NCBI RefSeq assembly: GCF_007827595.1
Contig: NZ_VISR01000004.1
Span: 372,001-436,000, forward strand
Direction: 5' to 3'
Source: Streptomyces sp. BK340
GTDB taxonomy: Bacteria; Actinomycetota; Actinomycetes; Streptomycetales; Streptomycetaceae
DNA: 64,000 nucleotides
Below the pieces are notes generated by a model, which had not been told where the DNA came from, did not search any database, and saw only the letters and a program-made list of their open reading frames with translations. The position numbers and the translations under genes were made by a program. This document shows positions 1 to 64,000 of this stretch, piece after piece. Position 1 is the first letter of the stretch; every line of letters starts with the position of its first letter.

Positions 1-80
1 AATATGTAGCCCAGCGGGATGAGAAATGTCGAGTGTTCCTAAAAACGCATGACCGCCTGTGCCTGCCTCTGTGCTAGCGT

Positions 81-215
81 GATAACAGTTGCAGTTTTGG
101 TTGCCAGAGAGTTTTTCTTCGCTGAGCTTTCCGGATCTTTCCGGAGGGGTGATCATTGCGGCGACTCGGCTCCGCAAAGTGCGGAGCCCGGCACTGCCCC
201 CAAGGGAGATTCGAT
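81..215 (+). promoter_or_regulatory. Untranslated leader of the cold-shock gene
   Basis: This stretch is more AT-rich than its surroundings. It holds two adjacent copies of CTTTCCGGA (127-135 and 137-145) and a perfect 8-bp hairpin (GGCTCCGC 168-175, GCGGAGCC 181-188) that ends 15 bases before the ribosome binding site GGGAG (204-208). Cold-shock mRNAs usually have long structured leaders that control translation, so a role here is an inference from position. A weak promoter-like TAGCGT lies at 75-80. Confidence 0.45.
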
Positions 216-419
216 ATGGCATCTGGCACCGTGAAGTGGTTCAACGCGGAAAAGGGCTTCGGCTTCATCGAGCAGGAGGGTGGCGGACAGGACGTGTTCG
301 CCCATTACTCGAACATCGCCACCCAGGGCTTCCGCGAGCTTCAGGAAGGCCAGAAGGTTACCTTCGACGTCACGCAGGGCCAGAAGGGCCCGCAGGCCGA
401 GAACATCGTTCCCGCCTGA
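216..419 (+). CDS. Cold-shock domain protein, CspA family
   Basis: A 67-residue single cold-shock domain, the normal family length. These proteins bind single-stranded RNA or DNA and melt mRNA structure in the cytoplasm. Both nucleic-acid-binding motifs are present: KGFGFI (RNP1) near residue 13 and VFAHYS (RNP2) near residue 28. The start is ATG 216, chosen because GGGAG lies 7 bases upstream and the protein begins MASGTVKWF like its relatives. A longer reading frame from 156 would add a non-homologous leader. A strong hairpin separates it from the DEAD-box helicase downstream, and this Csp-helicase pairing fits joint RNA remodelling in the cold. Family assignment is secure. Which of the several Streptomyces Csp paralogues this is cannot be told. 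Confidence 0.95.
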
Positions 420-463
420 CGCTGACGCGAACTGTCGCGAGCCACTGGTTCGCGCATCATGTG

Positions 464-498
464 GCTGGGGCCCGCGCTCTTGGGGTGCGGGCCCCAGC
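464..498 (+). terminator. Terminator hairpin after the cold-shock gene
   Basis: A perfect 12-bp inverted repeat (GCTGGGGCCCGC at 464-475, its complement at 487-498) with an 11-base loop, followed by a short T-rich stretch (TCATTGTTTT). It lies 45 bases after the stop codon, as expected for an intrinsic terminator. It could also act as an attenuator, letting some transcripts run into the helicase gene. Confidence 0.75.
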
Positions 499-608
499 TC
501 ATTGTTTTACGACTTTTCGCATTTCCCTTCGGCTCATTCTTGTGATTCCTCGTGCGGCTTCCCCGTCGGCCGGAATTCCTCGATATGCCGCATCGAGGAG
601 GTTCCTGC

Positions 609-2117
609 ATGAACCACACCAGTCAGACCGGCGGCAGTTCCGGTCGCTTCCGCACGGACAGAAGTCCCACCCGCTCGACGGGCTCCGCTCGCGGCAGCAG
701 CTTCCGTACGCAGGAGACGGGCCGGCCAGGTCCTCGTCCGGGTGCCGGGCGCAAGAGCGTCAGGGGAGCACGCTCCACCGCGCGCCGACAGGAGTTCGCC
801 CTGCCGGTCACCCTCACAGAGCCGCTGCCGGCGGTCGAGACGTTCGCCGGCCTGGACATACCCGAACGGCTGCTGGCCGCGCTCCGTGCCGAGGGCGTGA
901 CCGTTCCCTTCCCGATCCAGGCGGCCACCCTGCCGAACGCACTGGCGGGCCGGGACGTCCTGGGACGGGGGCGCACGGGCTCGGGCAAGACGCTCGCCTT
1001 CGGTCTGCCGGTGCTGGCCCGTCTGGACGGGCAGCGGGCCCAGCCCCGGCAGCCGCTCGCCCTCGTCCTCGTACCCACCAGGGAACTGGCCCAGCAGGTC
1101 ACTGACGCGCTCACCCCGTACGCCCGCTCCCTGCGGCTGCGCCTCGCCACAGTGGTGGGCGGCATGTCGATCGGCCGTCAGGCGAGCGCCCTGCGCGGCG
1201 GAGCCGAAGTCGTCGTGGCCACGCCGGGCCGGCTCACGGACCTCATCGAGCGGGGAGCCTGCCGGCTGGACCAGGTCGCCGTCACCGTCCTGGACGAGGC
1301 CGACCAGATGGCCGACATGGGCTTCATGCCTCAGGTGACCGCGCTGCTCGCCCAAGTCCCCGCCGGCGGTCAGCGGTTGCTGTTCTCGGCGACCCTGGAC
1401 CGCAACATCGACCTCCTGGTGCGCCGCTACCTCCACGACCCCGTGGTGCACTCGGTCGACCCGTCCGCGGGTGCCGTCACCACCATGGAGCACCATCTGT
1501 TGCACATGCGCGATGCCGACAAGGACACCGTCGCGACCGAGATCGCCGCCCGCGACGGACGTGTGCTCATGTTCCTGGACACCAAGCACGCGGTGGACCA
1601 GCTGACCGAGCGCCTGCTCTCCGTCGGCGTGCGTGCCTCGGTCCTGCACGGCGGTAAGTCCCAGCAGCAGCGCAACCGGACACTCGCGCAGTTCAAGGAC
1701 GGCCACGTCACGGTCCTGGTGGCCACCAACGTCGCCGCTCGCGGAATCCATGTCGCGGGCCTCGACCTCGTCGTGAACGTCGACCCTCCTGCCGACCACA
1801 AGGACTACCTGCACCGCGGCGGCCGCACCGCACGCGCCGGCGAGTCCGGCACCGTCGTCACCCTCGTCCTGCCGTATCAGCGCCGCGCGGTGGACCGCCT
1901 GATGGCCGACGCCGGTATCACTGCGCGCACCGCGCAGATCCGTCCGGGCGAGGTCGAACTGCAGCGCATCACCGGCGCCCGGACCCCCTCCGGTGTACCC
2001 GTCACCCTCACCACGCCGGTCGACGGACGACGTGAGCGCACGGGATCCGCCGCCCGGAGCCGGGGCGGCCGGGCCACCGGCCGGGCCCGTCGCTCCGTCC
2101 CGAGGACCAGCACATAG
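609..2117 (+). CDS. DEAD-box ATP-dependent RNA helicase
   Basis: A 502-residue cytoplasmic RNA helicase. The first ~75 residues are a basic, serine/arginine-rich low-complexity tail. The two RecA-like lobes follow, with motif I GRTGSGKT (near residue 119), Ia PTRELAQ, DEAD within VLDEADQM (near 228), SAT (near 259), ATNVAARGIH and the motif VI stretch HRGGRTARAG (near 401). All catalytic motifs are intact. A further arginine-rich tail follows residue 430. Start ATG 609 has GAGGAGG 7 bases upstream. The open frame continues to 552 but lacks a better site. It follows the cold-shock gene, so joint action on structured RNA is likely. It probably shares a transcript with the CBS-domain gene 80 bases downstream. 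Confidence 0.95.
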   Translation: MNHTSQTGGSSGRFRTDRSPTRSTGSARGSSFRTQETGRPGPRPGAGRKSVRGARSTARRQEFALPVTLTEPLPAVETFAGLDIPERLLAALRAEGVTVPFPIQAATLPNALAGRDVLGRGRTGSGKTLAFGLPVLARLDGQRAQPRQPLALVLVPTRELAQQVTDALTPYARSLRLRLATVVGGMSIGRQASALRGGAEVVVATPGRLTDLIERGACRLDQVAVTVLDEADQMADMGFMPQVTALLAQVPAGGQRLLFSATLDRNIDLLVRRYLHDPVVHSVDPSAGAVTTMEHHLLHMRDADKDTVATEIAARDGRVLMFLDTKHAVDQLTERLLSVGVRASVLHGGKSQQQRNRTLAQFKDGHVTVLVATNVAARGIHVAGLDLVVNVDPPADHKDYLHRGGRTARAGESGTVVTLVLPYQRRAVDRLMADAGITARTAQIRPGEVELQRITGARTPSGVPVTLTTPVDGRRERTGSAARSRGGRATGRARRSVPRTST

Positions 2118-2197
2118 GCCGGACACGGGGAATGCGCTCCCGGCAGTCAGGCCGAGACGTCGCCCGTCCTGTACGCCCCAACGACAAGGAGCACCCT

Positions 2198-2605
2198 TTG
2201 ACGCCGATTCCGTCCCGAACACAGCAGACCGACGACGCCTACGGCACCGGGCTGACCGCCCGCGACGCCATGCACGCTCCCGGGCCGCAGGTCGACGACC
2301 ACATGACGGTCGACGTGGCCCTGTCCGTGCTCATCGGAGCCCGCGTCTCCCACCTGCTCCTCCAGGACGAGGACGGGCGGTGCGCCGGACTGGTCACCCA
2401 GGCCCAGCTCACCGCGCACCGCGGCGGCTCGTGGTACTGCGACCGGACCCGGCTGCGGGACATCCCGCTCGACCGCGGACCGTTCACCTCCTCCAGGGCC
2501 GTACTCAGCGAGGCGGAAGCGGCCATGAGGGTCCGGGCCCTGCACGTGTCCCCCGTGATCGACCAGCACGGCTACGCCCTGGGCGTCCTCGCTCTCACGC
2601 CCTGA
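2198..2605 (+). CDS. CBS-domain pair protein
   Basis: A 135-residue soluble protein that reads as two CBS motifs: RDAMHAP...VDVALSVLIGARVSHLLLQDEDG and, near the end, a second VSPVIDQHGYALGVL stretch. CBS pairs usually bind adenine nucleotides and act as energy-sensing or regulatory modules, so a regulatory role is likely but the partner is unknown. I chose the TTG at 2198 because AAGGAG (2186-2191) sits 6 bases upstream. The upstream ATG at 2132 has no such site and would add a non-conserved stretch. It lies between the helicase and a small conserved gene on the same strand, all probably co-transcribed. Confidence 0.75.
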   Translation: MTPIPSRTQQTDDAYGTGLTARDAMHAPGPQVDDHMTVDVALSVLIGARVSHLLLQDEDGRCAGLVTQAQLTAHRGGSWYCDRTRLRDIPLDRGPFTSSRAVLSEAEAAMRVRALHVSPVIDQHGYALGVLALTP

Positions 2606-2672
2606 CCGCCGTCCGACCACTGCCGGGCAGTCGGCTTCTCCGGTGTTCTTCCCCATCCCTGAGGAGGCATCC

Positions 2673-2969
2673 ATGCGCTGTGTCATCGCCCGTTTCCCCT
2701 TCGACCTGATCAAGAGTGAGGTCGAGCAGTCGATGAGCCGCATCACGCCCGAGCCCGTCACCGGCGTGTCCGTGACCATCGGCAGCCGCACCTACCCCGT
2801 GATGCAGGTCGGGGAAGTGGTCACCAGGCTGAACCGCCGGGACTTCACGACGGGCGAGATGCGCCGGGCACTGACCCGCCTCGGCTTCATCTGCCACGAG
2901 GCCGGCCCGGTCATGCCGGCCCGCAACACGCGAGCCGGCGAAGATGCGCTCGGCTGGTGGCGCGAGTGA
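2673..2969 (+). CDS. Small conserved protein of unknown function
   Basis: A 98-residue protein without signal peptide or membrane segment, starting MRCVIARFPFDL. It is preceded by an excellent ribosome binding site GAGGAGG (2661-2667, 5 bases before ATG). I do not recognise a named domain. The mix of basic and hydrophobic residues and a C-terminal helix-rich half (RRALTRLGF) would suit a small nucleic-acid-binding or adaptor protein, but this is only a guess. It is the last gene of the cold-shock/helicase/CBS group and is followed by a strong terminator, which suggests that these genes form one unit. Confidence 0.75.
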   Translation: MRCVIARFPFDLIKSEVEQSMSRITPEPVTGVSVTIGSRTYPVMQVGEVVTRLNRRDFTTGEMRRALTRLGFICHEAGPVMPARNTRAGEDALGWWRE

Positions 2970-3095
2970 CTGCCTGCCCGTAGACGGACACGCACGTCCC
3001 CATCGGCCCGACCGGCAAGAAGTTGCTGCCTCTGACGGTCAAGAACGCGGGTCCGACGCCGGCGGCGTTTCAGTCCCTCGCCCGTCTGAGTGGGT

Positions 3096-3136
3096 CCGGC
3101 GAACCCCCTCTCCTGACCGGGACGGGGGTTCGCTGG
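3096..3136 (+). terminator. Terminator hairpin ending the helicase gene group
   Basis: A perfect 10-bp inverted repeat (GCGAACCCCC at 3099-3108, complement at 3124-3133), extended by three more pairs including one G-U, with a 15-base loop. It lies about 130 bases downstream of the small conserved gene and before the AraC-type gene. A small open frame over this site (2944-3153) is not protein-like. Confidence 0.7.
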
Positions 3137-3252
3137 CGTTGAGACCCCGCTGACGGGGCGCCGCCACGCCGGGCCGCAGCCATGCGACGGCGGGCGCACG
3201 AGCGTTGCATCATGCCCCGTGGTGATCATTTGCCTGAGAGTCGGGGGACGCT

Positions 3253-4237
3253 GTGTGGTCAATGATGTCGTCGGAGGAGCTGCCGCCGAGGGAGCGGTTC
3301 GACTGGTTCTCGGACCTCGTCTCGCGGGAGGTGATCCCCAGCGCGCTCAGCACCGAGTGCTCCGCCGACTTCGAGGCGAAGGCGGCCGTGCTGGAGCTGG
3401 GGGACGTCCGGGTGGCGAAGCTCGGGTTCTCGCCGCTGCGGTCGAGGCGCACACCGGCCCTGATCCGGCGCGGCGATCCCGAGCAGTACCAGCTGGGGCT
3501 GATGCACGCGGGCGCGGCGTCCTTCTCCCAGCACCGCAACGACTGCGGCGTGGGGGCCGGGGACTTCGTGCTCTGGGACACCTCACGGCCTTCCGACGCG
3601 GAGATACCCGTCTACGGGGGCTCGGCCGGGCTGCTGATGTTACAACTGCCCCGGAACGCCCTCCCGTTGCACGATCGGCACGTCGCCCGCCTGCTCGCCA
3701 GCCGCATCCCCGGTGATCGCGGCACGGCCGCGGTCCTGGCCGCCTTCCTGCGGTCCCTCGAAGCGCACGCCGCCCAGTGCACGCGGCCGGAGCTGGAGCG
3801 TCTCGGCTCGGTCGCCGTCGACCTGCTCGCCGCCAGCCTGGCTCAAGGGCTGGACGTCGAGGAACGCCGAGGTCCGCACGCAGGCGGTGGTGCGGCGGAT
3901 CCACGCCTTCATCGAGGACCACCTCGGCGATCCGGACCTGACTCCCGCCACGATCGCGGCCGTGCACCACATCTCGGTACGGACACTCCACCAGTTCTTC
4001 CGGGGAACGGGGGAGACCGTCCAGGCCCGTATCCGGCGGCGCCGTCTGGAGCGGTGCCGGGCCGAGCTCGGCAAGACCGGCCTTCTCGTCCATCCGGTCG
4101 CGGTGATCGCCGCCCGATGGGGGTTCAGCGGCCCGGCGGTGTTCAGCCGTTCCTTCCGGGAGGCGTACGGGGTGAGCCCGACCGAGTTCCGCGCGCTGAG
4201 CGTCAAGGAAACCCGCGCTCACCGCACACTCCGGTGA
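3253..4237 (+). pseudogene. AraC-family regulator with an apparent frameshift
   Basis: Two reading frames together make one AraC-type transcription factor of about 325 residues. The first (from GTG 3253; alternative ATGs 3262 and 3265) gives the N-terminal ligand/cupin-like half up to about 3860. The second, shifted by one base, continues from about 3862 to the stop at 4237. It carries the AraC double helix-turn-helix (RIHAFIEDHLGDPDL, then SGPAVFSRSFREAYGVSPTEFR). Removing a single G from GAGGAACG at 3858-3865 joins them smoothly. The first frame stays open and runs artificially into the next gene. Leucine at 3640-3642 is TTA, the rare codon read by the bldA tRNA in Streptomyces. Either the gene is recently inactivated or the sequence has a one-base error. 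It sits just upstream of a secreted-protein gene that it might control. Confidence 0.75.
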
Positions 4238-4308
4238 TCACCCGCTTCCTAGTCTTGGCGTCGTTCGATCGGCCTGATCGACATCGCCAGAAAACGGGAG
4301 GAAGAGTC

Positions 4309-4662
4309 ATGAAGAAGAGAGTCGCGCAGGTGGCCACGGCGGCAGCCGCGGTGCTCACGTTCGGTCTGTTCAACGCCGCTCCGGCGAGCGCGGCCTCGGC
4401 GACCTGCGAGAGCTGGGGCGGCGTGTGCACCAGCGGCTCCGTACCGGCGAACTCCGACCACACGGTCTGTTTCTCCGGCAAGCGCAAGGCCCTCGCCTAC
4501 TGGGGGCGAGCCGAGCTGTGGGACGCCGACACCGGCGTGATGGTCGGCTCCTTCCCCACCAACGCCTACGAGAACAAGAGCAACTGCGTGGGCGGTCTCT
4601 ACGGCCAGCACTACTACGAGCGCGGCACGGGCGGCTACTTCTACGGCACGGTCTGGAACTGA
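4309..4662 (+). CDS. Small secreted protein of unknown function
   Basis: A 117-residue protein with a clear Sec signal peptide: MKKR basic start, alanine/leucine hydrophobic core, and cleavage after ASA around residue 29. The mature part is about 88 residues with four cysteines that could form two disulfides, and it is rich in tyrosine, glycine and tryptophan (GGYFYGTVW at the end), as in many small extracellular Streptomyces proteins. I recognise no catalytic motif. The start is ATG 4309 with GGGAGG (4296-4301) upstream. The long frame that begins at 3253 and appears to include it is an artefact of the frameshift upstream. It is followed by two tandem terminator hairpins. Confidence 0.8.
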   Translation: MKKRVAQVATAAAAVLTFGLFNAAPASAASATCESWGGVCTSGSVPANSDHTVCFSGKRKALAYWGRAELWDADTGVMVGSFPTNAYENKSNCVGGLYGQHYYERGTGGYFYGTVWN

Positions 4663-4699
4663 CCCACAGCTTCTTCCGCGCCCTCGGCGGATCCCCGGT

Positions 4700-4763
4700 C
4701 GAGAGGAGGGCCGGGGCGCCCTGCCCTCCTCTCGGAGCCCCGTCCCCGACCGGGACGGGGCTC
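4700..4763. terminator. Two tandem terminator hairpins between convergent genes
   Basis: Two perfect 12-bp inverted repeats sit back to back: CGAGAGGAGGGC (4700-4711) with 4723-4734, and GAGCCCCGTCCC (4735-4746) with 4752-4763. They lie between the secreted-protein gene on the + strand and the VOC gene on the - strand, so they probably stop transcription from both sides. Confidence 0.75.
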
Positions 4764-4827
4764 GTCGATGTCCGGTGTGCTGCCTGACACGCCGCCAGGC
4801 TGCCCTGCACGTGCGGAACGCGGTGGG

Positions 4828-5298
4828 TCAGGCCGGGGTGTCGGTGTCCTGCGTGGAGGCCGCGAACGCCTCGGGGCCCTGCTCCACCGCCGCCGGGTCC
4901 ATCCACATGACCTGCCAGCCGTGGCCGTCGAGGTCGAAGAAGCTGCGTGAGTACATGAAGCCGTAGTCCTCGGCGTCGTCCGCCTTGGAGCCGCCCGCCG
5001 CGAGCGCGGCGGCGCTGACCGCATCGACCTCGTCGCGGGACGACACGCTGAAGCAGTACAGCGCCAGCGTGTGCGTGGCCGGATCGGCCATCGGCAGCTT
5101 CGCGAACTCCGCGAACTTCTCGCGGCTGAGCAGCATGACGAAGGCGTGCTCGCCGACCAGCATGCAGGCGGCGGTCTCGTCGGTGAACTTCGGGTTGAAG
5201 CTGAACCCGAGCTTGGCGAAGAAGGCCTTGCTCTTCTCGAGGTCCGCTACGGGGATGTTCACGAACAGCATGCGGCCGGGGTGTACGGGATCGGTCAT
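4828..5298 (-). CDS. VOC-family (glyoxalase/bleomycin-resistance fold) protein
   Basis: A 156-residue cytoplasmic protein with one full vicinal-oxygen-chelate unit. It starts with FVNIPVADLEKSKAFFAKLGF, the usual first beta-alpha-beta unit, and ends with the SRSFFDLDGHGWQVMW strand that normally carries the last metal-ligand position. It resembles the uncharacterised VOC subgroup often annotated as glyoxalase or extradiol dioxygenase rather than true glyoxalase I. The substrate is unknown. Start ATG 5298 precedes MTDPVHPGRMLFVN. It stands alone on the minus strand, and the 400 bases upstream contain only a possible gene remnant. Confidence 0.85.
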   Translation of the reverse strand: MTDPVHPGRMLFVNIPVADLEKSKAFFAKLGFSFNPKFTDETAACMLVGEHAFVMLLSREKFAEFAKLPMADPATHTLALYCFSVSSRDEVDAVSAAALAAGGSKADDAEDYGFMYSRSFFDLDGHGWQVMWMDPAAVEQGPEAFAASTQDTDTPA

Positions 5299-5377
5299 GG
5301 TGGGTCTCCAGTCGGTGGCTCGATGGCGTACGTCCCGTCAGACCGGCCCGGCCGGCGGAACTCATCGGTGGATCTCG

Positions 5378-5638
5378 GCCCAGCCTGGCGTAGTACAGCA
5401 GCGGGTCGGGGGCCCGGCCGCCCGAGGCGGCGAGCACGTCTGCGATGACGGTGCGGTCCGTCGCCGTGATCGGCGCGTCAGGGTCCGGGGGCCCGACGGG
5501 CGCCGGGCGTGGCTTCCTGGAGCGCAGGTCGTCCGTCAGCGCCGGCGCGCCCGCCCCGCCCCGGCTGTGGATCTGCGTGACGTGGGCGGTCGGGAATAGC
5601 CTGGAAGCAGCTGCTTCGGGGTGGGGCGGACCCTCCTG
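5378..5638 (-). pseudogene. Possible gene remnant in a 400-base gap
   Basis: The 5299-5698 gap has no convincing complete gene. On the minus strand a frame opened by a TGA just upstream (near 5646) reads as normal Streptomyces protein, with pieces such as RLFPTAHVTQIHSRGG, APITATDRTVIADVLAASGG and DPLLYYARLG. Its composition is coding-like as far as about 5378, where it turns into noise before reaching the VOC gene. There is no ATG or GTG before the GTG at 5437. It may be the eroded middle of a lost gene. I do not recognise the family. Confidence 0.3.
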
Positions 5639-5666
5639 AGGTATTCAGAATCCTGAGGTATCCAGA
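5634..5666 (+). promoter_or_regulatory. Tandem operator-like repeat upstream of the DUF1326 gene
   Basis: Two 16-base copies of TCCTGAGGTATYCAGA (5634-5649 and 5651-5666) with a 17-base period and one difference. Each contains a CTGA-N5-(T/C)CAG partial palindrome. They end 33 bases before the start codon of the DUF1326 gene, a common place for an operator or a promoter with tandem sites. The cognate regulator is not identifiable here. Confidence 0.45.
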
Positions 5667-5698
5667 CCGTCGAGGGGGGACGCGAACAGGGAGGAAGC

Positions 5699-6313
5699 AT
5701 GCCCTGGAATCTGAGCGGCACCTACCTGGAGAGCTGCAACTGCGACGCGGTGTGTCCCTGCACCACCTCGGGCCTCACTGCGCCGGCCGACCAAGACCGC
5801 TGCCAGGTGACCTTCGCGTTCCACGTGGACAGCGGGAACGTGGAAGGCGTGGACGTCTCCGACCGCAGCGTCGCCGTCTTCATCGACGCACCGCAGGTGA
5901 TGGCCGAAGGCGGCTGGCAGGTCGCGCTCTACGTCGACGGTTCGGCCGACGAGAGTCAGGCGGAGGCGCTGGGCAAGGTCTTCTCCGGCCAGGCCGGTGG
6001 GCCGATGGCGGCGCTGACTCCGCTCATCGGTGAGGTCCTGGGCGTGGAGCGCGTCCCCATCGACTACCACGACGACGGCCGCCGTCACGCCGCGCGCGTG
6101 GGCGACGTCATCGACATCGAGATCGAGGACCAGGTCGCCCCGCAGTTCGGCGAGGACGGTCCGGTGATGGGCCTGACCGGCATGTTCCACCCTGCGAACA
6201 GCACGCTGACGATCGCCCGGTCCACCCGGGCGACGGGCGTCGGCGTGTACGGCCGGTCCTGGGACTTCACCGGCGGCAACGGGCACTCGGCGCCCTTCAC
6301 GTGGTCCGCATGA
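5699..6313 (+). CDS. DUF1326-domain protein
   Basis: A 204-residue soluble protein whose beginning, SGTYLESCNCDAVCPC, is the signature of DUF1326. The closely spaced cysteines CNCDAVCPC suggest metal binding. The enzymatic role is not established for the family. The start ATG 5699 has GGGAGG just upstream. Its stop codon overlaps the start of the DUF2182 membrane-protein gene (ATGA at 6310-6313). DUF1326 and DUF2182 proteins often occur together, so the two probably form a functional pair, perhaps in metal handling at the membrane. That role is inference. Confidence 0.9.
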   Translation: MPWNLSGTYLESCNCDAVCPCTTSGLTAPADQDRCQVTFAFHVDSGNVEGVDVSDRSVAVFIDAPQVMAEGGWQVALYVDGSADESQAEALGKVFSGQAGGPMAALTPLIGEVLGVERVPIDYHDDGRRHAARVGDVIDIEIEDQVAPQFGEDGPVMGLTGMFHPANSTLTIARSTRATGVGVYGRSWDFTGGNGHSAPFTWSA

Positions 6314-7068
6314 CCGCTGGGCCGGTCGCCGGCCGCCGCGCGGCGCGCCCTGCCGGGCTGCTGCTGGTCGCCGCGGCCGCCGCCTGGATCTGGATGGTGA
6401 CGCGCTGGGGAGGCATGCAGGTGACGGCCGGCACCATGGGCCTGGGACTGCCCGCTTTCCTGGTCGTGTGGACGCTGATGATGGCCGCGATGATGCTGCC
6501 CTCCACGGCGCCCGTCGCCGGGCTGTACGCACGCACCATCACCGTGCACCGGTCGAGACGCATGGCCGCTTTCACCGTCGCCTACCTGCTCGTCTGGGCC
6601 GCGGCCGGGCTGCCGGCGTACGCGCTGGCCGTGGGCCTGGGCCGGGCGGCGACCCTCCCCGCGGAGGCCGGGACCGCGGTGGCCGCGGCCGTGTTCGCGG
6701 TCGGTGGCGTCTACCAGCTCACGCCCCTCAAGGACCGCTGCCTTGCCAAGTGCCGCTCGCCGATCGGACACATGCTTCGCTACGCCTCGTACCCGGGGCC
6801 CTCTCGCGATCTGCGTGCCGGAGCCCACCACGGTGCCTTCTGCCTGGGCTGCTGCTGGTCGCTCATGCTGCTGCTGGCCGCGTTCGGACTGATGAACCTG
6901 TGGGCCATGGTGGCACTGGCCGCCGTGATCGCCGCCGAGAAGCTCGCTCCGGCCGGCCGTCTGGTGGCCCGTGCCGTGGGCGTCGCCTCGATAGCTCTGG
7001 CCGTCGCCGTCTTCTGGGTCCCGGCGCTGGCTCCGGGGCTCACCGGCGGTGGTATGGCCGGTATGTGA
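6310..7068 (+). CDS. DUF2182 integral membrane protein, predicted metal-binding
   Basis: A 252-residue membrane protein with about six hydrophobic segments. Family marks are present: the methionine-rich WTLMMAAMMLPS in the second helix, PLKDRCLAKCRSP in the middle and GAFCLGCCWSLM in a later helix. The Met, Cys and His residues in and next to the membrane suggest a transition-metal ligand role. It begins at ATG 6310, overlapping the stop of the DUF1326 gene by four bases, so translation is likely coupled. The open frame from GTG 6301 is less likely because it extends into the upstream gene. The C-terminus is glycine/methionine-rich (GGGMAGM). Confidence 0.9.
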   Translation: MTAGPVAGRRAARPAGLLLVAAAAAWIWMVTRWGGMQVTAGTMGLGLPAFLVVWTLMMAAMMLPSTAPVAGLYARTITVHRSRRMAAFTVAYLLVWAAAGLPAYALAVGLGRAATLPAEAGTAVAAAVFAVGGVYQLTPLKDRCLAKCRSPIGHMLRYASYPGPSRDLRAGAHHGAFCLGCCWSLMLLLAAFGLMNLWAMVALAAVIAAEKLAPAGRLVARAVGVASIALAVAVFWVPALAPGLTGGGMAGM

Positions 7069-7299
7069 AGCAACTTCCCGCTGGTCGGGGCGAACGTCGT
7101 CCGCGGCACGGGCGGGGTCGGAGACGGGCTGCCGCTGCCCGGTGGATCGCGGCGCGATGCGGCGGTGTGTCTCCGGCGCCACACCGGGCCGGTGTGGCTT
7201 GATCGGCGGGCGGCCGCGTGCCGGGAGGACCCGGACCGGCCCGACTGGTACGCCCGGTACATGGCCGACGAGCAGACCGGCGCCGAACCGCCCCGGTAG
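7069..7299 (+). pseudogene. Truncated gene tail, possibly of a VOC-type protein
   Basis: Immediately after the DUF2182 stop the same frame stays open to TAG 7297 and reads as real protein near its end, DPDRPDWYARYMADEQTGAE. That resembles tails I associate with actinobacterial VOC-family proteins, which are followed by the stop at a similar distance. No plausible full-length start exists. The only GTG (7165) would give 44 residues without ribosome binding site. I read it as the 3' end of a gene whose front was lost when the DUF1326-DUF2182 pair arrived or the region rearranged. Confidence 0.35.
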
Positions 7300-7319
7300 G
7301 GCAGGTGCAGGGAGGAAGC

Positions 7320-7949
7320 ATGGCCGAGACCTACGATCCCCGCCGCACGGCCGTTCTGCTGATCGACCCCTACAACGACTTCCTCTCGGAGGGCGGCAAG
7401 GTCTGGCCGCGGCTGGAGCCCGTGGCCGGCGAGGTCGGTCTGCTGGACCATCTGCGCTCTGTGATCGCCTCGGCCCGTGCGACCGGTGTGCGCGTGGTGT
7501 TCGTGCCGCACCGCCGCTGGGAGCCGGGTGACTACGACACGTGGGACCATCCGACCCCCTCGCAGCGGAAGATCCAGCAGTTCCACCACTTCGCGAGGGG
7601 TTCCTGGGGCGGGGAGTTCCACCCCGACTTCCAGCCGCAGCAGGGCGAGTTCGTCGCCCAGGAGCACTGGGGGTCGAGCGGGTTCGCCAACACGGACCTG
7701 GACATGCAGCTCAAGCAGCACGGCATCACCCACGTGGTTCTCGTCGGCGTCCTGGCCAACACCTGCGTCGAGGCCACCGCTCGTTTCGCCATGGAGCTGG
7801 GCTACCACGTCACACTGGTCCGCGACGCCACCGCGGCCCTCGCTCCCGAGATGATGCACGCCGCCCACGAACTCAACGGCCCCACCTTCGCCCAGGCCAT
7901 CGTCACCACGGACCAGCTCGTCGCCGCGTTCGACGGATCCCGGCCATGA
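7320..7949 (+). CDS. Isochorismatase-like cysteine hydrolase
   Basis: A 209-residue soluble enzyme of the cysteine hydrolase superfamily. The expected catalytic Asp is in LLIDPYNDF (near residue 16) and the nucleophile Cys in VLANTCVEATAR (near 149). At the place of the usual catalytic Lys the sequence reads AQEHWGSSGFANTDL, without an obvious lysine, so activity may differ from classical isochorismatase or nicotinamidase. This QEHW...SGFANTDL pattern looks like a distinct subgroup. The start ATG 7320 has GGAGG 4-5 bases upstream. The frame upstream to 7218 is not homologous. It ends before a 15-bp terminator hairpin facing the convergent P450. Confidence 0.85.
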   Translation: MAETYDPRRTAVLLIDPYNDFLSEGGKVWPRLEPVAGEVGLLDHLRSVIASARATGVRVVFVPHRRWEPGDYDTWDHPTPSQRKIQQFHHFARGSWGGEFHPDFQPQQGEFVAQEHWGSSGFANTDLDMQLKQHGITHVVLVGVLANTCVEATARFAMELGYHVTLVRDATAALAPEMMHAAHELNGPTFAQAIVTTDQLVAAFDGSRP

Positions 7950-8001
7950 CGGTCGGGCTCGTCCGTGCCGAGGCCGGAACTGTGCGCGACTGCACGGCCG
8001 A

Positions 8002-8037
8002 GGGAGCCCCCCTTCCTGAGCGGGAAGGGGGGCTCCC
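8002..8037. terminator. Strong terminator between convergent genes
   Basis: A perfect 15-bp inverted repeat (GGGAGCCCCCCTTCC at 8002-8016 and its complement at 8023-8037) with a 6-base loop, lying between the hydrolase gene and the convergent P450 gene. It probably works in both directions. Confidence 0.8.
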
Positions 8038-8089
8038 TGGTGTCCGGTGGCGTGTGTGAGCCCGTGAGCCCGACGCCGTGCGGGCCCTC

Positions 8090-9295
8090 CTACCAGGCCA
8101 CCGGCAGCTCCAGCGGAAACCGCCTGATCGTTTCCGTGTCCCAGCGCACCTCCTCCGGTGGCACTGCGAGCCGCAGACCGGGGAACCTCTCCACCAGGCG
8201 GCCGATGGCCACTTCGAGTTCGGCCATGGCCAACGGCATCGCGATGCACCGGTGTCCGCCCCAGCCGAAGGTCATGTGCGGAGCGGTGGGGCGGTCGAGG
8301 TCGATGACGTGGGGGGCCGCGTAGCGCTCCGGGTCACGGTTGGCCGTCAGGTACGACACGTGCACGAAGTCGCCCGCCTTGATCCGCACGCCGTCCAGCT
8401 CCACGTCCTCCAGGGCCACGCGTGGGATTCCGACCCCCTTGCGGAAGGGGATGCAGCGGAGCATCTCGTGCACGACGTCGGTCACGGTCTCGGGCCGGCG
8501 CCTGAGGTGCTCCATCAGCTCGGGACGTGTCAGGAACAGGTAGGTGATGTCGCTGATCTGGCAGGTCGCCGTGTCCTGGCCGCTGAGCGCCAGCGTCAGT
8601 GCCATGACCGCCAGTTCCCTGTCGTCGAGCTGCTCCTCGCCCTCCCGCGCCGCGGCCATCGCGCTGATGAGGTCGGGGCCGGGCGAGTTCCGGCGCTGTT
8701 CGACGAGCTTGGCGAAGTAGGCCGTCAGATCGGCCTTGGCCGTCGCGGCGGCCTCCTTGGTGCCCGCGCCGACGACGAGCAGTTGGTGCACGGACTCCTC
8801 GATCCGGGGCCATTCCTCCCGTTCGATACCGAGGAGGTCCAGGATGGCGTGCTGGGGGAGCGGGTTGGAGAGGTGCTGGACCAGGTCCGCCGGTGGTCCC
8901 TGCTTCTCCATGTCGTCCAGCAGGCGGTCCGTGAGCCGGATGATCCGCCGCCGCATGCGGTCGACCTGCTGCTGGGTGAAGGCCTGCGAGGCCAGGTGGC
9001 GGACGCGGCTGCTCAGCGGCGGGTCCATCACGTTGATCGATTCCGGCGAGACGATGGGCTCCGGCGTCATCCGCGGGTAGTCGTGACCGATGATGCCCGC
9101 CCGGCTGAACCGTGGGTCGGTGGTCACCTGCTTGACGGAGTCGAAGCCGGTGATCAGCCAGGCGTCCGCATCGCCGTAGGGAAGCCGGATGCGCGCGGGG
9201 GAGCGGCGCTGCATCAGGTCCGCGAGCGCGGGGTCGAAGTCGAGTGCTTCGCTGAAGTCGAACGGGCAGGTGATTGTCTCGTGGTCCGCGGCCAT
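8090..9295 (-). CDS. Cytochrome P450
   Basis: A 401-residue soluble bacterial P450. It has the I-helix oxygen-activation region LSGQDTATC (Asp-Thr present), the K-helix ExxR motif in VVHEMLRCIPF, and the heme loop FGWGGHRCIAMP with the cysteine ligand. The residue two after the Cys is Ala rather than the usual Gly. The start ATG 9295 shares its A with the stop codon of the upstream DUF1259 gene (TGATG), so the two are translated together. The longer frame to 9820 is antisense to that gene and is not real. No ferredoxin lies next to it, although one is encoded at 17.5 kb. The substrate is unknown. Confidence 0.93.
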   Translation of the reverse strand: MAADHETITCPFDFSEALDFDPALADLMQRRSPARIRLPYGDADAWLITGFDSVKQVTTDPRFSRAGIIGHDYPRMTPEPIVSPESINVMDPPLSSRVRHLASQAFTQQQVDRMRRRIIRLTDRLLDDMEKQGPPADLVQHLSNPLPQHAILDLLGIEREEWPRIEESVHQLLVVGAGTKEAAATAKADLTAYFAKLVEQRRNSPGPDLISAMAAAREGEEQLDDRELAVMALTLALSGQDTATCQISDITYLFLTRPELMEHLRRRPETVTDVVHEMLRCIPFRKGVGIPRVALEDVELDGVRIKAGDFVHVSYLTANRDPERYAAPHVIDLDRPTAPHMTFGWGGHRCIAMPLAMAELEVAIGRLVERFPGLRLAVPPEEVRWDTETIRRFPLELPVAW

Positions 9296-10293
9296 CAGCC
9301 GGCTCCTCCTGGCATGGGTACGACGTTGGTGACGTCCACGGCCCGGCGAACGGCCCGGGCGAGTCCGACGGCATCGCCGACAGCCCAGTAGTGGACGAAG
9401 AACAGGCGTGGTTCGTCGGTGAGGTTGTGGTGGTGCACCTCGACGAGTTCGATCCCGCCGCGTCGCAGGGCCGTGAGGGCGGGCTGGACCTCGGCGGCGA
9501 TCATGACCAGGTCGCCGCTGAGGGCGGCTCTTCCGCCGCCGAGCGGCTGGAAGTTGACGGAGGTGGTGGAGCCCAGTCCCGGCGGCAGGGCCACATGGCC
9601 GTCGGTGACGGTCTCGCGGCGGACATAGGTGGACTTCCAGATCACGCCGTCGGCGGAGCCCCTGACGCCCATCGCGGCGTCGATGGCGGCGGTGTCCAGG
9701 TCGATGCGCGGCGAGGAGGTGGCGGGCGTGGCGGGCGGGGTGCCGGTGCAGTCGAACGCGGCGCGCAGACCACGAGCGACGGCGACGGGGTCGTGGCCGT
9801 GGGCGTGCAGATGGACCCACCAGACGTCCGGCTCGTGGGCGAGCAGGTGCTTGTGGATGGCGGTCTGCATGATTCCGTGGTCCTGCAGGACGTCGCAGAA
9901 GTGCTGCAGCTCGCGCTCGGTGACCACGGCGTCACCCATCAGGAGCGTGCTCCGGTCGGCGTACCGGACGAAGGAGACGTGCGTACCGAGGGCGAGCGCG
10001 GGGTCGATCCGAATGCCGCGCGAGTAGACCTTGAGGTCCTTGCGCGGCAACGGCGTGTGGTACATGAATCGCCGCATGTCACCGGGCCGGCCGAGAGACT
10101 TGCCCACGTCCGCCCAGTCCGTCAGCTTGGTCATCACCGGTTGGACCGGGGTGCGGCCCGCCGGTCCGGCGGACAGGGCGTCGGCCCGGGCCGGCACGCC
10201 GGCACCTATGGGCGCCAGGGCGGCCGCCGCCAGCAGACGACGCCGGGACGCGGAGAGTCGGGAGCGGGTGTCTTGCTGTCTCTCGTCAGTCAT
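9295..10293 (-). CDS. DUF1259-domain exported protein
   Basis: A 332-residue protein with an N-terminal export signal that contains a twin-arginine-like SRRRLLAAAALAPIGAG and a cleavage-like ARA. The mature part contains two DUF1259 (LppY/LpqO-type) repeats, roughly residues 55-175 and 190-325. Each has a VHLHAHGHDP or VHHHNLTDEP histidine-rich strand, which could bind metal. The function of DUF1259 is unknown. The start ATG 10293 has GGAGG 8 bases upstream. A longer start at 10323 lacks one. It overlaps the P450 gene by one base. An exported DUF1259 protein coupled to a cytoplasmic P450 is an unusual pairing. Confidence 0.85.
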   Translation of the reverse strand: MTDERQQDTRSRLSASRRRLLAAAALAPIGAGVPARADALSAGPAGRTPVQPVMTKLTDWADVGKSLGRPGDMRRFMYHTPLPRKDLKVYSRGIRIDPALALGTHVSFVRYADRSTLLMGDAVVTERELQHFCDVLQDHGIMQTAIHKHLLAHEPDVWWVHLHAHGHDPVAVARGLRAAFDCTGTPPATPATSSPRIDLDTAAIDAAMGVRGSADGVIWKSTYVRRETVTDGHVALPPGLGSTTSVNFQPLGGGRAALSGDLVMIAAEVQPALTALRRGGIELVEVHHHNLTDEPRLFFVHYWAVGDAVGLARAVRRAVDVTNVVPMPGGAG

Positions 10294-10509
10294 GTCATCG
10301 GCCTCCACGCAGGATGCAAGCACGGGAAACCGCGTTGATTGCTGATCGGCACAGTTGCACCCGGCCAGGTGGGCTAATGAGGGGGGTTCCCAGAGCGGAT
10401 GAAGGTGTCTAAGTTGTTCCGATTAGGATGGATTCGACGGGTGTAGATCGCGACAGGTCCACATCCGATCTCTTGCAGCCCAGCGGGTGAGCGGAGGCGA
10501 CAGTCGACA
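10294..10509. promoter_or_regulatory. Divergent promoter region
   Basis: The 216-base gap between the leftward DUF1259-P450 pair and the rightward sensor gene must hold promoters for both. It includes an AT-richer stretch with TAGGAT at 10425-10430, which fits a Streptomyces -10 box for the rightward gene. I could not pick a convincing -35 partner or operator. Confidence 0.35.
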
Positions 10510-13500
10510 GTGGTGAACACCAGCGGTGGCGAAGCGCACAGCACCGACCCGTCCATGCCCCACGTCCCCCGTTCGCTGCACCAGCCGCAGGGCCTGCGGA
10601 CCATAGCGACCGCATGGCCCTCGGACACACACCGCATACGGATGCGGCTGCTCGACGCCGTGGACGAGGACCGGCGCGATGTCGAGGTCCTGCTGACCGC
10701 GCTCCAGCAGGCGGTGGCCGAGGTGCACGGCCTGGGCGGCATGGTGCATCTACCGGGCGGCGGCATGAGCGGCATCCTCTACCTGGTCGCCGACAGCGGC
10801 CTGCCGGAGTCGATGACCCGGCCCTGGCTGATCATCCCGGTACGAGGCGCGGCCCCGCCCAGCAGGGCCGCCCGCAACGACACCGTCACCTGGCGTTCCG
10901 ACCTGGCCCCGCCCGACCCGGTGCCCGGCCGGGACCCCTCCGCCCTCTGGCCCTCCCGGCTCCCCGCCGGCATCGGTCACCTGGCCGTCCCGATTCCGGG
11001 CGGTGGCCGTCGGCGCGGCGCGCTCTCCGTCCTCTTCGCCCCCGGCGACGAGCCCGGTGCGGCGGAATGCGCGTTTCTGGACGAGGTGGCGGGCTGGATG
11101 TCCGGGAGGCTCGCGTCGTCCGGGATCCTCAGTGCGTCGCCCACCCTGCTGCGCGCCCTGGAGAACGAGCCGGGACCGCGGGAGGCCACCCCCGCGTGGG
11201 ACGTGGAAGGGGCGCCCTGCGTCACGTACACCTGGGACCTGCGCACCGGCGAGCTGACCTCCGACCGGCCGGTCGAGGAGGTGCTGGCCGGGATCGATCC
11301 GAAGGTGATGAGCGGTGGCATCGAGGCGTGGGCGGCGCTGATCCACCCGGACGACCTGCCCGGGGCGGTGGCCGGCTTCGACACGGGCATCCAGCTGCGC
11401 GGCGGCTTCCAGAACGAGTACCGGGTCCGGCGCGAGGACGGCACGTACCTCTGGATCGAGGCCGGTGCCCGGACGATCACGGACCTGGACGGGACGCCGG
11501 TGAAGGTGATCGGCACCCTCCGGGACAGCAGCGAGACGCATGCCGCCGCCGAGTCGGTCGGGCGGGCGCTGCAGCACATGAGCGACGGCTTCGTCTCCCT
11601 GGACGCGGACTGGCGCATCGGCTTTCTCAATCAGGCCGCCGAGCGGTTCCTCGGCGCCGCCGGGGACGTGGCCGGAGACCTGCTCTGGAACATCCCCGCG
11701 GTGGGTGCGGTGCCGGGGCTGGAGCAGCGCTGCCGGGCGACGGCGGCCGAGGGCCGGCCGGCCGGATTCGACATACCGGGGCCGGACGGGATGTCCTGGT
11801 ACCACCTGCGGCTGGTGCCGGTGCCGGAAGGCCTCACGCTCTACATCACCGACACCACCGAGCGCCATCTGCGCGAGGCCGAGCGGGCCGCGGCGGAGCG
11901 GGCGTCGGCCGAGCGGGCGGCCCTGGTGCAGCGGGTCACGCGGGAGCTGGCCGAGGCCGTCACGGCCCAGGACGTGATGGCGGCGACGGCCGACGGCGTG
12001 ATGACAGCCCTCGGGGCCACGGGACTCGTCATGCTCGGCGTGGTCGGCGACCGGCTGAACGTGGTCGGCTCCCGCGGATACGCGGAGCGCTTCACCCGGC
12101 TGCTGGACGGGCGCTGGACCGTGCGGGACACCATGAACCCGGTGGGAGACGCCCTGCACACCCGCACCCCGCTCTGCATCTCCTCCCCGGAGGAGTTCCT
12201 GACGCGTTATCCGGGGACCGAGTCCCTGATCCAGGAGAGCGGCAAGCAGGCCTGGGCCTTTCTCCCGCTGGCGGTGTCGGGGCGCGAGATCGGCGCGGCG
12301 GTGATCTCCTTCGGCCGGCCGCGGGTACTGGACGACGACGAACGAACACTGCTGACCGCGCTCAGCGGACTGATCGCGCAGGCCCTGGAGCGAGCCGGGC
12401 TCTACGACGAGGCGACGACCCGGGCCCGCACCCTCCAGCGCAGCCTGCTGCCACAGGCACTGCCCGAGCTGCCCGAGGTGACGACGGCGGCGCGCTACCA
12501 GCCGGCCAAGCAGGGATCCGACGTCGGCGGCGACTGGTACGACGTGATCCCCCTCTCCGCGGCCCGGGTGGCGCTCGTGATCGGCGACGTCATGGGCCAC
12601 GGCATGGCCGAGGCCGCCACCATGGGCAGGCTCCGGACAGCCGTCCGCACCCTCTCGGAGCTGGAGCTGCCGCCCGACGAGATCCTCGGCCACCTCAACG
12701 ACATCGTCGGCGAACTGGGCAACGACGCCTTCGCGACCTGCCTCTACGGCATCTACGACCCGGTGAGCCGGTGTCTGTCGTACGCCAGCGCCGGTCAGCC
12801 GCCCCCGGCGGTGGCCCACCCCGACGGCACGGTCACCTTCCTGCCCATGACCCCGGACCCGCCGCTCGGGGTGGCCGCTCCGCCCTTCGAGGCACTCGAG
12901 ACCCCACTGCCCGCCGGCAGCCTGCTCGCCCTCTACAGCGACGGCCTGGTCGAGAGCAAGGACAGGGACGTCACCACCGGCATGAACCACCTGGCCGAGC
13001 TCCTCTTCGAGTCCGTGAACGCCATGCCGGACGCACCCTCGGACGCATCCGACCTGGACGCCCTCTGCGCCACCCTCACCTCCGCTCTGCTCCCCGCCCA
13101 CGGCGCGCTGACGGACGACGCCGCCCTGCTGCTGGCCCGCACGCACCCGCTGGACGCCGAGAACGTCGCCGAGTGGCCGTTGCCGGAGGACCCGGTGGCG
13201 GCGGGCCGGGCACGTGAGCTGGTCCGGGCTCAGCTCACCGACTGGGACCTGGCCGACGAGGACCTGCTCATGACCACCGAACTCGTGGTCAGCGAGCTGG
13301 TCGGGAACGTCGTCCGGCACGCCTGCGGCCCCATCCGGCTGCGCATGCTCCGCAGTCGCGCACTGATCTGCGAGGTCTCCGACGCCAGCCTGACCACGCC
13401 GCACATCCGCCACACCTCCGCCACCGACGAGGGCGGCCGCGGCCTGCAGCTCATCTCCGCGCTCTGCCAGCGCTGGGGCACCCGCCACACCCGCACCGGC

Positions 13501-13578
13501 AAGGCCATCTGGACCGAACAGCCCCTGCCTTCCGCCCCGGTCCGACCGGCACGGGACGGCACCGGCTCGGGACCGTGA
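10510..13578 (+). CDS. Multidomain PAS/GAF sensor, SpoIIE phosphatase and RsbW-like kinase
   Basis: A 1022-residue cytoplasmic signalling protein. It appears to have an N-terminal GAF-like region (about 40-200), a PAS domain (about 230-345, with YRVRREDGTYLWIEAGAR), a second PAS (about 350-455), a short helical linker, a GAF domain (about 475-640), a SpoIIE/PP2C phosphatase (about 650-870) and an RsbW-type ATPase (about 885-1005). Phosphatase metal motifs are intact: GGDWYDV, GDVMGHG, YSDGLVE and DDAALL. The ATPase has ELVVSELVGN and DEGGRGL. Such proteins phosphorylate and dephosphorylate anti-anti-sigma factors, but no antagonist gene is adjacent. The start is GTG 10510 (or 10513), with GGAGG 12 bases upstream. 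It ends 34 bases from the convergent phosphatase gene. Confidence 0.93.
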   Translation: MVNTSGGEAHSTDPSMPHVPRSLHQPQGLRTIATAWPSDTHRIRMRLLDAVDEDRRDVEVLLTALQQAVAEVHGLGGMVHLPGGGMSGILYLVADSGLPESMTRPWLIIPVRGAAPPSRAARNDTVTWRSDLAPPDPVPGRDPSALWPSRLPAGIGHLAVPIPGGGRRRGALSVLFAPGDEPGAAECAFLDEVAGWMSGRLASSGILSASPTLLRALENEPGPREATPAWDVEGAPCVTYTWDLRTGELTSDRPVEEVLAGIDPKVMSGGIEAWAALIHPDDLPGAVAGFDTGIQLRGGFQNEYRVRREDGTYLWIEAGARTITDLDGTPVKVIGTLRDSSETHAAAESVGRALQHMSDGFVSLDADWRIGFLNQAAERFLGAAGDVAGDLLWNIPAVGAVPGLEQRCRATAAEGRPAGFDIPGPDGMSWYHLRLVPVPEGLTLYITDTTERHLREAERAAAERASAERAALVQRVTRELAEAVTAQDVMAATADGVMTALGATGLVMLGVVGDRLNVVGSRGYAERFTRLLDGRWTVRDTMNPVGDALHTRTPLCISSPEEFLTRYPGTESLIQESGKQAWAFLPLAVSGREIGAAVISFGRPRVLDDDERTLLTALSGLIAQALERAGLYDEATTRARTLQRSLLPQALPELPEVTTAARYQPAKQGSDVGGDWYDVIPLSAARVALVIGDVMGHGMAEAATMGRLRTAVRTLSELELPPDEILGHLNDIVGELGNDAFATCLYGIYDPVSRCLSYASAGQPPPAVAHPDGTVTFLPMTPDPPLGVAAPPFEALETPLPAGSLLALYSDGLVESKDRDVTTGMNHLAELLFESVNAMPDAPSDASDLDALCATLTSALLPAHGALTDDAALLLARTHPLDAENVAEWPLPEDPVAAGRARELVRAQLTDWDLADEDLLMTTELVVSELVGNVVRHACGPIRLRMLRSRALICEVSDASLTTPHIRHTSATDEGGRGLQLISALCQRWGTRHTRTGKAIWTEQPLPSAPVRPARDGTGSGP

Positions 13579-13612
13579 CACCCGATGGCCCGAGGTGATG
13601 CATGGAGGGCGG

Positions 13613-14848
13613 CTACGTCCGGCCGTCGGGGGTGGGGTGCCATTCGACCAGGACGATGGTGGCGTCGTCGCGGAGCCGGCCCCGGTGGTGGTCGAGGATG
13701 GTGTGGATCAGGCGCCTCAGCGCCTCGGGGGCGGGCTCCCCGGACGACAGTGAGCGGGCGACGAAGTCGGCCAGGCGTTGCTCACCGAACAGTTCCCCGG
13801 TCTGGGACCGGGCCTCGGTGACGCCGTCGGTGTGGATCAGGACGCGGTCACCGGGTTCCAGCTGGGCCTGGTGAGCGGTGAGCGTGTCGCGGTTGCCGGG
13901 ACCGAGGCCCAGCGGCAGCTGGCTGGGAGCCTCCAGGGCGTGGGGGACGATGTGGCGGCCGCGTATGAGCAGCGGCGGCGGGTGGCCGCAGTTGACCCAG
14001 CTCAGGCTCCCGCTGTCGAGGTCCAGGTCGGCGAAGACTCCGGTGAGTATGCGGTCGGGCAGCCAGTGTTCGAGTTCGGCGTCGACCCGCTCGGCGATGC
14101 CGGTGAGTGTGCCGTCGGCCAGGCGGGCGGCGCGGCAGGTGGCCAGCGCGACCGCGGAACACAGCCCTGAGGCGAGGTCGTGTCCCATGGCGTCGACGAC
14201 GGCCAGGTGCAGCCGGGAGTCGTGCAGGCTGTGGTCGAACGCGTCGCCGCCGATCTCGTACGCGGGCTCCAGGACCGCGGTGGAGGTGACCTGGTGGGTG
14301 CCCAGAGTGCGCGGGGGCAGGAACGCCCAGACCATCTCGGCGGCGATCGTCATCGGCCGCCGCCGTGTGGTCAGGGCGTACAGGTCACTGAACCCGCTCT
14401 TGCCGACCACGATGACCGCGGCGACCGAGGCCAGGATCTCCGCATGGTCGAGCAGCCGGGCGGTCAACCGGTCCGCGGTCACCCGAAGCACGCCGATCCG
14501 CTCCACGCCGTCGATCAGCGGCAGCCAGAGGGTCAGCGCACCGTGCCGTGACAGCTGCACCGATTCCGTTCTGTACGCCCATCCGGCCACGGTGCCCTCG
14601 ATCGGGATCGGCTCCGCCGCCCCGCCGCCCGACATACCGGGACTGGGGGGCAGCGGCACCAGCAGCCTTTGCTGGACGTCGGCCAGAAACAGGAGCGCCG
14701 CGTCCATGCCCAGGGCTTCGGCCGCGGCATCCACGAGCCCGGCCACCTCCAGCGGCGTCGCCTGGTGCGACCGCGTCACCAGGTCTGCGAGCACCTCACC
14801 GAGCACGTCAGGTGCGCTTGGCTCTCCAACGGGAGGCTGTCGAGTCAC
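13613..14848 (-). CDS. SpoIIE/PP2C-type phosphatase with GAF-like sensor
   Basis: A 411-residue cytoplasmic protein. The first ~165 residues look like a GAF-type sensor (LVDAAAEALGMDAALLFLADV...). The rest is a PP2C/SpoIIE phosphatase with EIGGDAFDHS, DAMGHD, HTDGVTEA and RDDATIVL, so the metal-binding aspartates are present. It has no ATPase domain, unlike its convergent neighbour. The start GTG 14848 overlaps the stop of the upstream P450 by four bases (GTGA), implying translational coupling with the ferredoxin-reductase-P450 operon. The much longer frame to 15574 is antisense to the P450. Its role is probably dephosphorylation of an anti-anti-sigma factor in response to a GAF ligand. Confidence 0.9.
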   Translation of the reverse strand: MTRQPPVGEPSAPDVLGEVLADLVTRSHQATPLEVAGLVDAAAEALGMDAALLFLADVQQRLLVPLPPSPGMSGGGAAEPIPIEGTVAGWAYRTESVQLSRHGALTLWLPLIDGVERIGVLRVTADRLTARLLDHAEILASVAAVIVVGKSGFSDLYALTTRRRPMTIAAEMVWAFLPPRTLGTHQVTSTAVLEPAYEIGGDAFDHSLHDSRLHLAVVDAMGHDLASGLCSAVALATCRAARLADGTLTGIAERVDAELEHWLPDRILTGVFADLDLDSGSLSWVNCGHPPPLLIRGRHIVPHALEAPSQLPLGLGPGNRDTLTAHQAQLEPGDRVLIHTDGVTEARSQTGELFGEQRLADFVARSLSSGEPAPEALRRLIHTILDHHRGRLRDDATIVLVEWHPTPDGRT

Positions 14849-16065
14849 CCCACGCTCTGCTCGACCGGCAGATGGATCGGACCGCGAAGAACCGGGCTGC
14901 GCCGGTACGGCGGCGGGTCTGCGAGCAGTCTGGGCCGGTCGAGGCGGCGTACCAGTTCGGTCAGCGCGATCTGGGTTTCCCGTCGGGCCAGCGGGCCGCC
15001 GAAGCACAGGTGGATGCCGCTGCCGAAGCCGAGGTGCTGGTTGTCCCGGCGATCGGGGTCGAAGCGGTCGGGATCGTGGAAGCGGTTCGGATCGCGGCTG
15101 CCCGAGGCCAGCATGAGGATGATCCGCGAGCCCTTGGGGATGACGGTGTCGGCGACCGTGATGTCGCTGTAGGCCGCCCGCCAGGGAACGATGTGCACGG
15201 GCGGTTCGTAGCGCAGCAGTTCCTCGACCAGCGGCACGATGAGGCCGGGTTCGTCGCGTAGTCGTTGCAGCACCTGTGGGTGGCGCAGCAGTGTCAGCAT
15301 GCCGTTGGTGATGAGGTTGACGGTGGTCTCGTGGCCGGCGATCAGCAGCAGGTTGGCGGTGGCGACGATCTCGTCGTCGGTCATGCGCCCGTCCGGCCCG
15401 TCGTCGTTGGCCAGCCGGGACAGGAGGTCGTCGGTCGGCCGGCCGTGGCGTTGCTCCACCAGCCCGCCGAGGTACTCGCGCAGGGCCGCGCCGGCCCGCC
15501 GGCCGTTCTCCAGCTTCTCCTTCGGGTCGGTCTTGGGGTTGTAGTCGATCGACTCGATGATGTCGTTCACCCACAGGTGGAACCTGGGCTCGTCCTCGCG
15601 CGGCACACCGAGCAGGTGGCAGATCACGGTGACGGGGAACGGGTAGGCGAAGTCGTCGACGATGTCGATCTGCTCCTTGCCCGCGAAGGCGTCGATCAGA
15701 CCGCCGACGATGGCGGTCAGGTCGGGATCCATACCGGCCACCAGCCCCGGGGTGTGCGGGGGACCGAAGTGACGCATCGCCATACGCCGCAGGCGGTCGT
15801 GCTCGGGAGGGTCGAGGTTGATGAACGCCGGCGCGCCGGGCCTCTCGAACGCCTCCATCGGATGCGACAGATTGCGGACGTCGGAGCTCAGGTGCGGGTT
15901 GTGCAGGATGTCCGCGAGCTCGCGATAGGTACTGATGACGTAGCTGCCGTCCTCCTGCAGGGCCACCGGCGTCTCGCGCAGCTCGGCGTACAGCGGGTAC
16001 GGGTCGGCGCGGGACGAGTAGTCGAGGATCCGGAGCAGCGTGGCGGGCTTCTCGGTCGTGGTCAT
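14845..16065 (-). CDS. Cytochrome P450
   Basis: A 406-residue soluble P450. It has a canonical I-helix IAGHETTVN, an ExxR motif (EELLRYEPP) and a complete heme loop FGSGIHLCFGG. The start is ATG 16065 (MTTTEKPATLL) with GGGGGAAGG just upstream. The extension to 16128 has no support. It lies 13 bases downstream of a ferredoxin reductase and two genes downstream of a 3Fe-4S ferredoxin, so its complete electron-transfer chain is encoded in the same operon. Its stop overlaps the start of a SpoIIE phosphatase gene. The substrate cannot be inferred. Confidence 0.95.
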   Translation of the reverse strand: MTTTEKPATLLRILDYSSRADPYPLYAELRETPVALQEDGSYVISTYRELADILHNPHLSSDVRNLSHPMEAFERPGAPAFINLDPPEHDRLRRMAMRHFGPPHTPGLVAGMDPDLTAIVGGLIDAFAGKEQIDIVDDFAYPFPVTVICHLLGVPREDEPRFHLWVNDIIESIDYNPKTDPKEKLENGRRAGAALREYLGGLVEQRHGRPTDDLLSRLANDDGPDGRMTDDEIVATANLLLIAGHETTVNLITNGMLTLLRHPQVLQRLRDEPGLIVPLVEELLRYEPPVHIVPWRAAYSDITVADTVIPKGSRIILMLASGSRDPNRFHDPDRFDPDRRDNQHLGFGSGIHLCFGGPLARRETQIALTELVRRLDRPRLLADPPPYRRSPVLRGPIHLPVEQSVG

Positions 16066-16078
16066 CTTGCCTTCCCCC

Positions 16079-17473
16079 TTACCGGTGGTGCTGCTGCATG
16101 GACGTGACGCGCCGCTCACCCGGGTCATTGCCGGTGACGACCACAGTGGCTCCCCGGGCGATCAGCTCGGGGCCGGGGAAGTCGACAGGCACCGGTTTGT
16201 TGTCGACGGGCTGGTCGGGCGTGGGGCAGGGCGGCGGGAAGGGCGCGGCCGACTCGATCAGCTGCCGGTAGTGGTCCAGCCACTTCGCGTTGTTGAAGCT
16301 CACCGCGGCGGTGACCCGGCCCCGGTAGCCGTAGGCGGCGACGAAGCGGCGGTCGGACACCGACCCCTGCGTGACGACGACCTCGTCGGCGAAGGTCGGT
16401 ACGCCGACGGACTTGATGTTGACGCCGAACTGGATCGACCAGAACAGCGGGATGGTCAGGTGGGGCCAGCGGTCCGCCTGGCCGCTGACCATGTTGTGGG
16501 CGGCGACCTCGGCCTGCTCCACGGCGTTGGCCCAGTGCTCCAGCGAGATGAGCCGGTACTCGTAGATCGGGTTCGGGCAGCGTGCCACGTCTCCGGCGAC
16601 GAAGACGTCGTCGGTGATCAGGCCGTTGATGTCGAGGGCGCGGCAGCCCGTGTCGCAGGCGATGCCCCACACGCCCGCCGCGAGTCCGGAGTCCCGCAGC
16701 CAGTCGGTGTTGCGGATGCCCCCGAGTGCCACCACCGCCACGTCGGCGTCGATCGTGCTGCCGTCGTCGAAGTGGGCGCGGCGGAAGTGTCCCTGCGCGT
16801 CGCCCTCCAGCCGGGTGACCTTGACGCCGCAGCGCAGGTCGACGCCGTGAGCGCGCTGCATGTCCGAGGCGACCTCACCGATCATGGCACCCAGCGCCCC
16901 GACCAGCGGGGCCGGTGCGAGTTCGGCGACGGTCACGGGGATGTCCCGCTCCCGGCAGATGGAGGCGATCTCGGAGCCGGTGAATCCCGCACCGATGACC
17001 AGGACCCGGGAGGGCCCGGCGGCGAGGGCCCGCTGCAGGCCTTCGGCGTGCTCGCGCGTGCGTACGACGAAGACCCCGTCCAGGGCCGCCTCGCTCTCGA
17101 CGAACCAGGGCCGGGCGCGTACTCCGGTGGAGATCAGCACCCGGTCGAAGGGAATCTCGCGTCCGTCGGCGAGACGCACCTGGTTGGCCGCGAGGTCCAG
17201 CCCGCTGGCGGGCACGCCCAGCAGCCACTCCGCGTTGATGTCACGGCGTCGCGGCAGCGTGGTGGCATCGGCCGGCACCCACCCGGTCAGGACCTGCTTG
17301 GACAGGGGAGGCCGGTCGTAGGGCTCGCCCAGCTCGTCACCGATCATGGTGAGCGAGCCGGTGAAACCCTCGTCCCGCAGCGCCTCGGCGGCCCGCAGTC
17401 CGGCCAGTGAGGCCCCGACGATCACGATGCGGCCGTCGCGCTTGAACTCTCGCAGGTTGTCGGCGCTGGTCAT
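16079..17473 (-). CDS. Ferredoxin reductase, FAD/NAD(P)H-dependent
   Basis: A 464-residue flavoprotein of the putidaredoxin-reductase type. It has the FAD-binding IVIVGASLAGLRAAEAL at the N-terminus, the NAD(P)H-binding VLVIGAGFTGSEIA (near residue 155) and the second FAD motif DVFVAGDVARCPN (near 270), then a C-terminal interface domain. The end is proline-rich and longer than average. It passes electrons from NAD(P)H to the ferredoxin encoded just upstream, and on to the P450 downstream. The start ATG 17473 overlaps the ferredoxin stop by four bases (ATGA), so the two are translated together. The frame beyond 17473 is antisense noise. Confidence 0.93.
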   Translation of the reverse strand: MTSADNLREFKRDGRIVIVGASLAGLRAAEALRDEGFTGSLTMIGDELGEPYDRPPLSKQVLTGWVPADATTLPRRRDINAEWLLGVPASGLDLAANQVRLADGREIPFDRVLISTGVRARPWFVESEAALDGVFVVRTREHAEGLQRALAAGPSRVLVIGAGFTGSEIASICRERDIPVTVAELAPAPLVGALGAMIGEVASDMQRAHGVDLRCGVKVTRLEGDAQGHFRRAHFDDGSTIDADVAVVALGGIRNTDWLRDSGLAAGVWGIACDTGCRALDINGLITDDVFVAGDVARCPNPIYEYRLISLEHWANAVEQAEVAAHNMVSGQADRWPHLTIPLFWSIQFGVNIKSVGVPTFADEVVVTQGSVSDRRFVAAYGYRGRVTAAVSFNNAKWLDHYRQLIESAAPFPPPCPTPDQPVDNKPVPVDFPGPELIARGATVVVTGNDPGERRVTSMQQHHR

Positions 17474-17697
17474 GACTTCGACGCCTCCGCCGGTACGTCC
17501 CGTCCCTCCAGCTGGTCGACCAGAATCGCCTGGACCGGGCAGGCGGCCGCGGCCCGCAGCACCTGCTCGCGCCGGGCGTCGTCCGGGCTCGGGTCGTACA
17601 TCAGTGCTTCCTCGCCGTGCATCCGGAACGCGTCCGGAGCGAGGAACGCGCACTGCGCATACCCCTCGCATCGGGAAAGGTCCACGACAATTCTCAT
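17470..17697 (-). CDS. 3Fe-4S ferredoxin for P450 electron transfer
   Basis: A 75-residue acidic ferredoxin. The cluster ligands follow the 3Fe-4S P450-ferredoxin pattern: Cys-x5-Cys in RCEGYAQCAFLAP and a later Cys-Pro in AACPVQAI, with the fourth cysteine position of 4Fe-4S types absent. The start ATG 17697 (MRIVVDLSRC) has GGAGG a few bases upstream. A longer frame to 17904 is not protein-like. It is the first gene of the operon ferredoxin-reductase-P450-phosphatase. All joints are overlapping or nearly so, which argues for a fixed stoichiometric unit. Confidence 0.93.
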   Translation of the reverse strand: MRIVVDLSRCEGYAQCAFLAPDAFRMHGEEALMYDPSPDDARREQVLRAAAACPVQAILVDQLEGRDVPAEASKS

Positions 17698-18126
17698 CCC
17701 GACCTCCACAGGGACTGCAGGCTGCGGACCCGGAAGCCTGCGCCACTGCGGCGCACACGGCGCGGGACAGGCATCGCGAGAAGGGATTCGGCCGTCGCCC
17801 ACCCTTGCGAAGTGCGAAGGGGCGGGCCACGCTCGCCGGGCCACCGCAGAAGGAACTGATCGTCGGATCGTCGCAAGTAAGGCGACCGGGGGCCGCAAAA
17901 TCACCCAAATGGCGTGACCTTGCAGTCAAAAGCGTATCCCTGGCGCACATCACCTGCACCCGGGAAAGGGCTGCCCTGCCTGTCTGGAGCCTGTCCCGAG
18001 GCTGCCCGGAGCGGAGGCGCCACCGTCATTCACTCGCACGCCACGTGGCCATGCGGCGAAGGCCGTGCGCCGTCGTCGATTCTGTAGCTGCGATCAGAGC
18101 AGTTCCTCGATGCGCCGGAGGCACGC
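17698..18126. promoter_or_regulatory. Divergent intergenic region with short direct repeats
   Basis: A 429-base gap between the leftward ferredoxin operon and the rightward GAP-type gene. Its centre (about 17860-17950) is AT-rich for this genome, so promoters probably lie there. Two short tandem repeats stand out: TGCGAAG twice at 17806-17819 and GATCGTCG twice at 17858-17873. They may be operator half-sites. I see no gene in it. Confidence 0.4.
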
Positions 18127-18804
18127 ATGGGCAAGGCGTTGGGTGATGTGCTCGGCCTTGCGGCCGGTGTCGCGGTCAGCCCTCTTCCGATCGTCGCTCT
18201 CATCATCGTGCTGGCCACGCCTCGGGGCCGTCTGAACGGACTGGTGTTCGTCACCGGCTGGGTGGTGGGTCTGTCGGCCCTGGGTGCGGTGGTGCTGGCC
18301 GTCGGCGGCCAGGAGAAGGCCGACACCCACGGGCATCCGGCCGACTGGGTAGGGGTTCTCAAGCTCGTTCTGGGCGTGGCACTGGCTCTCTTCGGGCTGA
18401 GGCTGTGGCGTCATCGCCCTGCCGATGTCACGCAGGCGCAGTTGCCGAAGTGGATGGCGGCCATCGACAGCTTCACAGCGGTGAAGATCTTCCTTCTCGC
18501 CCTGCTGCTGTCGGCCGGGAACCTGAAGAACGCCCCGCTGACCATTGCCGCGGCAGCGTCCATCAGCTCGTCGGGGCTGCCGGTCGGTGAGCAGATCGCC
18601 ACGCTGGCGATCTTCGTCGTCATCGCTTCCGCCGGGATGCTGGTCCCGCTCGGGGTCTTTCTGGTCATGGGGGAGCGGGCGAAGAACACCCTGGGCAACT
18701 GGAAGGAATGGGCGGCGCGGCACAACATGGCCATCATGGCGGTGCTGTTCTTCGTGTTCGGGCTGAAGCTGCTGGGGGACGGCATCGACGTTCTGGTCTC
18801 CTGA
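18127..18804 (+). CDS. GAP (SfLAP/LysE-like) family membrane protein
   Basis: A 225-residue membrane protein with six hydrophobic segments. The front, GLAAGVAVSPLPIVALIIVLATPRG, is typical of the GAP family (mycobacterial Sap-type, peptidoglycolipid-addressing proteins), which resembles small LysE-type exporters and helps move surface lipids in mycobacteria. A His/Asp-rich loop (EKADTHGHPADW) lies between the second and third segments. The substrate in Streptomyces is unknown. Start ATG 18127 has GGAGG about 6 bases upstream. It stands alone between the divergent ferredoxin operon and a truncated gene fragment. Confidence 0.85.
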   Translation: MGKALGDVLGLAAGVAVSPLPIVALIIVLATPRGRLNGLVFVTGWVVGLSALGAVVLAVGGQEKADTHGHPADWVGVLKLVLGVALALFGLRLWRHRPADVTQAQLPKWMAAIDSFTAVKIFLLALLLSAGNLKNAPLTIAAAASISSSGLPVGEQIATLAIFVVIASAGMLVPLGVFLVMGERAKNTLGNWKEWAARHNMAIMAVLFFVFGLKLLGDGIDVLVS

Positions 18805-18841
18805 CGAGCCGGCACCGCCTCCGGGTGGGCTGCCGTCCCGG

Positions 18842-18956
18842 CTACTCGTCTCTCTGCAGGATGTACGTGCTGCGCGAGTCCGGGTCGCCGAAGAAGAAGC
18901 AGGGCTCGAGTGCCTTCCTGTCGTTGCGCCGCAACTCGAATGTCCAGGTGTAGGTA
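18842..18956 (-). pseudogene. C-terminal fragment of a lost minus-strand gene
   Basis: About 38 residues ending at TAG 18842-18844 read as good protein (TYTWTFELRRNDRK, then CFFFGDPDSRSTYILQRDE) with normal Streptomyces third-position GC. Upstream of about 18957 this frame meets an in-frame stop after a few non-homologous residues, and there is no start. It is therefore the 3' stub of a gene whose front has been replaced by the sequence leading into the next plus-strand gene. I do not recognise the family. Confidence 0.45.
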
Positions 18957-19560
18957 CTGGGGGGCCGCGGGCGGTCCGTCGGCCGGGATCAGTCCCGAGA
19001 ACCCGCTCACCTCGGAAGGCGCCCAGGCCCTGCTCGCCATGCTCCCTGCCCGAGTCGAGCTCGAGCCGGGCATGAGTGAGCGGGAACTCGATCGCGTCGA
19101 GGAGCGCTGGGGATTCCGTTTCGTTCCGGAGCACCGGACCCTCCTGGGTGCGGGACTGCCGACCGGGGGCCGCAACTGGCCCGACTGGCGCAACGGCGAC
19201 CCGGAGGACCTGGCGGAACGGCTCGCCCGGCCGGTGGACGGAGTGCTGTTCGACGTGGAGCACAAGGGTTTCTGGCATCCGGAGTGGAGTACGAGGCCGG
19301 CGGACCCGCAGGACGCCCTGGAGGTGGCCCGCACATACCTGGCCGAGGTCCCGGTGATGGTGCCGGTCCACTCGCACCGCTATCTGCCGGCAGATCCGGA
19401 GCGCACGGGCGCGCCGGTGCTGTCGATGCACCAGACCGACATCATTTGCTACGGCACCGATCTGGTCGACTACTTCCATCACGAGTTCGGCCGGCCCGTG
19501 CCCACGCCCGAAGGCCATCAGTACGCCACGATCCCGTTCTGGTCCTACTTCCTGGACTGA
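18940..19560 (+). CDS. SMI1/KNR4-like hypothetical protein
   Basis: A protein of up to 206 residues, soluble, with the architecture of a common actinobacterial SMI1/KNR4-like family: an ERELDRVEERWGFRFVPEHRTLL start, LPTGGRNWPDWR, VLFDVEHKGFW and a histidine-containing core PVHSHRYLPA, then HQTDIICYGTDLVDY. The family includes immunity proteins and regulators, but this subgroup is uncharacterised. The start is uncertain. ATG 18940 overlaps the gene fragment on the other strand, ATG 19039 would remove a coding-like segment, and neither has a good ribosome binding site, so the true 5' end may have been lost at the junction. It converges with the lipoprotein gene, 34 bases away. Confidence 0.65.
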   Translation: MSRCRYWGAAGGPSAGISPENPLTSEGAQALLAMLPARVELEPGMSERELDRVEERWGFRFVPEHRTLLGAGLPTGGRNWPDWRNGDPEDLAERLARPVDGVLFDVEHKGFWHPEWSTRPADPQDALEVARTYLAEVPVMVPVHSHRYLPADPERTGAPVLSMHQTDIICYGTDLVDYFHHEFGRPVPTPEGHQYATIPFWSYFLD

Positions 19561-19594
19561 ACGGCGACGGCCACGACTGCTGCGCGGGCGGCGC

Positions 19595-20161
19595 TCAGCG
19601 GGACTCGGTCGTCACGGTGGGGATCTCCTCCTGTACGGGTGCGCCGCGGCCGATGGTCATCGACCAGCGCACGGAGGAGGGGGCCTCCACGGAGGCGACA
19701 CCGCTGTGGGCCGCTCCGCCGAGGTCCAGCTGGTTGTAGGTGGTGCTGGCCTTGCCGGCGAGGCACTCCAGCCGGAAGGAGGCGTGCACGGGCCGCACTG
19801 CGACCTTGATCCTGCCCGCGCCTTGGCAGCGGACGGCGACGATCAGCGCGTCCCCCTTCCTGCCCTTGGCGAAGGCGATACTCGCGTTCCCGGTGGTCGC
19901 CTTCTGGCGGCCGGCCAGCGTCTCGTCGGCGTCCAGCTCCGGGGGCTGTGGGGCCGAGGGCTGTGCGCTGCTGCCCGGAGTCGCCGTCGCCGTCGTCGTC
20001 GCCGTCGTCGACGCCGAACCCGGATCGGACGAACGCGCGGGCCGCGCGGGCTTCTTGGCCTCGGGGTGGTCCGAGGTGCAGCCGGTGAGCGGAGCGAGCA
20101 GCGCGGCACACGCGATGCTCAGTCCTGCGAGGGTCCGCAAACGCCTCCTGGGCGTGGGCAT
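19595..20161 (-). CDS. Secreted lipoprotein of unknown function
   Basis: A 188-residue lipoprotein. The signal peptide MPTPRRRLR...LLAPLTGC has a lipobox ending at Cys28. A twin-arginine-like RRR precedes it, so Tat export is possible. A threonine/serine/alanine/proline linker (about 45-72), encoded by a GTC/GCC-rich simple repeat around 19978-20010, separates the anchor from a C-terminal domain of about 110 residues with two cysteines (VRCQGAG, RLECLAG), probably disulfide-bonded. I recognise no catalytic motif. The start ATG 20161 has GAGGGAG upstream. It faces away from the MerR gene, from which it is separated by a terminator hairpin. Confidence 0.85.
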   Translation of the reverse strand: MPTPRRRLRTLAGLSIACAALLAPLTGCTSDHPEAKKPARPARSSDPGSASTTATTTATATPGSSAQPSAPQPPELDADETLAGRQKATTGNASIAFAKGRKGDALIVAVRCQGAGRIKVAVRPVHASFRLECLAGKASTTYNQLDLGGAAHSGVASVEAPSSVRWSMTIGRGAPVQEEIPTVTTESR

Positions 20162-20243
20162 GACATTTCTCCCTCGGTCCGGGGTGGTGACACGCCGGGA
20201 TCGACCGGTCGCTCGCGGCTGATCATGTCAGCGGCGAAGGGCG

Positions 20244-20264
20244 GACCGGCGTCTTCCGCCGGTC
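20244..20264 (-). terminator. Terminator hairpin after the MerR gene
   Basis: A perfect 8-bp inverted repeat (GACCGGCG 20244-20251, complement 20257-20264) with a 5-base loop, 53 bases beyond the MerR stop codon and before the lipoprotein start. Confidence 0.5.
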
Positions 20265-20316
20265 TTCTGAGCAAGACGTGAGCTTCGCTTCGCGACGCCG
20301 GCCTGCGGTCGGCGGG

Positions 20317-20952
20317 TCAGGCCGGGTGCGCCTGTGTGCGCTGGTGGCGCAGTTCGCCCTCCTGGGCGAGTCGGCGCAGCAGCGCCAGGACCGGTTCGAG
20401 GAGCAGGATCACGATGGCCGCTCGTTCGGCCAGCTGTTCCGGTGCTTCGATGCCGTCGAGCTGTTCGAGGTCGAGGCGGGCGACGGAGGCGGCGAGCCTC
20501 GCGTAGGGGAGCAGGTCGTCGTTGTCGAAGGGGACGCCGAGGCGGCTGAGTTCCTGGAGGCCCGCCGCCAGCGCGTGCGGGTGGGGCGAGTCGTCCGAGA
20601 TGTCCCACTCCAAGGCGTCGAGCAGCTGCTCCACCTGCTGGAGTTGCTCCGAGCCGACCTCCGCGTAGCCGGGCTCCGCCGGGATCGGCAGCGCGTGGTG
20701 CAGGACGCCGAGGGTGGGACGGGACTCCTCCGGGTGGTCGACCGCCGCCAGTACGTCCCGGGCGGCCGCGATGGACAGGCCCCCGCGGGCGGTCAGTGCC
20801 CGGATCAGCCGCAGTCGCTGGACGTGCTCCTCGCCGTACTCGGCGATCGTGGCGCCCGTCGAGCGGCCGGGCGGCAGCAGGCCCTCGCGCAGGTAGTACT
20901 TGATTCTCCCCACCGGAGTGCCGGATCGGCGGCTCAGCTCCGAGATCTTCAT
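20317..20952 (-). CDS. MerR-family transcriptional regulator
   Basis: A 211-residue regulator. Residues 1-70 are a MerR winged helix (MKISELSRRSGTPVGRIKYYLREGLLPPGR). The rest is a helical effector domain without the metal-binding cysteines of classical MerR, so a drug or metabolite sensor is more likely than a metal sensor. The start ATG 20952 has GAGGGAGC upstream. The frame to 21195 is antisense. It is transcribed away from a YhgE/DUF3533-type membrane protein gene. Two tandem inverted repeats between them (21013-21056) are likely its operators, so the simplest model is autoregulation plus activation of the exporter. Confidence 0.9.
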   Translation of the reverse strand: MKISELSRRSGTPVGRIKYYLREGLLPPGRSTGATIAEYGEEHVQRLRLIRALTARGGLSIAAARDVLAAVDHPEESRPTLGVLHHALPIPAEPGYAEVGSEQLQQVEQLLDALEWDISDDSPHPHALAAGLQELSRLGVPFDNDDLLPYARLAASVARLDLEQLDGIEAPEQLAERAAIVILLLEPVLALLRRLAQEGELRHQRTQAHPA

Positions 20953-21012
20953 GCGCTCCCTCGACTTTCGGCTGGTGCCCAGTGTCCCAGGTGCCGGCGG
21001 CTGGACCCCCAT

Positions 21013-21056
21013 CTTGGAAAGTGCTACTTTCCAGTCTTGGAAAGTACAGGTTTCCA
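21013..21056 (+). promoter_or_regulatory. Tandem MerR-type operators
   Basis: CTTGGAAAGT occurs twice with a 23-base period (21013-21022, 21036-21045), and each copy begins an inverted repeat: TGGAAAGT-gct-ACTTTCCA (21015-21033, perfect) and TGGAAA-N7-TTTCCA (21038-21056). MerR proteins bind such palindromes of about 19 bp inside a long promoter spacer. The site lies 61 bases upstream of the MerR start and 102 bases upstream of the exporter-like gene. Binding by the adjacent MerR protein is inferred from position. Confidence 0.7.
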
Positions 21057-21158
21057 GTGCGTCGCCCGTCCCGGCGGCCGACGTGAGCACCGCGCACACA
21101 GGTGGCGCGAGCACCGCGCACCCGAGACGCGAGCGCCGCGCGCACAGAGGAGAAGCGC

Positions 21159-22499
21159 ATGGCCAGTTCACCCGCCCACGCCCGCACCAGCGCACGGCAC
21201 CTGCTGAGAGGGCGCCGCCTGTGGGTCGCCTCCACAGTGGTGATCGGCCTGCTGTCCTTCCTGCTCTCGCTGCTCTACCTCGGCGCGAACAGCAACCCCG
21301 CCGGGGCGATGCACGACCTGCCGATCGCCGTCGTCAACGCCGACCGAGGGGCCGTGCACGGAGGCAGGCAGCTGAACCTCGGCGCGCAGATCACCGAGCA
21401 GGTCGCCGCCGCCCCGCAGCTCAGGGGCAAGGTCACCTGGAAGCGGGCGGACCGTGCCGAGGCGAAGCGGCTCATGGGCGAGAACAAGGCGTTCGGGGCG
21501 CTGGTCGTCCCGGAGGACTTCTCCGCCTCCGTGCTGGGACTCGCGGCCAAGGGCGACACCTCCCCGTCCCGGCCGACGCTGGAGATCCTCACCAACCCCG
21601 CGGCCGGCAGCTTCGGCTCGAACATGGCCGAACAGGTCGACCGCGCGGCCGCACACAACGCCTCGGTCACCCTGGGAAAGAAGCTGGGGCAGCAGCTGGC
21701 CCAGCAGGCCGCCCGAGCCCATGCGGCCGGGAAGCACGTCGCCGCACCGAGCGCCCCCGAGCGGCTGCTGCTCGCGGACCCGGTCGAGGTCGTCGTGGCG
21801 CAGGGCCATCACCTGGGCAGCCACAGCGGATACGGCCTGACCGCGTTCTTCTACACCCTGGTGCTGGTGCTCGGCGGCATGCTCGGCGCCAACGTCATCC
21901 ACATGCAGGTCGACACCGCCCTCGGCTACGCGGCCAAGGACCTCGGCCCCTTCCGCACCGCCGAGCCCGTCCGGCACCTGAGCCGGACCCGGCACTTCCT
22001 CGTCGGCTGTGCGCTGATGGCCGGGGTCTCCCTGGTCACCTCGGCGCTGGCCATGGCCGCTGCGGTCGGGATCATCGGCATCGACGCCTCGCACCTGGTG
22101 CTGCTCTGGATCTTCGGGGCCGGCGCGACGATGGCGATGGGCTGCACGGCACTCGCCCTGCTGGCGGTCCTCGGCACCCCCGGCCCGCTCGTCTCGATGC
22201 TCGTGCTGATCGGCCTCGCCATCCCGTCGGCGGGTGCCACCATCCCGCTGCAGGCGCTGCCGTCCTTCTACCGCTTCCTCGCCGAGTTCGAGCCGTTCCG
22301 CCAGGTCCTCGACGGGGTCCGGTCGATCCTCTACTTCGGCGCCCGGCTCGACGCGGGACTCGCCCGAGCCTGGACCATGACCGGCGTGGGACTCGCGCTC
22401 TCGCTGCTCCTCGGACTGGGACTGACCCGTCTCTACGACCGCAGGGGCCTGCACCGCACCGCACAACTCGCCCCGGCCGCACTCCCCACGGCCGCCTGA
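21159..22499 (+). CDS. YhgE/Pip or DUF3533-like ABC-2-type membrane protein
   Basis: A 446-residue membrane protein. One N-terminal transmembrane helix (about 18-45) is followed by an extracytoplasmic domain of about 170 residues, starting with the family motif LPIAVVNADRGA. A C-terminal block of five or six helices (about 220-430) resembles ABC-2 permeases. No ATPase is adjacent, as is usual for this family, which includes phage-receptor-like and drug-efflux proteins. The start ATG 21159 has AGAGGAG 6 bases upstream. It is divergent from the MerR gene and probably under its control, suggesting a role in export of a toxic compound. A MarR gene fragment lies directly downstream. Confidence 0.8.
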   Translation: MASSPAHARTSARHLLRGRRLWVASTVVIGLLSFLLSLLYLGANSNPAGAMHDLPIAVVNADRGAVHGGRQLNLGAQITEQVAAAPQLRGKVTWKRADRAEAKRLMGENKAFGALVVPEDFSASVLGLAAKGDTSPSRPTLEILTNPAAGSFGSNMAEQVDRAAAHNASVTLGKKLGQQLAQQAARAHAAGKHVAAPSAPERLLLADPVEVVVAQGHHLGSHSGYGLTAFFYTLVLVLGGMLGANVIHMQVDTALGYAAKDLGPFRTAEPVRHLSRTRHFLVGCALMAGVSLVTSALAMAAAVGIIGIDASHLVLLWIFGAGATMAMGCTALALLAVLGTPGPLVSMLVLIGLAIPSAGATIPLQALPSFYRFLAEFEPFRQVLDGVRSILYFGARLDAGLARAWTMTGVGLALSLLLGLGLTRLYDRRGLHRTAQLAPAALPTAA

Positions 22500-22506
22500 C
22501 CGGCCC

Positions 22507-22665
22507 CGTAGCAGGCGGCTCACCGCAGCGGGCCGGCAGCTCCTCGACCAGGTCGTCGACCGCTGTGCCGAGGAGGAGCAGCACCTCCTGGCCCCGATGT
22601 CCGACGACGAACGCCGGCTGCTGGCGCTCCTCCTCGGCCGCATGGAGGAATCGCTCCGCACCTGA
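22507..22665 (+). pseudogene. C-terminal remnant of a MarR-type regulator
   Basis: From about 22513 to TGA 22663-22665 the sequence reads RRLTAAGRQLLDQVVDRCAEEE, then SDDERRLLALLLGRMEESLR. This is the end of the wing and the dimerisation helix of a MarR-family regulator. The helix-turn-helix part is missing, because this frame runs straight out of the end of the exporter-like gene. There is no start codon. It seems to be what remains after a deletion or insertion fused the exporter gene to the tail of a MarR gene. Its stop lies inside a terminator hairpin. Confidence 0.6.
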
Positions 22666-22688
22666 GCCGCACACGAGGCTCAGGTGCG
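22657..22688 (+). terminator. Terminator hairpin before the permease-phosphatase gene
   Basis: A perfect 12-bp inverted repeat (CGCACCTGAGCC at 22657-22668, complement 22677-22688) with an 8-base loop. It overlaps the stop codon of the MarR remnant and separates the exporter-like gene from the permease-phosphatase fusion. Confidence 0.75.
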
Positions 22689-22753
22689 GAGCGGACCCGG
22701 CGGCGACGCCCCGCGCTGTTGCGGAGGGCAGTGGCCCGGCGTTGGAATCAAGT

Positions 22754-25393
22754 GTGAGGCACTTTGGCGGCATCGAGTCCGTCGGCCGCCCTGCGCCCGC
22801 GACGGGTGTCGGCCGCAAAGGGCTCAGGAGCAACGCCCTCGGCATGTTCTCCTCGGTGGCCATGGGCCTGGCTTCCGCCGGCCCGGCGTACAGCATCGCC
22901 GCCACGCTGGGCATCATCGTGGCCGGGGTGGGACTGCAGGCCCCGGTCGTCACCATGCTGGCCTTCATCCCGATGCTGCTGGTCGCGTACGCCTTCCGGG
23001 AGCTCAACGCGAGCAACGCCGACTGCGGGACCACTTTCACCTGGGCCACCCGCGCGTTCGGACCGCGCACCGGCTGGATGGGCGGCTGGGGCCTCATCGT
23101 CGCCAACATCGTCGTCATGGTGAACCTGGCCGAGGTCGCCGCTGTCTACGGCTTCCGGCTGCTGGGCCTGGACTCACTGGGGGAGAGCCGGCTGTGGACC
23201 ACGGTGGCCGGCATCGTCTGGATCGTCCTGCTGACCGCGATCTGCTACGTCGGCATCGAGGTCTCGGCGGCCGTCCAGCGCTGGCTGCTGTGCCTGGAAG
23301 TGCTGATGCTGATCCTGTTCGCCGTCGCCGCGCTGGTCAGGGTCTACACCGATCCTCCCGCGACGGCGATCCATGTCTCCGCCTCCTGGTTCAACCCCTT
23401 CGAGGTGTCCTCGACACAGGCCCTGACCTCGGGCGTCCTCGCCGGCGTCTTCATCTACTGGGGCTGGGACACCGCCTTCTCGGTCAACGAGGAGACCGTC
23501 GACAGCGCACACGTCCCCGGGCGCGCCGCGGTCCTGTCCACCGTGCTGCTCCTGGGCATCTACGGCCTGGTGTCCACGTCGTCGCAGGCGTTCGCGGGAG
23601 TCGGCACCACCGGCATCGGGCTGGGCAACCCGAACGACTCGGCCGACGTGTTCTCCGGACTGGGCGATGCCGTCTTCGGGAGCCACGAAACGGGGATCAT
23701 CCTGTCGCGACTGCTGATCCTGATGGTGCTGACCTCGGCGCTGGCCTCCGCCCAGACCACCATCCTGCCCCTGGCCAGGACCGTCTTCTCCATGGCGGTC
23801 CACAAGGCCGTCCCCGCCCGGTTCGCCCGCATCCACCGCAGGTTTCTCACCCCGACCTGGGGGACCATCGGCATGGGAGCGGTCTCGATCGCCCTGCTGA
23901 TCCTGCTGACGTCGTTCAGTCAGAACGTCGTGGCCGACTCGATCGACTCGGTCGGTCTCGCGATCGCGTTCCAGTACGGACTGACCGGCTTCGCCTGCCT
24001 CTGGTACTACCGCAAGATCCTCACCCGCAGTGTCCGGGACATGATCTTCAAGGGCGTGTTCCCGGCGCTCGGCGGGCTGATCATGCTGCTGCTGTTCCTG
24101 TACGCCGCCTTCGGCGTCTACGCCGACCCGCGGTACGGCACGACCAGCGTCGATCTGCCGCTGATCGGACCGACCGGCGGGGTCACGGTCCTGGGCCTGG
24201 GTGCCCTTCTGATCGGTTTCCTGCTGATGCCGTTGGTCACCCGTGGCCACACGGTGGCCCTGAAACTCCAGCGGAACCTGCTCCCGCGCCATCTGCCGGC
24301 GCACACCGCCGTGGACTCGGCGGCCCGCTACCAGCCCGCCGACAGCGGGTCCGGGGTGGGCGGCGACTGGTACGACGTCATCCCGCTGTCGGGCTGCCGG
24401 GTCGGCCTGGTCGTCGGGGACGTGCTGGGTCACGGCCTGCGCGCCGCGGCGACCATGGGGCAGCTGCGCACGGGGGTACGCGTCCTGGCCCGCCTGGACC
24501 TGAGCCCGGACGAACTGCTGTCCCGCCTGGGCGACCTCGCCGAGCAGACCGCGCGTGAGCGCAGGACCGGACACGGTCCCGGCCACCTGAGGCCGCGGGA
24601 CACCACGATCCGGGGCGTGGCCTGCCTGTACGCGGTGTACGACCCCGCTTCGGGCAAGTGCCGGCTGGCGCGGGCCGGGGACTCGGTGCTCGCGGTCGTC
24701 GTACCCCACCCGGGTGTCGTCGAGCGTCCGGAGCTGCCGTCCGGGCCGCCGCTGGGAGTGGGCGGCCCGCCCTACCAGAGCACGGAACTGGAGTTCCCGC
24801 CGGGCAGTGTCGTCACCCTTTTCACGGGTGGCCTCCTCCAGGCGGCCGACGACCGTGCGGCCGGCCTGGCGCAGCTGTCCCGGGTGCTCGCCGGCGACTG
24901 CGGGTCCCTGCAAGGGCTGTGCGACCTGGTGGTGGACACCCTGCTGCCCGGCGCGGTGGACGTCGACGCGACCGTGCTCACGGTCCGCACCCGCATGCTC
25001 GACCAAAACCAGTTCGCCCAGTGGGCACTGGTCTCGGACCCGGCGGCGGTGGCCACCATCCGTTCCGCCGTCGCGAAGCAGCTCGGCGACTGGGGGCTGG
25101 ACGACCTGGCGTTCACCACCGAGCTGATCGTCAGTGAACTGGTCACCAACGCCATCCGCTACGCGGGCGGCGGCCCGATCCAGGTACGCCTGATCCGCGA
25201 CCGGAGCCTGATCTGCGAGGTCTCCGACACCGGCCACACGACGCCCAATCTGAAGCACGCGGAGACCGACGACGAGGGCGGCCGGGGCCTGTTCATCATC
25301 GCCCAGATGACCCACCACTGGGGCACGCGCTACACCCCCACCGGCAAGACGATCTGGACCGAGCAGGACCTGCAGCCGGCGGACGGCCAGTAG
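22754..25393 (+). CDS. Amino-acid permease fused to SpoIIE phosphatase and RsbW-like ATPase
   Basis: One uninterrupted frame encodes 879 residues. Residues 1 to ~495 are a complete APC-family amino-acid permease with about twelve hydrophobic segments (SSVAMGLASAGPAYSIA at the front; YWGWDTAFSVNEET in the middle). A cytoplasmic SpoIIE/PP2C domain follows at once (~498-740; LQRNLLPRHLP, GVGGDWYDV, GDVLGHG), then an RsbW-type ATPase (~750-875; ELIVSELVTN, DDEGGRGL). In the PP2C domain the usual metal-binding Asp of the T-D-G motif is Gly (LFTGGLL, residue 692), so phosphatase activity is doubtful. The ATPase motifs look intact. The start GTG 22754 is the best fit to the permease N-terminus but has a weak ribosome binding site. 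A likely role is a membrane sensor coupling amino-acid transport to an anti-sigma-type kinase. Confidence 0.88.
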   Translation: MRHFGGIESVGRPAPATGVGRKGLRSNALGMFSSVAMGLASAGPAYSIAATLGIIVAGVGLQAPVVTMLAFIPMLLVAYAFRELNASNADCGTTFTWATRAFGPRTGWMGGWGLIVANIVVMVNLAEVAAVYGFRLLGLDSLGESRLWTTVAGIVWIVLLTAICYVGIEVSAAVQRWLLCLEVLMLILFAVAALVRVYTDPPATAIHVSASWFNPFEVSSTQALTSGVLAGVFIYWGWDTAFSVNEETVDSAHVPGRAAVLSTVLLLGIYGLVSTSSQAFAGVGTTGIGLGNPNDSADVFSGLGDAVFGSHETGIILSRLLILMVLTSALASAQTTILPLARTVFSMAVHKAVPARFARIHRRFLTPTWGTIGMGAVSIALLILLTSFSQNVVADSIDSVGLAIAFQYGLTGFACLWYYRKILTRSVRDMIFKGVFPALGGLIMLLLFLYAAFGVYADPRYGTTSVDLPLIGPTGGVTVLGLGALLIGFLLMPLVTRGHTVALKLQRNLLPRHLPAHTAVDSAARYQPADSGSGVGGDWYDVIPLSGCRVGLVVGDVLGHGLRAAATMGQLRTGVRVLARLDLSPDELLSRLGDLAEQTARERRTGHGPGHLRPRDTTIRGVACLYAVYDPASGKCRLARAGDSVLAVVVPHPGVVERPELPSGPPLGVGGPPYQSTELEFPPGSVVTLFTGGLLQAADDRAAGLAQLSRVLAGDCGSLQGLCDLVVDTLLPGAVDVDATVLTVRTRMLDQNQFAQWALVSDPAAVATIRSAVAKQLGDWGLDDLAFTTELIVSELVTNAIRYAGGGPIQVRLIRDRSLICEVSDTGHTTPNLKHAETDDEGGRGLFIIAQMTHHWGTRYTPTGKTIWTEQDLQPADGQ

Positions 25394-25535
25394 TGCCCCG
25401 CTCGCCGGCTGTTCCTCGGAGCAACCACCCGCGGAGGGTGAGGCCGTACCCACCGATCGGTTCGATCCTGTCGGGAAGGCGACCCGGCGCGGCGCCGGGC
25501 CGGCAGGTCGGGCCAGGGCGGAAGGCGGGCGGACG

Positions 25536-26537
25536 ATGGCCGACGACAGGGCCGAACGCATAGCGGAGTTCATCAGGCCTCTGCGGGTCGAGCCCGGCAG
25601 GAAGGTGCAGCTGGCGGACGACTTCGACCCCGGCTACAAGGCGGGCATCCGGAAGAAGAAGGAGGGCGTCGAGCTGCTCCGCGTCGGCGTCGAGCTGCTC
25701 GCCGACTACCAGCGGCGGCTGGCGGCCCAGGACACCTATGGAGTGCTGGTGTGCCTGCAGGCGCTGGACGCAGGCGGCAAGGACGGGACGATCCGCCATG
25801 TGATGAGCGGCGTCAATCCGCAGGGGGTGCGGGTGTCCAGCTTCAAGGTGCCCTCGGCCGAGGAGCTCGATCACAACTATCTGTGGCGCTACACCTGCCG
25901 GCTGCCGGGGCGCGGCGAGATCGGCATCTTCAACCGGTCCCACTACGAGGAGGTCCTGGTCGTACGGGTGCACCCGGAGAACCTCGACCGGCAGCGGCTG
26001 CCGGACTCGGTGCGCGGCCCGGACGTGTGGGACCGGCGGTACCGGGAGATCAACGACTGGGAGCGCCATCTGACCGACAACGGGTTCAAGATCGTGAAGC
26101 TGTTCCTGAACATGTCGAAGGAGGAGCAGCGGATCCGCTTCCTCAAGCGCATCGACGTTCCCGAGCGCAACTGGAAGTTCTCGCCCGCCGACGTGCGGGA
26201 GCGGGCCCGGTGGGACGACTACCAGCGCGCCTTCTCGCAGATGCTGTCCGCCACCAGCACGGAATGGGCGCCCTGGTACGTCGTACCTGCCGATCGCAAG
26301 TGGTTCGCGCGTGTCTGCGCGGCCGCGGTGGTGGCGCACACACTGATCGAGATCGATCCCCAGTACCCGCAGGTCAGTGACGAGACCCGGCGCGGGCTGG
26401 CCGAGGTGAGGCGGGAGCTGGAACGTGAGGCGCCCAAGGGCGCGGCCCCCGACCCGTACGCCGCATCGGTTTCCGAAGGCGAATCCGGCAACGGGAAGCG
26501 CGGCAGGAAGGGCAAGCACTCCGGCGGGAGCGGCTGA
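25536..26537 (+). CDS. ppk2: Polyphosphate kinase 2 family protein
   Basis: A 333-residue cytoplasmic PPK2-family enzyme. Such enzymes move phosphate between inorganic polyphosphate and nucleotides. It has the Walker A-like DAGGKDG (near residue 79), FNRSHYEEVLVVRVHP (near 132, Walker B region) and the lid region with VPERNWKFSPADVRERARWDDY. Its single-domain length suggests the class that makes ADP or ATP from polyphosphate, but class cannot be fixed by eye. The C-terminal ~40 residues are a charged glycine/lysine-rich tail. The start ATG 25536 follows a GGAAGGCGGGCGGA stretch. It lies 41 bases upstream of the P-type ATPase gene and the two are probably co-transcribed, so polyphosphate-derived ATP and ion transport may be linked. 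Confidence 0.92.
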   Translation: MADDRAERIAEFIRPLRVEPGRKVQLADDFDPGYKAGIRKKKEGVELLRVGVELLADYQRRLAAQDTYGVLVCLQALDAGGKDGTIRHVMSGVNPQGVRVSSFKVPSAEELDHNYLWRYTCRLPGRGEIGIFNRSHYEEVLVVRVHPENLDRQRLPDSVRGPDVWDRRYREINDWERHLTDNGFKIVKLFLNMSKEEQRIRFLKRIDVPERNWKFSPADVRERARWDDYQRAFSQMLSATSTEWAPWYVVPADRKWFARVCAAAVVAHTLIEIDPQYPQVSDETRRGLAEVRRELEREAPKGAAPDPYAASVSEGESGNGKRGRKGKHSGGSG

Positions 26538-26578
26538 CGGGTACGGCCGACGGGAACGGCTGAGAGGAGGCGCGCGCC

Positions 26579-29296
26579 ATGACCGCGCAGACGGACGCCC
26601 CGCACGAGGGGACGACGGACGACCGGGCCTGGTACGCGCGCTCCGCGGAGGAGGTCGCCGCCGGGTTCGAGGTGGATCCGGCCGTGGGACTCTCCTCGGC
26701 GAGGGCCGCGGAGCTGCTGCGCACGAACGGCCCCAACGCGCTGCCGGAGGAGAAGGCCCTGCCGGGCTGGCGCCGCTACCTGGCCCAGTACCGCAGCTAC
26801 ATGCAGCTGGTCCTGGTCGCCGCCGCCGTGGTGTCGTTCCTGATCGCGCAGTGGAGCACGGGCATCCTGCTGGTCGTGCTGACGGTCCTCAACGCGGTCG
26901 TCGGCATGCGGCAGGAGGGCAAGGCGGAGAGCGCCATGAACGCGCTCAAGTCGATGCTGAAGGCGACCGCTCGCGTGCGCCGGGACGGGACCGAGTCCGA
27001 GATCCCGGCCGAGGAAGTGGTCGTCGGCGACGTCGTCCTCCTCACCGCCGGGAACGAGGTCCCCGCCGACGGCCGGATCATCGCGACCAGCGCCCTGCAG
27101 ATCGACGAGTCGGCGCTGACGGGCGAGAGCGTGCCCGCCGCCAAGGACGCGGCGACCCTGGCCGACGGCGACCTGGGCCCCGGGGACCGGACCAACATGG
27201 CGTTCATGAACACGCCGGTCACGCACGGCAGCGCGACGCTGATCGTCACGGCCACGGGCGCCGGCACCGAACTCGGCCGCATCTCCGGGATGCTGTCGGC
27301 GACGCCCCGCGAGGCCTCCCCACTGGACCTGGAGCTCAACCGGCTCACCCTGTGGATCACGGGGGCGGCCGGACTGACGATGATCGTGATGTTCGTCCTG
27401 GGACGCAGCCGCGGCCAGGCGTGGGACGCGCTGTTCGTGAGCGCCGTCTCGCTGGCCATCGCCGCCATCCCGGAGGCCCTGCCCACGGTGACCCAGACGA
27501 TCCTGTCGATCGGCGGGGTGGACCTGGCCCGGCGCCAGGCGATCGTGAAGGACCTGCCGTCGGTGCAGTCGCTGGGGTTCACCTCGGCGATCAACTCCGA
27601 CAAGACCGGCACGCTCACCATGAACCAGATGACCGTCGTGGAGGTCATCGATCCCGGCGACCGCTACACCGTCTCCGGCACCGGTTACGGCCTGGAGGGC
27701 AAGGTCCATCACGCCGTCGGCAGCACGCCCGGCATCGAGGACGCGATCCTGCCCTACGTGGTCGCCAGCGACGCGGGGCTCGTGGACGGCAAGGTCGTCG
27801 GCGACCCCACCGAGGGCGCCCTGCTGGTGCTCGGCCACAAAGCCGGGCTGGACATCGACGCCACCCGGGAGCGGCTGCCCCGGCTGGCCACGCTGCCGTT
27901 CGACCCGTCGTACAAGCTGATGGCCACCTTCCACCCGGCCACGGACGCGGCCGGCCGGCCGGTCGTGCGGTGCTTCGTGAAGGGGGCGGCGCCCGCGGTC
28001 ATGGCCCGGGCCGCCACCGCGCTGCGCGACGGTACGACCGTCCCCTGGGACGCGGAGCTGCGCGAGCGGGCCCAGACACACGTCCGGCGCATGGGCGGCG
28101 AGGGCCTGCGGGTGATGGCCGCCGCGCGCCGCGACCTCGACCCGGCCGCCTTCGATCCGGACGGGGACCTGCTCGCCCACGTCACCGACCTGCAGATGAC
28201 GAGCCTGGTCGGCATGGTCGACCCGCCCCGCCCGGAGTCGCGGGCCGCCGTTGCCGACGCGCAGGCCGCGCACATCCGGGTGCGGATGGTGACCGGCGAC
28301 GACGTCGTCACGGGCGCCGCCATCGCCCGGCAGCTGGGCATCGAGGGCGAGGCGCTCCTCGGCGCCGAGTTCGCCGCGCTGCCGGAGAGCGAACGGCTCG
28401 CCCGGATCGACGACATCGGGGTGGTCGGCCGCGTCGCCCCCGAACACAAGGTGCTGCTCGCCGACACGCTCAAGAAGAAGGGCGACGTGGTGGCCATGAC
28501 CGGGGACGGCGTCAACGACGCCCCGGCCATCAAGGCGGCCGACATCGGCATCGCCATGGGCTCCGGCACCGAGGTCGCCAAGAACGCCGGGCGGATGGTG
28601 CTGTCCGACGACAACTTCGCGACGATCGTCTTCGCCGTCGAGCAGGGCCGCAAGATCTACGACAACCTCACGAAGTACATCCGCTTCGTCCTCGTGCTCC
28701 TCGTGGTGTTCGTCCTGACCTTCCTCGGCGCGACCCTGTTCGACATCGCGGCGGGCGAACCCTTCACCCCGGCCCAGGTGCTGTGGATCCACTTCTTCGT
28801 CAACGCGGCCTTCGGCTTCGCGCTCGGCTTCGACCGGCAGAGCCCGGGACTGATGGAGCGCAGACCGCGTCCACGCGGTGAACCCGTGCTGACCAGGGGA
28901 GTGATGGTCACGGTCGGGCTGTCCGGGCTGGTGATCACCATCAGTCTGCTCGCCCTGATCAAGCTCGGCGAGTCGCACTACGGCAGCACCGCCGTCGGCC
29001 AGTCCATCGCCTTCACGTCCTTCGCGCTCTGCCTGATCGTGGCCGCGCTCGAATGCCGCAGCGAGACGGCGACCGTCCTGACCACCGCCAGCTTCGACAG
29101 CAAGCAGATGAACTGGGCGATGCTCGTGGAGTTCGCCCTCGCGGTGCTGGTCACGCAGATGGACGGGCTCCGCCGGCTGCTGGGCACGACACAGATCAAC
29201 GTGCGGCAGTTCGGCTGGGCGCTGGTGCCGGCGCTGGTGCTGCTCGGGCTGTGGGAGCTCGGCAAGCTCGTCGCCAGGCGGGCCGCAAGGACGTGA
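26579..29296 (+). CDS. Cation-transporting P-type ATPase (type II, Ca2+-like)
   Basis: A 905-residue membrane pump. In order it has an N-terminal cation-ATPase domain, helices 1-2, the actuator domain with LTGES (near residue 180), helices 3-4 with IPEALPTV, the phosphorylation site SDKTGTLT (Asp near 340), the nucleotide-binding domain with a KGAAP motif, the hinge TGDGVNDAPA (near 640) and a C-terminal group of six helices. Layout and motifs match type II pumps for Ca2+, Mn2+ or Na+/K+. The IPEALP pocket favours divalent cations, but specificity is an inference. The start ATG 26579 has GAGAGGAGG upstream. It ends 10 bases before the SulP gene. Confidence 0.95.
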   Translation: MTAQTDAPHEGTTDDRAWYARSAEEVAAGFEVDPAVGLSSARAAELLRTNGPNALPEEKALPGWRRYLAQYRSYMQLVLVAAAVVSFLIAQWSTGILLVVLTVLNAVVGMRQEGKAESAMNALKSMLKATARVRRDGTESEIPAEEVVVGDVVLLTAGNEVPADGRIIATSALQIDESALTGESVPAAKDAATLADGDLGPGDRTNMAFMNTPVTHGSATLIVTATGAGTELGRISGMLSATPREASPLDLELNRLTLWITGAAGLTMIVMFVLGRSRGQAWDALFVSAVSLAIAAIPEALPTVTQTILSIGGVDLARRQAIVKDLPSVQSLGFTSAINSDKTGTLTMNQMTVVEVIDPGDRYTVSGTGYGLEGKVHHAVGSTPGIEDAILPYVVASDAGLVDGKVVGDPTEGALLVLGHKAGLDIDATRERLPRLATLPFDPSYKLMATFHPATDAAGRPVVRCFVKGAAPAVMARAATALRDGTTVPWDAELRERAQTHVRRMGGEGLRVMAAARRDLDPAAFDPDGDLLAHVTDLQMTSLVGMVDPPRPESRAAVADAQAAHIRVRMVTGDDVVTGAAIARQLGIEGEALLGAEFAALPESERLARIDDIGVVGRVAPEHKVLLADTLKKKGDVVAMTGDGVNDAPAIKAADIGIAMGSGTEVAKNAGRMVLSDDNFATIVFAVEQGRKIYDNLTKYIRFVLVLLVVFVLTFLGATLFDIAAGEPFTPAQVLWIHFFVNAAFGFALGFDRQSPGLMERRPRPRGEPVLTRGVMVTVGLSGLVITISLLALIKLGESHYGSTAVGQSIAFTSFALCLIVAALECRSETATVLTTASFDSKQMNWAMLVEFALAVLVTQMDGLRRLLGTTQINVRQFGWALVPALVLLGLWELGKLVARRAART

Positions 29297-29306
29297 GAGG
29301 CCGTAG

Positions 29307-31046
29307 ATGGCGACCCGGCACGTCACCGCACGAACAGTGTCCCGGCTGCGGGCCGTTCCCGGAGTCCGCGCCGTGTCGTCCTACCGGCGCGAGTGGCTGG
29401 CCAGGGACCTGGTCGCCGGAGTCGTCCTGACGACACTGCTGGTGCCGCAGGGCATGGCGTACGCCGAACTCGCGGGCCTGCCGCCGATCACCGGCCTGTA
29501 CACGTCGATCCTGTGCCTGCTCGGCTACGCGGTCTGCGGACCGTCCCGGATCCTGGTGCTGGGCCCGGACTCCTCGCTCGGCCCGATGATCGCCGCCACC
29601 GTGCTCCCGCTGGCCGGGGCGGGCGGGAACCCCGCACGGGCCGTCGCCCTGGCCTCGATGCTCGCCCTGATGGTCGCGCTCGTGATGATCCTGGCCTCGG
29701 TGGCCGGGCTCGGCTTCGTCGCCGACCTGATCTCCAAGCCCACGATGATCGGCTACATGAACGGGCTGGCCCTGACCATCCTGATCGGACAGCTGCCCAA
29801 GCTGCTCGGCTTCAAGGTCGAGGCCGACACCCTGATCGGGGAGTGCGTCGGCCTGGTGGAGAAGCTGGCCGCCGGTGCGGTCGTGCCGGCCGCGGCCGCG
29901 GTGGGCATCGGCGGGGTCGTGCTGCTGCTGGTGCTGCAGCGCCGGCTGCCGAAGGTGCCCGCGGTGCTGGTGATGGTGGTGCTGGCGATCGGCGCCGCCG
30001 CCGTGTTCGAGCTGGGCGAGCACGGGGTCGGCCTGGTCGGGGTGCTGCCGAAGGGCTTCCCGCCGTTCACCGTGCCCGACGTCCGGCTCGACGACCTCGG
30101 GCCGCTGTCCGCGGGCGCCCTGGGCATCGCCGTGGTCTCCCTGGCCGACACCATCTCCAACGCGTCGGCCTTCGCGGCCCGCACCGGACAGGAGGTCCGG
30201 GGCAACCAGGAGATGGCCGGGATCGGGGCCGCCAACCTGGCCGCGGGCTTCTTCCAGGGCTTCCCGGTGAGCACGAGCGGCTCGCGCACGGCGGTGGCGG
30301 AACGGGCGGGCGCGCGGACCCAGTTGACCGGGGTCGTCGGCGCGGCCCTGATCGTCCTCATGCTCCTGCTGGTCCCGGGGCTGTTCCGGAACCTGCCCCA
30401 GCCCGCCCTGGCCGCCGTGGTCATCGTCGCGTCCCTCTCCCTGGCCGACCTGCCGGGGACCGTACGGCTGTGGCGGCAGCGCCGCGTCGAGTTCCTGCTG
30501 TCGCTCGCGGCCTTCTTCGGTGTCGCGTTCCTCGGGGTGCTGCCCGGGATCGCGATCGCGGTCGCCCTGTCCGTCCTCAACGTCTTCCGGCGTGCCTGGT
30601 GGCCCTACGACGCCGTGCTGGGCCGGGTGCCCGGACTGGAGGGCTTCCACGACATCCGCTCCCACCCCGGCGCGCAGCGGCTGCCCGGCCTGGTGATCTA
30701 CCGGTTCGACGCGCCGCTCTTCTTCGCCAACGCCAGGACCTTCCGCGACCAGGTCCGCCGGCTCGCCCGCGGGGACCCGCCGCCGAGCTGGATCGTGGTC
30801 GCGGCCGAGCCGATGACCGACGTGGACACCACCGCCGCCGACGTCCTGGAGGACCTGGACGAGGCTCTCAACGCCGAGCACATCCATCTGGTGTTCGCCG
30901 AGCTCAAGGACCCGGTGCGGCGGAAGATCGAACGCTACGGGCTCACCCGCACCATCGACCCGGACCACTTCTTCCCCACGGTCGAGGCCGCCGTCGCCGC
31001 CTACCGTCTGCGCACCGGCGCCCAGTGGACCACCGGCGCCGGGTGA
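29307..31046 (+). CDS. SulP-family anion transporter with STAS domain
   Basis: A 579-residue transporter. The membrane part (about 30-440) begins with LVAGVVLTTLLVPQGMAYAELAGLPPITGLY, the SulP signature split over two helices. A cytoplasmic STAS domain (about 460-570, with PLFFANARTFRDQV and MTDVDTTAADVLEDL) ends it. Sulfate, bicarbonate or another anion is possible. The start ATG 29307 has GAGAGG 5 bases upstream and lies 10 bases after the P-ATPase stop, so the two are in one operon with ppk2. Its stop is separated by only two bases from the stop of the convergent diacylglycerol-kinase-like gene. Confidence 0.93.
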   Translation: MATRHVTARTVSRLRAVPGVRAVSSYRREWLARDLVAGVVLTTLLVPQGMAYAELAGLPPITGLYTSILCLLGYAVCGPSRILVLGPDSSLGPMIAATVLPLAGAGGNPARAVALASMLALMVALVMILASVAGLGFVADLISKPTMIGYMNGLALTILIGQLPKLLGFKVEADTLIGECVGLVEKLAAGAVVPAAAAVGIGGVVLLLVLQRRLPKVPAVLVMVVLAIGAAAVFELGEHGVGLVGVLPKGFPPFTVPDVRLDDLGPLSAGALGIAVVSLADTISNASAFAARTGQEVRGNQEMAGIGAANLAAGFFQGFPVSTSGSRTAVAERAGARTQLTGVVGAALIVLMLLLVPGLFRNLPQPALAAVVIVASLSLADLPGTVRLWRQRRVEFLLSLAAFFGVAFLGVLPGIAIAVALSVLNVFRRAWWPYDAVLGRVPGLEGFHDIRSHPGAQRLPGLVIYRFDAPLFFANARTFRDQVRRLARGDPPPSWIVVAAEPMTDVDTTAADVLEDLDEALNAEHIHLVFAELKDPVRRKIERYGLTRTIDPDHFFPTVEAAVAAYRLRTGAQWTTGAG

Positions 31047-31048
31047 TC

Positions 31049-32356
31049 TCACCTGCCCAGCGCCAGCCGCGCCACCCGTGGCCAGTCGGCGGCCGGGCGG
31101 GCGACCGGTGAACCGGGACGGCGGCGCGGCACGCGGACGCGCAGGGCCCCGGCGTCGATCCGGCACACGACGGGTACGGGCAGCACGACGTGCTCCCCGT
31201 CGATACCGGCCGGGACGGTGGGCGTGTCCGCCTCGACGACGACCTCCCGCGCGGTCAGCCGGGTCAGCCCCGGCGAGCGCGGACCGCGCAGCAGCCGGGC
31301 CGCCTGCACGGTGCTGCCCACACGCACGCACAGCACGCCGAGCCGTCCGGAGTTCAGGCAGACCCTGCGCCCCGGGCGGTCGACGTCCACGGCACGCCGG
31401 TAGGGGTTGTTGCTGACGAGCAGTGCCTGCAGGCCCGAGGCCCGCGACCGGCCGGCCCGCATCCGCAGCCGGGGGGCCCTGTCACCGGTGAGGAGATCGG
31501 GCAGCTCCCGCAGGGCCGTGCGGACCTTCTGGTCCCGGTAGGCGGGATTGGCCACCACGACCGCGTACGTGCCGAAGGAGACGTTGTTGACGAACACCCG
31601 GTCGGCGGCGAACCCGAGGTCGACGCGGAACTCGTCGGCGTCGGTCAGTGCCGCCAGGGCGGCCGCGGGATCTTCCCGGTCCAGGCCGAGGTCCAGGGCG
31701 AAGTGGTTGCGGGTGCCGGCCGGGATCACGACGAAGGGCAGTCCGTGCCGGGCCGCGACCTCGGCGACCAGGGCCTGTGTGCCGTCCCCGCCGGCCACCC
31801 CCAGCAGGTCGGCGCCGTCCGCCACCGCCCGCCGGGCCAGCTCCGCCACGTCCTGGTGGTGCGCCGGGTCCAGCAGGAACACCTCGGCGCCCGCCGCCCG
31901 TGCCCGCTCCGCCAGGTGGCAGCGGGCCACCTTGCCGCCGCCGGAGTTCGGGTTCATCAGGACCCACGGGTGGCGCGGCGGCTCGACGGGGCCCCGGTCA
32001 CGGTGGCGCGGGGAAGCGCCCGCGGGCGTCAGTGCCATCCGCGCGGCCACCACAGCCAGCACCCACAGGCCCAGCGACAGGCAGGCCGCCCACAGCAGGT
32101 CGTGCGTGGCGTACAGCGCGAGGACCGTCAGGGGCGCGGCCACCGACAGCAGCGTCCCCACGGCCCGGACGACTCCGGTGTGCGCGAGGGCCCACCACAC
32201 CCCGGCCGCGGTGAGCACCAGCCCCGCGACCCCGACCAGCACCCACAGCACGCTCTTCAGTCCGGCGACGACCAGCGGCACCGCCACGCTGCCCAGCAGG
32301 GCGAGCAGCGCCGCACGGGCCCAGCGGGCGGGAGCCGGGCCGGAAACCGATCTCAC
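31049..32356 (-). CDS. Diacylglycerol kinase-like protein with N-terminal membrane domain
   Basis: A 435-residue protein. Three or four hydrophobic segments (about 12-110) precede a DAGK catalytic domain (about 130-425) with VLMNPNSGGGK, GVAGGDGTQAL (the GGDGT nucleotide loop near residue 190) and PAGTRNHFALDLG. The family phosphorylates diacylglycerol, sphingosine-like or related lipids with ATP at the membrane. The membrane segments are a variation seen in actinobacteria. The start GTG 32356 (alternatives are not better) has a GAGG 16 bases upstream, so it is tentative. It is convergent with the SulP gene (2-base gap) and divergent from the Mrr-TerD gene. Confidence 0.88.
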   Translation of the reverse strand: MRSVSGPAPARWARAALLALLGSVAVPLVVAGLKSVLWVLVGVAGLVLTAAGVWWALAHTGVVRAVGTLLSVAAPLTVLALYATHDLLWAACLSLGLWVLAVVAARMALTPAGASPRHRDRGPVEPPRHPWVLMNPNSGGGKVARCHLAERARAAGAEVFLLDPAHHQDVAELARRAVADGADLLGVAGGDGTQALVAEVAARHGLPFVVIPAGTRNHFALDLGLDREDPAAALAALTDADEFRVDLGFAADRVFVNNVSFGTYAVVVANPAYRDQKVRTALRELPDLLTGDRAPRLRMRAGRSRASGLQALLVSNNPYRRAVDVDRPGRRVCLNSGRLGVLCVRVGSTVQAARLLRGPRSPGLTRLTAREVVVEADTPTVPAGIDGEHVVLPVPVVCRIDAGALRVRVPRRRPGSPVARPAADWPRVARLALGR

Positions 32357-32518
32357 GGTGCTCGTGGCACACCTCGGGAGGATTCGCAGGAGCCGTCATC
32401 CCGTCCACCTTGGACACAACGGCCGCCGGCCGGCTTCACCCGACGCGGGTGAACACAACCACCGAGGCGACCGGCCGCGGGGTCACGCCGGGCGCCCGGC
32501 GGAGGCATTTTGCACGTC

Positions 32519-32540
32519 GCATGTGCGCGACGGCACATGC
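32519..32540. promoter_or_regulatory. Inverted repeat upstream of the Mrr-TerD gene
   Basis: A perfect 8-bp palindrome GCATGTGC-N6-GCACATGC, followed at 32554-32567 by another short one, CCGGT-N4-ACCGG. Both lie in the 271-base gap between two divergent genes, 61-109 bases before the Mrr-TerD start. The first has the size and symmetry of a dimeric repressor operator. The regulator is unknown. Confidence 0.4.
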
Positions 32541-32627
32541 CGGATAAAGTCGTCCGGTTACGACCGGTTGTGGGGGTGACCGGAGTTCGGTCGGCCATGC
32601 CGACGTCCTGGGGAGGGCATACAGCGG

Positions 32628-34670
32628 ATGAGTCGTCGCTCTGCTGGTTTGGTGGGGGTCTGGGCCGAAGTGCAGCGGCAGCAGCAGCGCCAGAGAGAGG
32701 CCGAGGCCCGGCAGCGCAGGGAGCAGGAGCGCCAGGCGCGGGCCCGTCAGCGGCAGCTCGCCCAGAACCACCGTGAGTACCGACAGGCCGAGGCGGGGCG
32801 CCGCACGGCCGAGCTGGACGCCCAGGTGGCCTCCTTGCAGGGGCTGTTGGCCGCCGGGTGCCGCGCCCCTGCCTTCCGGGCGGCGGGGCTGCTGCGCTCC
32901 GAGGAGGTCCAGCCGTTCGATCCGGGCCCCCTCGGCTGGCCGGGGCGCATGCCGGATCCGGCGCAGTACCAGCCGCAGGGAGGCTGGACCGCGAACCGGC
33001 GCGCGCAGGCCGAGGCCGAGGCCCGGGCCAGGTTCGAGCACGACTGGCATGCCGCCCAGGCCGCCGAGGCACAGCGGCAGCGGCAACTCGCCGCCTGCCG
33101 GCACGAGTACGAGCAGCGGACCGGCGCCCAGCTGTCGGAGGTCCGCCGGCACAACGCCCAAGTCGCCGAGCTGACCGAGGGCGTCAGGCGCGGCGACCCC
33201 GAGGCGGTGGTCGAGTACTTCTCGGCCGTCCTGTACTCGTCCACCACCTGGCCCGAGGGGTTTCCGCGGCAGGTCTGCGCCGCGTACGACGCGCCGGCCC
33301 GGCAGCTGGTGCTGGACTGGGAGCTGCCCGGCTACGGCGTCGTTCCCGAGACGAAGTCGGTGCGGTACATGCCCACGCTGGACCAGGAGAAGGAGACCCC
33401 GCGTCCCGTGGGGCAGCGCCGCGCGCTGTACCGGGAGGTGCTGGCGCAGTCCGTGCTGCTCGTGGCCCACCAGCTTTTCGCGGCGGACGAGTCCGGGGCC
33501 TTGGAGTCGGTGGTGCTGAACGGGGTCGTGGACGACCACGACCCGGCCACGGGACGCCAGGCGCTCATCTGTCTGGCCACGGTCATGGCTCCGAGGGGCA
33601 CGTTCACCGGTCTCCACCTGGCGCAGGTGGATCCGGTCAGCTGCCTGACCGAGGCGCTGCGGGGACAGCTCTCGGCCCGGCCGGACCAACTCGCCGCGGT
33701 ACGGCCGAGCCGTCGGCCCCAGGACGTCCGGGACCGTCCGGTCACTCGCGGGGGCGAGGAGGAACCGGATCTGTACGACATGGACCCGATCGCCTTCGAG
33801 TCCCTGGTCGCCGACCTGTTCCGGGCCATGGGCATGGAGGCGGTGACGACCGAGCGCTCGAACGACGGCGGGGTGGACGTCGACGCGGTGGATCCGGCGC
33901 CGATCCGCGGGGGCAAGATCGTCGTGCAGGTGAAGCGCTACCGCAACACGGTGCCGCCCACGGCGGTGCGCGACCTGTACGGGACGGTGCAGGACGTCGG
34001 CGCGAACAAGGGTGTGCTGGTCACGACGTCGGGCTTCGGGCCCGGCTCGCGCACCTTCGCCCAGGGCAAGCCTCTCGAGCTGATCTCCGGCACCGAACTC
34101 GTCGACCTGCTGCACCGGCACGGGCTCCGCGGCCGCCTGGGGGAGCGGGGCCGGCCTGCTTCGAGGCCCGGGCCGGCGGCCCGCGAGGACTACAACGTGC
34201 TGGGGATGTCCTGGTCCGGTGACGTGGTGCTGGACGTCTGCGCGCTGGTCTGCGCGGGCACCAGAGTGCTGAGCGACGACCACTTCGTCTTCTTCAACAA
34301 CCGGGCCACACCCGACGGTTCGGTACGCGCGGTGCCGCCCACGGCGCCGGACCGGGCTGCCCTGAGGGTGGCGTTCGACGCGCTGCCGGATCGCGCGGAC
34401 CGTCTGGTGCTGGTGGCCGCGGTCGACCCGGAGGCCGACCCGCACGCGGATCTGTCCGGGTTCACCGGCGCCGGTATCCGGTTGCTGGACTCCTCGATGA
34501 CGGAGCTGGGACGGCTCGAAGTCTCGGACGGCCGGCCCCAGGAAACCGCCCTGGTGCTCGGCTCCTTCCGGCGCCGCACCGGCGGCGACTGGGACTTCGT
34601 CGTCGGCGGCCGCGGATATCCGGGCGGTCTGGCGCAGCTCGTGCGCGATCACGGTATCGACGTCGAGTAA
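32628..34670 (+). CDS. Restriction-endonuclease-like (Mrr) protein fused to TerD
   Basis: A 680-residue soluble protein with three parts. Residues 1-~185 form a long charged coiled coil (QRQQQRQREAEARQRREQ...). A middle region (~185-370) of unknown family with SSTTWPEGFP and VVLNGVVDDHDP leads into an Mrr-type restriction endonuclease domain (~385-500). It has DPIAFESLVADLFRAMG, the catalytic NDGGVDVDA and the QVK of the PD-(D/E)xK nuclease site (QVKRYRN), and VLVTTSGFGPGSR. The C-terminal ~155 residues (~523-678) form a TerD domain (VLGMSWSGDV, DLSGFTGAGIRLL). Mrr cuts modified DNA and TerD proteins bind calcium in stress responses, so a DNA-damage or phage-defence role is plausible. The start ATG 32628 has GGGGAGGG about 14 bases upstream. 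Nothing else in the neighbourhood belongs to a known Ter cluster. Confidence 0.85.
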   Translation: MSRRSAGLVGVWAEVQRQQQRQREAEARQRREQERQARARQRQLAQNHREYRQAEAGRRTAELDAQVASLQGLLAAGCRAPAFRAAGLLRSEEVQPFDPGPLGWPGRMPDPAQYQPQGGWTANRRAQAEAEARARFEHDWHAAQAAEAQRQRQLAACRHEYEQRTGAQLSEVRRHNAQVAELTEGVRRGDPEAVVEYFSAVLYSSTTWPEGFPRQVCAAYDAPARQLVLDWELPGYGVVPETKSVRYMPTLDQEKETPRPVGQRRALYREVLAQSVLLVAHQLFAADESGALESVVLNGVVDDHDPATGRQALICLATVMAPRGTFTGLHLAQVDPVSCLTEALRGQLSARPDQLAAVRPSRRPQDVRDRPVTRGGEEEPDLYDMDPIAFESLVADLFRAMGMEAVTTERSNDGGVDVDAVDPAPIRGGKIVVQVKRYRNTVPPTAVRDLYGTVQDVGANKGVLVTTSGFGPGSRTFAQGKPLELISGTELVDLLHRHGLRGRLGERGRPASRPGPAAREDYNVLGMSWSGDVVLDVCALVCAGTRVLSDDHFVFFNNRATPDGSVRAVPPTAPDRAALRVAFDALPDRADRLVLVAAVDPEADPHADLSGFTGAGIRLLDSSMTELGRLEVSDGRPQETALVLGSFRRRTGGDWDFVVGGRGYPGGLAQLVRDHGIDVE

Positions 34671-34723
34671 GCCGGGCGGACCGACCAGTTCGAGCAGGAC
34701 GCGAGCGGCCCGGCCGTAACGGG

Positions 34724-34755
34724 AAAGGCCCGCCGGAGAACTCCGGCGGGCCTTT
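34724..34755. terminator. Perfect bidirectional terminator
   Basis: A 15-bp perfect inverted repeat (AAAGGCCCGCCGGAG 34724-34738 and CTCCGGCGGGCCTTT 34741-34755). With an A-tract on one side and a T-tract on the other it works for both converging genes (Mrr-TerD and DUF805). It has the classic terminator form. Confidence 0.9.
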
Positions 34756-34768
34756 CGCTGACGTCGGC

Positions 34769-35122
34769 TCAGTGGGCCGGGGCGTACTTCGGGTTGGGGC
34801 CGTACTGGTTCGGCTCCGCCTTGCCCTCGGAGGCGAGGAAGACGATCAGGATGATCGTGCCCACCAGCGGGATCAGGGAGATGAAGATCCACCAGCCGGA
34901 GCGGCCCGTGTCGTGCAGGCGGCGGATCGTGACACCGAGGCCGGGGAGCAGGACGGCGAGGGTGTAGATGAGGCTGATGACGTTCGAGCCGATGGCGCGG
35001 TCGACGACCGTCAGCACGATGCTGATGATCAGGTTGAACAGGAAGAACATCCAGTATTCCTGCCGCCGCGCACGGCCGCTGAACACCGCGTACTTCTTGA
35101 GTACGTCCACATACCAGTGCAT
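34769..35122 (-). CDS. DUF805 membrane protein
   Basis: A 117-residue membrane protein with about four helices. The DUF805 marks FSGRARRQEYWMFFLFN near the start and TIRRLHDTGRSGWW in the middle are present. The family is widespread and of unknown function. The start ATG 35122 (MHWYVDVLKKY) is preferred over the ATG at 35161 because homologues begin there and GGGGGG lies upstream. The gene ends against the strong terminator shared with the Mrr-TerD gene. It is probably monocistronic. Confidence 0.9.
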   Translation of the reverse strand: MHWYVDVLKKYAVFSGRARRQEYWMFFLFNLIISIVLTVVDRAIGSNVISLIYTLAVLLPGLGVTIRRLHDTGRSGWWIFISLIPLVGTIILIVFLASEGKAEPNQYGPNPKYAPAH

Positions 35123-35240
35123 TCTCGTCCCCCCCTGGGATTCGCTTGATTGCTCCCCCATCGAATCAGTCAGGGTGACCGGAAACCATAGTTTTGGCGT
35201 GCGCGGGTCAATGTGTTACCCGGCCGCTGCCGTTCGGTGA

Positions 35241-36455
35241 TCAGACCCCGACGTCGGCGGCGAGACGGGCGTCCAGCCAGTCGAAGACGCGCTGTTCGAA
35301 CAGAGCGCGGCCCAGCGGCTCGCAGTGCCGGTGCGCCCCTTCCGCCTCGGTGAAGCGGACCAGGTGTTTCGGGCCGGTCAGGGCCTCGTACAACTCCCTC
35401 GAAGCACCGGGCCAGAAGTGCTCGCCGTCCGGGTCGGTGATCAGCAGCGGGGTGGTGATCCGGTCGACGACCGGCATGACGTCGTACCGGGAGACCTCGG
35501 CGAGGAGGTCGTACGGGGAGTCGATGCCGTACGGCTTGGCCCGCCGGCGCCAGGTCGCTGCGAGTGCCCGGTCCTGGGCGAGGGCGCTCTCGACGACGCG
35601 GTCGAAGGCGGCACGGTCACCGGACTCCCACAGACCGCGCAGACCGGGGCCGAGGTTGTGCCACCAGCTGTCCACCACGCGGGTCACCCCCGGGTCGGCG
35701 ACCGCGGCCGCGATCCGGCGCTCGAAGGCGAGCGCGCGCGGGACCCAGTAGCCGGCCTGGCTGACGCCGGCCAGCACGATCCGGCGGGGGTCCACATCGG
35801 GCCGGGAGAGGAGGAAGTCCACCACCGGGGTGATGACGTTCTCCCAGTCCGGCCGGAAGGTCACGCCCCGTTCGAAGAGCATCGACTGCTGGCCCGGGCC
35901 GTCGAAGAGCAGTACGCGGTACCCGCGGGCCACCGCCGGTGCGCCGAGCAACGTCCAGGCGGCGCTGAGCGGGCCGTCGCTGCCGTTGTTGACGATCAGT
36001 GCGGGGAGGGGGCCGCAGGCGCCGGGCGGGCTGACGAGGTAGCCGGGCAGGGACGTGTTCTCGTACGGGACGGTGACCGGCTCGGCGGGCGGGTCCCAGG
36101 ACGTCAGGAAGCGGTGCAGGCAGGCGCGGTGCTCCGGGAACACCTCGGCCAGCCGTCGGTCGGGATCGGCGACCGCGTCGACGCCCACGAGGGCGGTGCC
36201 GAAGTAACCGGCGGCGCGCAGCAGGGCGTCCCGGGCGCTCACCGTCCGTCCCGCGGCCGCGCTGCGACCGGCCTGCTCCCGCACTCCGCGGGCCAGTTCG
36301 ACCCAGGCGGTGAACCAGGCCTCGCCGTCACCGTCCGCCACGGCGGAAGCGGTCGCCAGCACCTCCCCCACGTCGGCACCCTGCCGCCAGGCCGCGCCCA
36401 GGGCGAGCAGGATCTCGTAGTCGAACTGGTCGTTCTCGCTGAAGCGGTAGGTCAT
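35241..36455 (-). CDS. Alpha/beta hydrolase
   Basis: A 404-residue soluble hydrolase. An N-terminal helical region of about 130 residues precedes the alpha/beta fold. That has the nucleophile elbow LAGVSQAGYW (GxSxG, serine near residue 233), LITDPDGEHFWPG as a candidate acid loop and EGAHRHCEP with the catalytic His. This layout is common among dipeptidyl-peptidase-like and FrsA-like hydrolases of actinobacteria. The substrate is unknown. The start ATG 36455 (MTYRFSENDQF) has GGGAG 5 bases upstream. It lies 18 bases downstream of the glycosyltransferase gene, probably in the same operon. Confidence 0.88.
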   Translation of the reverse strand: MTYRFSENDQFDYEILLALGAAWRQGADVGEVLATASAVADGDGEAWFTAWVELARGVREQAGRSAAAGRTVSARDALLRAAGYFGTALVGVDAVADPDRRLAEVFPEHRACLHRFLTSWDPPAEPVTVPYENTSLPGYLVSPPGACGPLPALIVNNGSDGPLSAAWTLLGAPAVARGYRVLLFDGPGQQSMLFERGVTFRPDWENVITPVVDFLLSRPDVDPRRIVLAGVSQAGYWVPRALAFERRIAAAVADPGVTRVVDSWWHNLGPGLRGLWESGDRAAFDRVVESALAQDRALAATWRRRAKPYGIDSPYDLLAEVSRYDVMPVVDRITTPLLITDPDGEHFWPGASRELYEALTGPKHLVRFTEAEGAHRHCEPLGRALFEQRVFDWLDARLAADVGV

Positions 36456-36473
36456 GGCGGCTCCCGGCACCGT

Positions 36474-37601
36474 TCAGGCGCCGACGAGGGACCTCGACCC
36501 CGCCGCGGCGCCCAGGCGCAGCCTGGCCAGGGCGGAGTCCCTGTTCGCGACGACCCGTTCGCGATGGGTGTCGGGTACCTTGCCGCCGTCGAGCAGCCTC
36601 TCGCAGCACTCCAGGCTCTCGCGGTACTCACCCATCCAGTACGACGCGACCGCGAGCTCGTTCAACGCCCGCCACTCGTACCAGTGGTGCTCCACGAACA
36701 GGGTGTCCGACGGTTGCGGGATCTCTGCCGCGCGCTTCGCGAACAGGTACGCGAGCGGCCAGCGCTCCCCGTGCACACGGCACAGGTAGGCCAGCTCGGC
36801 GAGCGGCTCGGCGCGGGTGGGACGGTACTCGTGCGCGTCCAGGAAACGGGCGATCACCTCGGGCATCCGGCGCTTGAGCAGTACCGCCGTACGGGCGGCG
36901 TACAGGCGGGCGCAGAAGGTCTCCTCGACGAAGCCGCTCATCACCGCCCGCCGGTCGTAGGCGGCCAGTGCCTTCCCGTGTTCGTCGGCGTCGCGCCAGC
37001 TCTGGGCGAGGTAGAAGGCGTACCGGGCGTTGTCCGGCTCCTTGGTGAGGGCTTCTTTGAGGATCGCGGCGTCGCGGAGGTACTTCTTGCGCCGGCTTCC
37101 CCGCAGGCGTCCGCCACCGCCCATGATGACCATGCGCGCGCCGGCGAAGGTCGCCCGGTCGAAGGACGTGTCGCACTCCAGGTACTCGTGCAGCACACCT
37201 ACGTACCGCCACGGGAGGCGCGTCGACACCAGGGTCGGGCGCCAGTGGACGACGGAACCGTGACGGATCTCGAAGTCGTAGCAGTCATGGTCCAGTTCCG
37301 GCATCGAGAAACCGGGCGCGATCTCCAGCGCGTCGTCGGCGTCGATGAACAGCAGGTAGTCGGCGCGCTCCCGGGCCAGTTGGATCGCCTCGGTGCGGCT
37401 CAGGTCGAAGCCCTTCCAGGGGCTCTCGTACAGCGCGCCGGGCAGGTCGGCCAGGGTTTCGCGGATGACGTCCTGGGTACCGTCGGTCGAGCCGGTGTCG
37501 AGGATCACCCAGGTGTCGATGAGGGGGCGCACGGATTCGATGCAGCGCCGGATCACATGTGCCTCATCCTTGACGATCATGTTGAGGCAGACCGTTTTCA
37601 T
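36474..37601 (-). CDS. Glycosyltransferase family 2 with TPR-like C-terminus
   Basis: A 375-residue protein. The first ~220 residues are a GT-A glycosyltransferase of family 2 (TVCLNMIVKDEAHVI, then LDTGSTDGT, and the metal-binding DxD in LFIDADDAL). The remaining helical part (KEALTKEPDNARYAFYLAQSWRDA and two similar pieces) looks like tetratricopeptide repeats. The TPR part probably contacts a partner or the acceptor. The start ATG 37601 has only a weak purine stretch upstream. It lies 26 bases after the methyltransferase gene on the same strand and 18 bases before the hydrolase, so the three form one unit. Confidence 0.9.
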   Translation of the reverse strand: MKTVCLNMIVKDEAHVIRRCIESVRPLIDTWVILDTGSTDGTQDVIRETLADLPGALYESPWKGFDLSRTEAIQLARERADYLLFIDADDALEIAPGFSMPELDHDCYDFEIRHGSVVHWRPTLVSTRLPWRYVGVLHEYLECDTSFDRATFAGARMVIMGGGGRLRGSRRKKYLRDAAILKEALTKEPDNARYAFYLAQSWRDADEHGKALAAYDRRAVMSGFVEETFCARLYAARTAVLLKRRMPEVIARFLDAHEYRPTRAEPLAELAYLCRVHGERWPLAYLFAKRAAEIPQPSDTLFVEHHWYEWRALNELAVASYWMGEYRESLECCERLLDGGKVPDTHRERVVANRDSALARLRLGAAAGSRSLVGA

Positions 37602-37627
37602 GGCTGTTCTTGTTTCTTTTCTGTGAT

Positions 37628-38470
37628 TCAGGCGTCGACTCGGCGTGCGATCACTTCCATGCAGACGCGGTAGCGCTCGCTGATCGTGTAGTGGACGGGC
37701 TCGAAGCCCTGCTCGGTCAGGAGCGCGTAGAGACGGCGGCGGCTGAAATTGTGGAAGTGCTCGAGTTCGCCCCAGTAGGGATTGGCGTCGGCGGCGTCCA
37801 ACAGCCGCCAGGCGGCGCAGTCGTAGTTGGGCATCGACGCGAAGAGCACGCCGTCCGGCCGCAGCAGGCGGTGCGCGGCGGCCAGGCCGGCGCGCGGATA
37901 CGGCGTGTGCTCGAGTACGTCCGCCATGCTGATGACCGCGAACCGCCCGGGCTCGTCGAGGTCCGTGACATCCGTGCAACGCGCCTCGAAGCCAAGGCGT
38001 CGCAAACCCTCGACGCTCGAACGCCGGAGGTCGAGGCCCATCGGCTCGAAGCCCCATTCCTCGGCGGTGAACAGGAGCGAGCCGTTTCCGAATCCGACGT
38101 CGAGCCAGGTGCCGTCCGCCACGTGACGGGCGACGCGCTCCACGATGCGCGCCGACACGGCCCGGCTCTGTTCGAACCCCGCGCCCGGCTGCTGGTGCCC
38201 GTTGGTCGAGGAGAAGATCACCGACGCCGCCTCGGGCGTGAAGTAGCCGTCGGTGAAGACGTGTTCACAGTCGGCGCAGCGCATCCAGGTCATCGTGGGA
38301 TCGATGACCGACCGGTACAGCGGATGGCGCGAGCAGTCGCCGGTCCGCAGCGTGGACAGGACACGGCCCAGGCAGAGCGGACAGGCGTCGTACGGCAGGC
38401 GCCCCTTGGGCGGGACGCGCGTGGCCGCGGCAACGGACGCGTCGGCCACGACTGCGGAGTCGGCGGTCAT
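37628..38470 (-). CDS. SAM-dependent methyltransferase with zinc finger
   Basis: A 280-residue enzyme. A zinc-binding knuckle (CPLCLG and MRCADCEHVF, four cysteines) precedes a class I methyltransferase fold with the SAM-binding motif WLDVGFGNGSL (near residue 125), and VISMADVLEHTPYPRAGL. Such Zn-MTase proteins often modify sugars or other glycan building blocks. The start ATG 38470 is the first good one, though the N-terminal 25 residues are low-complexity. It is the first gene of the methyltransferase-glycosyltransferase-hydrolase unit, just downstream of a secreted collagen-like protein gene on the same strand. Confidence 0.88.
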   Translation of the reverse strand: MTADSAVVADASVAAATRVPPKGRLPYDACPLCLGRVLSTLRTGDCSRHPLYRSVIDPTMTWMRCADCEHVFTDGYFTPEAASVIFSSTNGHQQPGAGFEQSRAVSARIVERVARHVADGTWLDVGFGNGSLLFTAEEWGFEPMGLDLRRSSVEGLRRLGFEARCTDVTDLDEPGRFAVISMADVLEHTPYPRAGLAAAHRLLRPDGVLFASMPNYDCAAWRLLDAADANPYWGELEHFHNFSRRRLYALLTEQGFEPVHYTISERYRVCMEVIARRVDA

Positions 38471-38645
38471 GCGAGCAAGCTACTCGCGGCCCTCGCCGAT
38501 GCCGGGGTGGCGCGGCGAATCCGGTCCCACGGTCGGCCCAAGCGCGAGGGGTGTCGGCAGAGCCCGGACGGACCCTGCGGACACCCCTCGCACCGGGTGC
38601 CGGTCGGCCGGACTCAGGGGGTCCGGGTGGGGTACGGCAGGTCGG

Positions 38646-39473
38646 CTACGGCGTTCCGTCGTTGACCGCGCCGGGACTGGGCTGATGGATCACGAAGGTC
38701 CAGGGGTTGTTGCAGGTGAGGGTGGCCGGATGCTGGTTGTTGTTCTCCGTGCAGGTGGTCTCGAAGACCAGCCCCGTGGTGGTGATGACGTCGATGTTGA
38801 TGCCTTTGTTCTCGCCCTGGGCGTGCGCGTTGATGGAGACGCCACAGGCGAAGCCGGTCGCGGCGGTGCTGGGGTAACCCGTGAGCCCGCTGAGGTCGGT
38901 CCACCGCAGGGTGTGGTCCGTTTCCTGGCCCCGGTTGTCCCGGATGCCCGCGTACGTCCTCGGTGCGCCGGTCGCACCGGTGGCGATCGCGGCGCGGAGC
39001 TCGAAGTCGGCCGAGTCCTGTTGTGCGTCGATGTCGGTGCACGGGCCGGGAGCACCGGTGGCGCCGGTGTCGCCCTTCGGGCCGGGCGGACCCGTGGGGC
39101 CGGTCGGACCGGTGGGGCCGGTCGGGCCCGTCGCGCCCCGGCACTCGTCCTTGCCGCCGTTGCCGCCCTTGGCCCAGGACGCCTTCAAGCCGGACTTCGG
39201 CTTGCCGGGCTTCTCCGGCTCGCCCTTGCATTCGTCGTGGTCGCCGCTGTAGCGGCCCATCCAGTAGTCACCGGCATTGCGGCTCATCCGGCTCTCGGCG
39301 GGCTGACGCCCCGCCAGAGCCGCGTGACCCGACACGTTCTTCGCCGCGGCGACGGCGGGGCTCACCACGCCGGCCGCCATGACCAGCGTGAGCGAGGCCA
39401 CCATCCCGGCCTTCTTGAACCTGTCTCGCGCCAGGGGCCCGAGTAGTGAGGACGTCCTGTACTCAGGACTCAT
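38646..39473 (-). CDS. Secreted collagen-like repeat protein
   Basis: A 275-residue secreted protein. An N-terminal signal region (VASLTLVMAAGVVSPAVAAA, cleaved around residue 44) is followed by a lysine/glycine linker and a run of about eleven Gly-X-Y triplets (residues 113-144: GAT GPT GPT GPT GPT GPP GPK GDT GAT GAP GP). A C-terminal cysteine-containing head of about 130 residues follows. Bacterial collagen-like proteins form triple helices at the cell surface. The start ATG 39473 has AAGGAG 8 bases upstream. The N-terminus is rather long before the hydrophobic core, so a later ATG (MVASLTL) is possible. The adjacent glycosyltransferase and methyltransferase could modify it, but that is speculation. 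Confidence 0.82.
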   Translation of the reverse strand: MSPEYRTSSLLGPLARDRFKKAGMVASLTLVMAAGVVSPAVAAAKNVSGHAALAGRQPAESRMSRNAGDYWMGRYSGDHDECKGEPEKPGKPKSGLKASWAKGGNGGKDECRGATGPTGPTGPTGPTGPPGPKGDTGATGAPGPCTDIDAQQDSADFELRAAIATGATGAPRTYAGIRDNRGQETDHTLRWTDLSGLTGYPSTAATGFACGVSINAHAQGENKGINIDVITTTGLVFETTCTENNNQHPATLTCNNPWTFVIHQPSPGAVNDGTP

Positions 39474-39643
39474 CAACGTGCTCCTTGCCTCGTCCGGTCC
39501 GGGAGGCTTCCCGAACCCGAATGCGAGGTTGACCCGTGCGGGCCCGGACCGGGCGTACGGCACGTCGGAACTCATGTGTTTATCCGTGGATCGGACTAAC
39601 AGATGACTGCATCCGTAGGGGCTGCCCAGGCGTCTACCTCGGT

Positions 39644-40735
39644 ATGGATCTCCAGAAGTCCCCGCCCGAGCCGCAGTACCCCGAGGGATGCCTCGCCGTC
39701 GCGATCCGCCTTCCCGTGCGCATCGTCGTGCTCGTGCTGGTGCTTCCCGTGCGCATGGTGTGGGACGCGCTGGTGGTCTGCGGCCGGTTCCTCACCGACA
39801 CAGTGCTGCGTCCGGTGGGGCGCGCGCTGCTGTGGGTCGGCCGGGCGGTCTTCGTGTGGCCGTGGGTGGCGCTGTGGCGCTACGTCCTCGTGCCCGTCGG
39901 GACGGCGCTCGGATGGCTCGGGCACGTCCTCGTCGTCGTACCGCTGCGGTGGCTGTACACCTATGTGCTGACCCCGGTCGGGCGCGCCTTCGCCTGGGCC
40001 GCGCGGGGGATCGGGGCCGGCCTGGAGTGGCTGAACGCGCGTGTGCTCGCGCCGGTGGGCCGGGGTGTCCTCCGGCTGCTGAAGGGAGCGGGCTTCCTGC
40101 TCGGCGCGCTCGGGGCGGGTGTGTTCGCCGCCGTGGCCTGGCTGGTGCGGTACCTGCTCGTCGTCCCCGCGCAGTGGCTGTACGAGTGGGTCCTCGCCCC
40201 GGTCGGGCGGGCGCTGGCATGGGTCGCCGGCGCCGTGGTCACCGCGATCGGCGCGGTCCTGTACTGGACCACCCGCGTCCTGGTCGTCCTGCCCGCCCTC
40301 GCCCTGTGGCGCTGGGTCCTCGCACCCGTCGGCCGATTCCTCGCCGTCGTCGTGCGCGAGGTGGGGAAGGCGCTCGGGCACGCCTGGCGGATCGCGGGGC
40401 GGATCTCGCGCGTCGTCGGCAGGGCCCTCGCGACCCTCTTCCGGTGGATCTTCGTGGAGCCGCTGCGCTGGGTGTACCGCACGGTCCTGACCCCCGTCGG
40501 GCACGTCGTGCGGGACTTCGTCCTGCGGCCCGTCGCCGAGGCCGCGCGCGTGGTGGGGCGGACCGCGCGGCAGGCGCTGACCGCCGCCCGCGACACCGTG
40601 CGGCAGGCCCGCGCGGACCTGAGGCGGATGGTCCTCGGCGAGCCCCGGCAGCCGGTCCCGGTCGACCGGCGGGAACCCACGGGACCCGGGACACGTACTC
40701 TTGGTAGCAGTACGACCGCTCTCACGAAGGACTAG
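39644..40735 (+). CDS. Repeat-rich integral membrane protein
   Basis: A 363-residue protein built mostly of eight repeats around a VLxPVGRAL motif (RPVGRALL, VPVGTALG, TPVGRAFA, APVGRGVL, APVGRALA, APVGRFLA, TPVGHVVR, RPVAEAAR), spaced about 20-60 residues. The repeats are separated by tryptophan- and valine-rich hydrophobic segments, so the chain may span the membrane many times or lie amphipathically on it. A basic C-terminal tail of about 60 residues follows. I recognise no catalytic domain. The start ATG 39644 (MDLQKSPPEPQ) is chosen by the change from noise to coding-like sequence and lacks a strong ribosome binding site. It ends 4 bases before the DUF2344 start. Confidence 0.75.
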   Translation: MDLQKSPPEPQYPEGCLAVAIRLPVRIVVLVLVLPVRMVWDALVVCGRFLTDTVLRPVGRALLWVGRAVFVWPWVALWRYVLVPVGTALGWLGHVLVVVPLRWLYTYVLTPVGRAFAWAARGIGAGLEWLNARVLAPVGRGVLRLLKGAGFLLGALGAGVFAAVAWLVRYLLVVPAQWLYEWVLAPVGRALAWVAGAVVTAIGAVLYWTTRVLVVLPALALWRWVLAPVGRFLAVVVREVGKALGHAWRIAGRISRVVGRALATLFRWIFVEPLRWVYRTVLTPVGHVVRDFVLRPVAEAARVVGRTARQALTAARDTVRQARADLRRMVLGEPRQPVPVDRREPTGPGTRTLGSSTTALTKD

Positions 40736-40739
40736 GACA

Positions 40740-41558
40740 CTGGGCAAGCGACAGCCCGAAGGCCCGCCGCCCGCACCCGCGGTGCAGCGCATCCGACTGC
40801 GCTACACCAAGCGCGGCCGCCTCCGGTTCACCAGCCACCGTGACTTCCAGCGCGCCTTCGAGCGTGCGCTGCGCCGCGCCGAGGTGCCCATGGCGTACTC
40901 GGCGGGGTTCACGCCCCACCCGAAGGTGTCGTACGCCAATGCCGCACCCACCGGCACGGGCAGTGAGGCGGAGTACCTGGAGATCGCGCTGACCGCGTCG
41001 CGCGACCCCGAGACCCTGCGCGATCTGCTCGACGAGTCGCTGCCCACCGGGCTCGACATCGTCGACGCGGTCGAGGCACGGACCTCGGGCCTCGCCGACC
41101 GGCTGACGGCCTCCGTATGGGAGCTGCGGCTGGACGGAGTCGACCCGGTCGAAGCACAGCGCGCGGTCGAGGCCTTCACCGAGGCCGACACCGTCGAGGT
41201 GCAGCGCATGACCAAGAACGGCGTCCGCACCTTCGACGCCCGCCCCGCGGTCGTGCATCTGGAGACGCACAGTTCGACGCCTGATAGGCCCAGCGACCAG
41301 CCCTGTGCGATACTGCGGCTGGTTGTTCGGCACGTGACGCCTGCCGTACGACCCGACGACGTCCTGTCCGGTCTCCGCGCCGTGGCCGACCTGGCGCCGC
41401 CGGTCCCCGCAGCGGTGACCAGGCTGGCGCAGGGGCTGCTCGATGAAGAGACCGGCACGGTGACCGACCCGCTCGCGCCCGACCGCGAGGCAGCCGAGGC
41501 CCTGACGGCCCAACCGGTTGCCGCCGCGACGGCGCCGAAGCCGGAAGGTTCCGCGTAG
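40740..41558 (+). CDS. DUF2344 (TIGR03936) protein beside rne
   Basis: A 272-residue protein, a standard neighbour of RNase E in actinobacteria, with RIRLRYTKRGRLRFTSHRDFQRAF at its front and YSAGFTPHPKVSYANAAPTG. The family often sits beside the radical SAM protein TIGR03960, which is not seen here. The best start is CTG 40740: GAAGGA (40726-40731) lies 8 bases before it, and translation gives LGKRQPEGPPP, matching what I recall of homologue starts (VGKRQPEG). The open frame extends to TTG 40701, but that overlaps the upstream gene and has no ribosome binding site. A CTG start would limit translation. The function is unknown. Confidence 0.85.
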   Translation: MGKRQPEGPPPAPAVQRIRLRYTKRGRLRFTSHRDFQRAFERALRRAEVPMAYSAGFTPHPKVSYANAAPTGTGSEAEYLEIALTASRDPETLRDLLDESLPTGLDIVDAVEARTSGLADRLTASVWELRLDGVDPVEAQRAVEAFTEADTVEVQRMTKNGVRTFDARPAVVHLETHSSTPDRPSDQPCAILRLVVRHVTPAVRPDDVLSGLRAVADLAPPVPAAVTRLAQGLLDEETGTVTDPLAPDREAAEALTAQPVAAATAPKPEGSA

Positions 41559-41820
41559 GGACGGACGTCGTAGCGCCGCCCTCGTACTCGGGAGCCACCT
41601 GGGTCGGGCAGCGCACCGACCAGAAGACTTTCGCCAGGCCGTACCGACAAGGCGTACGGAACCGGCGAGACAGGACACAGAGTGCTCCCGTGCGGCGCCC
41701 GCGCCCCGGACGGCGGCCACTGCGCATCGCGCGGGCCGCGGACGTCAACGGCGGACGGTCCTTGGAGACCGACGCCGGACCAGGCGCGGCGCCCGGGAGC
41801 CTGACGGGAGAAACGCCCGC

Positions 41821-44800
41821 ATGCTCGAGCCGACCGAGCCCCGCGAGGGCTCCGAACTGAACACACCGAGCGACACCCTGCCGCCGCGCAGGCGTCGCCG
41901 TGCCTCTTCTCGCCCGGCGGGTCCGCCCGTCGCGGCCGAGGCACCCACCGAGGTCACCGTGCCGGCCATACCGGCAGCGGAGGCCGAGGAGATCACCGAG
42001 GAGCAGGCCGCGACCGTCGAGGCGCCCCCCGCCGTCGAGGAGCCCGCGCCCGCCGCTCGTACCACCCGCCGCCGCGCCACACGGCGTGCGTCCGCACCCG
42101 CCGGGGCACCCGCGGCTGCCGAGACCGTGGAGACGGTTGTCACGGCTGACACGGCTGACACGGCTGTTGCGACCGTTGCCGCCGAGGCCGTTGAGCCGGC
42201 TGAAGCCGTCGAGGCCGTCGAAGAGGTCGCGCCCGCACCCCGTACCCGCCGCCGTGCCACCCGCCGCGCCTCCGCGCCGGCCGGGGCTCCGGCCGCGGCC
42301 GAGGCCGAGGAGAAGACCGAGGTGAAGGCCGAGGAGAAGGCGGCGGCCGAGACCGCGCCCGCCGCCGACGTGGAGACCGCGCCCGCCGTCGAGGCGGAGG
42401 CCGCGCCCGCCGCCCGTCCGCGCCGTCGTGCCACCCGCCGCGCATCCGCTCCCGCCGGTGCGCCGCAGGCCGCCGAGGCCCCCGAGTCCGCGCCCGCCGC
42501 TGAGGCGCCGGTCGCCGAGGCCGCCGTGGAGGTCCCCGCGGCCGAGACCGCGCCCGCGGTCGAGGCGGAGGCCGCGCCCGCCGCTCGTACGCGTCGTCGT
42601 GCCACCCGCCGGGCGTCCGCGCCCGCCGGCGCCGCGGCCGAGGCCGTCGAGACCGTCGTGCCGGCCGCTGCCGCCGCGCCCGGCGCCGAGGCCGTGGAAG
42701 AGCCCGCGGCTGCCGAGACCGTCGAGGCCGCTGAGGCCCCCGCGGCGGCCGACGTCGCCGAAGAGGCCGCGCCTCGCCGTACCCGCCGCCGCGCCACCCG
42801 CCAGGTCTCCGCGCCCGTCGGTGCTCCGGCGACCGCCGAGGCCCCTGTGGTCGCCGAGCAGGCCGCCGCCGAGGAGGCCGAGACCGCCGAGCCCGTCGCC
42901 GTCCAGGCCACCGCCGAGGGTGCGCCGCGCCGTCGCCGCCGGGTCGTGCGACAGGCCGCGAGCGGGTTCTCCGCGCCCGCGCACTCCGCGGCCGCCGAGG
43001 CCGAGGCCGAGGCCGATGCACCGCGTCGCCCGGCCCGCCCCGCCGTGGCCGTGTTCCAGGCGCCGGTGTTCGCCGAGCCGAAGTTCCAGACGCCCGAGCG
43101 GGCCGCCGCCGAGGCCGCTGCCGAGGCCGCCGGGACGGAGGAGACCGAGAAGACCGCGGAGCCCGCGGAGACCGCCGGGACCGGGACGTACGCGGAGGAG
43201 CGCGCCGAAGCCGGCTCGCGCCGCCGCCGTCGCCGCCGTGGCGCCGCCTTCGCCGAGGAGCCGCAGGCCGTCGAGGCCGCCACCGAGGACGAGGAGCCGG
43301 AGGAGGCCGAGGAGGCCGCCGCCGAGGACCTCGCCGAGGGCGACGAGACCGAAGAGGCCGAGGGCGCCGAGGAGGCCGGCTCGCGCCGCCGCCGTCGCCG
43401 GGGCGGCCGTCGCCGTCGCCGCGGTGACGCCGTCGAGGGCGAGGCCGGTGAGGGCGGGGACGCCGAGGCCGACGAACTGGCCGCCGAGCAGGCCGCCCAG
43501 GACGCCGAGGACACCGTCGAGCAGGAGGAGGAGGACGCCGAGGACGCGCGCGACGAGTCCGGCTCCTCCAGCAGCCGTCGCCGCCGTCGCCGTCGTCGTC
43601 GCGCCGGTGACACCTCCGTCGACACCGAGCCCGACGAGACCGACCCGGAGCGCACGGTCGTCAAGGTCCGCGAGCCCCGCAAGCCCGCCGAGCCGTCCGA
43701 CGAGGTGCAGTCCATCAAGGGCTCGACCCGTCTGGAGGCGAAGAAGCAGCGCCGCCGCGAGGGCCGTGAGCAGGGCCGCCGACGCGTTCCGATCATCACC
43801 GAGGCCGAGTTCCTGGCCCGCCGCGAGGCCGTCGAGCGCGTGATGGTCGTGCGCCAGCACGGCGAGCGCACGCAGATCGGTGTCCTCGAGGACGGCGTGC
43901 TGGTCGAGCACTACGTCAACAAGGAGCAGGCCACCTCGTACGTCGGCAACGTCTACCTGGGCAAGGTCCAGAACGTGCTGCCGTCGATGGAGGCCGCCTT
44001 CATCGACATCGGCAAGGGCCGCAACGCCGTCCTGTACGCCGGTGAGGTCAACTTCGAGGCGCTGGGCATGGCCAACGGCCCGCGTCGCATCGAGTCCGCC
44101 CTGAAGTCCGGCCAGTCGGTCCTCGTCCAGGTGACGAAGGACCCGATCGGTCACAAGGGCGCCCGTCTGACCAGCCAGGTCTCCCTGCCGGGCCGTTACC
44201 TCGTGTACGTGCCCGAGGGCTCGATGACCGGCATCAGCCGCAAGCTGCCCGACACCGAGCGCGCGCGTCTGAAGACCATCCTCAAGAAGATCGTCCCCGA
44301 GGACGCGGGCGTCATCGTGCGCACCGCCGCCGAGGGCGCGAGCGAGGAGGAGCTGCGCCGGGACGTGGAGCGGCTGCAGGCGCAGTGGGAGGACATCCAG
44401 AAGAAGGCGAAGAGCGGCAACGCTCCGACGCTGCTGTACGGCGAGCCGGACATGACCGTCCGGGTCGTGCGCGACATCTTCAACGAGGACTTCTCCAAGG
44501 TCGTCGTCAGCGGTGACGAGGCCTGGCAGACGATCCACGGGTACGTCTCCCATGTGGCCCCGGACCTGGCCGAGCGGCTGTCGAAGTGGACCTCCGAGGT
44601 CGACGCCTTCGCCACCTACCGGATCGACGAGCAGCTCGCCAAGGCGCTGGACCGCAAGGTCTGGCTGCCCAGCGGCGGTTCGCTGGTGATCGACCGGACC
44701 GAGGCGATGGTCGTCGTCGACGTCAACACCGGCAAGTTCACCGGCCAGGGCGGCAACCTGGAGGAGACGGTCACCAGGAACAACCTGGAGGCGGCCGAGG

Positions 44801-46077
44801 AGATCGTGCGCCAGCTGCGGCTGCGCGACCTCGGCGGCATCATCGTCATCGACTTCATCGACATGGTCCTGGAGTCGAACCGGGACCTGGTGCTGCGCCG
44901 CCTGCTGGAGTGCCTGGGCCGCGACCGTACGAAGCACCAGGTCGCCGAGGTGACCTCGCTGGGCCTGGTCCAGATGACCCGCAAGCGGGTCGGCCAGGGC
45001 CTGCTGGAGTCCTTCTCCGAGACCTGCGTCCACTGCAACGGCCGTGGCGTCATCGTCCACATGGAGCAGCCGACCGCGGTCGGCGGCGGTGGCGGCGGCA
45101 AGCGCAAGAAGCGCGGGCGCGGCGGTGACGGGCAGCTGCCCGAGCACGAGGTCGCCGCGGTGGCCGTGGAGACGGGCGAGGCCGTCGAGCCCGCGGCGGA
45201 GACCGTCGTCGAGGTCGCCGCTGAGCTGGCCGAGCCGGTCGCCCTGCCCGCCCCCGACTTCGCGCCGGACGAGGAGCTGTACAGCAGCGTCGCCGAGGCG
45301 GAGGCGGCGGCCGGCCGTGGCCGTTCGCGTCGCCGCGTCAGCCGTCGGGCCTCGGCCCCGGCCGGTGCGCCGAAGGCCGAGCGCCGCAGGGCCGGGAAGG
45401 CCACCGAGGCCACCGAGGCCGCGGAGACCGCCGAGGTCGTCGTGCCCGCCGAGGAGGCCGTGCTGCCCGCACAGCCGGAGCCGGTGGTCGAGGCGCAGGC
45501 CGAGCCGGTCGCCGCGGCGGCCCCGGAGCCCGCTGCCGAGGAGGCCGCGCCCAAGGGCCGTACGCGTCGTCGGGCGACCCGGAAGGTGTCCGCGCCGGCC
45601 GGTTCCCCGGCGGGCGCGGAGGCGGCCGTGGTGACGGTCGCCGAGACCGCGCCCGAGGCGCCGGTGGAGCAGCCCGAGGCCGAGGCCCCGGCTCCGGTCG
45701 AGGAGGCGCCCGCCGAGAGCGCCGCCCCGGCCCGCCCGCGGCGCCGTGCCGTGCGCAAGGCCACCGCGCCGACCACGTCCGAGGAGACGGCCGTCGTGGT
45801 CGTCCCGGCCACCGCGCCGGAGGCGGCTGCCGCCGAGGCGCCCGCTGTCGAGGCGGCGGAGGAGGCGGTCGAGGAGGCCGTGCCGGCCAAGAAGACCGCC
45901 CGCAAGGCGGCCAAGAAGGCGACGGCGAAGAAGGCCGCAACCAAGAAGACCGTGGCCAAGAAGACGGCCGCCAAGAAGACGACGGCCAAGAAGGCGGCCA
46001 AGACCGCCAAGACGGCCGCCGCCAAGTCGACGGCGAAGAAGACCACCACGGTCTCCGCCGCCGCCGACGAGAGCTGA
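41821..46077 (+). CDS. rne: Ribonuclease E/G (RNase ES)
   Basis: A 1418-residue endoribonuclease that processes and degrades RNA and can organise a degradosome. The catalytic core is central: an S1 RNA-binding domain from about residue 675 (GVLEDGVLVEHYVNKEQ, FIDIGKGRNAVL), the RNase E/G nuclease region with VVDVNTGKFTG and FIDMVLE, and the zinc-link CVHCNGRG near residue 1068. This arrangement with long extensions on both sides is the Streptomyces form. The N-terminal ~670 residues are Ala/Glu/Pro-rich with repeated basic RRRATRRASAPAGA blocks and further arginine-rich stretches. The C-terminal ~340 residues repeat that block and end in a lysine/alanine histone-H1-like tail. Start ATG 41821. 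A GGGAG lies about 12 bases upstream. The 262-base leader before it has no gene. Confidence 0.97.
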   Translation: MLEPTEPREGSELNTPSDTLPPRRRRRASSRPAGPPVAAEAPTEVTVPAIPAAEAEEITEEQAATVEAPPAVEEPAPAARTTRRRATRRASAPAGAPAAAETVETVVTADTADTAVATVAAEAVEPAEAVEAVEEVAPAPRTRRRATRRASAPAGAPAAAEAEEKTEVKAEEKAAAETAPAADVETAPAVEAEAAPAARPRRRATRRASAPAGAPQAAEAPESAPAAEAPVAEAAVEVPAAETAPAVEAEAAPAARTRRRATRRASAPAGAAAEAVETVVPAAAAAPGAEAVEEPAAAETVEAAEAPAAADVAEEAAPRRTRRRATRQVSAPVGAPATAEAPVVAEQAAAEEAETAEPVAVQATAEGAPRRRRRVVRQAASGFSAPAHSAAAEAEAEADAPRRPARPAVAVFQAPVFAEPKFQTPERAAAEAAAEAAGTEETEKTAEPAETAGTGTYAEERAEAGSRRRRRRRGAAFAEEPQAVEAATEDEEPEEAEEAAAEDLAEGDETEEAEGAEEAGSRRRRRRGGRRRRRGDAVEGEAGEGGDAEADELAAEQAAQDAEDTVEQEEEDAEDARDESGSSSSRRRRRRRRRAGDTSVDTEPDETDPERTVVKVREPRKPAEPSDEVQSIKGSTRLEAKKQRRREGREQGRRRVPIITEAEFLARREAVERVMVVRQHGERTQIGVLEDGVLVEHYVNKEQATSYVGNVYLGKVQNVLPSMEAAFIDIGKGRNAVLYAGEVNFEALGMANGPRRIESALKSGQSVLVQVTKDPIGHKGARLTSQVSLPGRYLVYVPEGSMTGISRKLPDTERARLKTILKKIVPEDAGVIVRTAAEGASEEELRRDVERLQAQWEDIQKKAKSGNAPTLLYGEPDMTVRVVRDIFNEDFSKVVVSGDEAWQTIHGYVSHVAPDLAERLSKWTSEVDAFATYRIDEQLAKALDRKVWLPSGGSLVIDRTEAMVVVDVNTGKFTGQGGNLEETVTRNNLEAAEEIVRQLRLRDLGGIIVIDFIDMVLESNRDLVLRRLLECLGRDRTKHQVAEVTSLGLVQMTRKRVGQGLLESFSETCVHCNGRGVIVHMEQPTAVGGGGGGKRKKRGRGGDGQLPEHEVAAVAVETGEAVEPAAETVVEVAAELAEPVALPAPDFAPDEELYSSVAEAEAAAGRGRSRRRVSRRASAPAGAPKAERRRAGKATEATEAAETAEVVVPAEEAVLPAQPEPVVEAQAEPVAAAAPEPAAEEAAPKGRTRRRATRKVSAPAGSPAGAEAAVVTVAETAPEAPVEQPEAEAPAPVEEAPAESAAPARPRRRAVRKATAPTTSEETAVVVVPATAPEAAAAEAPAVEAAEEAVEEAVPAKKTARKAAKKATAKKAATKKTVAKKTAAKKTTAKKAAKTAKTAAAKSTAKKTTTVSAAADES

Positions 46078-46086
46078 ACCCGCTGA

Positions 46087-46125
46087 GCGGTGTGCGGCCG
46101 GTCCGTGTGACCGGCCGCATACCGC
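46087..46125 (+). terminator. Terminator after rne
   Basis: A hairpin with 10 perfect pairs (GCGGCCGGTC 46094-46103, GACCGGCCGC 46109-46118), 5-base loop, extended outside a 2x2 internal loop by GCGGT/ACCGC (46087-46091, 46121-46125). It begins 10 bases after the rne stop codon. Confidence 0.85.
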
Positions 46126-46141
46126 GGGGGCCCGGCCCGGT

Positions 46142-46171
46142 TTGACCCCTTCGGCCGTGGCCCCGTAACCT
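46142..46171 (+). promoter_or_regulatory. Predicted rplU-rpmA promoter
   Basis: TTGACC (46142-46147) and TAACCT (46166-46171) with an 18-base spacer match the vegetative HrdB-type -35 and -10 boxes. It lies just after the rne terminator and about 147 bases before the L21 start, leaving a long leader that contains a hairpin. Confidence 0.65.
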
Positions 46172-46220
46172 TGACCGTCGGCGTGTCCACTGAACGCGCC
46201 ACATCCCCGTAAACCTCTTC

Positions 46221-46246
46221 CTCCCGGGCACACGGTTGGCCGGGAG
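46221..46246 (+). promoter_or_regulatory. Hairpin in the rplU leader
   Basis: A hairpin with 7 pairs (CTCCCGG 46221-46227, CCGGGAG 46240-46246) in the 5' leader of rplU. L21 leaders are known autoregulatory elements in some bacteria. Whether this stem has that role cannot be told from the sequence. Confidence 0.4.
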
Positions 46247-46317
46247 AGGTCGTTCCTGCTGTTCCTGGGCGGCTGGCCTTCGGGGGTGCCGTTTCTTCGA
46301 GCGAAAGAGAGATCCGC

Positions 46318-46638
46318 GTGTACGCCATCGTGCGCAGCGGTGGTCGCCAGCACAAGGTTGCTGTCGGCGACATCGTTGAGGTTGACAAGATTTCCACTGC
46401 CAAGGTTGGCGACACGGTCGAGCTCTCGACCCTGCTCGTTGTCGACGGCGACGCTGTGACCAGCGACCCGTGGGTGCTGGCCGGCATCAAGGTCCAGGCC
46501 GAGGTCGTGGACCACCACAAGGGCCAGAAGATCGACATTCTGCGCTACAAGAACAAGACCGGCTACCGCCGTCGTCAGGGCCACCGCCAGCAGTACACGG
46601 CGATCAAGGTCACGTCGATCCCCGCGGCTGCGAAGTAA
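46318..46638 (+). CDS. rplU: 50S ribosomal protein L21
   Basis: A 106-residue ribosomal protein, full length. The front [18 protein letters not shown] and the end [20 protein letters not shown] are conserved L21 sequences that contact 23S rRNA. It starts at GTG 46318 with GAAAGAGAG about 7 bases upstream. It is followed by rpmA after 14 bases, so the pair is co-transcribed, as in most bacteria. Confidence 0.99.
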
Positions 46639-46652
46639 GGGACTGAGGAGAC

Positions 46653-46907
46653 ATGGCACACAAGAAGGGCGCATCGTCCACCCGGAACGGTCGCGACTCC
46701 AATGCCCAGCGGCTCGGCGTGAAGCGCTTCGGCGGTCAGGTCGTGAACGCTGGTGAGATCCTGGTCCGCCAGCGCGGCACCCACTTCCACCCGGGCGCCG
46801 GTGTCGGCCGCGGCGGCGACGACACGCTGTTCGCGCTGCAGGCCGGTGCGGTGGAGTTCGGCAGCCACCGTGGCCGCAAGGTCGTGAACATCGTTCCGGT
46901 CGCCTGA
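46653..46907 (+). CDS. rpmA: 50S ribosomal protein L27
   Basis: An 84-residue ribosomal protein near the peptidyl-transferase centre. [16 protein letters not shown] is the typical flexible N-terminus and [18 protein letters not shown] the core. There is no N-terminal cleavage extension like that of Firmicutes, so the mature protein starts at Met or Ala2. The ribosome binding site is GGACTGAGGAG upstream. It is followed by a terminator, which separates it from obg. Confidence 0.99.
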
Positions 46908-46925
46908 CCGGACGTTCACTTCGCG

Positions 46926-46965
46926 AGGCGGACCTCACTTCCCGGTCGGGAAGGCGGGTCCGCCT
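46926..46965 (+). terminator. Terminator after rpmA
   Basis: A two-part hairpin: outer AGGCGGACC/GGTCCGCCT (46926-46934, 46957-46965) and inner CTTCCC/GGGAAG (46938-46943, 46948-46953), followed by a short TTTCGC. It begins 19 bases after the rpmA stop. Confidence 0.75.
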
Positions 46966-47031
46966 TTCGCTTGTTTCCCATGGAAACGCAGCAAGCAGAG
47001 AAACACCTGTACTCACTGGAGGCACTGAACC

Positions 47032-48480
47032 ATGACCACCTTCGTGGACCGCGTCGAACTGCATGTCGCCGCGGGTAACGGAGGCCACGGCTGTGCCTCC
47101 GTTCACCGTGAGAAGTTCAAGCCGCTCGGCGGCCCGGACGGCGGCAACGGCGGCCGTGGCGGTGACGTCATCCTGACCGTGGACCAGTCGATCACCACGC
47201 TCCTGGACTACCACCACTCCCCGCACCGCAAGGCCACCAACGGCAAGCCCGGCGAGGGCGGCAACCGCTCCGGCAAGGACGGCGAGGACCTGGTCCTGCC
47301 GGTGCCGGACGGCACCGTCGTCCTGGACAGCGCGGGCAACGTGCTCGCCGACCTGGTCGGCCACGGCACCTCGTACATCGCGGCGCAGGGCGGCCGTGGC
47401 GGCCTCGGCAACGCGGCGCTGGCGAGCGCCCGCCGCAAGGCGCCCGGCTTCGCGCTGCTGGGCGTGCCCGGGGACCTGCAGGACATCGTCCTGGAGCTGA
47501 AGACGGTCGCCGACGTGGCCCTGGTGGGCTACCCGAGCGCGGGCAAGTCCTCGCTGATCTCCGTGCTCAGCGCGGCCAAGCCGAAGATCGCGGACTACCC
47601 GTTCACCACCCTCGTCCCGAACCTGGGCGTGGTGACCGCCGGCTCGACCGTCTACACCATCGCCGACGTGCCCGGTCTGATCCCGGGTGCCAGCCAGGGC
47701 AGGGGCCTCGGCCTGGAGTTCCTGCGGCACGTGGAGCGGTGCAGTGTGCTCGTGCACGTACTGGACACCGCGACCCTGGAGTCCGACCGCGACCCGGTCT
47801 CCGACCTCGACATCATCGAGGAGGAGCTGCGGCAGTACGGCGGCCTCGGCGACCGTCCCCGCATCGTCGTCCTGAACAAGATCGACGTGCCGGACGGCAA
47901 GGACCTCGCCGAGATGGTCCGCCCCGACCTGGAGGCGCGTGGCTACCGCGTCTTCGAGGTGTCCGCGGTGGCGCACATCGGGCTGCGGGAGCTGTCGTTC
48001 GCCCTCGGTGACCTGGTCGGCAGGGCGCGCGCCGCGAAGCCGAAGGAGGAGGCGACGCGGATCGTCATCCGGCCCAAGGCCGTGGACGACGCGGGCTTCA
48101 CGGTCGTCCGCGAGGAGATCGAGGGGGAGCCGCTGTTCCGGGTGCGCGGCGAGAAGCCGGAGCGCTGGGTCCGCCAGACCGACTTCAACAACGACGAGGC
48201 CGTCGGCTACCTCGCCGACCGGCTCAACCGCCTCGGCGTCGAGGAGCGGCTGATGAAGGCGGGTGCCCGGGCGGGCGACGGCGTCGCCATCGGCCCCGAG
48301 GAGAACGCGGTCGTCTTCGACTGGGAGCCGACGGTCATGGCGGGCGCGGAGATGCTCGGCCGGCGTGGCGAGGACCACCGCTTCGAGGAGCCGCGGCCCG
48401 CGGCGCAGCGCCGCCGTGACAAGCAGGCCGAGCGGGACGATACGCAGCGCGCGTACGACGAGTTCGACCCGTTCGAGTAG
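47032..48480 (+). CDS. obg: GTPase Obg/CgtA
   Basis: A 482-residue essential ribosome-associated GTPase. It has the glycine-rich Obg fold (1-~157, [12 protein letters not shown]), the G domain with P-loop GYPSAGKSS (near residue 165), DVPGLIPGA, and NKID (near 283), and a C-terminal OCT domain (about 355-430). A charged C-terminal tail of about 50 residues is typical of Streptomyces. It acts in large-subunit assembly and, in Streptomyces, in the control of sporulation and development. The start ATG 47032 has a GGAGGC stretch about 8 bases upstream. It has its own spacing after the rpmA terminator, so a separate promoter is likely in 46966-47031. Confidence 0.98.
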
Positions 48481-48803
48481 TCGCTCGCACCACCCGGGCC
48501 GAGAAGGTGAGCGCCGGGCATCGCTCCTGCGGTGTCCCGGTGCCGGGCACACCTGCGGCGAATGGCCGGATCGGCTCGGGATTCGCCCGCTAACTCCCGT
48601 TACCGTAGGCATCTCCTGACATGCAGTGAGACCCGTTGCGGCAAGGTCACGTTCCATCCGTGGTTCCTGTGTCGCGGCGGGTCTTCTGTTGTCTGCCTGT
48701 TTGTCATGCACGCGAATGCTCTCGTTCAGCGGGCGGGACGTCCGGCCGTGGGAGCTTCCGAAGGTCCGGGCCCAAGAGGCCTCCGTGGCAAGGGAGTCAG
48801 CGA
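48481..48803 (+). other. Intergenic region between obg and phoD
   Basis: A 323-base gap. It holds a modest hairpin (GGTGT and ACACC arms, 48531-48553) that may end the obg transcript. AT-richer sequence around 48690-48730 includes TTGTCATGC and GTTCAGCGG at a 22-base distance, which faintly recalls Pho-box half-sites. I would not call a PhoP site on this alone. No gene is visible. Confidence 0.35.
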
Positions 48804-50375
48804 ATGACCGGAGCATTACCGCCCGACCGACGCCGCTTTCTGACCGCCGGTGCCGCCGTCCTCGGCGCCGCGGCCTCCGCCCAGCTCTGGCTGCCGGCCA
48901 CTGCGGCCCGGGCAGCCGGAACCCCGCTGCCCGACGGGATGTTCACCCTCGGCGTGGCCTCCGGCGACCCGCTGCCCGACGGCATCGTGCTGTGGACCCG
49001 GCTCGCCCCCGATCCCCTCCACGGCGGCGGCATGCCCGACGCGGTCGTCCCCGTGGAGTGGGAGATCGCCGAGGACGAGCGGTTCGCGAAGACCGCCCGC
49101 AGAGGCACCACCGAGGCCCGGCCCGAGTACGGGCACAGCGTTCACGTGGATGTACGGGGACTGCGCCCGGACCGCCCGTACTGGTACCGCTTCCGCGTCG
49201 ACGGCCAGGTCTCGCCCACCGGCCGCACCCGCACCGCCCCCCACCCGCACCGCAGGGGCGGCTCGCTGCGCGTCGCGCTCGCGTCCTGCCAGAACTGGCA
49301 GCACGGCTACTTCACCCCGTACGCCGACATGCTCGCCCAGGACCCCGACGTCGTGCTCTTCGTCGGCGACTACATCTACGAGTCCAAGCCCTCCGCCGCC
49401 TCCGTGCGCCGGCACGAGGGCAGCGACGAGCCGTACACCCTGGTCCAGTACCGCAACCGCTACGCCCAGTACCGCACCGACCCCGACCTCGCCGCGATGC
49501 ACGCGAACGCGCCCTGGGTGGTCACCTTCGACGACCACGAGGTCGACAACGACTTCGCCGGCGAGATCCCGCAGGACCCCGACAAGCAGTCGCACGACGC
49601 GTTCGTGGCCCGGCTGACCGCGGCCTACCAGGCGTACTACGAGCACATGCCGGTCCGCGCCACCGCGATCCCGGACGGTCCGCACATCCAGATGTACCGC
49701 CGGCTGGAGTTCGGCCGCCTGGCCCGGCTCAACGTCCTCGACACCCGGCAGTTCCGCACCGACCAGGCAACGACCCAGGACGGCGCCGAGAGCCCGTCGA
49801 TGACCATGCTCGGCGCCGAGCAGAAGCAGTGGCTGCTGGACGGGCTGTACGAGTCCCCGGCCCGCTGGAACCTGATCGCCTCGCAGATCATGATGGCCGA
49901 GACCGACCTGCTGCTCGGCGAGGGCAAGCTCTGGTACTACGACGCCTGGGACGGCTACCAGGTCGAACGCAACGCCCTGCTGGAGGAGTTCGCCGGCGTC
50001 CGCAACCCGGTCGTGCTCAGCGGCGACCGGCACCTGACGATGATCAGCAACCTGTTGGAGGACTTCGCCGACCCGGACTCCGACGTGGTCGGCGCGGAGT
50101 TCGTCGGCACCTCCATATCCAGCAACGGCGACCAGGACCAGGCCGCCTTCCACGCGCAGTGGGACCCGCTGATGGCGGACAACCCGCACTGGAAGGTGAT
50201 CGACGCCCACCGCGGCTACCACCTCTTCGACATCCGCCGCGACGGCATCGACGCCCAGGTCCGGGTCGTCGACACGGTGGTCCGGCCGCAGGCCACGGCG
50301 AGCACGCTGGCGCGGCTGCGGGTGGAGTCGGACGAGCCGGGCGTGCGCCTGGTCTCACAGGTGAGAGCCGGGTAA
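48804..50375 (+). CDS. phoD: PhoD-type alkaline phosphatase, Tat-exported
   Basis: A 523-residue secreted metallophosphatase. The N-terminus has a twin-arginine signal (DRRRFLTAGAAVLGAAASA) cleaved near ARA at about residue 37, so it is exported folded by Tat. A fibronectin-like PhoD N-domain (about 45-145) precedes the catalytic domain with GDYIYE (near 187), FDDHEVDND (near 242) and SGDRHLT (near 406), the Fe/Ca ligand regions. It hydrolyses phosphomonoesters and diesters such as teichoic acid, and it scavenges phosphate. The start ATG 48804 has AAGGGAG upstream. Its proximity to a teichoic-type cluster is suggestive but it has its own unit. Confidence 0.95.
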   Translation: MTGALPPDRRRFLTAGAAVLGAAASAQLWLPATAARAAGTPLPDGMFTLGVASGDPLPDGIVLWTRLAPDPLHGGGMPDAVVPVEWEIAEDERFAKTARRGTTEARPEYGHSVHVDVRGLRPDRPYWYRFRVDGQVSPTGRTRTAPHPHRRGGSLRVALASCQNWQHGYFTPYADMLAQDPDVVLFVGDYIYESKPSAASVRRHEGSDEPYTLVQYRNRYAQYRTDPDLAAMHANAPWVVTFDDHEVDNDFAGEIPQDPDKQSHDAFVARLTAAYQAYYEHMPVRATAIPDGPHIQMYRRLEFGRLARLNVLDTRQFRTDQATTQDGAESPSMTMLGAEQKQWLLDGLYESPARWNLIASQIMMAETDLLLGEGKLWYYDAWDGYQVERNALLEEFAGVRNPVVLSGDRHLTMISNLLEDFADPDSDVVGAEFVGTSISSNGDQDQAAFHAQWDPLMADNPHWKVIDAHRGYHLFDIRRDGIDAQVRVVDTVVRPQATASTLARLRVESDEPGVRLVSQVRAG

Positions 50376-50470
50376 GCGCACTTTCGAGACACTGCTCGGG
50401 TTGCCGGTAAATTTTCTTCATCCGGCCACGTACACCGTTAACCGCTCTCTTACCTTGACCGGAACCGAGA

Positions 50471-50503
50471 TGCCGCGGAATCCCCGTGTGGAATTCCGCG
50501 GCA
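50471..50503 (+). promoter_or_regulatory. Perfect inverted repeat upstream of a small gene
   Basis: TGCCGCGGAAT (50471-50481) and ATTCCGCGGCA (50493-50503) form an 11-bp perfect stem with an 11-base loop. It starts 95 bases after the phoD stop and ends immediately before ATG 50504, so it is either the phoD terminator or a translational or operator element of the following small gene. Confidence 0.5.
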
Positions 50504-50986
50504 ATGGGCTCCGCCGAGGAGCTGTATTTCCGGCTTGTTCGCGACGGTGCCGTCCCGCATATGAAGAACTCGTGCAGCCCCACGCCCCGGGACGTGAAGA
50601 TCCCGACTCCCCGTCGGGAGGCCACGGCGGCCGGTGCGATCGGCGCGGAGGTGGCCGAAAGGATCCGTACGCCGGGCGTGCGTGTCGTCGGTGATCCGGC
50701 GCCGCTCCCGGCGGTGCCCGAACGGCCGTTGCCGGCCGTGCCGGAGCCGCGGTTCTTCCCTGAAGCGGCAGCCCGGGCTCCGTTCGGCGCGTTCGTCGCA
50801 GCCTCGCCGTCCCCCGGTGCGAACCCTGTCCGGACCGTGCCCCGGATGCCGTGGAAAGAGCTGGTCAGGGTGCTCGGTCAGCACTGTCCGAAGCGACTCG
50901 GGCGGCGCCGATCGGAACCTGTGGACTTACTCACAACAATTCCACGGGGGTTCAACGCAACCGTCCCCAATCACCAGGAGTACTAG
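50504..50986 (+). CDS. Possible small protein with a TTA codon, unknown function
   Basis: An open frame of 160 residues from ATG 50504 (GTG 50486 also possible). Codon use is Streptomyces-like through the middle, weaker at the ends. The sequence is proline-rich (PAPLPAVPERPLPAVPEP) and basic at the C-terminal side, with no recognisable domain or signal peptide. It includes leucine TTA at 50927-50929, which would make it depend on the bldA tRNA. Its start directly follows an inverted repeat and has no clear ribosome binding site. The stop TAG is directly followed by GTG 50987, in frame with the next gene, and AGGAG lies inside its last codons. It may be real or a leader region. Confidence 0.4.
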   Translation: MGSAEELYFRLVRDGAVPHMKNSCSPTPRDVKIPTPRREATAAGAIGAEVAERIRTPGVRVVGDPAPLPAVPERPLPAVPEPRFFPEAAARAPFGAFVAASPSPGANPVRTVPRMPWKELVRVLGQHCPKRLGRRRSEPVDLLTTIPRGFNATVPNHQEY

Positions 50987-51097
50987 GTGAATGACAGGTT
51001 GCGCGCACATATGCATGGGACGTCACTCACCTTGCACTGCGGTTACCCGAAGTGGGACCATTTCACGGTTCCCTGTCGCCGCAAGGTAGGTCAGCCT

Positions 51098-52594
51098 GTG
51101 TCCCAGCACATAGCCAAGCCCCGAACCACCGCAGTGATCCTGGCCGGTGGTACCGGTCAGCGGGTGGGTCTGTCGATCCCCAAGCAGCTGCTGAAGATCG
51201 CCGGCAAGGCAGTCATCGAGCACACCCTGACCACCTTCGAGAACACCGAGTCGATCGACGACGTCATCGTGCTGATGGCGCCGGGCTATGTGCCGGACAT
51301 CGAGAAGATCGTCGCCAAGGCCGGGTTCCGGAAGATCAAGAAGATCATCGAGGGCGGCTCGACCCGCAACGAGACCACCGAGCGCGCCATCGAGGCCCTC
51401 GGTGAGGGTCTGGCCGAGGGCGAGGACCTCAACGTCCTCTTCCACGACGCCGTCCGCCCCCTGCTCTCGCAGCGCGTCATCGACGACTGCGTGACCGCGC
51501 TGGACCGCTTCCAGGCCGTCGACGTCGCCATCCCGTCCGCGGACACCATCATCGTCACGCGCACGCACGGCGAGGACGGCGAGTTCATCACCGAGATCCC
51601 GGACCGCTCCCGGCTGCGCCGCGGTCAGACGCCGCAGGCCTTCAAGCTGTCCACGATCAAGCGGGCCTACGAGGTCGCCGCCGGCGACCCCAACTTCCAG
51701 GCCACGGACGACTGTTCCGTCGTCCTCAAGTACCTGCCGGACGTGCCGATCCACGTTGTCGCGGGCGACGAGTACAACATGAAGGTGACGCAGCCGGTCG
51801 ACGTCTTCATCGCCGACAAGCTGTTCCAGCTCGCCTCCACCGCCGCCCCCGAGCAGAACGGCGAGGAGGCCTACCGCGCGCTCCTCACCGGCAAGACCGT
51901 CGTGATCTTCGGCGGCTCCTACGGCATCGGCAAGGACATCGCCGAACTCGCCGAGTCCTACGGCGCGAACGTCTACGCGCTGGGCCGCTCCACCACCGGC
52001 ACCCACGTGGAGAACCCGGAGGAGGTCGACGACGCGCTGTCCAAGGCGTACGCGGAGACCGGCCGGATCGACTACGTCGTCAACACCGCGGGCGTGCTGC
52101 GCATCGGCAAGCTCGCCGAGACCGACAACGCCACCATCGAGGAGGCGCTGAAGGTCAACTACCTGGCCCCGGTGCAGATCGCCCGCTCGTCGTACAAGTA
52201 CCTGGCCGAGACCAAGGGCCAGCTGCTGCTCTACACCTCCAGCAGCTACACCCGCGGCCGCGCCGAGTACAGCCTCTACTCCTCGACCAAGGCCGCCATG
52301 GTGAACCTCACTCAGGCGCTGTCCGACGAGTGGGCCGGCGACGGCATCCGCGTGAACTGCATCAACCCGGAGCGCACCGCCACCCCGATGCGCACCAAGG
52401 CTTTCGGCCAGGAGCCGGCCGGTTCGCTGCTCTCCTCCGAGGCCGTGGCCGGCACCTCCCTGGACGTGCTGCTCTCGGAGCTGACCGGTCATGTGATCGA
52501 CGTCCGCCAGCAGGACCCGACGGCGGGCGCCGCCAAGGCCTCCGGGTTCGAGCAGGCGCTGGCCTCCGTTCTGGACCGTCAGGACGGCATGTAA
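51098..52594 (+). CDS. Bifunctional ribitol-5-phosphate cytidylyltransferase/SDR reductase
   Basis: A 498-residue fusion. Residues 1-~235 are an IspD/TarI-type cytidylyltransferase (AVILAGGTGQRVG, IPKQLL, HDAVRPLL). Residues ~265-498 are a short-chain dehydrogenase with the nucleotide loop FGGSYGIGKDIA (near 271) and YSSTK active site (near 392). It fits the bifunctional enzymes that reduce ribulose-5-phosphate and make CDP-ribitol for wall polymers. The start GTG 51098 gives MSQHIAKP like homologues. GTG 50987 has a good AGGAG 6 bases upstream but adds 37 non-conserved residues. The downstream polymerase gene suggests its CDP-alditol is used there. Confidence 0.88.
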   Translation: MSQHIAKPRTTAVILAGGTGQRVGLSIPKQLLKIAGKAVIEHTLTTFENTESIDDVIVLMAPGYVPDIEKIVAKAGFRKIKKIIEGGSTRNETTERAIEALGEGLAEGEDLNVLFHDAVRPLLSQRVIDDCVTALDRFQAVDVAIPSADTIIVTRTHGEDGEFITEIPDRSRLRRGQTPQAFKLSTIKRAYEVAAGDPNFQATDDCSVVLKYLPDVPIHVVAGDEYNMKVTQPVDVFIADKLFQLASTAAPEQNGEEAYRALLTGKTVVIFGGSYGIGKDIAELAESYGANVYALGRSTTGTHVENPEEVDDALSKAYAETGRIDYVVNTAGVLRIGKLAETDNATIEEALKVNYLAPVQIARSSYKYLAETKGQLLLYTSSSYTRGRAEYSLYSSTKAAMVNLTQALSDEWAGDGIRVNCINPERTATPMRTKAFGQEPAGSLLSSEAVAGTSLDVLLSELTGHVIDVRQQDPTAGAAKASGFEQALASVLDRQDGM

Positions 52595-52623
52595 TAATTG
52601 CGGCTAAATAGCTTATAGGAATT

Positions 52624-52668
52624 CAGGCCTCTGTGTTCGCCCATTCGACGGGCGTTCGCAGAGGCCTG
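52624..52668 (+). terminator. Terminator or attenuator hairpin
   Basis: A perfect 10-bp stem (CAGGCCTCTG 52624-52633, CAGAGGCCTG 52659-52668) with an inner GCCC/GGGC stem. It starts 29 bases after the cytidylyltransferase stop and lies before the polymerase gene. Confidence 0.65.
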
Positions 52669-52751
52669 ACTCCGTACGCCTCGCAAAAGCACCGCCACTT
52701 CCGGCAATACCGAACAAAACCGGCACTCCCCCTCCCAGAGCAGGTTTCTCT

Positions 52752-54863
52752 GTGATATCCACCGCTATTCGCGTCGCCCGGGTGGGCAGCGTGGCCGAGC
52801 TGGCCGCGGCGGCCCTCGTGATGCTGGGGTTCCCGGCGCTCATGCTGGCCGCGCTCGTCCCGAGCGTCTACGCCTTCGCGGCCGTTGCCGCCGTGACGTA
52901 CCTGGCGGACCACTATCTGCACCGCAAGGGCAGCTACCTGATCAACCGCCTCAGCAAGGTCCGGGCCGGTCTTTCGATCCGGTTCCTGATCCGGCAGCTG
53001 CTGCTGATCCTGTTGCTGGCCCGGCTCTCGCACGCGGACGACCTGATCTTCTACGGTGCGGTTGCCTGCTTCATCGCCTTCTACGGCCTCCAGGCCCCGC
53101 ACGGCGCGCTGGTCACCCTCATCCGCAGCCGTCGCCGGATGCCGGTCGCCACCCGCAACGTGGACCTGAAGTCCCGCATCCGCATCCCGGACGCCCCGCC
53201 GCGACGCCTGCTGCACCGCTCCGCGGAGAAAATGCTCCACCTCGACCTCTTCGCCGTCGTCGGCATCGTGGTCTCGGCGATCGTGGACTCGGCCGTCGCC
53301 GGTTTCGTGGGCATCGGCCTCACCGTGGGCCTCGGCTGCCTGTACGTCCTGGTGCTGGTGCCGTACGTGCGCGGCCGGAGGACCCCGCCGAAGGCCGACG
53401 TCGTCCTCGCCGCCGTCGACGAGTGGCTGGCCGGCTACAAGCCGGAGACGGTCCTGTACTTCTCCGGCTCCAAGGACTCCGCGTACCAGGTCAACATGTG
53501 GCTGGAGACGATGGAGCGGCTGGAGAGCCGGCCGCTGATCATCCTGCGCGAGCGCGCCATCCTGAACAACCTGGCGCCCACCACGGTCCCCGTCATCTGC
53601 GTGCCCGGAGGGGTGCACCTGATGAACCTGGACCTGTCGACCGTGCGCGTCGCCCTGTACGCGGCCAACGTCGGCAAGAACATCCACCTGTTGCGCGTGC
53701 CGACCATGAAGCACGTCTTCATCGGCCACGGCGACAGCGACAAGCTGGCCAGCGTCAACCCGTACAGCAAGGTGTACGACGAGGTCTGGACCGCCGGCCG
53801 GGCCGGCCGCGACCGCTACGCCATCGCCGACGTCGGTGTCCGCGACGACGACATCGTCGAGGTCGGCCGCCCGCAGCTGGCGCCCATCCAGAGCAGTAGG
53901 GGCGTGCCCGACGGGCACTGCCCGACCGTTCTCTACGCCCCCACCTGGGAGGGCTGGGACGGAAACCCCGGCAACACCTCGATCGTGCTCGCCGGCGAGA
54001 ACATCGTGAAGAAGCTGATCACGGCCGACCCGCCGGTCCGTGTCCTGTACAAGCCGCACCCGTTCACCGGCACCGTCAGCAAGGACGCCGGCGCCGCGCA
54101 CCAGCGGATCACCGCCCTGGTCGAGAAGGCCGCCGCCGAGCGGGCCGCCGATCCGCGCTTCACCGCCGACAGGGCCGCCCAGGAGAAGGCGAAGTCGGAC
54201 CTGGGCCGCATCGAGGCCCGGATCGCCGAGCTGACCGGCAAGGGCGGCGACAAGGGCGACGAGGCCGAGGCCACCCGCGACGGGATCGTCGACGTCCAGA
54301 GGCACGAGGAGATCGCCCGGCTGCGCACCGAGTGGAACGACGTCTACTGGCGCTCCTTCCCCTCTTACGAGCACCGGGTCATCACGGGTGCCGAGCCGCG
54401 CCTGTACGACTGCTTCAACGTCTCGGACGCGATGGTCTCCGACATCTCCTCCGTGGTCTCGGACTTCATCGCGAGCGGCAAGCCGTACGCGGTGACCGAC
54501 TCCGCCGAGCTGGGCGTGGAGGAGTTCAAGCGGCAGAACACGGCCGTGCGCGCGGCGACGATCCTGTCCAACGGCGCGGCCGAGCTGGGCGGCCTGCTGG
54601 ACGCCGTACGCGACCCCTCCAGCGACCCGCTGGCCGAGGACCGGGGCGAGCTGAAGCGGTACCTGCTGGGCCCGGACGAGCCGAAGTCCATCGACCGGTT
54701 CAACACCGCGGTCGCCGACCTGGCCCTCAAGGCCGAGACCCGCAACGTCGGCCAGGAGTCCCGGGCGGCCGCCGGGAACGCCGACGCCGCCGAGCTGACC
54801 AACGCGGTACCGGGTCAGCGCGTGGCGTCCGCCGGTGAGACGGACGGTGTGAGCGCGGGCTGA
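52752..54863 (+). CDS. CDP-glycerol/ribitol phosphotransferase with membrane N-terminus
   Basis: A 703-residue protein. Residues 1-~215 hold several transmembrane segments, then comes a TagB/TagF-type phosphotransferase domain (~230-640) with IGHGDSDKL (near 325), YKPHPF (near 433) and SDISSVVSDF (near 562). This family polymerises glycerol- or ribitol-phosphate for teichoic-type polymers from CDP-alditol donors. A charged helical insertion (~450-520, AAQEKAKSDLGRIEARIAEL) separates the two halves and looks coiled. The start GTG 52752 (MISTAIRV) has only a weak site. It lies after the CDP-ribitol synthase gene, which likely supplies the donor. The membrane region may tether it to the lipid carrier. 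Confidence 0.9.
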   Translation: MISTAIRVARVGSVAELAAAALVMLGFPALMLAALVPSVYAFAAVAAVTYLADHYLHRKGSYLINRLSKVRAGLSIRFLIRQLLLILLLARLSHADDLIFYGAVACFIAFYGLQAPHGALVTLIRSRRRMPVATRNVDLKSRIRIPDAPPRRLLHRSAEKMLHLDLFAVVGIVVSAIVDSAVAGFVGIGLTVGLGCLYVLVLVPYVRGRRTPPKADVVLAAVDEWLAGYKPETVLYFSGSKDSAYQVNMWLETMERLESRPLIILRERAILNNLAPTTVPVICVPGGVHLMNLDLSTVRVALYAANVGKNIHLLRVPTMKHVFIGHGDSDKLASVNPYSKVYDEVWTAGRAGRDRYAIADVGVRDDDIVEVGRPQLAPIQSSRGVPDGHCPTVLYAPTWEGWDGNPGNTSIVLAGENIVKKLITADPPVRVLYKPHPFTGTVSKDAGAAHQRITALVEKAAAERAADPRFTADRAAQEKAKSDLGRIEARIAELTGKGGDKGDEAEATRDGIVDVQRHEEIARLRTEWNDVYWRSFPSYEHRVITGAEPRLYDCFNVSDAMVSDISSVVSDFIASGKPYAVTDSAELGVEEFKRQNTAVRAATILSNGAAELGGLLDAVRDPSSDPLAEDRGELKRYLLGPDEPKSIDRFNTAVADLALKAETRNVGQESRAAAGNADAAELTNAVPGQRVASAGETDGVSAG

Positions 54864-54880
54864 CCCGTTCCCCTGCCATG

Positions 54881-54910
54881 CGGCCTCCGAGGAGCAGTCC
54901 TCGGGGGCCG
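54881..54910 (+). terminator. Terminator after the phosphotransferase gene
   Basis: A 13-bp stem (CGGCCTCCGAGGA 54881-54893 and TCCTCGGGGGCCG 54898-54910, one G-U pair) with a 4-base loop, 17 bases after the stop. Confidence 0.85.
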
Positions 54911-55159
54911 TTGCCGTGTCCGCCGTCTTACGCGGCTCTTGACCGCAGCTGAACCGCTCTTACTCCGGATGCGTACTGTCTCGTACCGCCCGCCGTGCTC
55001 CGTTTCTGTCCGGTTCCTGTGAGGCGGCATCGGTGTGATGTGCACCACTGATTACCCGCTGTGAGGCAACCGCTTCCCACGGGTGCCCGTCTATCAGGTT
55101 GCGAATGAGGCGATACGGGGGGAATGTTCCGTTGACCAGCGGGAAAGCGAGGGGGAAAC

Positions 55160-56374
55160 GTGACCGTCGTGACGCAGCCTGATGTCACCGTGATCATCGG
55201 GGCGTACGAGGCGATGCCGTACCTGGTCGAGTGCCTGGCATCCGTCGAGGCTCAGACCATCGACCCGGCACGTATGGAGGTCATCGCGGTCGACGACGGC
55301 TCGACGGACGGTACCGGGGAGTACCTGGAGGAGTTCGCGGACCGCGCCCCCATGCCGGTCACCGTCATCCGCCAGGACAACTCCGGCGGCCCCAGCGGAC
55401 CGCGCAACGTCGGCCTCGGCAAGGCGGCCGGACGCTACGTCTTCTTCCTGGACGCCGACGACCGGCTCGGGCCCGAGGCCCTGGAGCGCATGGTCGCCAT
55501 GGCCGACAAGAACGGCACCGACGTGGTGCTCGGCAAGGTCGAGGGCATCAACCGCATCCCGCCGAAGTCCATGTGGGGCAAGACCCTCGACCGGACCGAC
55601 GTCTTCTCGTCGAACATCAAGTTCACGCTCAGCGCGCAGAAGCTGTTCCGCCGGGCACTGCTGGAGAAGCACGGCATGCGCTTCGACGAGTCCCTGTGGA
55701 CCGGCGAGGACGCGCTGTTCACGATGGAGGCTTATCTGCGGGCCGACGGTGTCTCGGTGGTCGCCGACTACCCCTGCTACTACCTGGTCGGCCGCGAGGA
55801 CGGCAAGCACGTCACGAAGACCGGCAGCTACACGCTCCGCTTCGACTCCGCCCGCGCCCTGATGAAGCTGATCGCCGACATGGTCCCGGCGGGCGACAAG
55901 CGCGACACCCTGATGATCCGGCCGTTCCTGATCACCCTGCTGCCCCAGTTCGGGCCGAAGTTCCTGACGGACGACGAAGAGGTCCGCCGGCACAAGTTCG
56001 AGCTGGCCAAGCCGCTGATGGAGGCCTACTGGACGCCGGGGGTGGCCCGCCGGCTCAAGGTGCACGAGCGGCTGCGGCTGCACCTCGTGGCCATGCAGCG
56101 GCCCGAACTGCTGCTGGACGTCGTGAAGTTCGTCAAGGCGAAGAAGCAGGCCGCCGCGATCCTGGAGAAGCGCGGCACCCGCGTCTACCTCGTCTACCCG
56201 CACTTCCGGTCCAAGGAGGCCGGCATCCCCGACCAGGTCTACCTCGCCGAACCCCGCGAGGCCCGGGCCTTCGAGGGCTACCGGGAGGCCGCCGCCAACT
56301 CCTTCCTGCGCCGGGCGCTCAGGAAGATCCGGCGGATGCTCCCGAGCGGAGGATTCGGCGCGGCGGCGGCCTGA
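55160..56374 (+). CDS. Glycosyltransferase family 2, wall-polymer type
   Basis: A 404-residue protein. The front ~230 residues are a GT-A family 2 domain with VTVIIGAYEAMPYLVECL, AVDDGSTDGT (near 44), NVGLGKAAGRY and the DxD metal motif FLDADD (near 96). A C-terminal part of about 150 residues, with helices, is shared with wall teichoic-acid or capsule glycosyltransferases. It probably adds a sugar to a polyol-phosphate polymer. The start GTG 55160 has GGGGG upstream. It is separated from the phosphotransferase by a terminator and a 296-base gap, so it has its own promoter. The stop is 22 bases from the convergent pyruvyl-transferase gene. Confidence 0.9.
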   Translation: MTVVTQPDVTVIIGAYEAMPYLVECLASVEAQTIDPARMEVIAVDDGSTDGTGEYLEEFADRAPMPVTVIRQDNSGGPSGPRNVGLGKAAGRYVFFLDADDRLGPEALERMVAMADKNGTDVVLGKVEGINRIPPKSMWGKTLDRTDVFSSNIKFTLSAQKLFRRALLEKHGMRFDESLWTGEDALFTMEAYLRADGVSVVADYPCYYLVGREDGKHVTKTGSYTLRFDSARALMKLIADMVPAGDKRDTLMIRPFLITLLPQFGPKFLTDDEEVRRHKFELAKPLMEAYWTPGVARRLKVHERLRLHLVAMQRPELLLDVVKFVKAKKQAAAILEKRGTRVYLVYPHFRSKEAGIPDQVYLAEPREARAFEGYREAAANSFLRRALRKIRRMLPSGGFGAAAA

Positions 56375-56396
56375 GGACCGCCGCCGGCCGGGGGAG

Positions 56397-57815
56397 TCAC
56401 TGCTTGCCGGACTGCAGCGCCCGGCGCAACGGCCGGCCCACCACGCGGCGGGCGCGCCGGTAGACGGACGCGGTGGGCGCGGGCACGCCGTCCTTGACCT
56501 TCCTCGCCCGCGCCAGCTCCCGGCGCAACTGGGTGTTGTCCTCGGTCAGTTCGCTGACCCGGGTGTGCAGCCAGCCGAACCGGCTGCTGAGCGAGGCGAG
56601 GTCCGTGTCGTTCCACGGGCGCACACCCGGCGGGAACGACAGCGAGTCCATCTTCTTCTCGAAGGCCGCGCCGCCGTCGCCGTGCGTGAAGGTGTTCTGC
56701 AGCCCGTTCCTGTCCAGGAAGCCGACGAACCGCTCGAAGCGCTCCCGGTGGTTGCCGACCAGCCCGCCGAGGTCGGCCTGCTCGTACAGCCGCGCCGGGT
56801 CGGCCGCCTCCGGGTCCTTGACGACCTTGTCCAGCCGCTGGTGCGGGATCTCGAAGTACCGGCACAGCTCCAGCGTGCGCGAGTCGCCGCACAGCACGGT
56901 CGCGGGCGTTCCCGCGAGCAGCGCCGCGATGTTGCCGTGGATGCGTGAGCCGAAGGAGAAGTCGAAGGGGCGCAGCTCGTCGATCCAGGTGACCGGGTCG
57001 ACGTACACCCGCACCTTGTCCTCCCGGTACATCGGGTGGTCCGGGTGCGTCGGGATCGCGGTCACCGCGGCGTTGGGGTCGCTGAGGTCCCGCCAGTGCA
57101 GCTGCCGCGCGTCGCTGAGGTTCTGGCCGATGAAGCGCAGGTTCGGGTACCGGTCGTGGGCCCGGGTGATGATCCGGCCGAGGCCCTGCTTCTTCACCGC
57201 GCTGTGCGAGCCGTTGACCGCGATCCGCGACTCGGCGGTCAGTCCGGGCACCCGCTTGCGCACGTCGAGTTCGCTGCCGTACAGGAACAGCGACGGGCAG
57301 CCGATGACCTCCACGTCCCGGAAGCCCATGTCCCGCAGGTACTGCTCGGTGAACTCGCCCCGCACCCCGATCGAGGCGCTGCGCTCCAGCACCGCCGCAC
57401 AGAACTCGCGCACCGTCGGCTCGATGCTCTTCAGCCGTGCCGGGTCGTAGCTCACCCCGGTCTGCGCGCCGACGCCGAGCACCACGACGGGGATCCTCAG
57501 CCGGGTGATGAGCCGGGTCAGGCGCTTCAGCGCGGTCTCGAAGGACGGCCGGAAGGCGTTGGCGAGCGGCACGACGAAGGCGTCGTACTCCGCGTTGATG
57601 CGCGCGGCAGCGGCCACCTCGGTCCGTCCGCCGTTCGAGACGACCTCGGTCCCCGGGACCTCGAGGATCTTGTGCGCCGCGTCCTGGAAGATCAGGTTGC
57701 CCGCGTTGGTGGCGATGACGTCCTGGTGGAGAGCCTCCTCCACGGTGAAGACGTCGTAGGGGCTCTTGCCGGAGCGAAGGAGTATGCGCCTCGGTTGGCG
57801 AACGTTAGGTGACAC
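56397..57815 (-). CDS. Polysaccharide pyruvyl transferase family protein
   Basis: A 472-residue protein of the PS_pyruv_trans family (ILLRSGKSPYDVF at the front; VVLGVGAQTGVSY; FSFGSRIHGNIAALLAGTPATVLCGD), which adds pyruvate ketals to surface glycans. A C-terminal coiled-coil segment (about 395-430, RVSELTEDNTQLRREL) and a basic tail (RRARRVVGRPLRRAL) may bind partners or the membrane. The start is GTG 57815. TTG 57824 is also open. Neither has a ribosome binding site, so a leaderless or near-leaderless transcript is possible. It is convergent with the glycosyltransferase and divergent from proB. Confidence 0.88.
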   Translation of the reverse strand: MSPNVRQPRRILLRSGKSPYDVFTVEEALHQDVIATNAGNLIFQDAAHKILEVPGTEVVSNGGRTEVAAAARINAEYDAFVVPLANAFRPSFETALKRLTRLITRLRIPVVVLGVGAQTGVSYDPARLKSIEPTVREFCAAVLERSASIGVRGEFTEQYLRDMGFRDVEVIGCPSLFLYGSELDVRKRVPGLTAESRIAVNGSHSAVKKQGLGRIITRAHDRYPNLRFIGQNLSDARQLHWRDLSDPNAAVTAIPTHPDHPMYREDKVRVYVDPVTWIDELRPFDFSFGSRIHGNIAALLAGTPATVLCGDSRTLELCRYFEIPHQRLDKVVKDPEAADPARLYEQADLGGLVGNHRERFERFVGFLDRNGLQNTFTHGDGGAAFEKKMDSLSFPPGVRPWNDTDLASLSSRFGWLHTRVSELTEDNTQLRRELARARKVKDGVPAPTASVYRRARRVVGRPLRRALQSGKQ

Positions 57816-57839
57816 GAAGGTCAAATTATGTTTGTCAGG

Positions 57840-57868
57840 GATTTAATTTCTATAGACAACCAGTACAA
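57840..57868 (-). promoter_or_regulatory. Predicted promoter for the pyruvyl transferase
   Basis: On the minus strand TTGTAC (57868-57863) and TAAATC (57845-57840) are 17 bases apart. The surrounding 60 bases are very AT-rich for this genome. The predicted transcript start falls about 10-20 bases before the GTG/TTG start. Confidence 0.45.
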
Positions 57869-58005
57869 CCTTTTTACCGTACGCAAACAGTGATCGAACG
57901 ATCACGCCCCGCCTGTCCGGGGGCTGGACCGGTGCGCGGCGCACGGCCCCCTTCGCGTAGATTGCCGCACAGCAGCCGGAACCGGGCGAGGGGACAGCAG
58001 GCAAG

Positions 58006-59133
58006 GTGGCAAGGGCAAGGCAGGCCGTGGGTGAGGCCCGCAGGATCGTCGTCAAGGTGGGCTCCTCGTCGCTGACCACCGCCGCGGGCGGCCTGGACGC
58101 CGACCGCGTCGACGCGCTGGTCGACGTCCTCGCCAAGATCCGCAGCGGGGGAGAGAAGGAGATCGTGCTGGTCTCCTCGGGTGCCATCGCCGCAGGCCTC
58201 GCTCCACTGGGGCTGCGCCGCCGCCCCAAGGACCTGGCCCGCCAGCAGGCCGCCGCCAGCGTCGGCCAGGGCCTGCTCGTCGCCCGCTACACCGCCTCCT
58301 TCGCCCGCTACGGCGTGCGCGTCGGACAGGTCCTGCTCACCAGCGACGACATGAGCCGCCGCGCCCACCACCGCAACGCCTCCCGCACCCTGGACAAGTT
58401 GCTGGCCATGGGCGCCTTCCCCATCGTCAACGAGAACGACACCGTCGCCACCGACGAGATCCGCTTCGGCGACAACGACCGCCTCGCCGCCCTCGTCGCC
58501 CACCTCGTCCACGCCGACCTGCTGGTCCTCCTCTCCGACATCGACGGCGTCTACGACGGCGACCCCAGCAGGCCGGGCACCTCGCGGATAGCGGAGGTTC
58601 GGGGGCCCGCCGACCTCGCGGGCATCGAGATCGGCAGCGCTGGCAAGGCCGGCGTCGGCACCGGCGGCATGGTCACCAAGGTCGAGGCCGCCCGGATCGC
58701 CGCCGCCGCGGGCATCCCGGTGGTGCTCACCAGCGCCGTCCACGCGGCGGAGGCGCTCGCCGGCGGCGACACCGGGACCTACTTCCACCCCGCCGGCAGG
58801 CGCTCCGCGGACCGGCTGCTGTGGCTCCAGCACGCCTCCACCCCGCAGGGTTCCCTCACCCTGGACGACGGCGCCGTCCGCGCGGTCGTGGAGCGGCGCA
58901 AGTCGCTGCTGCCCGCCGGAATCGCCGCCGTGGAGGGCGAGTTCAGCGCAGGCGATCCCGTCGAGCTGCGCGACGGCACCGGCCGTGCGGTGGCCCGCGG
59001 GCTCGTCAACTTCGACGCCAAGGAGATCCCCCAGCTGATCGGGCGTTCGACCCGGGAGCTGGCGCGCGAGCTGGGCCCGGCGTACGAACGCGAGGTCGTA
59101 CACAGGGACGACCTGGTGCTCCTGCACCCGTAA
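58006..59133 (+). CDS. proB: Glutamate 5-kinase
   Basis: A 375-residue enzyme that phosphorylates glutamate in the first step of proline synthesis. It has an amino-acid kinase domain (1-~255) with IVVKVGSSSLT, VSSGAIAAGL, NENDTVATDE and GTGGM, and a C-terminal PUA domain (~280-365), the standard two-domain form. The start GTG 58006 has GAGGGGA about 13 bases upstream. It lies divergently from the pyruvyl-transferase gene across an AT-rich gap. proA follows after one small gene, and the pair is probably regulated together. Confidence 0.98.
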   Translation: MARARQAVGEARRIVVKVGSSSLTTAAGGLDADRVDALVDVLAKIRSGGEKEIVLVSSGAIAAGLAPLGLRRRPKDLARQQAAASVGQGLLVARYTASFARYGVRVGQVLLTSDDMSRRAHHRNASRTLDKLLAMGAFPIVNENDTVATDEIRFGDNDRLAALVAHLVHADLLVLLSDIDGVYDGDPSRPGTSRIAEVRGPADLAGIEIGSAGKAGVGTGGMVTKVEAARIAAAAGIPVVLTSAVHAAEALAGGDTGTYFHPAGRRSADRLLWLQHASTPQGSLTLDDGAVRAVVERRKSLLPAGIAAVEGEFSAGDPVELRDGTGRAVARGLVNFDAKEIPQLIGRSTRELARELGPAYEREVVHRDDLVLLHP

Positions 59134-59144
59134 AAACGGGGCGT

Positions 59145-59170
59145 AACGTCGGCCCCCGGTGGGGGACGTT
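59145..59170 (+). terminator. Hairpin after proB
   Basis: AACGTC (59145-59150) pairs with GACGTT (59165-59170), and inside it CCCC/GGGG with a GG bulge. It begins 12 bases after the proB stop. It is weaker than the other terminators here. Confidence 0.45.
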
Positions 59171-59255
59171 CCGTAAAACCGCCCCGCGGAGCCGTAGGGC
59201 CTGCTCAACTTTCTCTCAGGAACACGTTCCCGAGCGCTGCGTGAAGGAGGCCGTC

Positions 59256-59684
59256 GTGAGACGAGTGCGCCCTGGGGCGGCGGCGTCCCGTGGTGCTCTG
59301 ACGAGCGTCGCGGCCGGGGGCACCTACGAGGAGCCCAGGGATCTGCCCCGCCTGTGGCACGTCACCCTCAGCGTCTCCGGGCAGGAAGTCCCCCTGGGGG
59401 ATCTGCGGCGCGCCCTCGAGCAGCTGGCCCATGACCACCCCTTCCTGCTGACCAGCAGATACGCGAACGACCACGCGGAGATCCGCTACTGGGAAGAGGC
59501 CCGCGACCTGCACGACGCGGCCGCCGTGGCCCTGCGTCTGTGGGGCGAGCACCGCCAGACCGCCGGACTCCCCGCCTGGGAGATCGTCGGCCTGGAGGTC
59601 ATCGACCGGGAGACCTACCATCAGCGCATCTCCGAGGGGTACGGCCCGCCCCCCGCGGCCCCGGTGGGGGTTCATCCCTTCTGA
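59256..59684 (+). CDS. Conserved hypothetical protein between proB and proA
   Basis: A 142-residue soluble protein. Recognisable stretches are [41 protein letters not shown] and [19 protein letters not shown]. The family appears confined to actinobacteria in my knowledge and has no assigned function. The start GTG 59256 (VRRVRPG) is preferred because GGAGG (59246-59250) is 5 bases upstream. It lies between proB and proA on the same strand, with short gaps of 122 and 89 bases, so it could be part of the proline-synthesis unit but need not be. Confidence 0.78.
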
Positions 59685-59739
59685 CGCCGTACAGGTGTTT
59701 CCACCCCCTTGATCCCGTCTCGGGGTGTGGAACGAGCGA

Positions 59740-59767
59740 TGGACGGCCCCGTTCGGCGCACTACCCT
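59740..59767 (+). promoter_or_regulatory. Leaderless-type promoter for proA
   Basis: TGGACG (59740-59745) and TACCCT (59762-59767) with a 16-base spacer. The -10 box ends 6 bases before ATG 59774, so the transcript would start at or near the start codon. No ribosome binding site precedes the ATG, which fits leaderless translation. Confidence 0.5.
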
Positions 59768-59773
59768 TCCCTC

Positions 59774-61060
59774 ATGACCACGCTCTCGCCGTACGACTCC
59801 ATGTCCCCGGTCACCCAGGCCGCCTACCGGGCCAAGGCCGCCGCCGCCGACCTCGCGCCGCTCCCGCGCGCCGCGAAGGACGACGCGCTGCTCGCCATCG
59901 CCGACGCCCTGGAGGTCCGGACCGGCGAGATCGTCGAGGCCAACGCCAAGGACGTGGCCAAGGCCCGGGAGAACGGCACCAGCGAGGCCATCGTCGACCG
60001 GCTCACCCTCACCCCCGAGCGGGTCCGCGCCATCGCCGCCGACGTCCGCGACGTCGCGAAGCTGCCCGACCCGGTCGGCGAGGTCGTCCGCGGCTCCACC
60101 CTCCCCAACGGCATCGACCTGCGCCAGGTCCGCGTCCCGCTCGGCGTGGTCGGCATCATCTACGAGGCCCGCCCGAACGTCACCGTCGACGCCGCCGCCC
60201 TCTGTCTGAAGTCCGGCAACGCCGTCCTGCTGCGCGGCTCGGCCTCCGCCTACGAGTCCAACAGCGCTCTGGTCCGGGTGATCCGGGACGCCGTCGGCGG
60301 CTCCGGGCTGCCCGCCGACGCCGTCCAGCTGGTGCCCGGTGAGAGCCGCGACTCCGTGCGCGAGCTGATGCGCGCCCGGGGTCTGGTCGACGTGCTCATC
60401 CCGCGCGGCGGTGCCTCCCTGATCCAGACCGTGGTCAACGAGTCCACCGTCCCCGTCATCGAGACCGGCACCGGCAACTGCCACGTCTACGTCGACGCCC
60501 GGGCCGACATCGACATGGCGATCGAGATCCTGATCAACTCCAAGGCCCAGCGGGTCAGCGTCTGCAACGCCGCCGAGACCCTCCTGGTCCACCAGGACAT
60601 CGCCCCCGAGTTCCTGCCGCGCGCCCTCGACGCCCTCGCCGAGGCCGGCGTGACCGTCCACGCCGACGAGCGCGTCATGGCCTACGCCAAGGACTCCAAG
60701 GCCACCGTGGTCGAGGCCACCCCCGAGGACTGGGAGACCGAGTACCTCTCGTACGACATCGCCGCCGCCGTCGTCGACTCGCTGGACAAGGCCGTCGAAC
60801 ACATCCGGCTGTGGACCTCCGGCCACACCGAGGCGATCGTCACCACCTCCCAGCAGGCCGCCCGCCGCTTCACCCAGCTGGTCGACTCCACCACCGTCGC
60901 CGTGAACACCTCCACCCGCTTCACCGACGGCGGCCAGTTCGGCTTCGGCGCCGAGATCGGCATCTCCACCCAGAAGCTGCACGCCCGCGGCCCGATGGGC
61001 CTGCCGGAGCTGACCAGCACGAAGTACATCGTCACCGGCGACGGTCACGTGCGCCGCTGA
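59774..61060 (+). CDS. proA: Gamma-glutamyl phosphate reductase
   Basis: A 428-residue NADPH-dependent aldehyde-dehydrogenase-fold enzyme that reduces glutamyl-5-phosphate in proline synthesis. Motifs include [24 protein letters not shown] and the catalytic cysteine in [12 protein letters not shown] (near residue 264), and the end [27 protein letters not shown]. Family length is about 415-430. The start ATG 59774 ([10 protein letters not shown]) is the family start. It has a promoter-like TACCCT right before it and no Shine-Dalgarno. It acts after ProB, encoded 640 bases upstream. Confidence 0.98.
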
Positions 61061-61133
61061 CGACCCTGGCGAAAAGGCGTCTCAGCAGGCGGATGAATTT
61101 CCATACCGTCTGCCCAAATTGACCCCCCAGGTC

Positions 61134-61139
61134 TACTCT
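61134..61139 (+). promoter_or_regulatory. -10 box for a leaderless gene
   Basis: TACTCT lies 6 bases upstream of GTG 61146. The next gene has the same hexamer at the same distance (61796-61801, then ATG 61808). I found no clear -35 box here. Confidence 0.45.
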
Positions 61140-61145
61140 GGATCC

Positions 61146-61718
61146 GTGCCGGAGGACGTGGGGGGCACGCCGTTCCCTGACGGCTGGGAGCCCGACGACG
61201 ACCACGACCACGGGGTGTCGGACGAAGAGTTCGCCTCCGTGGTCTTCGACGAGGCCTTCGTACAGGCGGCCGTGGTGCACGAGCCGACCGCCGTCGAACG
61301 CCTCCTGGCCGCCGCACAGGCAAGAGCCGAGGCCTCCGAGGCCGAAGCCCGCCGCGCCCACGCCAGAGGCGAGCGCTACAACGACGGCTATGGCCCCGAG
61401 GGGGCCGATTTCGGTCATGATCGGGACGACGACGAACTGGACGACACCTACGTCCTCGGCGACGGCCGCGGCATCTTCGGGATCCACGGCAGGCAGGTCC
61501 GCTGGCATCGTCCCGTCGCCTGGGTGCTCGCCCTCGTGATGGGGATCGGCATGGTCGCGCTGGCCTTCGCCGCCGTCTACCGGGGCGCTTCCTCGAACAC
61601 CCGCGACCGGGTGCCGTCCCCCGCCGCCACCGGCCTGGAGCAGGGCGCGGCCTCGCCCCCCTCGGCCTCCGCCGACTCCAGTCCGCCAGCCGTCTCGGCC
61701 TTCCCGCGGACCCCCTGA
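61146..61718 (+). CDS. Single-pass membrane protein of unknown function, paralogue A
   Basis: A 190-residue protein. An acidic N-terminal cytoplasmic part (about 1-125) contains the motif SVVFDEAFVQAAVVHEPTAVERL. One transmembrane segment (about 130-152, WVLALVMGIGMVALAFAAVY) is followed by an extracytoplasmic Ser/Pro-rich tail. The adjacent gene at 61808 has the same SVVFDExFVxAA motif, a transmembrane helix and a longer outer domain, so the two are paralogues. The start GTG 61146 (VPEDVGG) is near a promoter-like TACTCT and has no ribosome binding site. The longer frame to 61119 adds only noise. The function is unknown. Confidence 0.78.
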   Translation: MPEDVGGTPFPDGWEPDDDHDHGVSDEEFASVVFDEAFVQAAVVHEPTAVERLLAAAQARAEASEAEARRAHARGERYNDGYGPEGADFGHDRDDDELDDTYVLGDGRGIFGIHGRQVRWHRPVAWVLALVMGIGMVALAFAAVYRGASSNTRDRVPSPAATGLEQGAASPPSASADSSPPAVSAFPRTP

Positions 61719-61773
61719 ACGCCCGTACCGGCACCTGTTGAGAACCTGTCAGAAGTTGTCGCGTAGCGGGGCG

Positions 61774-61801
61774 TTTACCCGAGGCCCACGAGACCTACTC
61801 T
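61774..61801 (+). promoter_or_regulatory. Leaderless-type promoter for paralogue B
   Basis: TTTACC (61774-61779) and TACTCT (61796-61801) with a 16-base spacer, ending 6 bases before ATG 61808. There is no Shine-Dalgarno, so the transcript probably starts at the ATG. Confidence 0.6.
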
Positions 61802-61807
61802 GAAAGT

Positions 61808-62878
61808 ATGGGCGGGCCTGGAGACCCACCTGAGGGGACACCCGAGGGCGGCCCCGGAGGTGGAGAGGACGAGTACCGATCCGTCGTCTTCGACGAGTCG
61901 TTCGTCCGTGCTGCCCGCCTCCAGGAGTACTCCGCGCAGGAGCGCATGGGCGACCACGCGCCCGCCGTGCGCCGCCGCCGGCTCCTGCACCGGGGACTGA
62001 CCCGGCAGCTCCTGGTCCTCGCCCTGCTGCTCGCCGTCGCCTTCGGCACCGCGATCTACATGGGCGTCCGTCACCCGTACAGCTCCCCGCAGGCCCGGCG
62101 GTCCGCCGAGGCCGTGCGGATGACCGTCATCCCGCTCGCGCCCCAGGGCAAGGTGCCCGGCGCCGCCGACGCCGAGCTGCTCTACGCACACAGCCCCGCC
62201 GCCCAGTTCGAGGTCGGCGCCGCCGGGATCCCGCTGCCGGCCACCCGCAGCACCCCGCACTTCTCCGACAGCCAGGTCACGGCCGCGCTGAGCATCGCCA
62301 GGACCTATCTGGTCCGCTCCTCCCTCGACCCCGACGTGCTCACCGGCCGCCAGTTCCGCCCGGCCCGGTCCCTCCTCGACTCCGAGCAGCTCGACCAGTT
62401 CGACCAGAGCTTCGACCACCCCGCCGCGGACGGCCGCCACGCACCCACCGGCTGGCTGGTCCGCCTCGACCCCTCCCGCGCGCAACTGGCCGACGACCGG
62501 ATCCGCGTCCAGGGCACCCTGCAGGCCGGCGAGGCCGACGCGGCCACGCTGGAGGTCAGCGCCGACACGATCGTCGTCTACGCCCTGCGCCGGACCGGCG
62601 CGGCCGACGACGAGCCCGTGTCGCTGTTCACGGTCCGCCGTGAGATGACCTTCCACTTCGACAGCGACGACCTGCGCGTCGGCCAGCTCCAGCTGGTCAC
62701 CTCCTACGCCCAGGCCGGCCCCATGTCCTGCGCGGAGGACGCGACCTCCTACCTCCACCCCCTGCTGGCCGGGGAGTCCGCCAGGGCGGGCGGGCCGGCG
62801 GGGACCGACCCGTATGCGACGGACAGTGCCACCGCGCTGTGCGGGACGCTGGCCACCGGGGTTCGGCCGACGGGGTGA
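61808..62878 (+). CDS. Membrane-anchored protein of unknown function, paralogue B
   Basis: A 356-residue protein. The acidic front contains SVVFDESFVRAARLQEYSAQERM, matching the paralogue upstream. One transmembrane helix (about 68-88, LLVLALLLAVAFGTAIYMGV) leads to a large extracytoplasmic domain (about 100-345) with a conserved-looking core (RSLLDSEQLDQFDQSFDHP; TVRREMTFHFDSDDL; two cysteines near the end, PMSCAEDATS and ALCGTL). I recognise no catalytic motif. The start ATG 61808 is near a leaderless-type promoter. It is probably anchored in the membrane with the large domain outside, possibly in a complex with paralogue A. Confidence 0.82.
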   Translation: MGGPGDPPEGTPEGGPGGGEDEYRSVVFDESFVRAARLQEYSAQERMGDHAPAVRRRRLLHRGLTRQLLVLALLLAVAFGTAIYMGVRHPYSSPQARRSAEAVRMTVIPLAPQGKVPGAADAELLYAHSPAAQFEVGAAGIPLPATRSTPHFSDSQVTAALSIARTYLVRSSLDPDVLTGRQFRPARSLLDSEQLDQFDQSFDHPAADGRHAPTGWLVRLDPSRAQLADDRIRVQGTLQAGEADAATLEVSADTIVVYALRRTGAADDEPVSLFTVRREMTFHFDSDDLRVGQLQLVTSYAQAGPMSCAEDATSYLHPLLAGESARAGGPAGTDPYATDSATALCGTLATGVRPTG

Positions 62879-62891
62879 GGGTGTGCCGCCA

Positions 62892-62915
62892 GGTGCGGGT
62901 GCGGGTGCGGGTGCC
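62892..62915 (+). repeat. Short tandem repeat
   Basis: Four copies of the hexamer GGTGCG (the last ends in C), 62892-62915, between a membrane-protein gene and the M48 protease. This is a simple-sequence repeat that could vary between strains. I see no function. Confidence 0.7.
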
Positions 62916-62943
62916 GTGCGTGGGGTTTGCGCGCGCCCACGCG

Positions 62944-62971
62944 GCGGGGCCGTATGTCGATACAGCCCCGC
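62944..62971. terminator. Terminator between convergent genes
   Basis: GCGGGGC (62944-62950) with GCCCCGC (62965-62971), an inner GTAT/ATAC pair block and one mismatch. It lies between the paralogue B gene and the convergent M48 gene. Confidence 0.6.
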
Positions 62972-62989
62972 GCCGTTGGGGAGTTGCGG

Positions 62990-64000
62990 TTACTCCTCGT
63001 CCGTCGTCGAAGTGTCCTCGGGCGATGCGTCCTTAGACGGCGCGTCCTTCGGCGGAGCCGGGCTCCTGAAGCCGTCGAAGCCCCGGCGGACCCGGCCGCC
63101 CAGGTCGCCGGCGCCGCCCGCGAGGTCGGTGACGAGCTTCATCAGCGGGTCCTTGGAGGTCTTCACGTCGTCCGCGTAGCTCGCGGCGGACTCACGGAAG
63201 GAGTCGCTGACCGAGGTGTCCTTGTCGTCGGAGCGCCGCGGGTAGTGGCCGTCCATGATCCGCTGGTAGTCCCGGGACTCGGTCCACTTCTTCAGCTCGG
63301 CCGCCCGGATGGTGGCGAAGGGGTGCGAGCGGGGGAGCACGTTGAGGATCTTCAGCACGGAGTCGCGCAGATCGCCGCCGGCCTCGTACTCCTCCGCCTG
63401 CTCCAGGAACGCGTCCACGTTCATCTCGTGCAGGTGGTTGCCGCCCGCGATCTTCATCAGGCCGCGCATGGAGGCCTTCGGGTCCTGCCCCACCAGCAGC
63501 CCGGCCCGGTCGGCGGACAGCTCCGACTTGCGGAACCACTCCCGCAGCGCCGCCACCAGCGCCATGATCGCGAAGTTGCCCAGCGGTATCCAGGCGACCT
63601 TCAGCGCCAGGGTGGTGAGGAACAGCAGGATCGTGCGGTACACCGCGTGCCCGGACAGGGCGTGGCCCACCTCGTGCCCGACGACCGCCCGCATCTCCTC
63701 CTCGTCGAGCAGCTCGACCAGTCCCGTGGTGACCACGATGATCGGCTCGTCGAGCCCGATGCACATCGCGTTCGGCTGCGGGTCCTGGTTGACGTACATC
63801 GGCGGGACCTTCTCCAGGTCCAGGATGTAGCAGGCGTCCAGCAGCATGTCGTGCAGATGCTTGAACTGCCGCTCGGAGACGCGCACCGAGTCGGAAAGGA
63901 ACAGCAGCCGCAGGCTCCGCTCCGGAAGGAGCCCGCTGAGTGCCTTGAACACCGTGTCGAAACCGCTCAGCTTGCGCAGCGCCACCAGGGCCGACCGGTC
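62990..64000 (-). CDS. M48-family zinc metalloprotease (5' end outside the window)
   Basis: At least 337 residues, cut by the right edge. The frame is open to base 64000 with no definite start, and family members usually carry about 20 more residues upstream. GTG 63985 is possible but reading upstream (DRSALVALRKLSGFD) continues normally. The zinc-binding HEVGHALSGH is followed by the third ligand Glu in SELSADRAG. Two hydrophobic segments (YRTILLFLTTLALKVAWIPLG) lie between them, so it is a membrane-associated protease of the HtpX type for membrane-protein quality control. A long charged C-terminal tail follows residue 270. Confidence 0.9.
   Translation of the reverse strand, partial: DRSALVALRKLSGFDTVFKALSGLLPERSLRLLFLSDSVRVSERQFKHLHDMLLDACYILDLEKVPPMYVNQDPQPNAMCIGLDEPIIVVTTGLVELLDEEEMRAVVGHEVGHALSGHAVYRTILLFLTTLALKVAWIPLGNFAIMALVAALREWFRKSELSADRAGLLVGQDPKASMRGLMKIAGGNHLHEMNVDAFLEQAEEYEAGGDLRDSVLKILNVLPRSHPFATIRAAELKKWTESRDYQRIMDGHYPRRSDDKDTSVSDSFRESAASYADDVKTSKDPLMKLVTDLAGGAGDLGGRVRRGFDGFRSPAPPKDAPSKDASPEDTSTTDEE

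Follow-up and report, generated by a model that had tools for sequence, protein, structure and literature searches.

A permease–PP2C–ATPase fusion protein conserved in Streptomycetaceae: a candidate amino-acid transceptor with a probably inactive phosphatase domain

The window analyzed here is a 64,000-nucleotide stretch of the Streptomyces sp. BK340 genome (contig NZ_VISR01000004.1, positions 372,001 to 436,000), in which one gene encodes an 879-residue protein composed of an amino-acid permease, a SpoIIE/PP2C domain and an RsbW-type ATPase (Table 1). The frame is open throughout, its last sense codon ending at position 25390 and being followed directly by the stop codon. In the Pfam analysis of the 879-residue protein, AA_permease_2 was matched at residues 29–460 (3.8e-29, 102.3 bits against a cut-off of 27), SpoIIE at 4.6e-38 (131.5 bits, cut-off 25) and HATPase_c_2 at 1.4e-15 (57.8 bits, cut-off 27.4). 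A GGDW motif is located at residues 536–539, just ahead of the SpoIIE match. These matches and the open frame bear out the first-pass annotation, which had described the three parts as joined in frame.

Table 1. Features of the permease–PP2C–ATPase gene and its leader, in window coordinates.
Feature	Position	Strand	Basis
Whole gene, 879 aa, GTG start	22754..25393 (including stop)	+	Open frame, Pfam domains, orthologues
Conserved non-coding leader (GCTGTTGCGGAGGG ... GTTGGAATCAA) adjoining the start codon	22715..22753	+	Orthologue alignment
APC/SLC7-type permease, residues 22–492, helices 1–12, broken TM1 and TM6	22817..24229	+	Pfam, profile match, model, fold search
Single predicted helix, residues 476–509, TM12 into phosphatase linker	24179..24280	+	Permease-plus-linker model
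Seam, residues 493–496, T-R-(E/G)-H of the PP2C linker in place of the permease tail	24230..24241	+	Alignments
SpoIIE/PP2C domain, residues 549–746	24398..24991	+	Pfam
Residue 692, Gly where SpoIIE has metal ligand D746	24827..24829	+	Alignment to SpoIIE
Residue 737, Val where SpoIIE has metal ligand D795	24962..24964	+	Alignment to SpoIIE
RsbW/SpoIIAB-type GHKL ATPase, residues 761–868, N/G1/G2 box residues present	25034..25357	+	Pfam, alignment

Many of the 48 orthologue rows share the leader before the start codon but differ in it by insertions and deletions whose lengths are no multiples of three, and this combination of conservation and non-triplet changes supports the GTG start. The leader is AT-richer, with GTTGGAATCAA placed immediately 5' of the GTG in many orthologues, and it is possible that it acts as a promoter or regulatory element. 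Downstream, the frames at 25536–26537 and 26579–29296 presumably encode look-alikes of a PPK2-type polyphosphate kinase and of a cation P-type ATPase, respectively. Among the loci compared, the neighboring genes were shared with L046 only. More generally, neighborhoods varied, and comparison of the window with 27 named fused loci revealed no conserved neighbor or partner gene, so that no sigma factor, STAS protein or substrate pathway can be named from the gene context.

The fused gene was detected near full length and without internal stops at 31 places in 28 of 392 Streptomyces genomes, the window's own included, with proteins 66–86% identical to the window protein; an earlier draw of Streptomyces genomes had contained it in 9 of 150. 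In the family sample, it was present in 12 of 150 genomes, belonging to 3 of 17 genera. In the phylum sample (396 genomes), the only full-length match among the top two candidates of each genome was that of the window's own genome, and the other matches were stand-alone permeases or C-terminal relatives. As few candidates were scored per genome (two in the genus search also), these counts are lower bounds. Among the best 80 named loci, 27 were fused (by record title, 23 Streptomyces, two Kitasatospora, one Streptantibioticus and one Streptosporangium); L084, which is masked, may be a further case. Sixty plasmid records matched, none of them over 80% of the query. In total, 55 fused sequences were gathered, from which seven near-copies were removed to give 48, and a further five identical sequences to give 43.

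The homologues called for by the first-pass annotation, with the same three-domain order, are thus found in the genus and in the family. A frame or assembly error near the junction, which that annotation had named among the results that would overturn it, is already refuted and its probability is practically nil: at the 11 loci of the family sample besides the window's own, the frame reads through the seam, and the same fusion occurs in independent assemblies, including single-contig ones (G040, G255, G308, and G388) and others made up of two or three contigs (G117 and G243). Chance and assembly error are therefore excluded as the source of the fusion.

Three single cases from these searches can be mentioned. 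G308 carries two equal-scoring fused copies on a single contig of 10.3 Mb, one near each end (C1:120828-123458, minus strand, and 10201027-10203657, plus strand), placed as in a terminal inverted repeat. The fused protein of L071, from the record titled Streptosporangium nondiastaticum, groups inside the Streptomyces rows in both trees, and the name or the placement of this record may thus be off. Finally, G410 was suspected from a long frame to carry a fused protein, but this was ruled out on checking.

The permease half is complete and, as had been proposed from the sequence, lacks only the short tail of its stand-alone relatives. The model of the permease plus linker (pLDDT 81.9, pTM 0.82) displayed a 12-helix LeuT-like fold, with breaks in TM1 near residue 43 and in TM6 near residues 236–237, that is, a complete APC fold. 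In fold alignments with VIA-align, Z scores were obtained with y+LAT1 (41.2 over 432 residues), AdiC (40.7), ApcT (37.6), and GkApcT (34.5), at only 14–20% identity; these proteins share the permease fold but not the cytoplasmic enzyme. No solved relative was found by the permease sequence alone or by a narrow profile; a wider profile matched CAT4 at 1.2e-10. From the permease family, the substrates are likely to be amino acids or related amines. All 43 fused proteins retain the TM6 residues F233 and D239, while Y270 is retained in 42. Mapped through the TM6 motif in the CAT4 alignment, F233 and D239 appear to correspond to Phe231 and Asp237, the gate residues of GkApcT (PMC5803215).

Position 118 in TM3 behaves otherwise: all 26 stand-alone relatives have Asp there, but 21 of the 43 fused proteins, among them the window protein, have Asn, and transport may thus be altered or lost. 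In addition, 212 columns are invariant among the stand-alone permeases, and only 153 of these reach at least 95% conservation among the fused proteins. Together, the two findings would fit a permease that has turned from transporter into sensor, reporting binding while no longer moving its substrate. We consider such a pure receptor unlikely in view of the retention of F233, D239, and Y270 and of two observations on genome content. In one related genus, 9 of 70 genomes carried the fused gene, 29 a stand-alone permease and one both (hypergeometric P 0.048, kinship ignored); this scarcity of shared genomes weakly hints that the fused copy can replace the transporter and may still transport. No other member above 32% identity was found in the window's genome. 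We prefer the reading of the permease as part of an amino-acid transceptor, as set out below.

The fusion has a single origin. In the permease tree, the 53 fused rows group as a single clade (SH-aLRT 100), nested among the stand-alone permeases of the family. In the tree of the C-terminal halves, the 48 fused rows included likewise stand together, apart from 18 relatives of the PAS-GAF-SpoIIE-HATPase type (support 100/99). The latter proteins of Streptomyces are about 55–62% identical to the C-terminal half and carry the same linker, but differ in having a PAS/GAF sensor and no transporter. These 18 controls were chosen by similarity at the genus level; among the five scanned with Pfam, L028 alone had GAF above its cut-off. 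The sequence across the seam is ...VLMLIQWAVQGSWFR... in stand-alone permeases, ...VLMLVVTREHTAALRLQRSLLP in fused proteins and ...ARRFTREHTAALTLQRSLLP in PAS-GAF-type proteins, the fused form retaining the linker TREHTAALxLQRxLLP of its PAS-GAF parents. These sequences indicate that a permease replaced the sensor of a PAS-GAF-PP2C-ATPase protein precisely at the onset of the linker helix. The helix that runs through the seam in the permease-plus-linker model loses confidence towards its end, and in the full-length model (mean pLDDT 55.6) the helix at residues 476–507 was of low confidence; this poor model is no test of coupling.

Since the direction of signaling is not set by domain order alone, the ATPase/PP2C part could instead sense the cytoplasmic state and gate the transporter, the product being regulated uptake; cytoplasmic domains regulate other APC-fold transporters, and KimA with c-di-AMP was among the fold matches. 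Such inside-out control seems quite unlikely, as the C-terminal half belongs to a large sensor-led PP2C-ATPase family whose members sense through the N-terminal part.

We also considered whether a pre-fusion link between the two halves could be found in gene order. In the 40 neighborhoods fetched out of the 46 stand-alone rows of the family search, a PP2C gene was located directly downstream on the same strand in five cases (L188, L193, L194, L206, and L210), all from two genera, and two more loci had a PP2C gene 5–6 kb upstream. This adjacency, a weak lead as to a pre-fusion link, may be due to chance given the density of such genes: the window's own genome (10.3 Mb) contains 80 SpoIIE places, 77 of them over the cut-off.

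In SpoIIE, Mn1 is bound by D628, D746, and D795, and the second metal through D610 and D628 (PMC3517971). Alignment of the family PP2C profile to SpoIIE placed D610, D628, D746, and D795 at residues 538, 556, 692, and 737, respectively; the SpoIIE chain numbering was inferred, and the 692/737 part aligns better than the 538/556 part, which is weak on its own. Residue 738 was rejected as the fourth metal ligand, as this alignment puts the ligand at 737. The window protein has D, D, G, and V at the four positions, so that two of the three Mn1 carboxylates are missing, a point absent from the first-pass annotation. With Gly and Val in place of D746 and D795, the domain is probably inactive as a phosphatase and would retain the PP2C fold only, although D736, present in 40 of the 43 fused proteins, could perhaps substitute for residue 737.

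All four metal-binding Asp residues were found in 8 of the 43 fused proteins, including those of Streptantibioticus and one Kitasatospora, compared with 26 of 28 relatives (16 of 18 of the PAS-GAF type and 10 of 10 led by an SSF/PutP transporter), a comparison that takes no account of kinship. On the tree, none of the 28 rows in the window's clade retains Asp737, and the position changed a second time in L143 (two changes overall); this pattern fits a single loss in the ancestor of that clade. After this loss, position 692 changed at least nine times, and in the other fused clade Asp556 was lost in seven rows through at least three changes. Permease N118 and the loss at 692 occurred together in 13 rows, one without the other in eight and five, and neither in 17; independent pairs on the tree showed no link between them, whether as a coupled or as an ordered loss. 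The ratio of PP2C to ATPase divergence was 1.48 in fused proteins, 1.41 in the SSF-led group and 1.13 in the PAS-GAF type, and is no evidence of decay, because the SSF-led group, with intact sites, is similarly high.

The ATPase, on the other hand, kept E795, N799, D825, G827, and G845 in 43 of 43 fused proteins, and we take N799, D825, and G845 to be the N, G1, and G2 box residues. Median NG86 dN/dS values, calculated from the closer pairs (323–324 of 903), were 0.37 for the permease, 0.45 for the linker, 0.44 for PP2C, and 0.28 for the ATPase. The three-domain fusion is thus conserved and under purifying selection. A chance fusion that merely anchors the module to the membrane, or a module in decay, would explain the ongoing loss of metal ligands and the patchy carriage (28 of 392 genomes), but is very unlikely in the face of dN/dS below 1 in all parts and lowest in the ATPase, of the five ATPase residues kept throughout, and of one old clade that spans three genera. 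The RsbW-type ATPase is the likely output of the window protein; as the PP2C domain lost its Mn1 ligands and is probably a pseudophosphatase, the ATPase would set the output in this lineage.

The first-pass annotation had suggested a transceptor in which amino-acid binding or transport would switch the kinase and so link nutrient flux to a sigma factor. The transceptor idea fits the anatomy of the protein, but the phosphatase is probably not active, for the reason given above. We hold as evenly poised the revised reading of an amino-acid transceptor that steers a membrane-bound anti-sigma kinase, in which sensing, helix coupling, kinase output, and sigma target are all inferred. The SLC7-like permease would act as the sensor: when an amino acid or related amine occupies it or makes it cycle, TM12 would shift. 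This helix would extend unbroken into the linker, the element that in PAS-GAF-PP2C-ATPase proteins relays the signal to the PP2C switch. Published work on RsbU argues that linkers of this kind pass on signals to PP2C dimers from sensors that can be exchanged (PMC12143880). In the lineage of the window protein, the PP2C domain without Mn1 ligands would probably serve as a relay or dimerization part, and the membrane-bound ATPase would phosphorylate a STAS anti-anti-sigma factor and/or hold a sigma factor. Members that branch early and keep intact sites would work in both directions, as kinase and as phosphatase.

A second transporter-led protein, whose module was built separately, is encoded on contig 3 of the same genome (G000:C3:234589-238203, minus strand; L245/L282). 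Its 1205 residues comprise SSF(PutP)-PAS-GAF-SpoIIE-HATPase, the SSF part scoring 561.7 against the cut-off of 515.5 of the PutP model TIGR02121, and the protein was found full length in 10 of 101 Streptomyces genomes. Like the permease-led proteins, these PutP-led proteins (n = 10, three of which were scanned with Pfam) have a complete transporter at the head of a PP2C-ATPase module in one chain. They differ in that the transporter belongs to the sodium/proline symporter family, PAS and GAF domains lie in between, where the permease of the window protein directly abuts the linker, and the metal-binding Asp residues are intact in 10 of 10. An SSS + GAF + PP2C_SIG + HATPase_c layout in Actinobacteria is also mentioned in a review (PMC7918813). 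The view that the window protein has no known counterpart must thus be narrowed: transporter-led PP2C-ATPase proteins are already known, though not known to have been studied, and the permease-led form is new, as no mention of a permease-SpoIIE fusion was found in the open-access literature searched.

Precedents for a transporter and a signaling enzyme in one polypeptide are CbrA, an SLC5-STAC-PAS-histidine kinase (PMC13022988), and the Amt-histidine kinase of Kuenenia (PMC5764959). Their output is a two-component histidine kinase, unlike the PP2C plus GHKL ATPase of the window protein, in whose Pfam table no HisKA family was found. Among proteins of solved structure, the one most closely related to the PP2C-ATPase half is Rv1364c, in its solved part 3ke6 (phmmer 5.3e-11; PP2C profile 9.2e-27). 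The aligned chain keeps the Asp residues of GGDW, GDV, TDG, and DD, unlike the window protein, and Rv1364c is described as PAS-PP2C-ATPase-STAS (PMC12143880), with no transporter lead.

A broader proposal is more tentative, and we lean somewhat against it: that the fused proteins are a family of amino-acid transceptors with a pseudophosphatase relay, in which the transporter state directly sets an anti-sigma kinase, a design that, with the PutP-led proteins, would have been built at least twice in Streptomycetes. Should this be so, a sigma-factor switch would be driven by nutrient transport, with no two-component system and no soluble ligand involved, and amino-acid supply would join the inputs to the many sigma-factor circuits of soil bacteria that produce antibiotics. 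Within the family, the phosphatase ranges from intact to eroded ahead of an unchanged kinase, a natural series that, if the proposal holds, would allow testing of sensor control of a partner-switching module and of PP2C as a pure relay.

Other PP2C domains of the same genome were also surveyed. In 50 stretches around PP2C places (of the 80), 52 frames were considered, one of which is probably a spurious match; the TDG text pattern occurred in 37 and was lacking in 14, a tally that is not a count of intact sites. Two further SpoIIE/PP2C domains are present in the window itself, at 12562–13143 (plus strand) and 13637–14221 (minus strand), in frames of 1043 and 821 residues, respectively.
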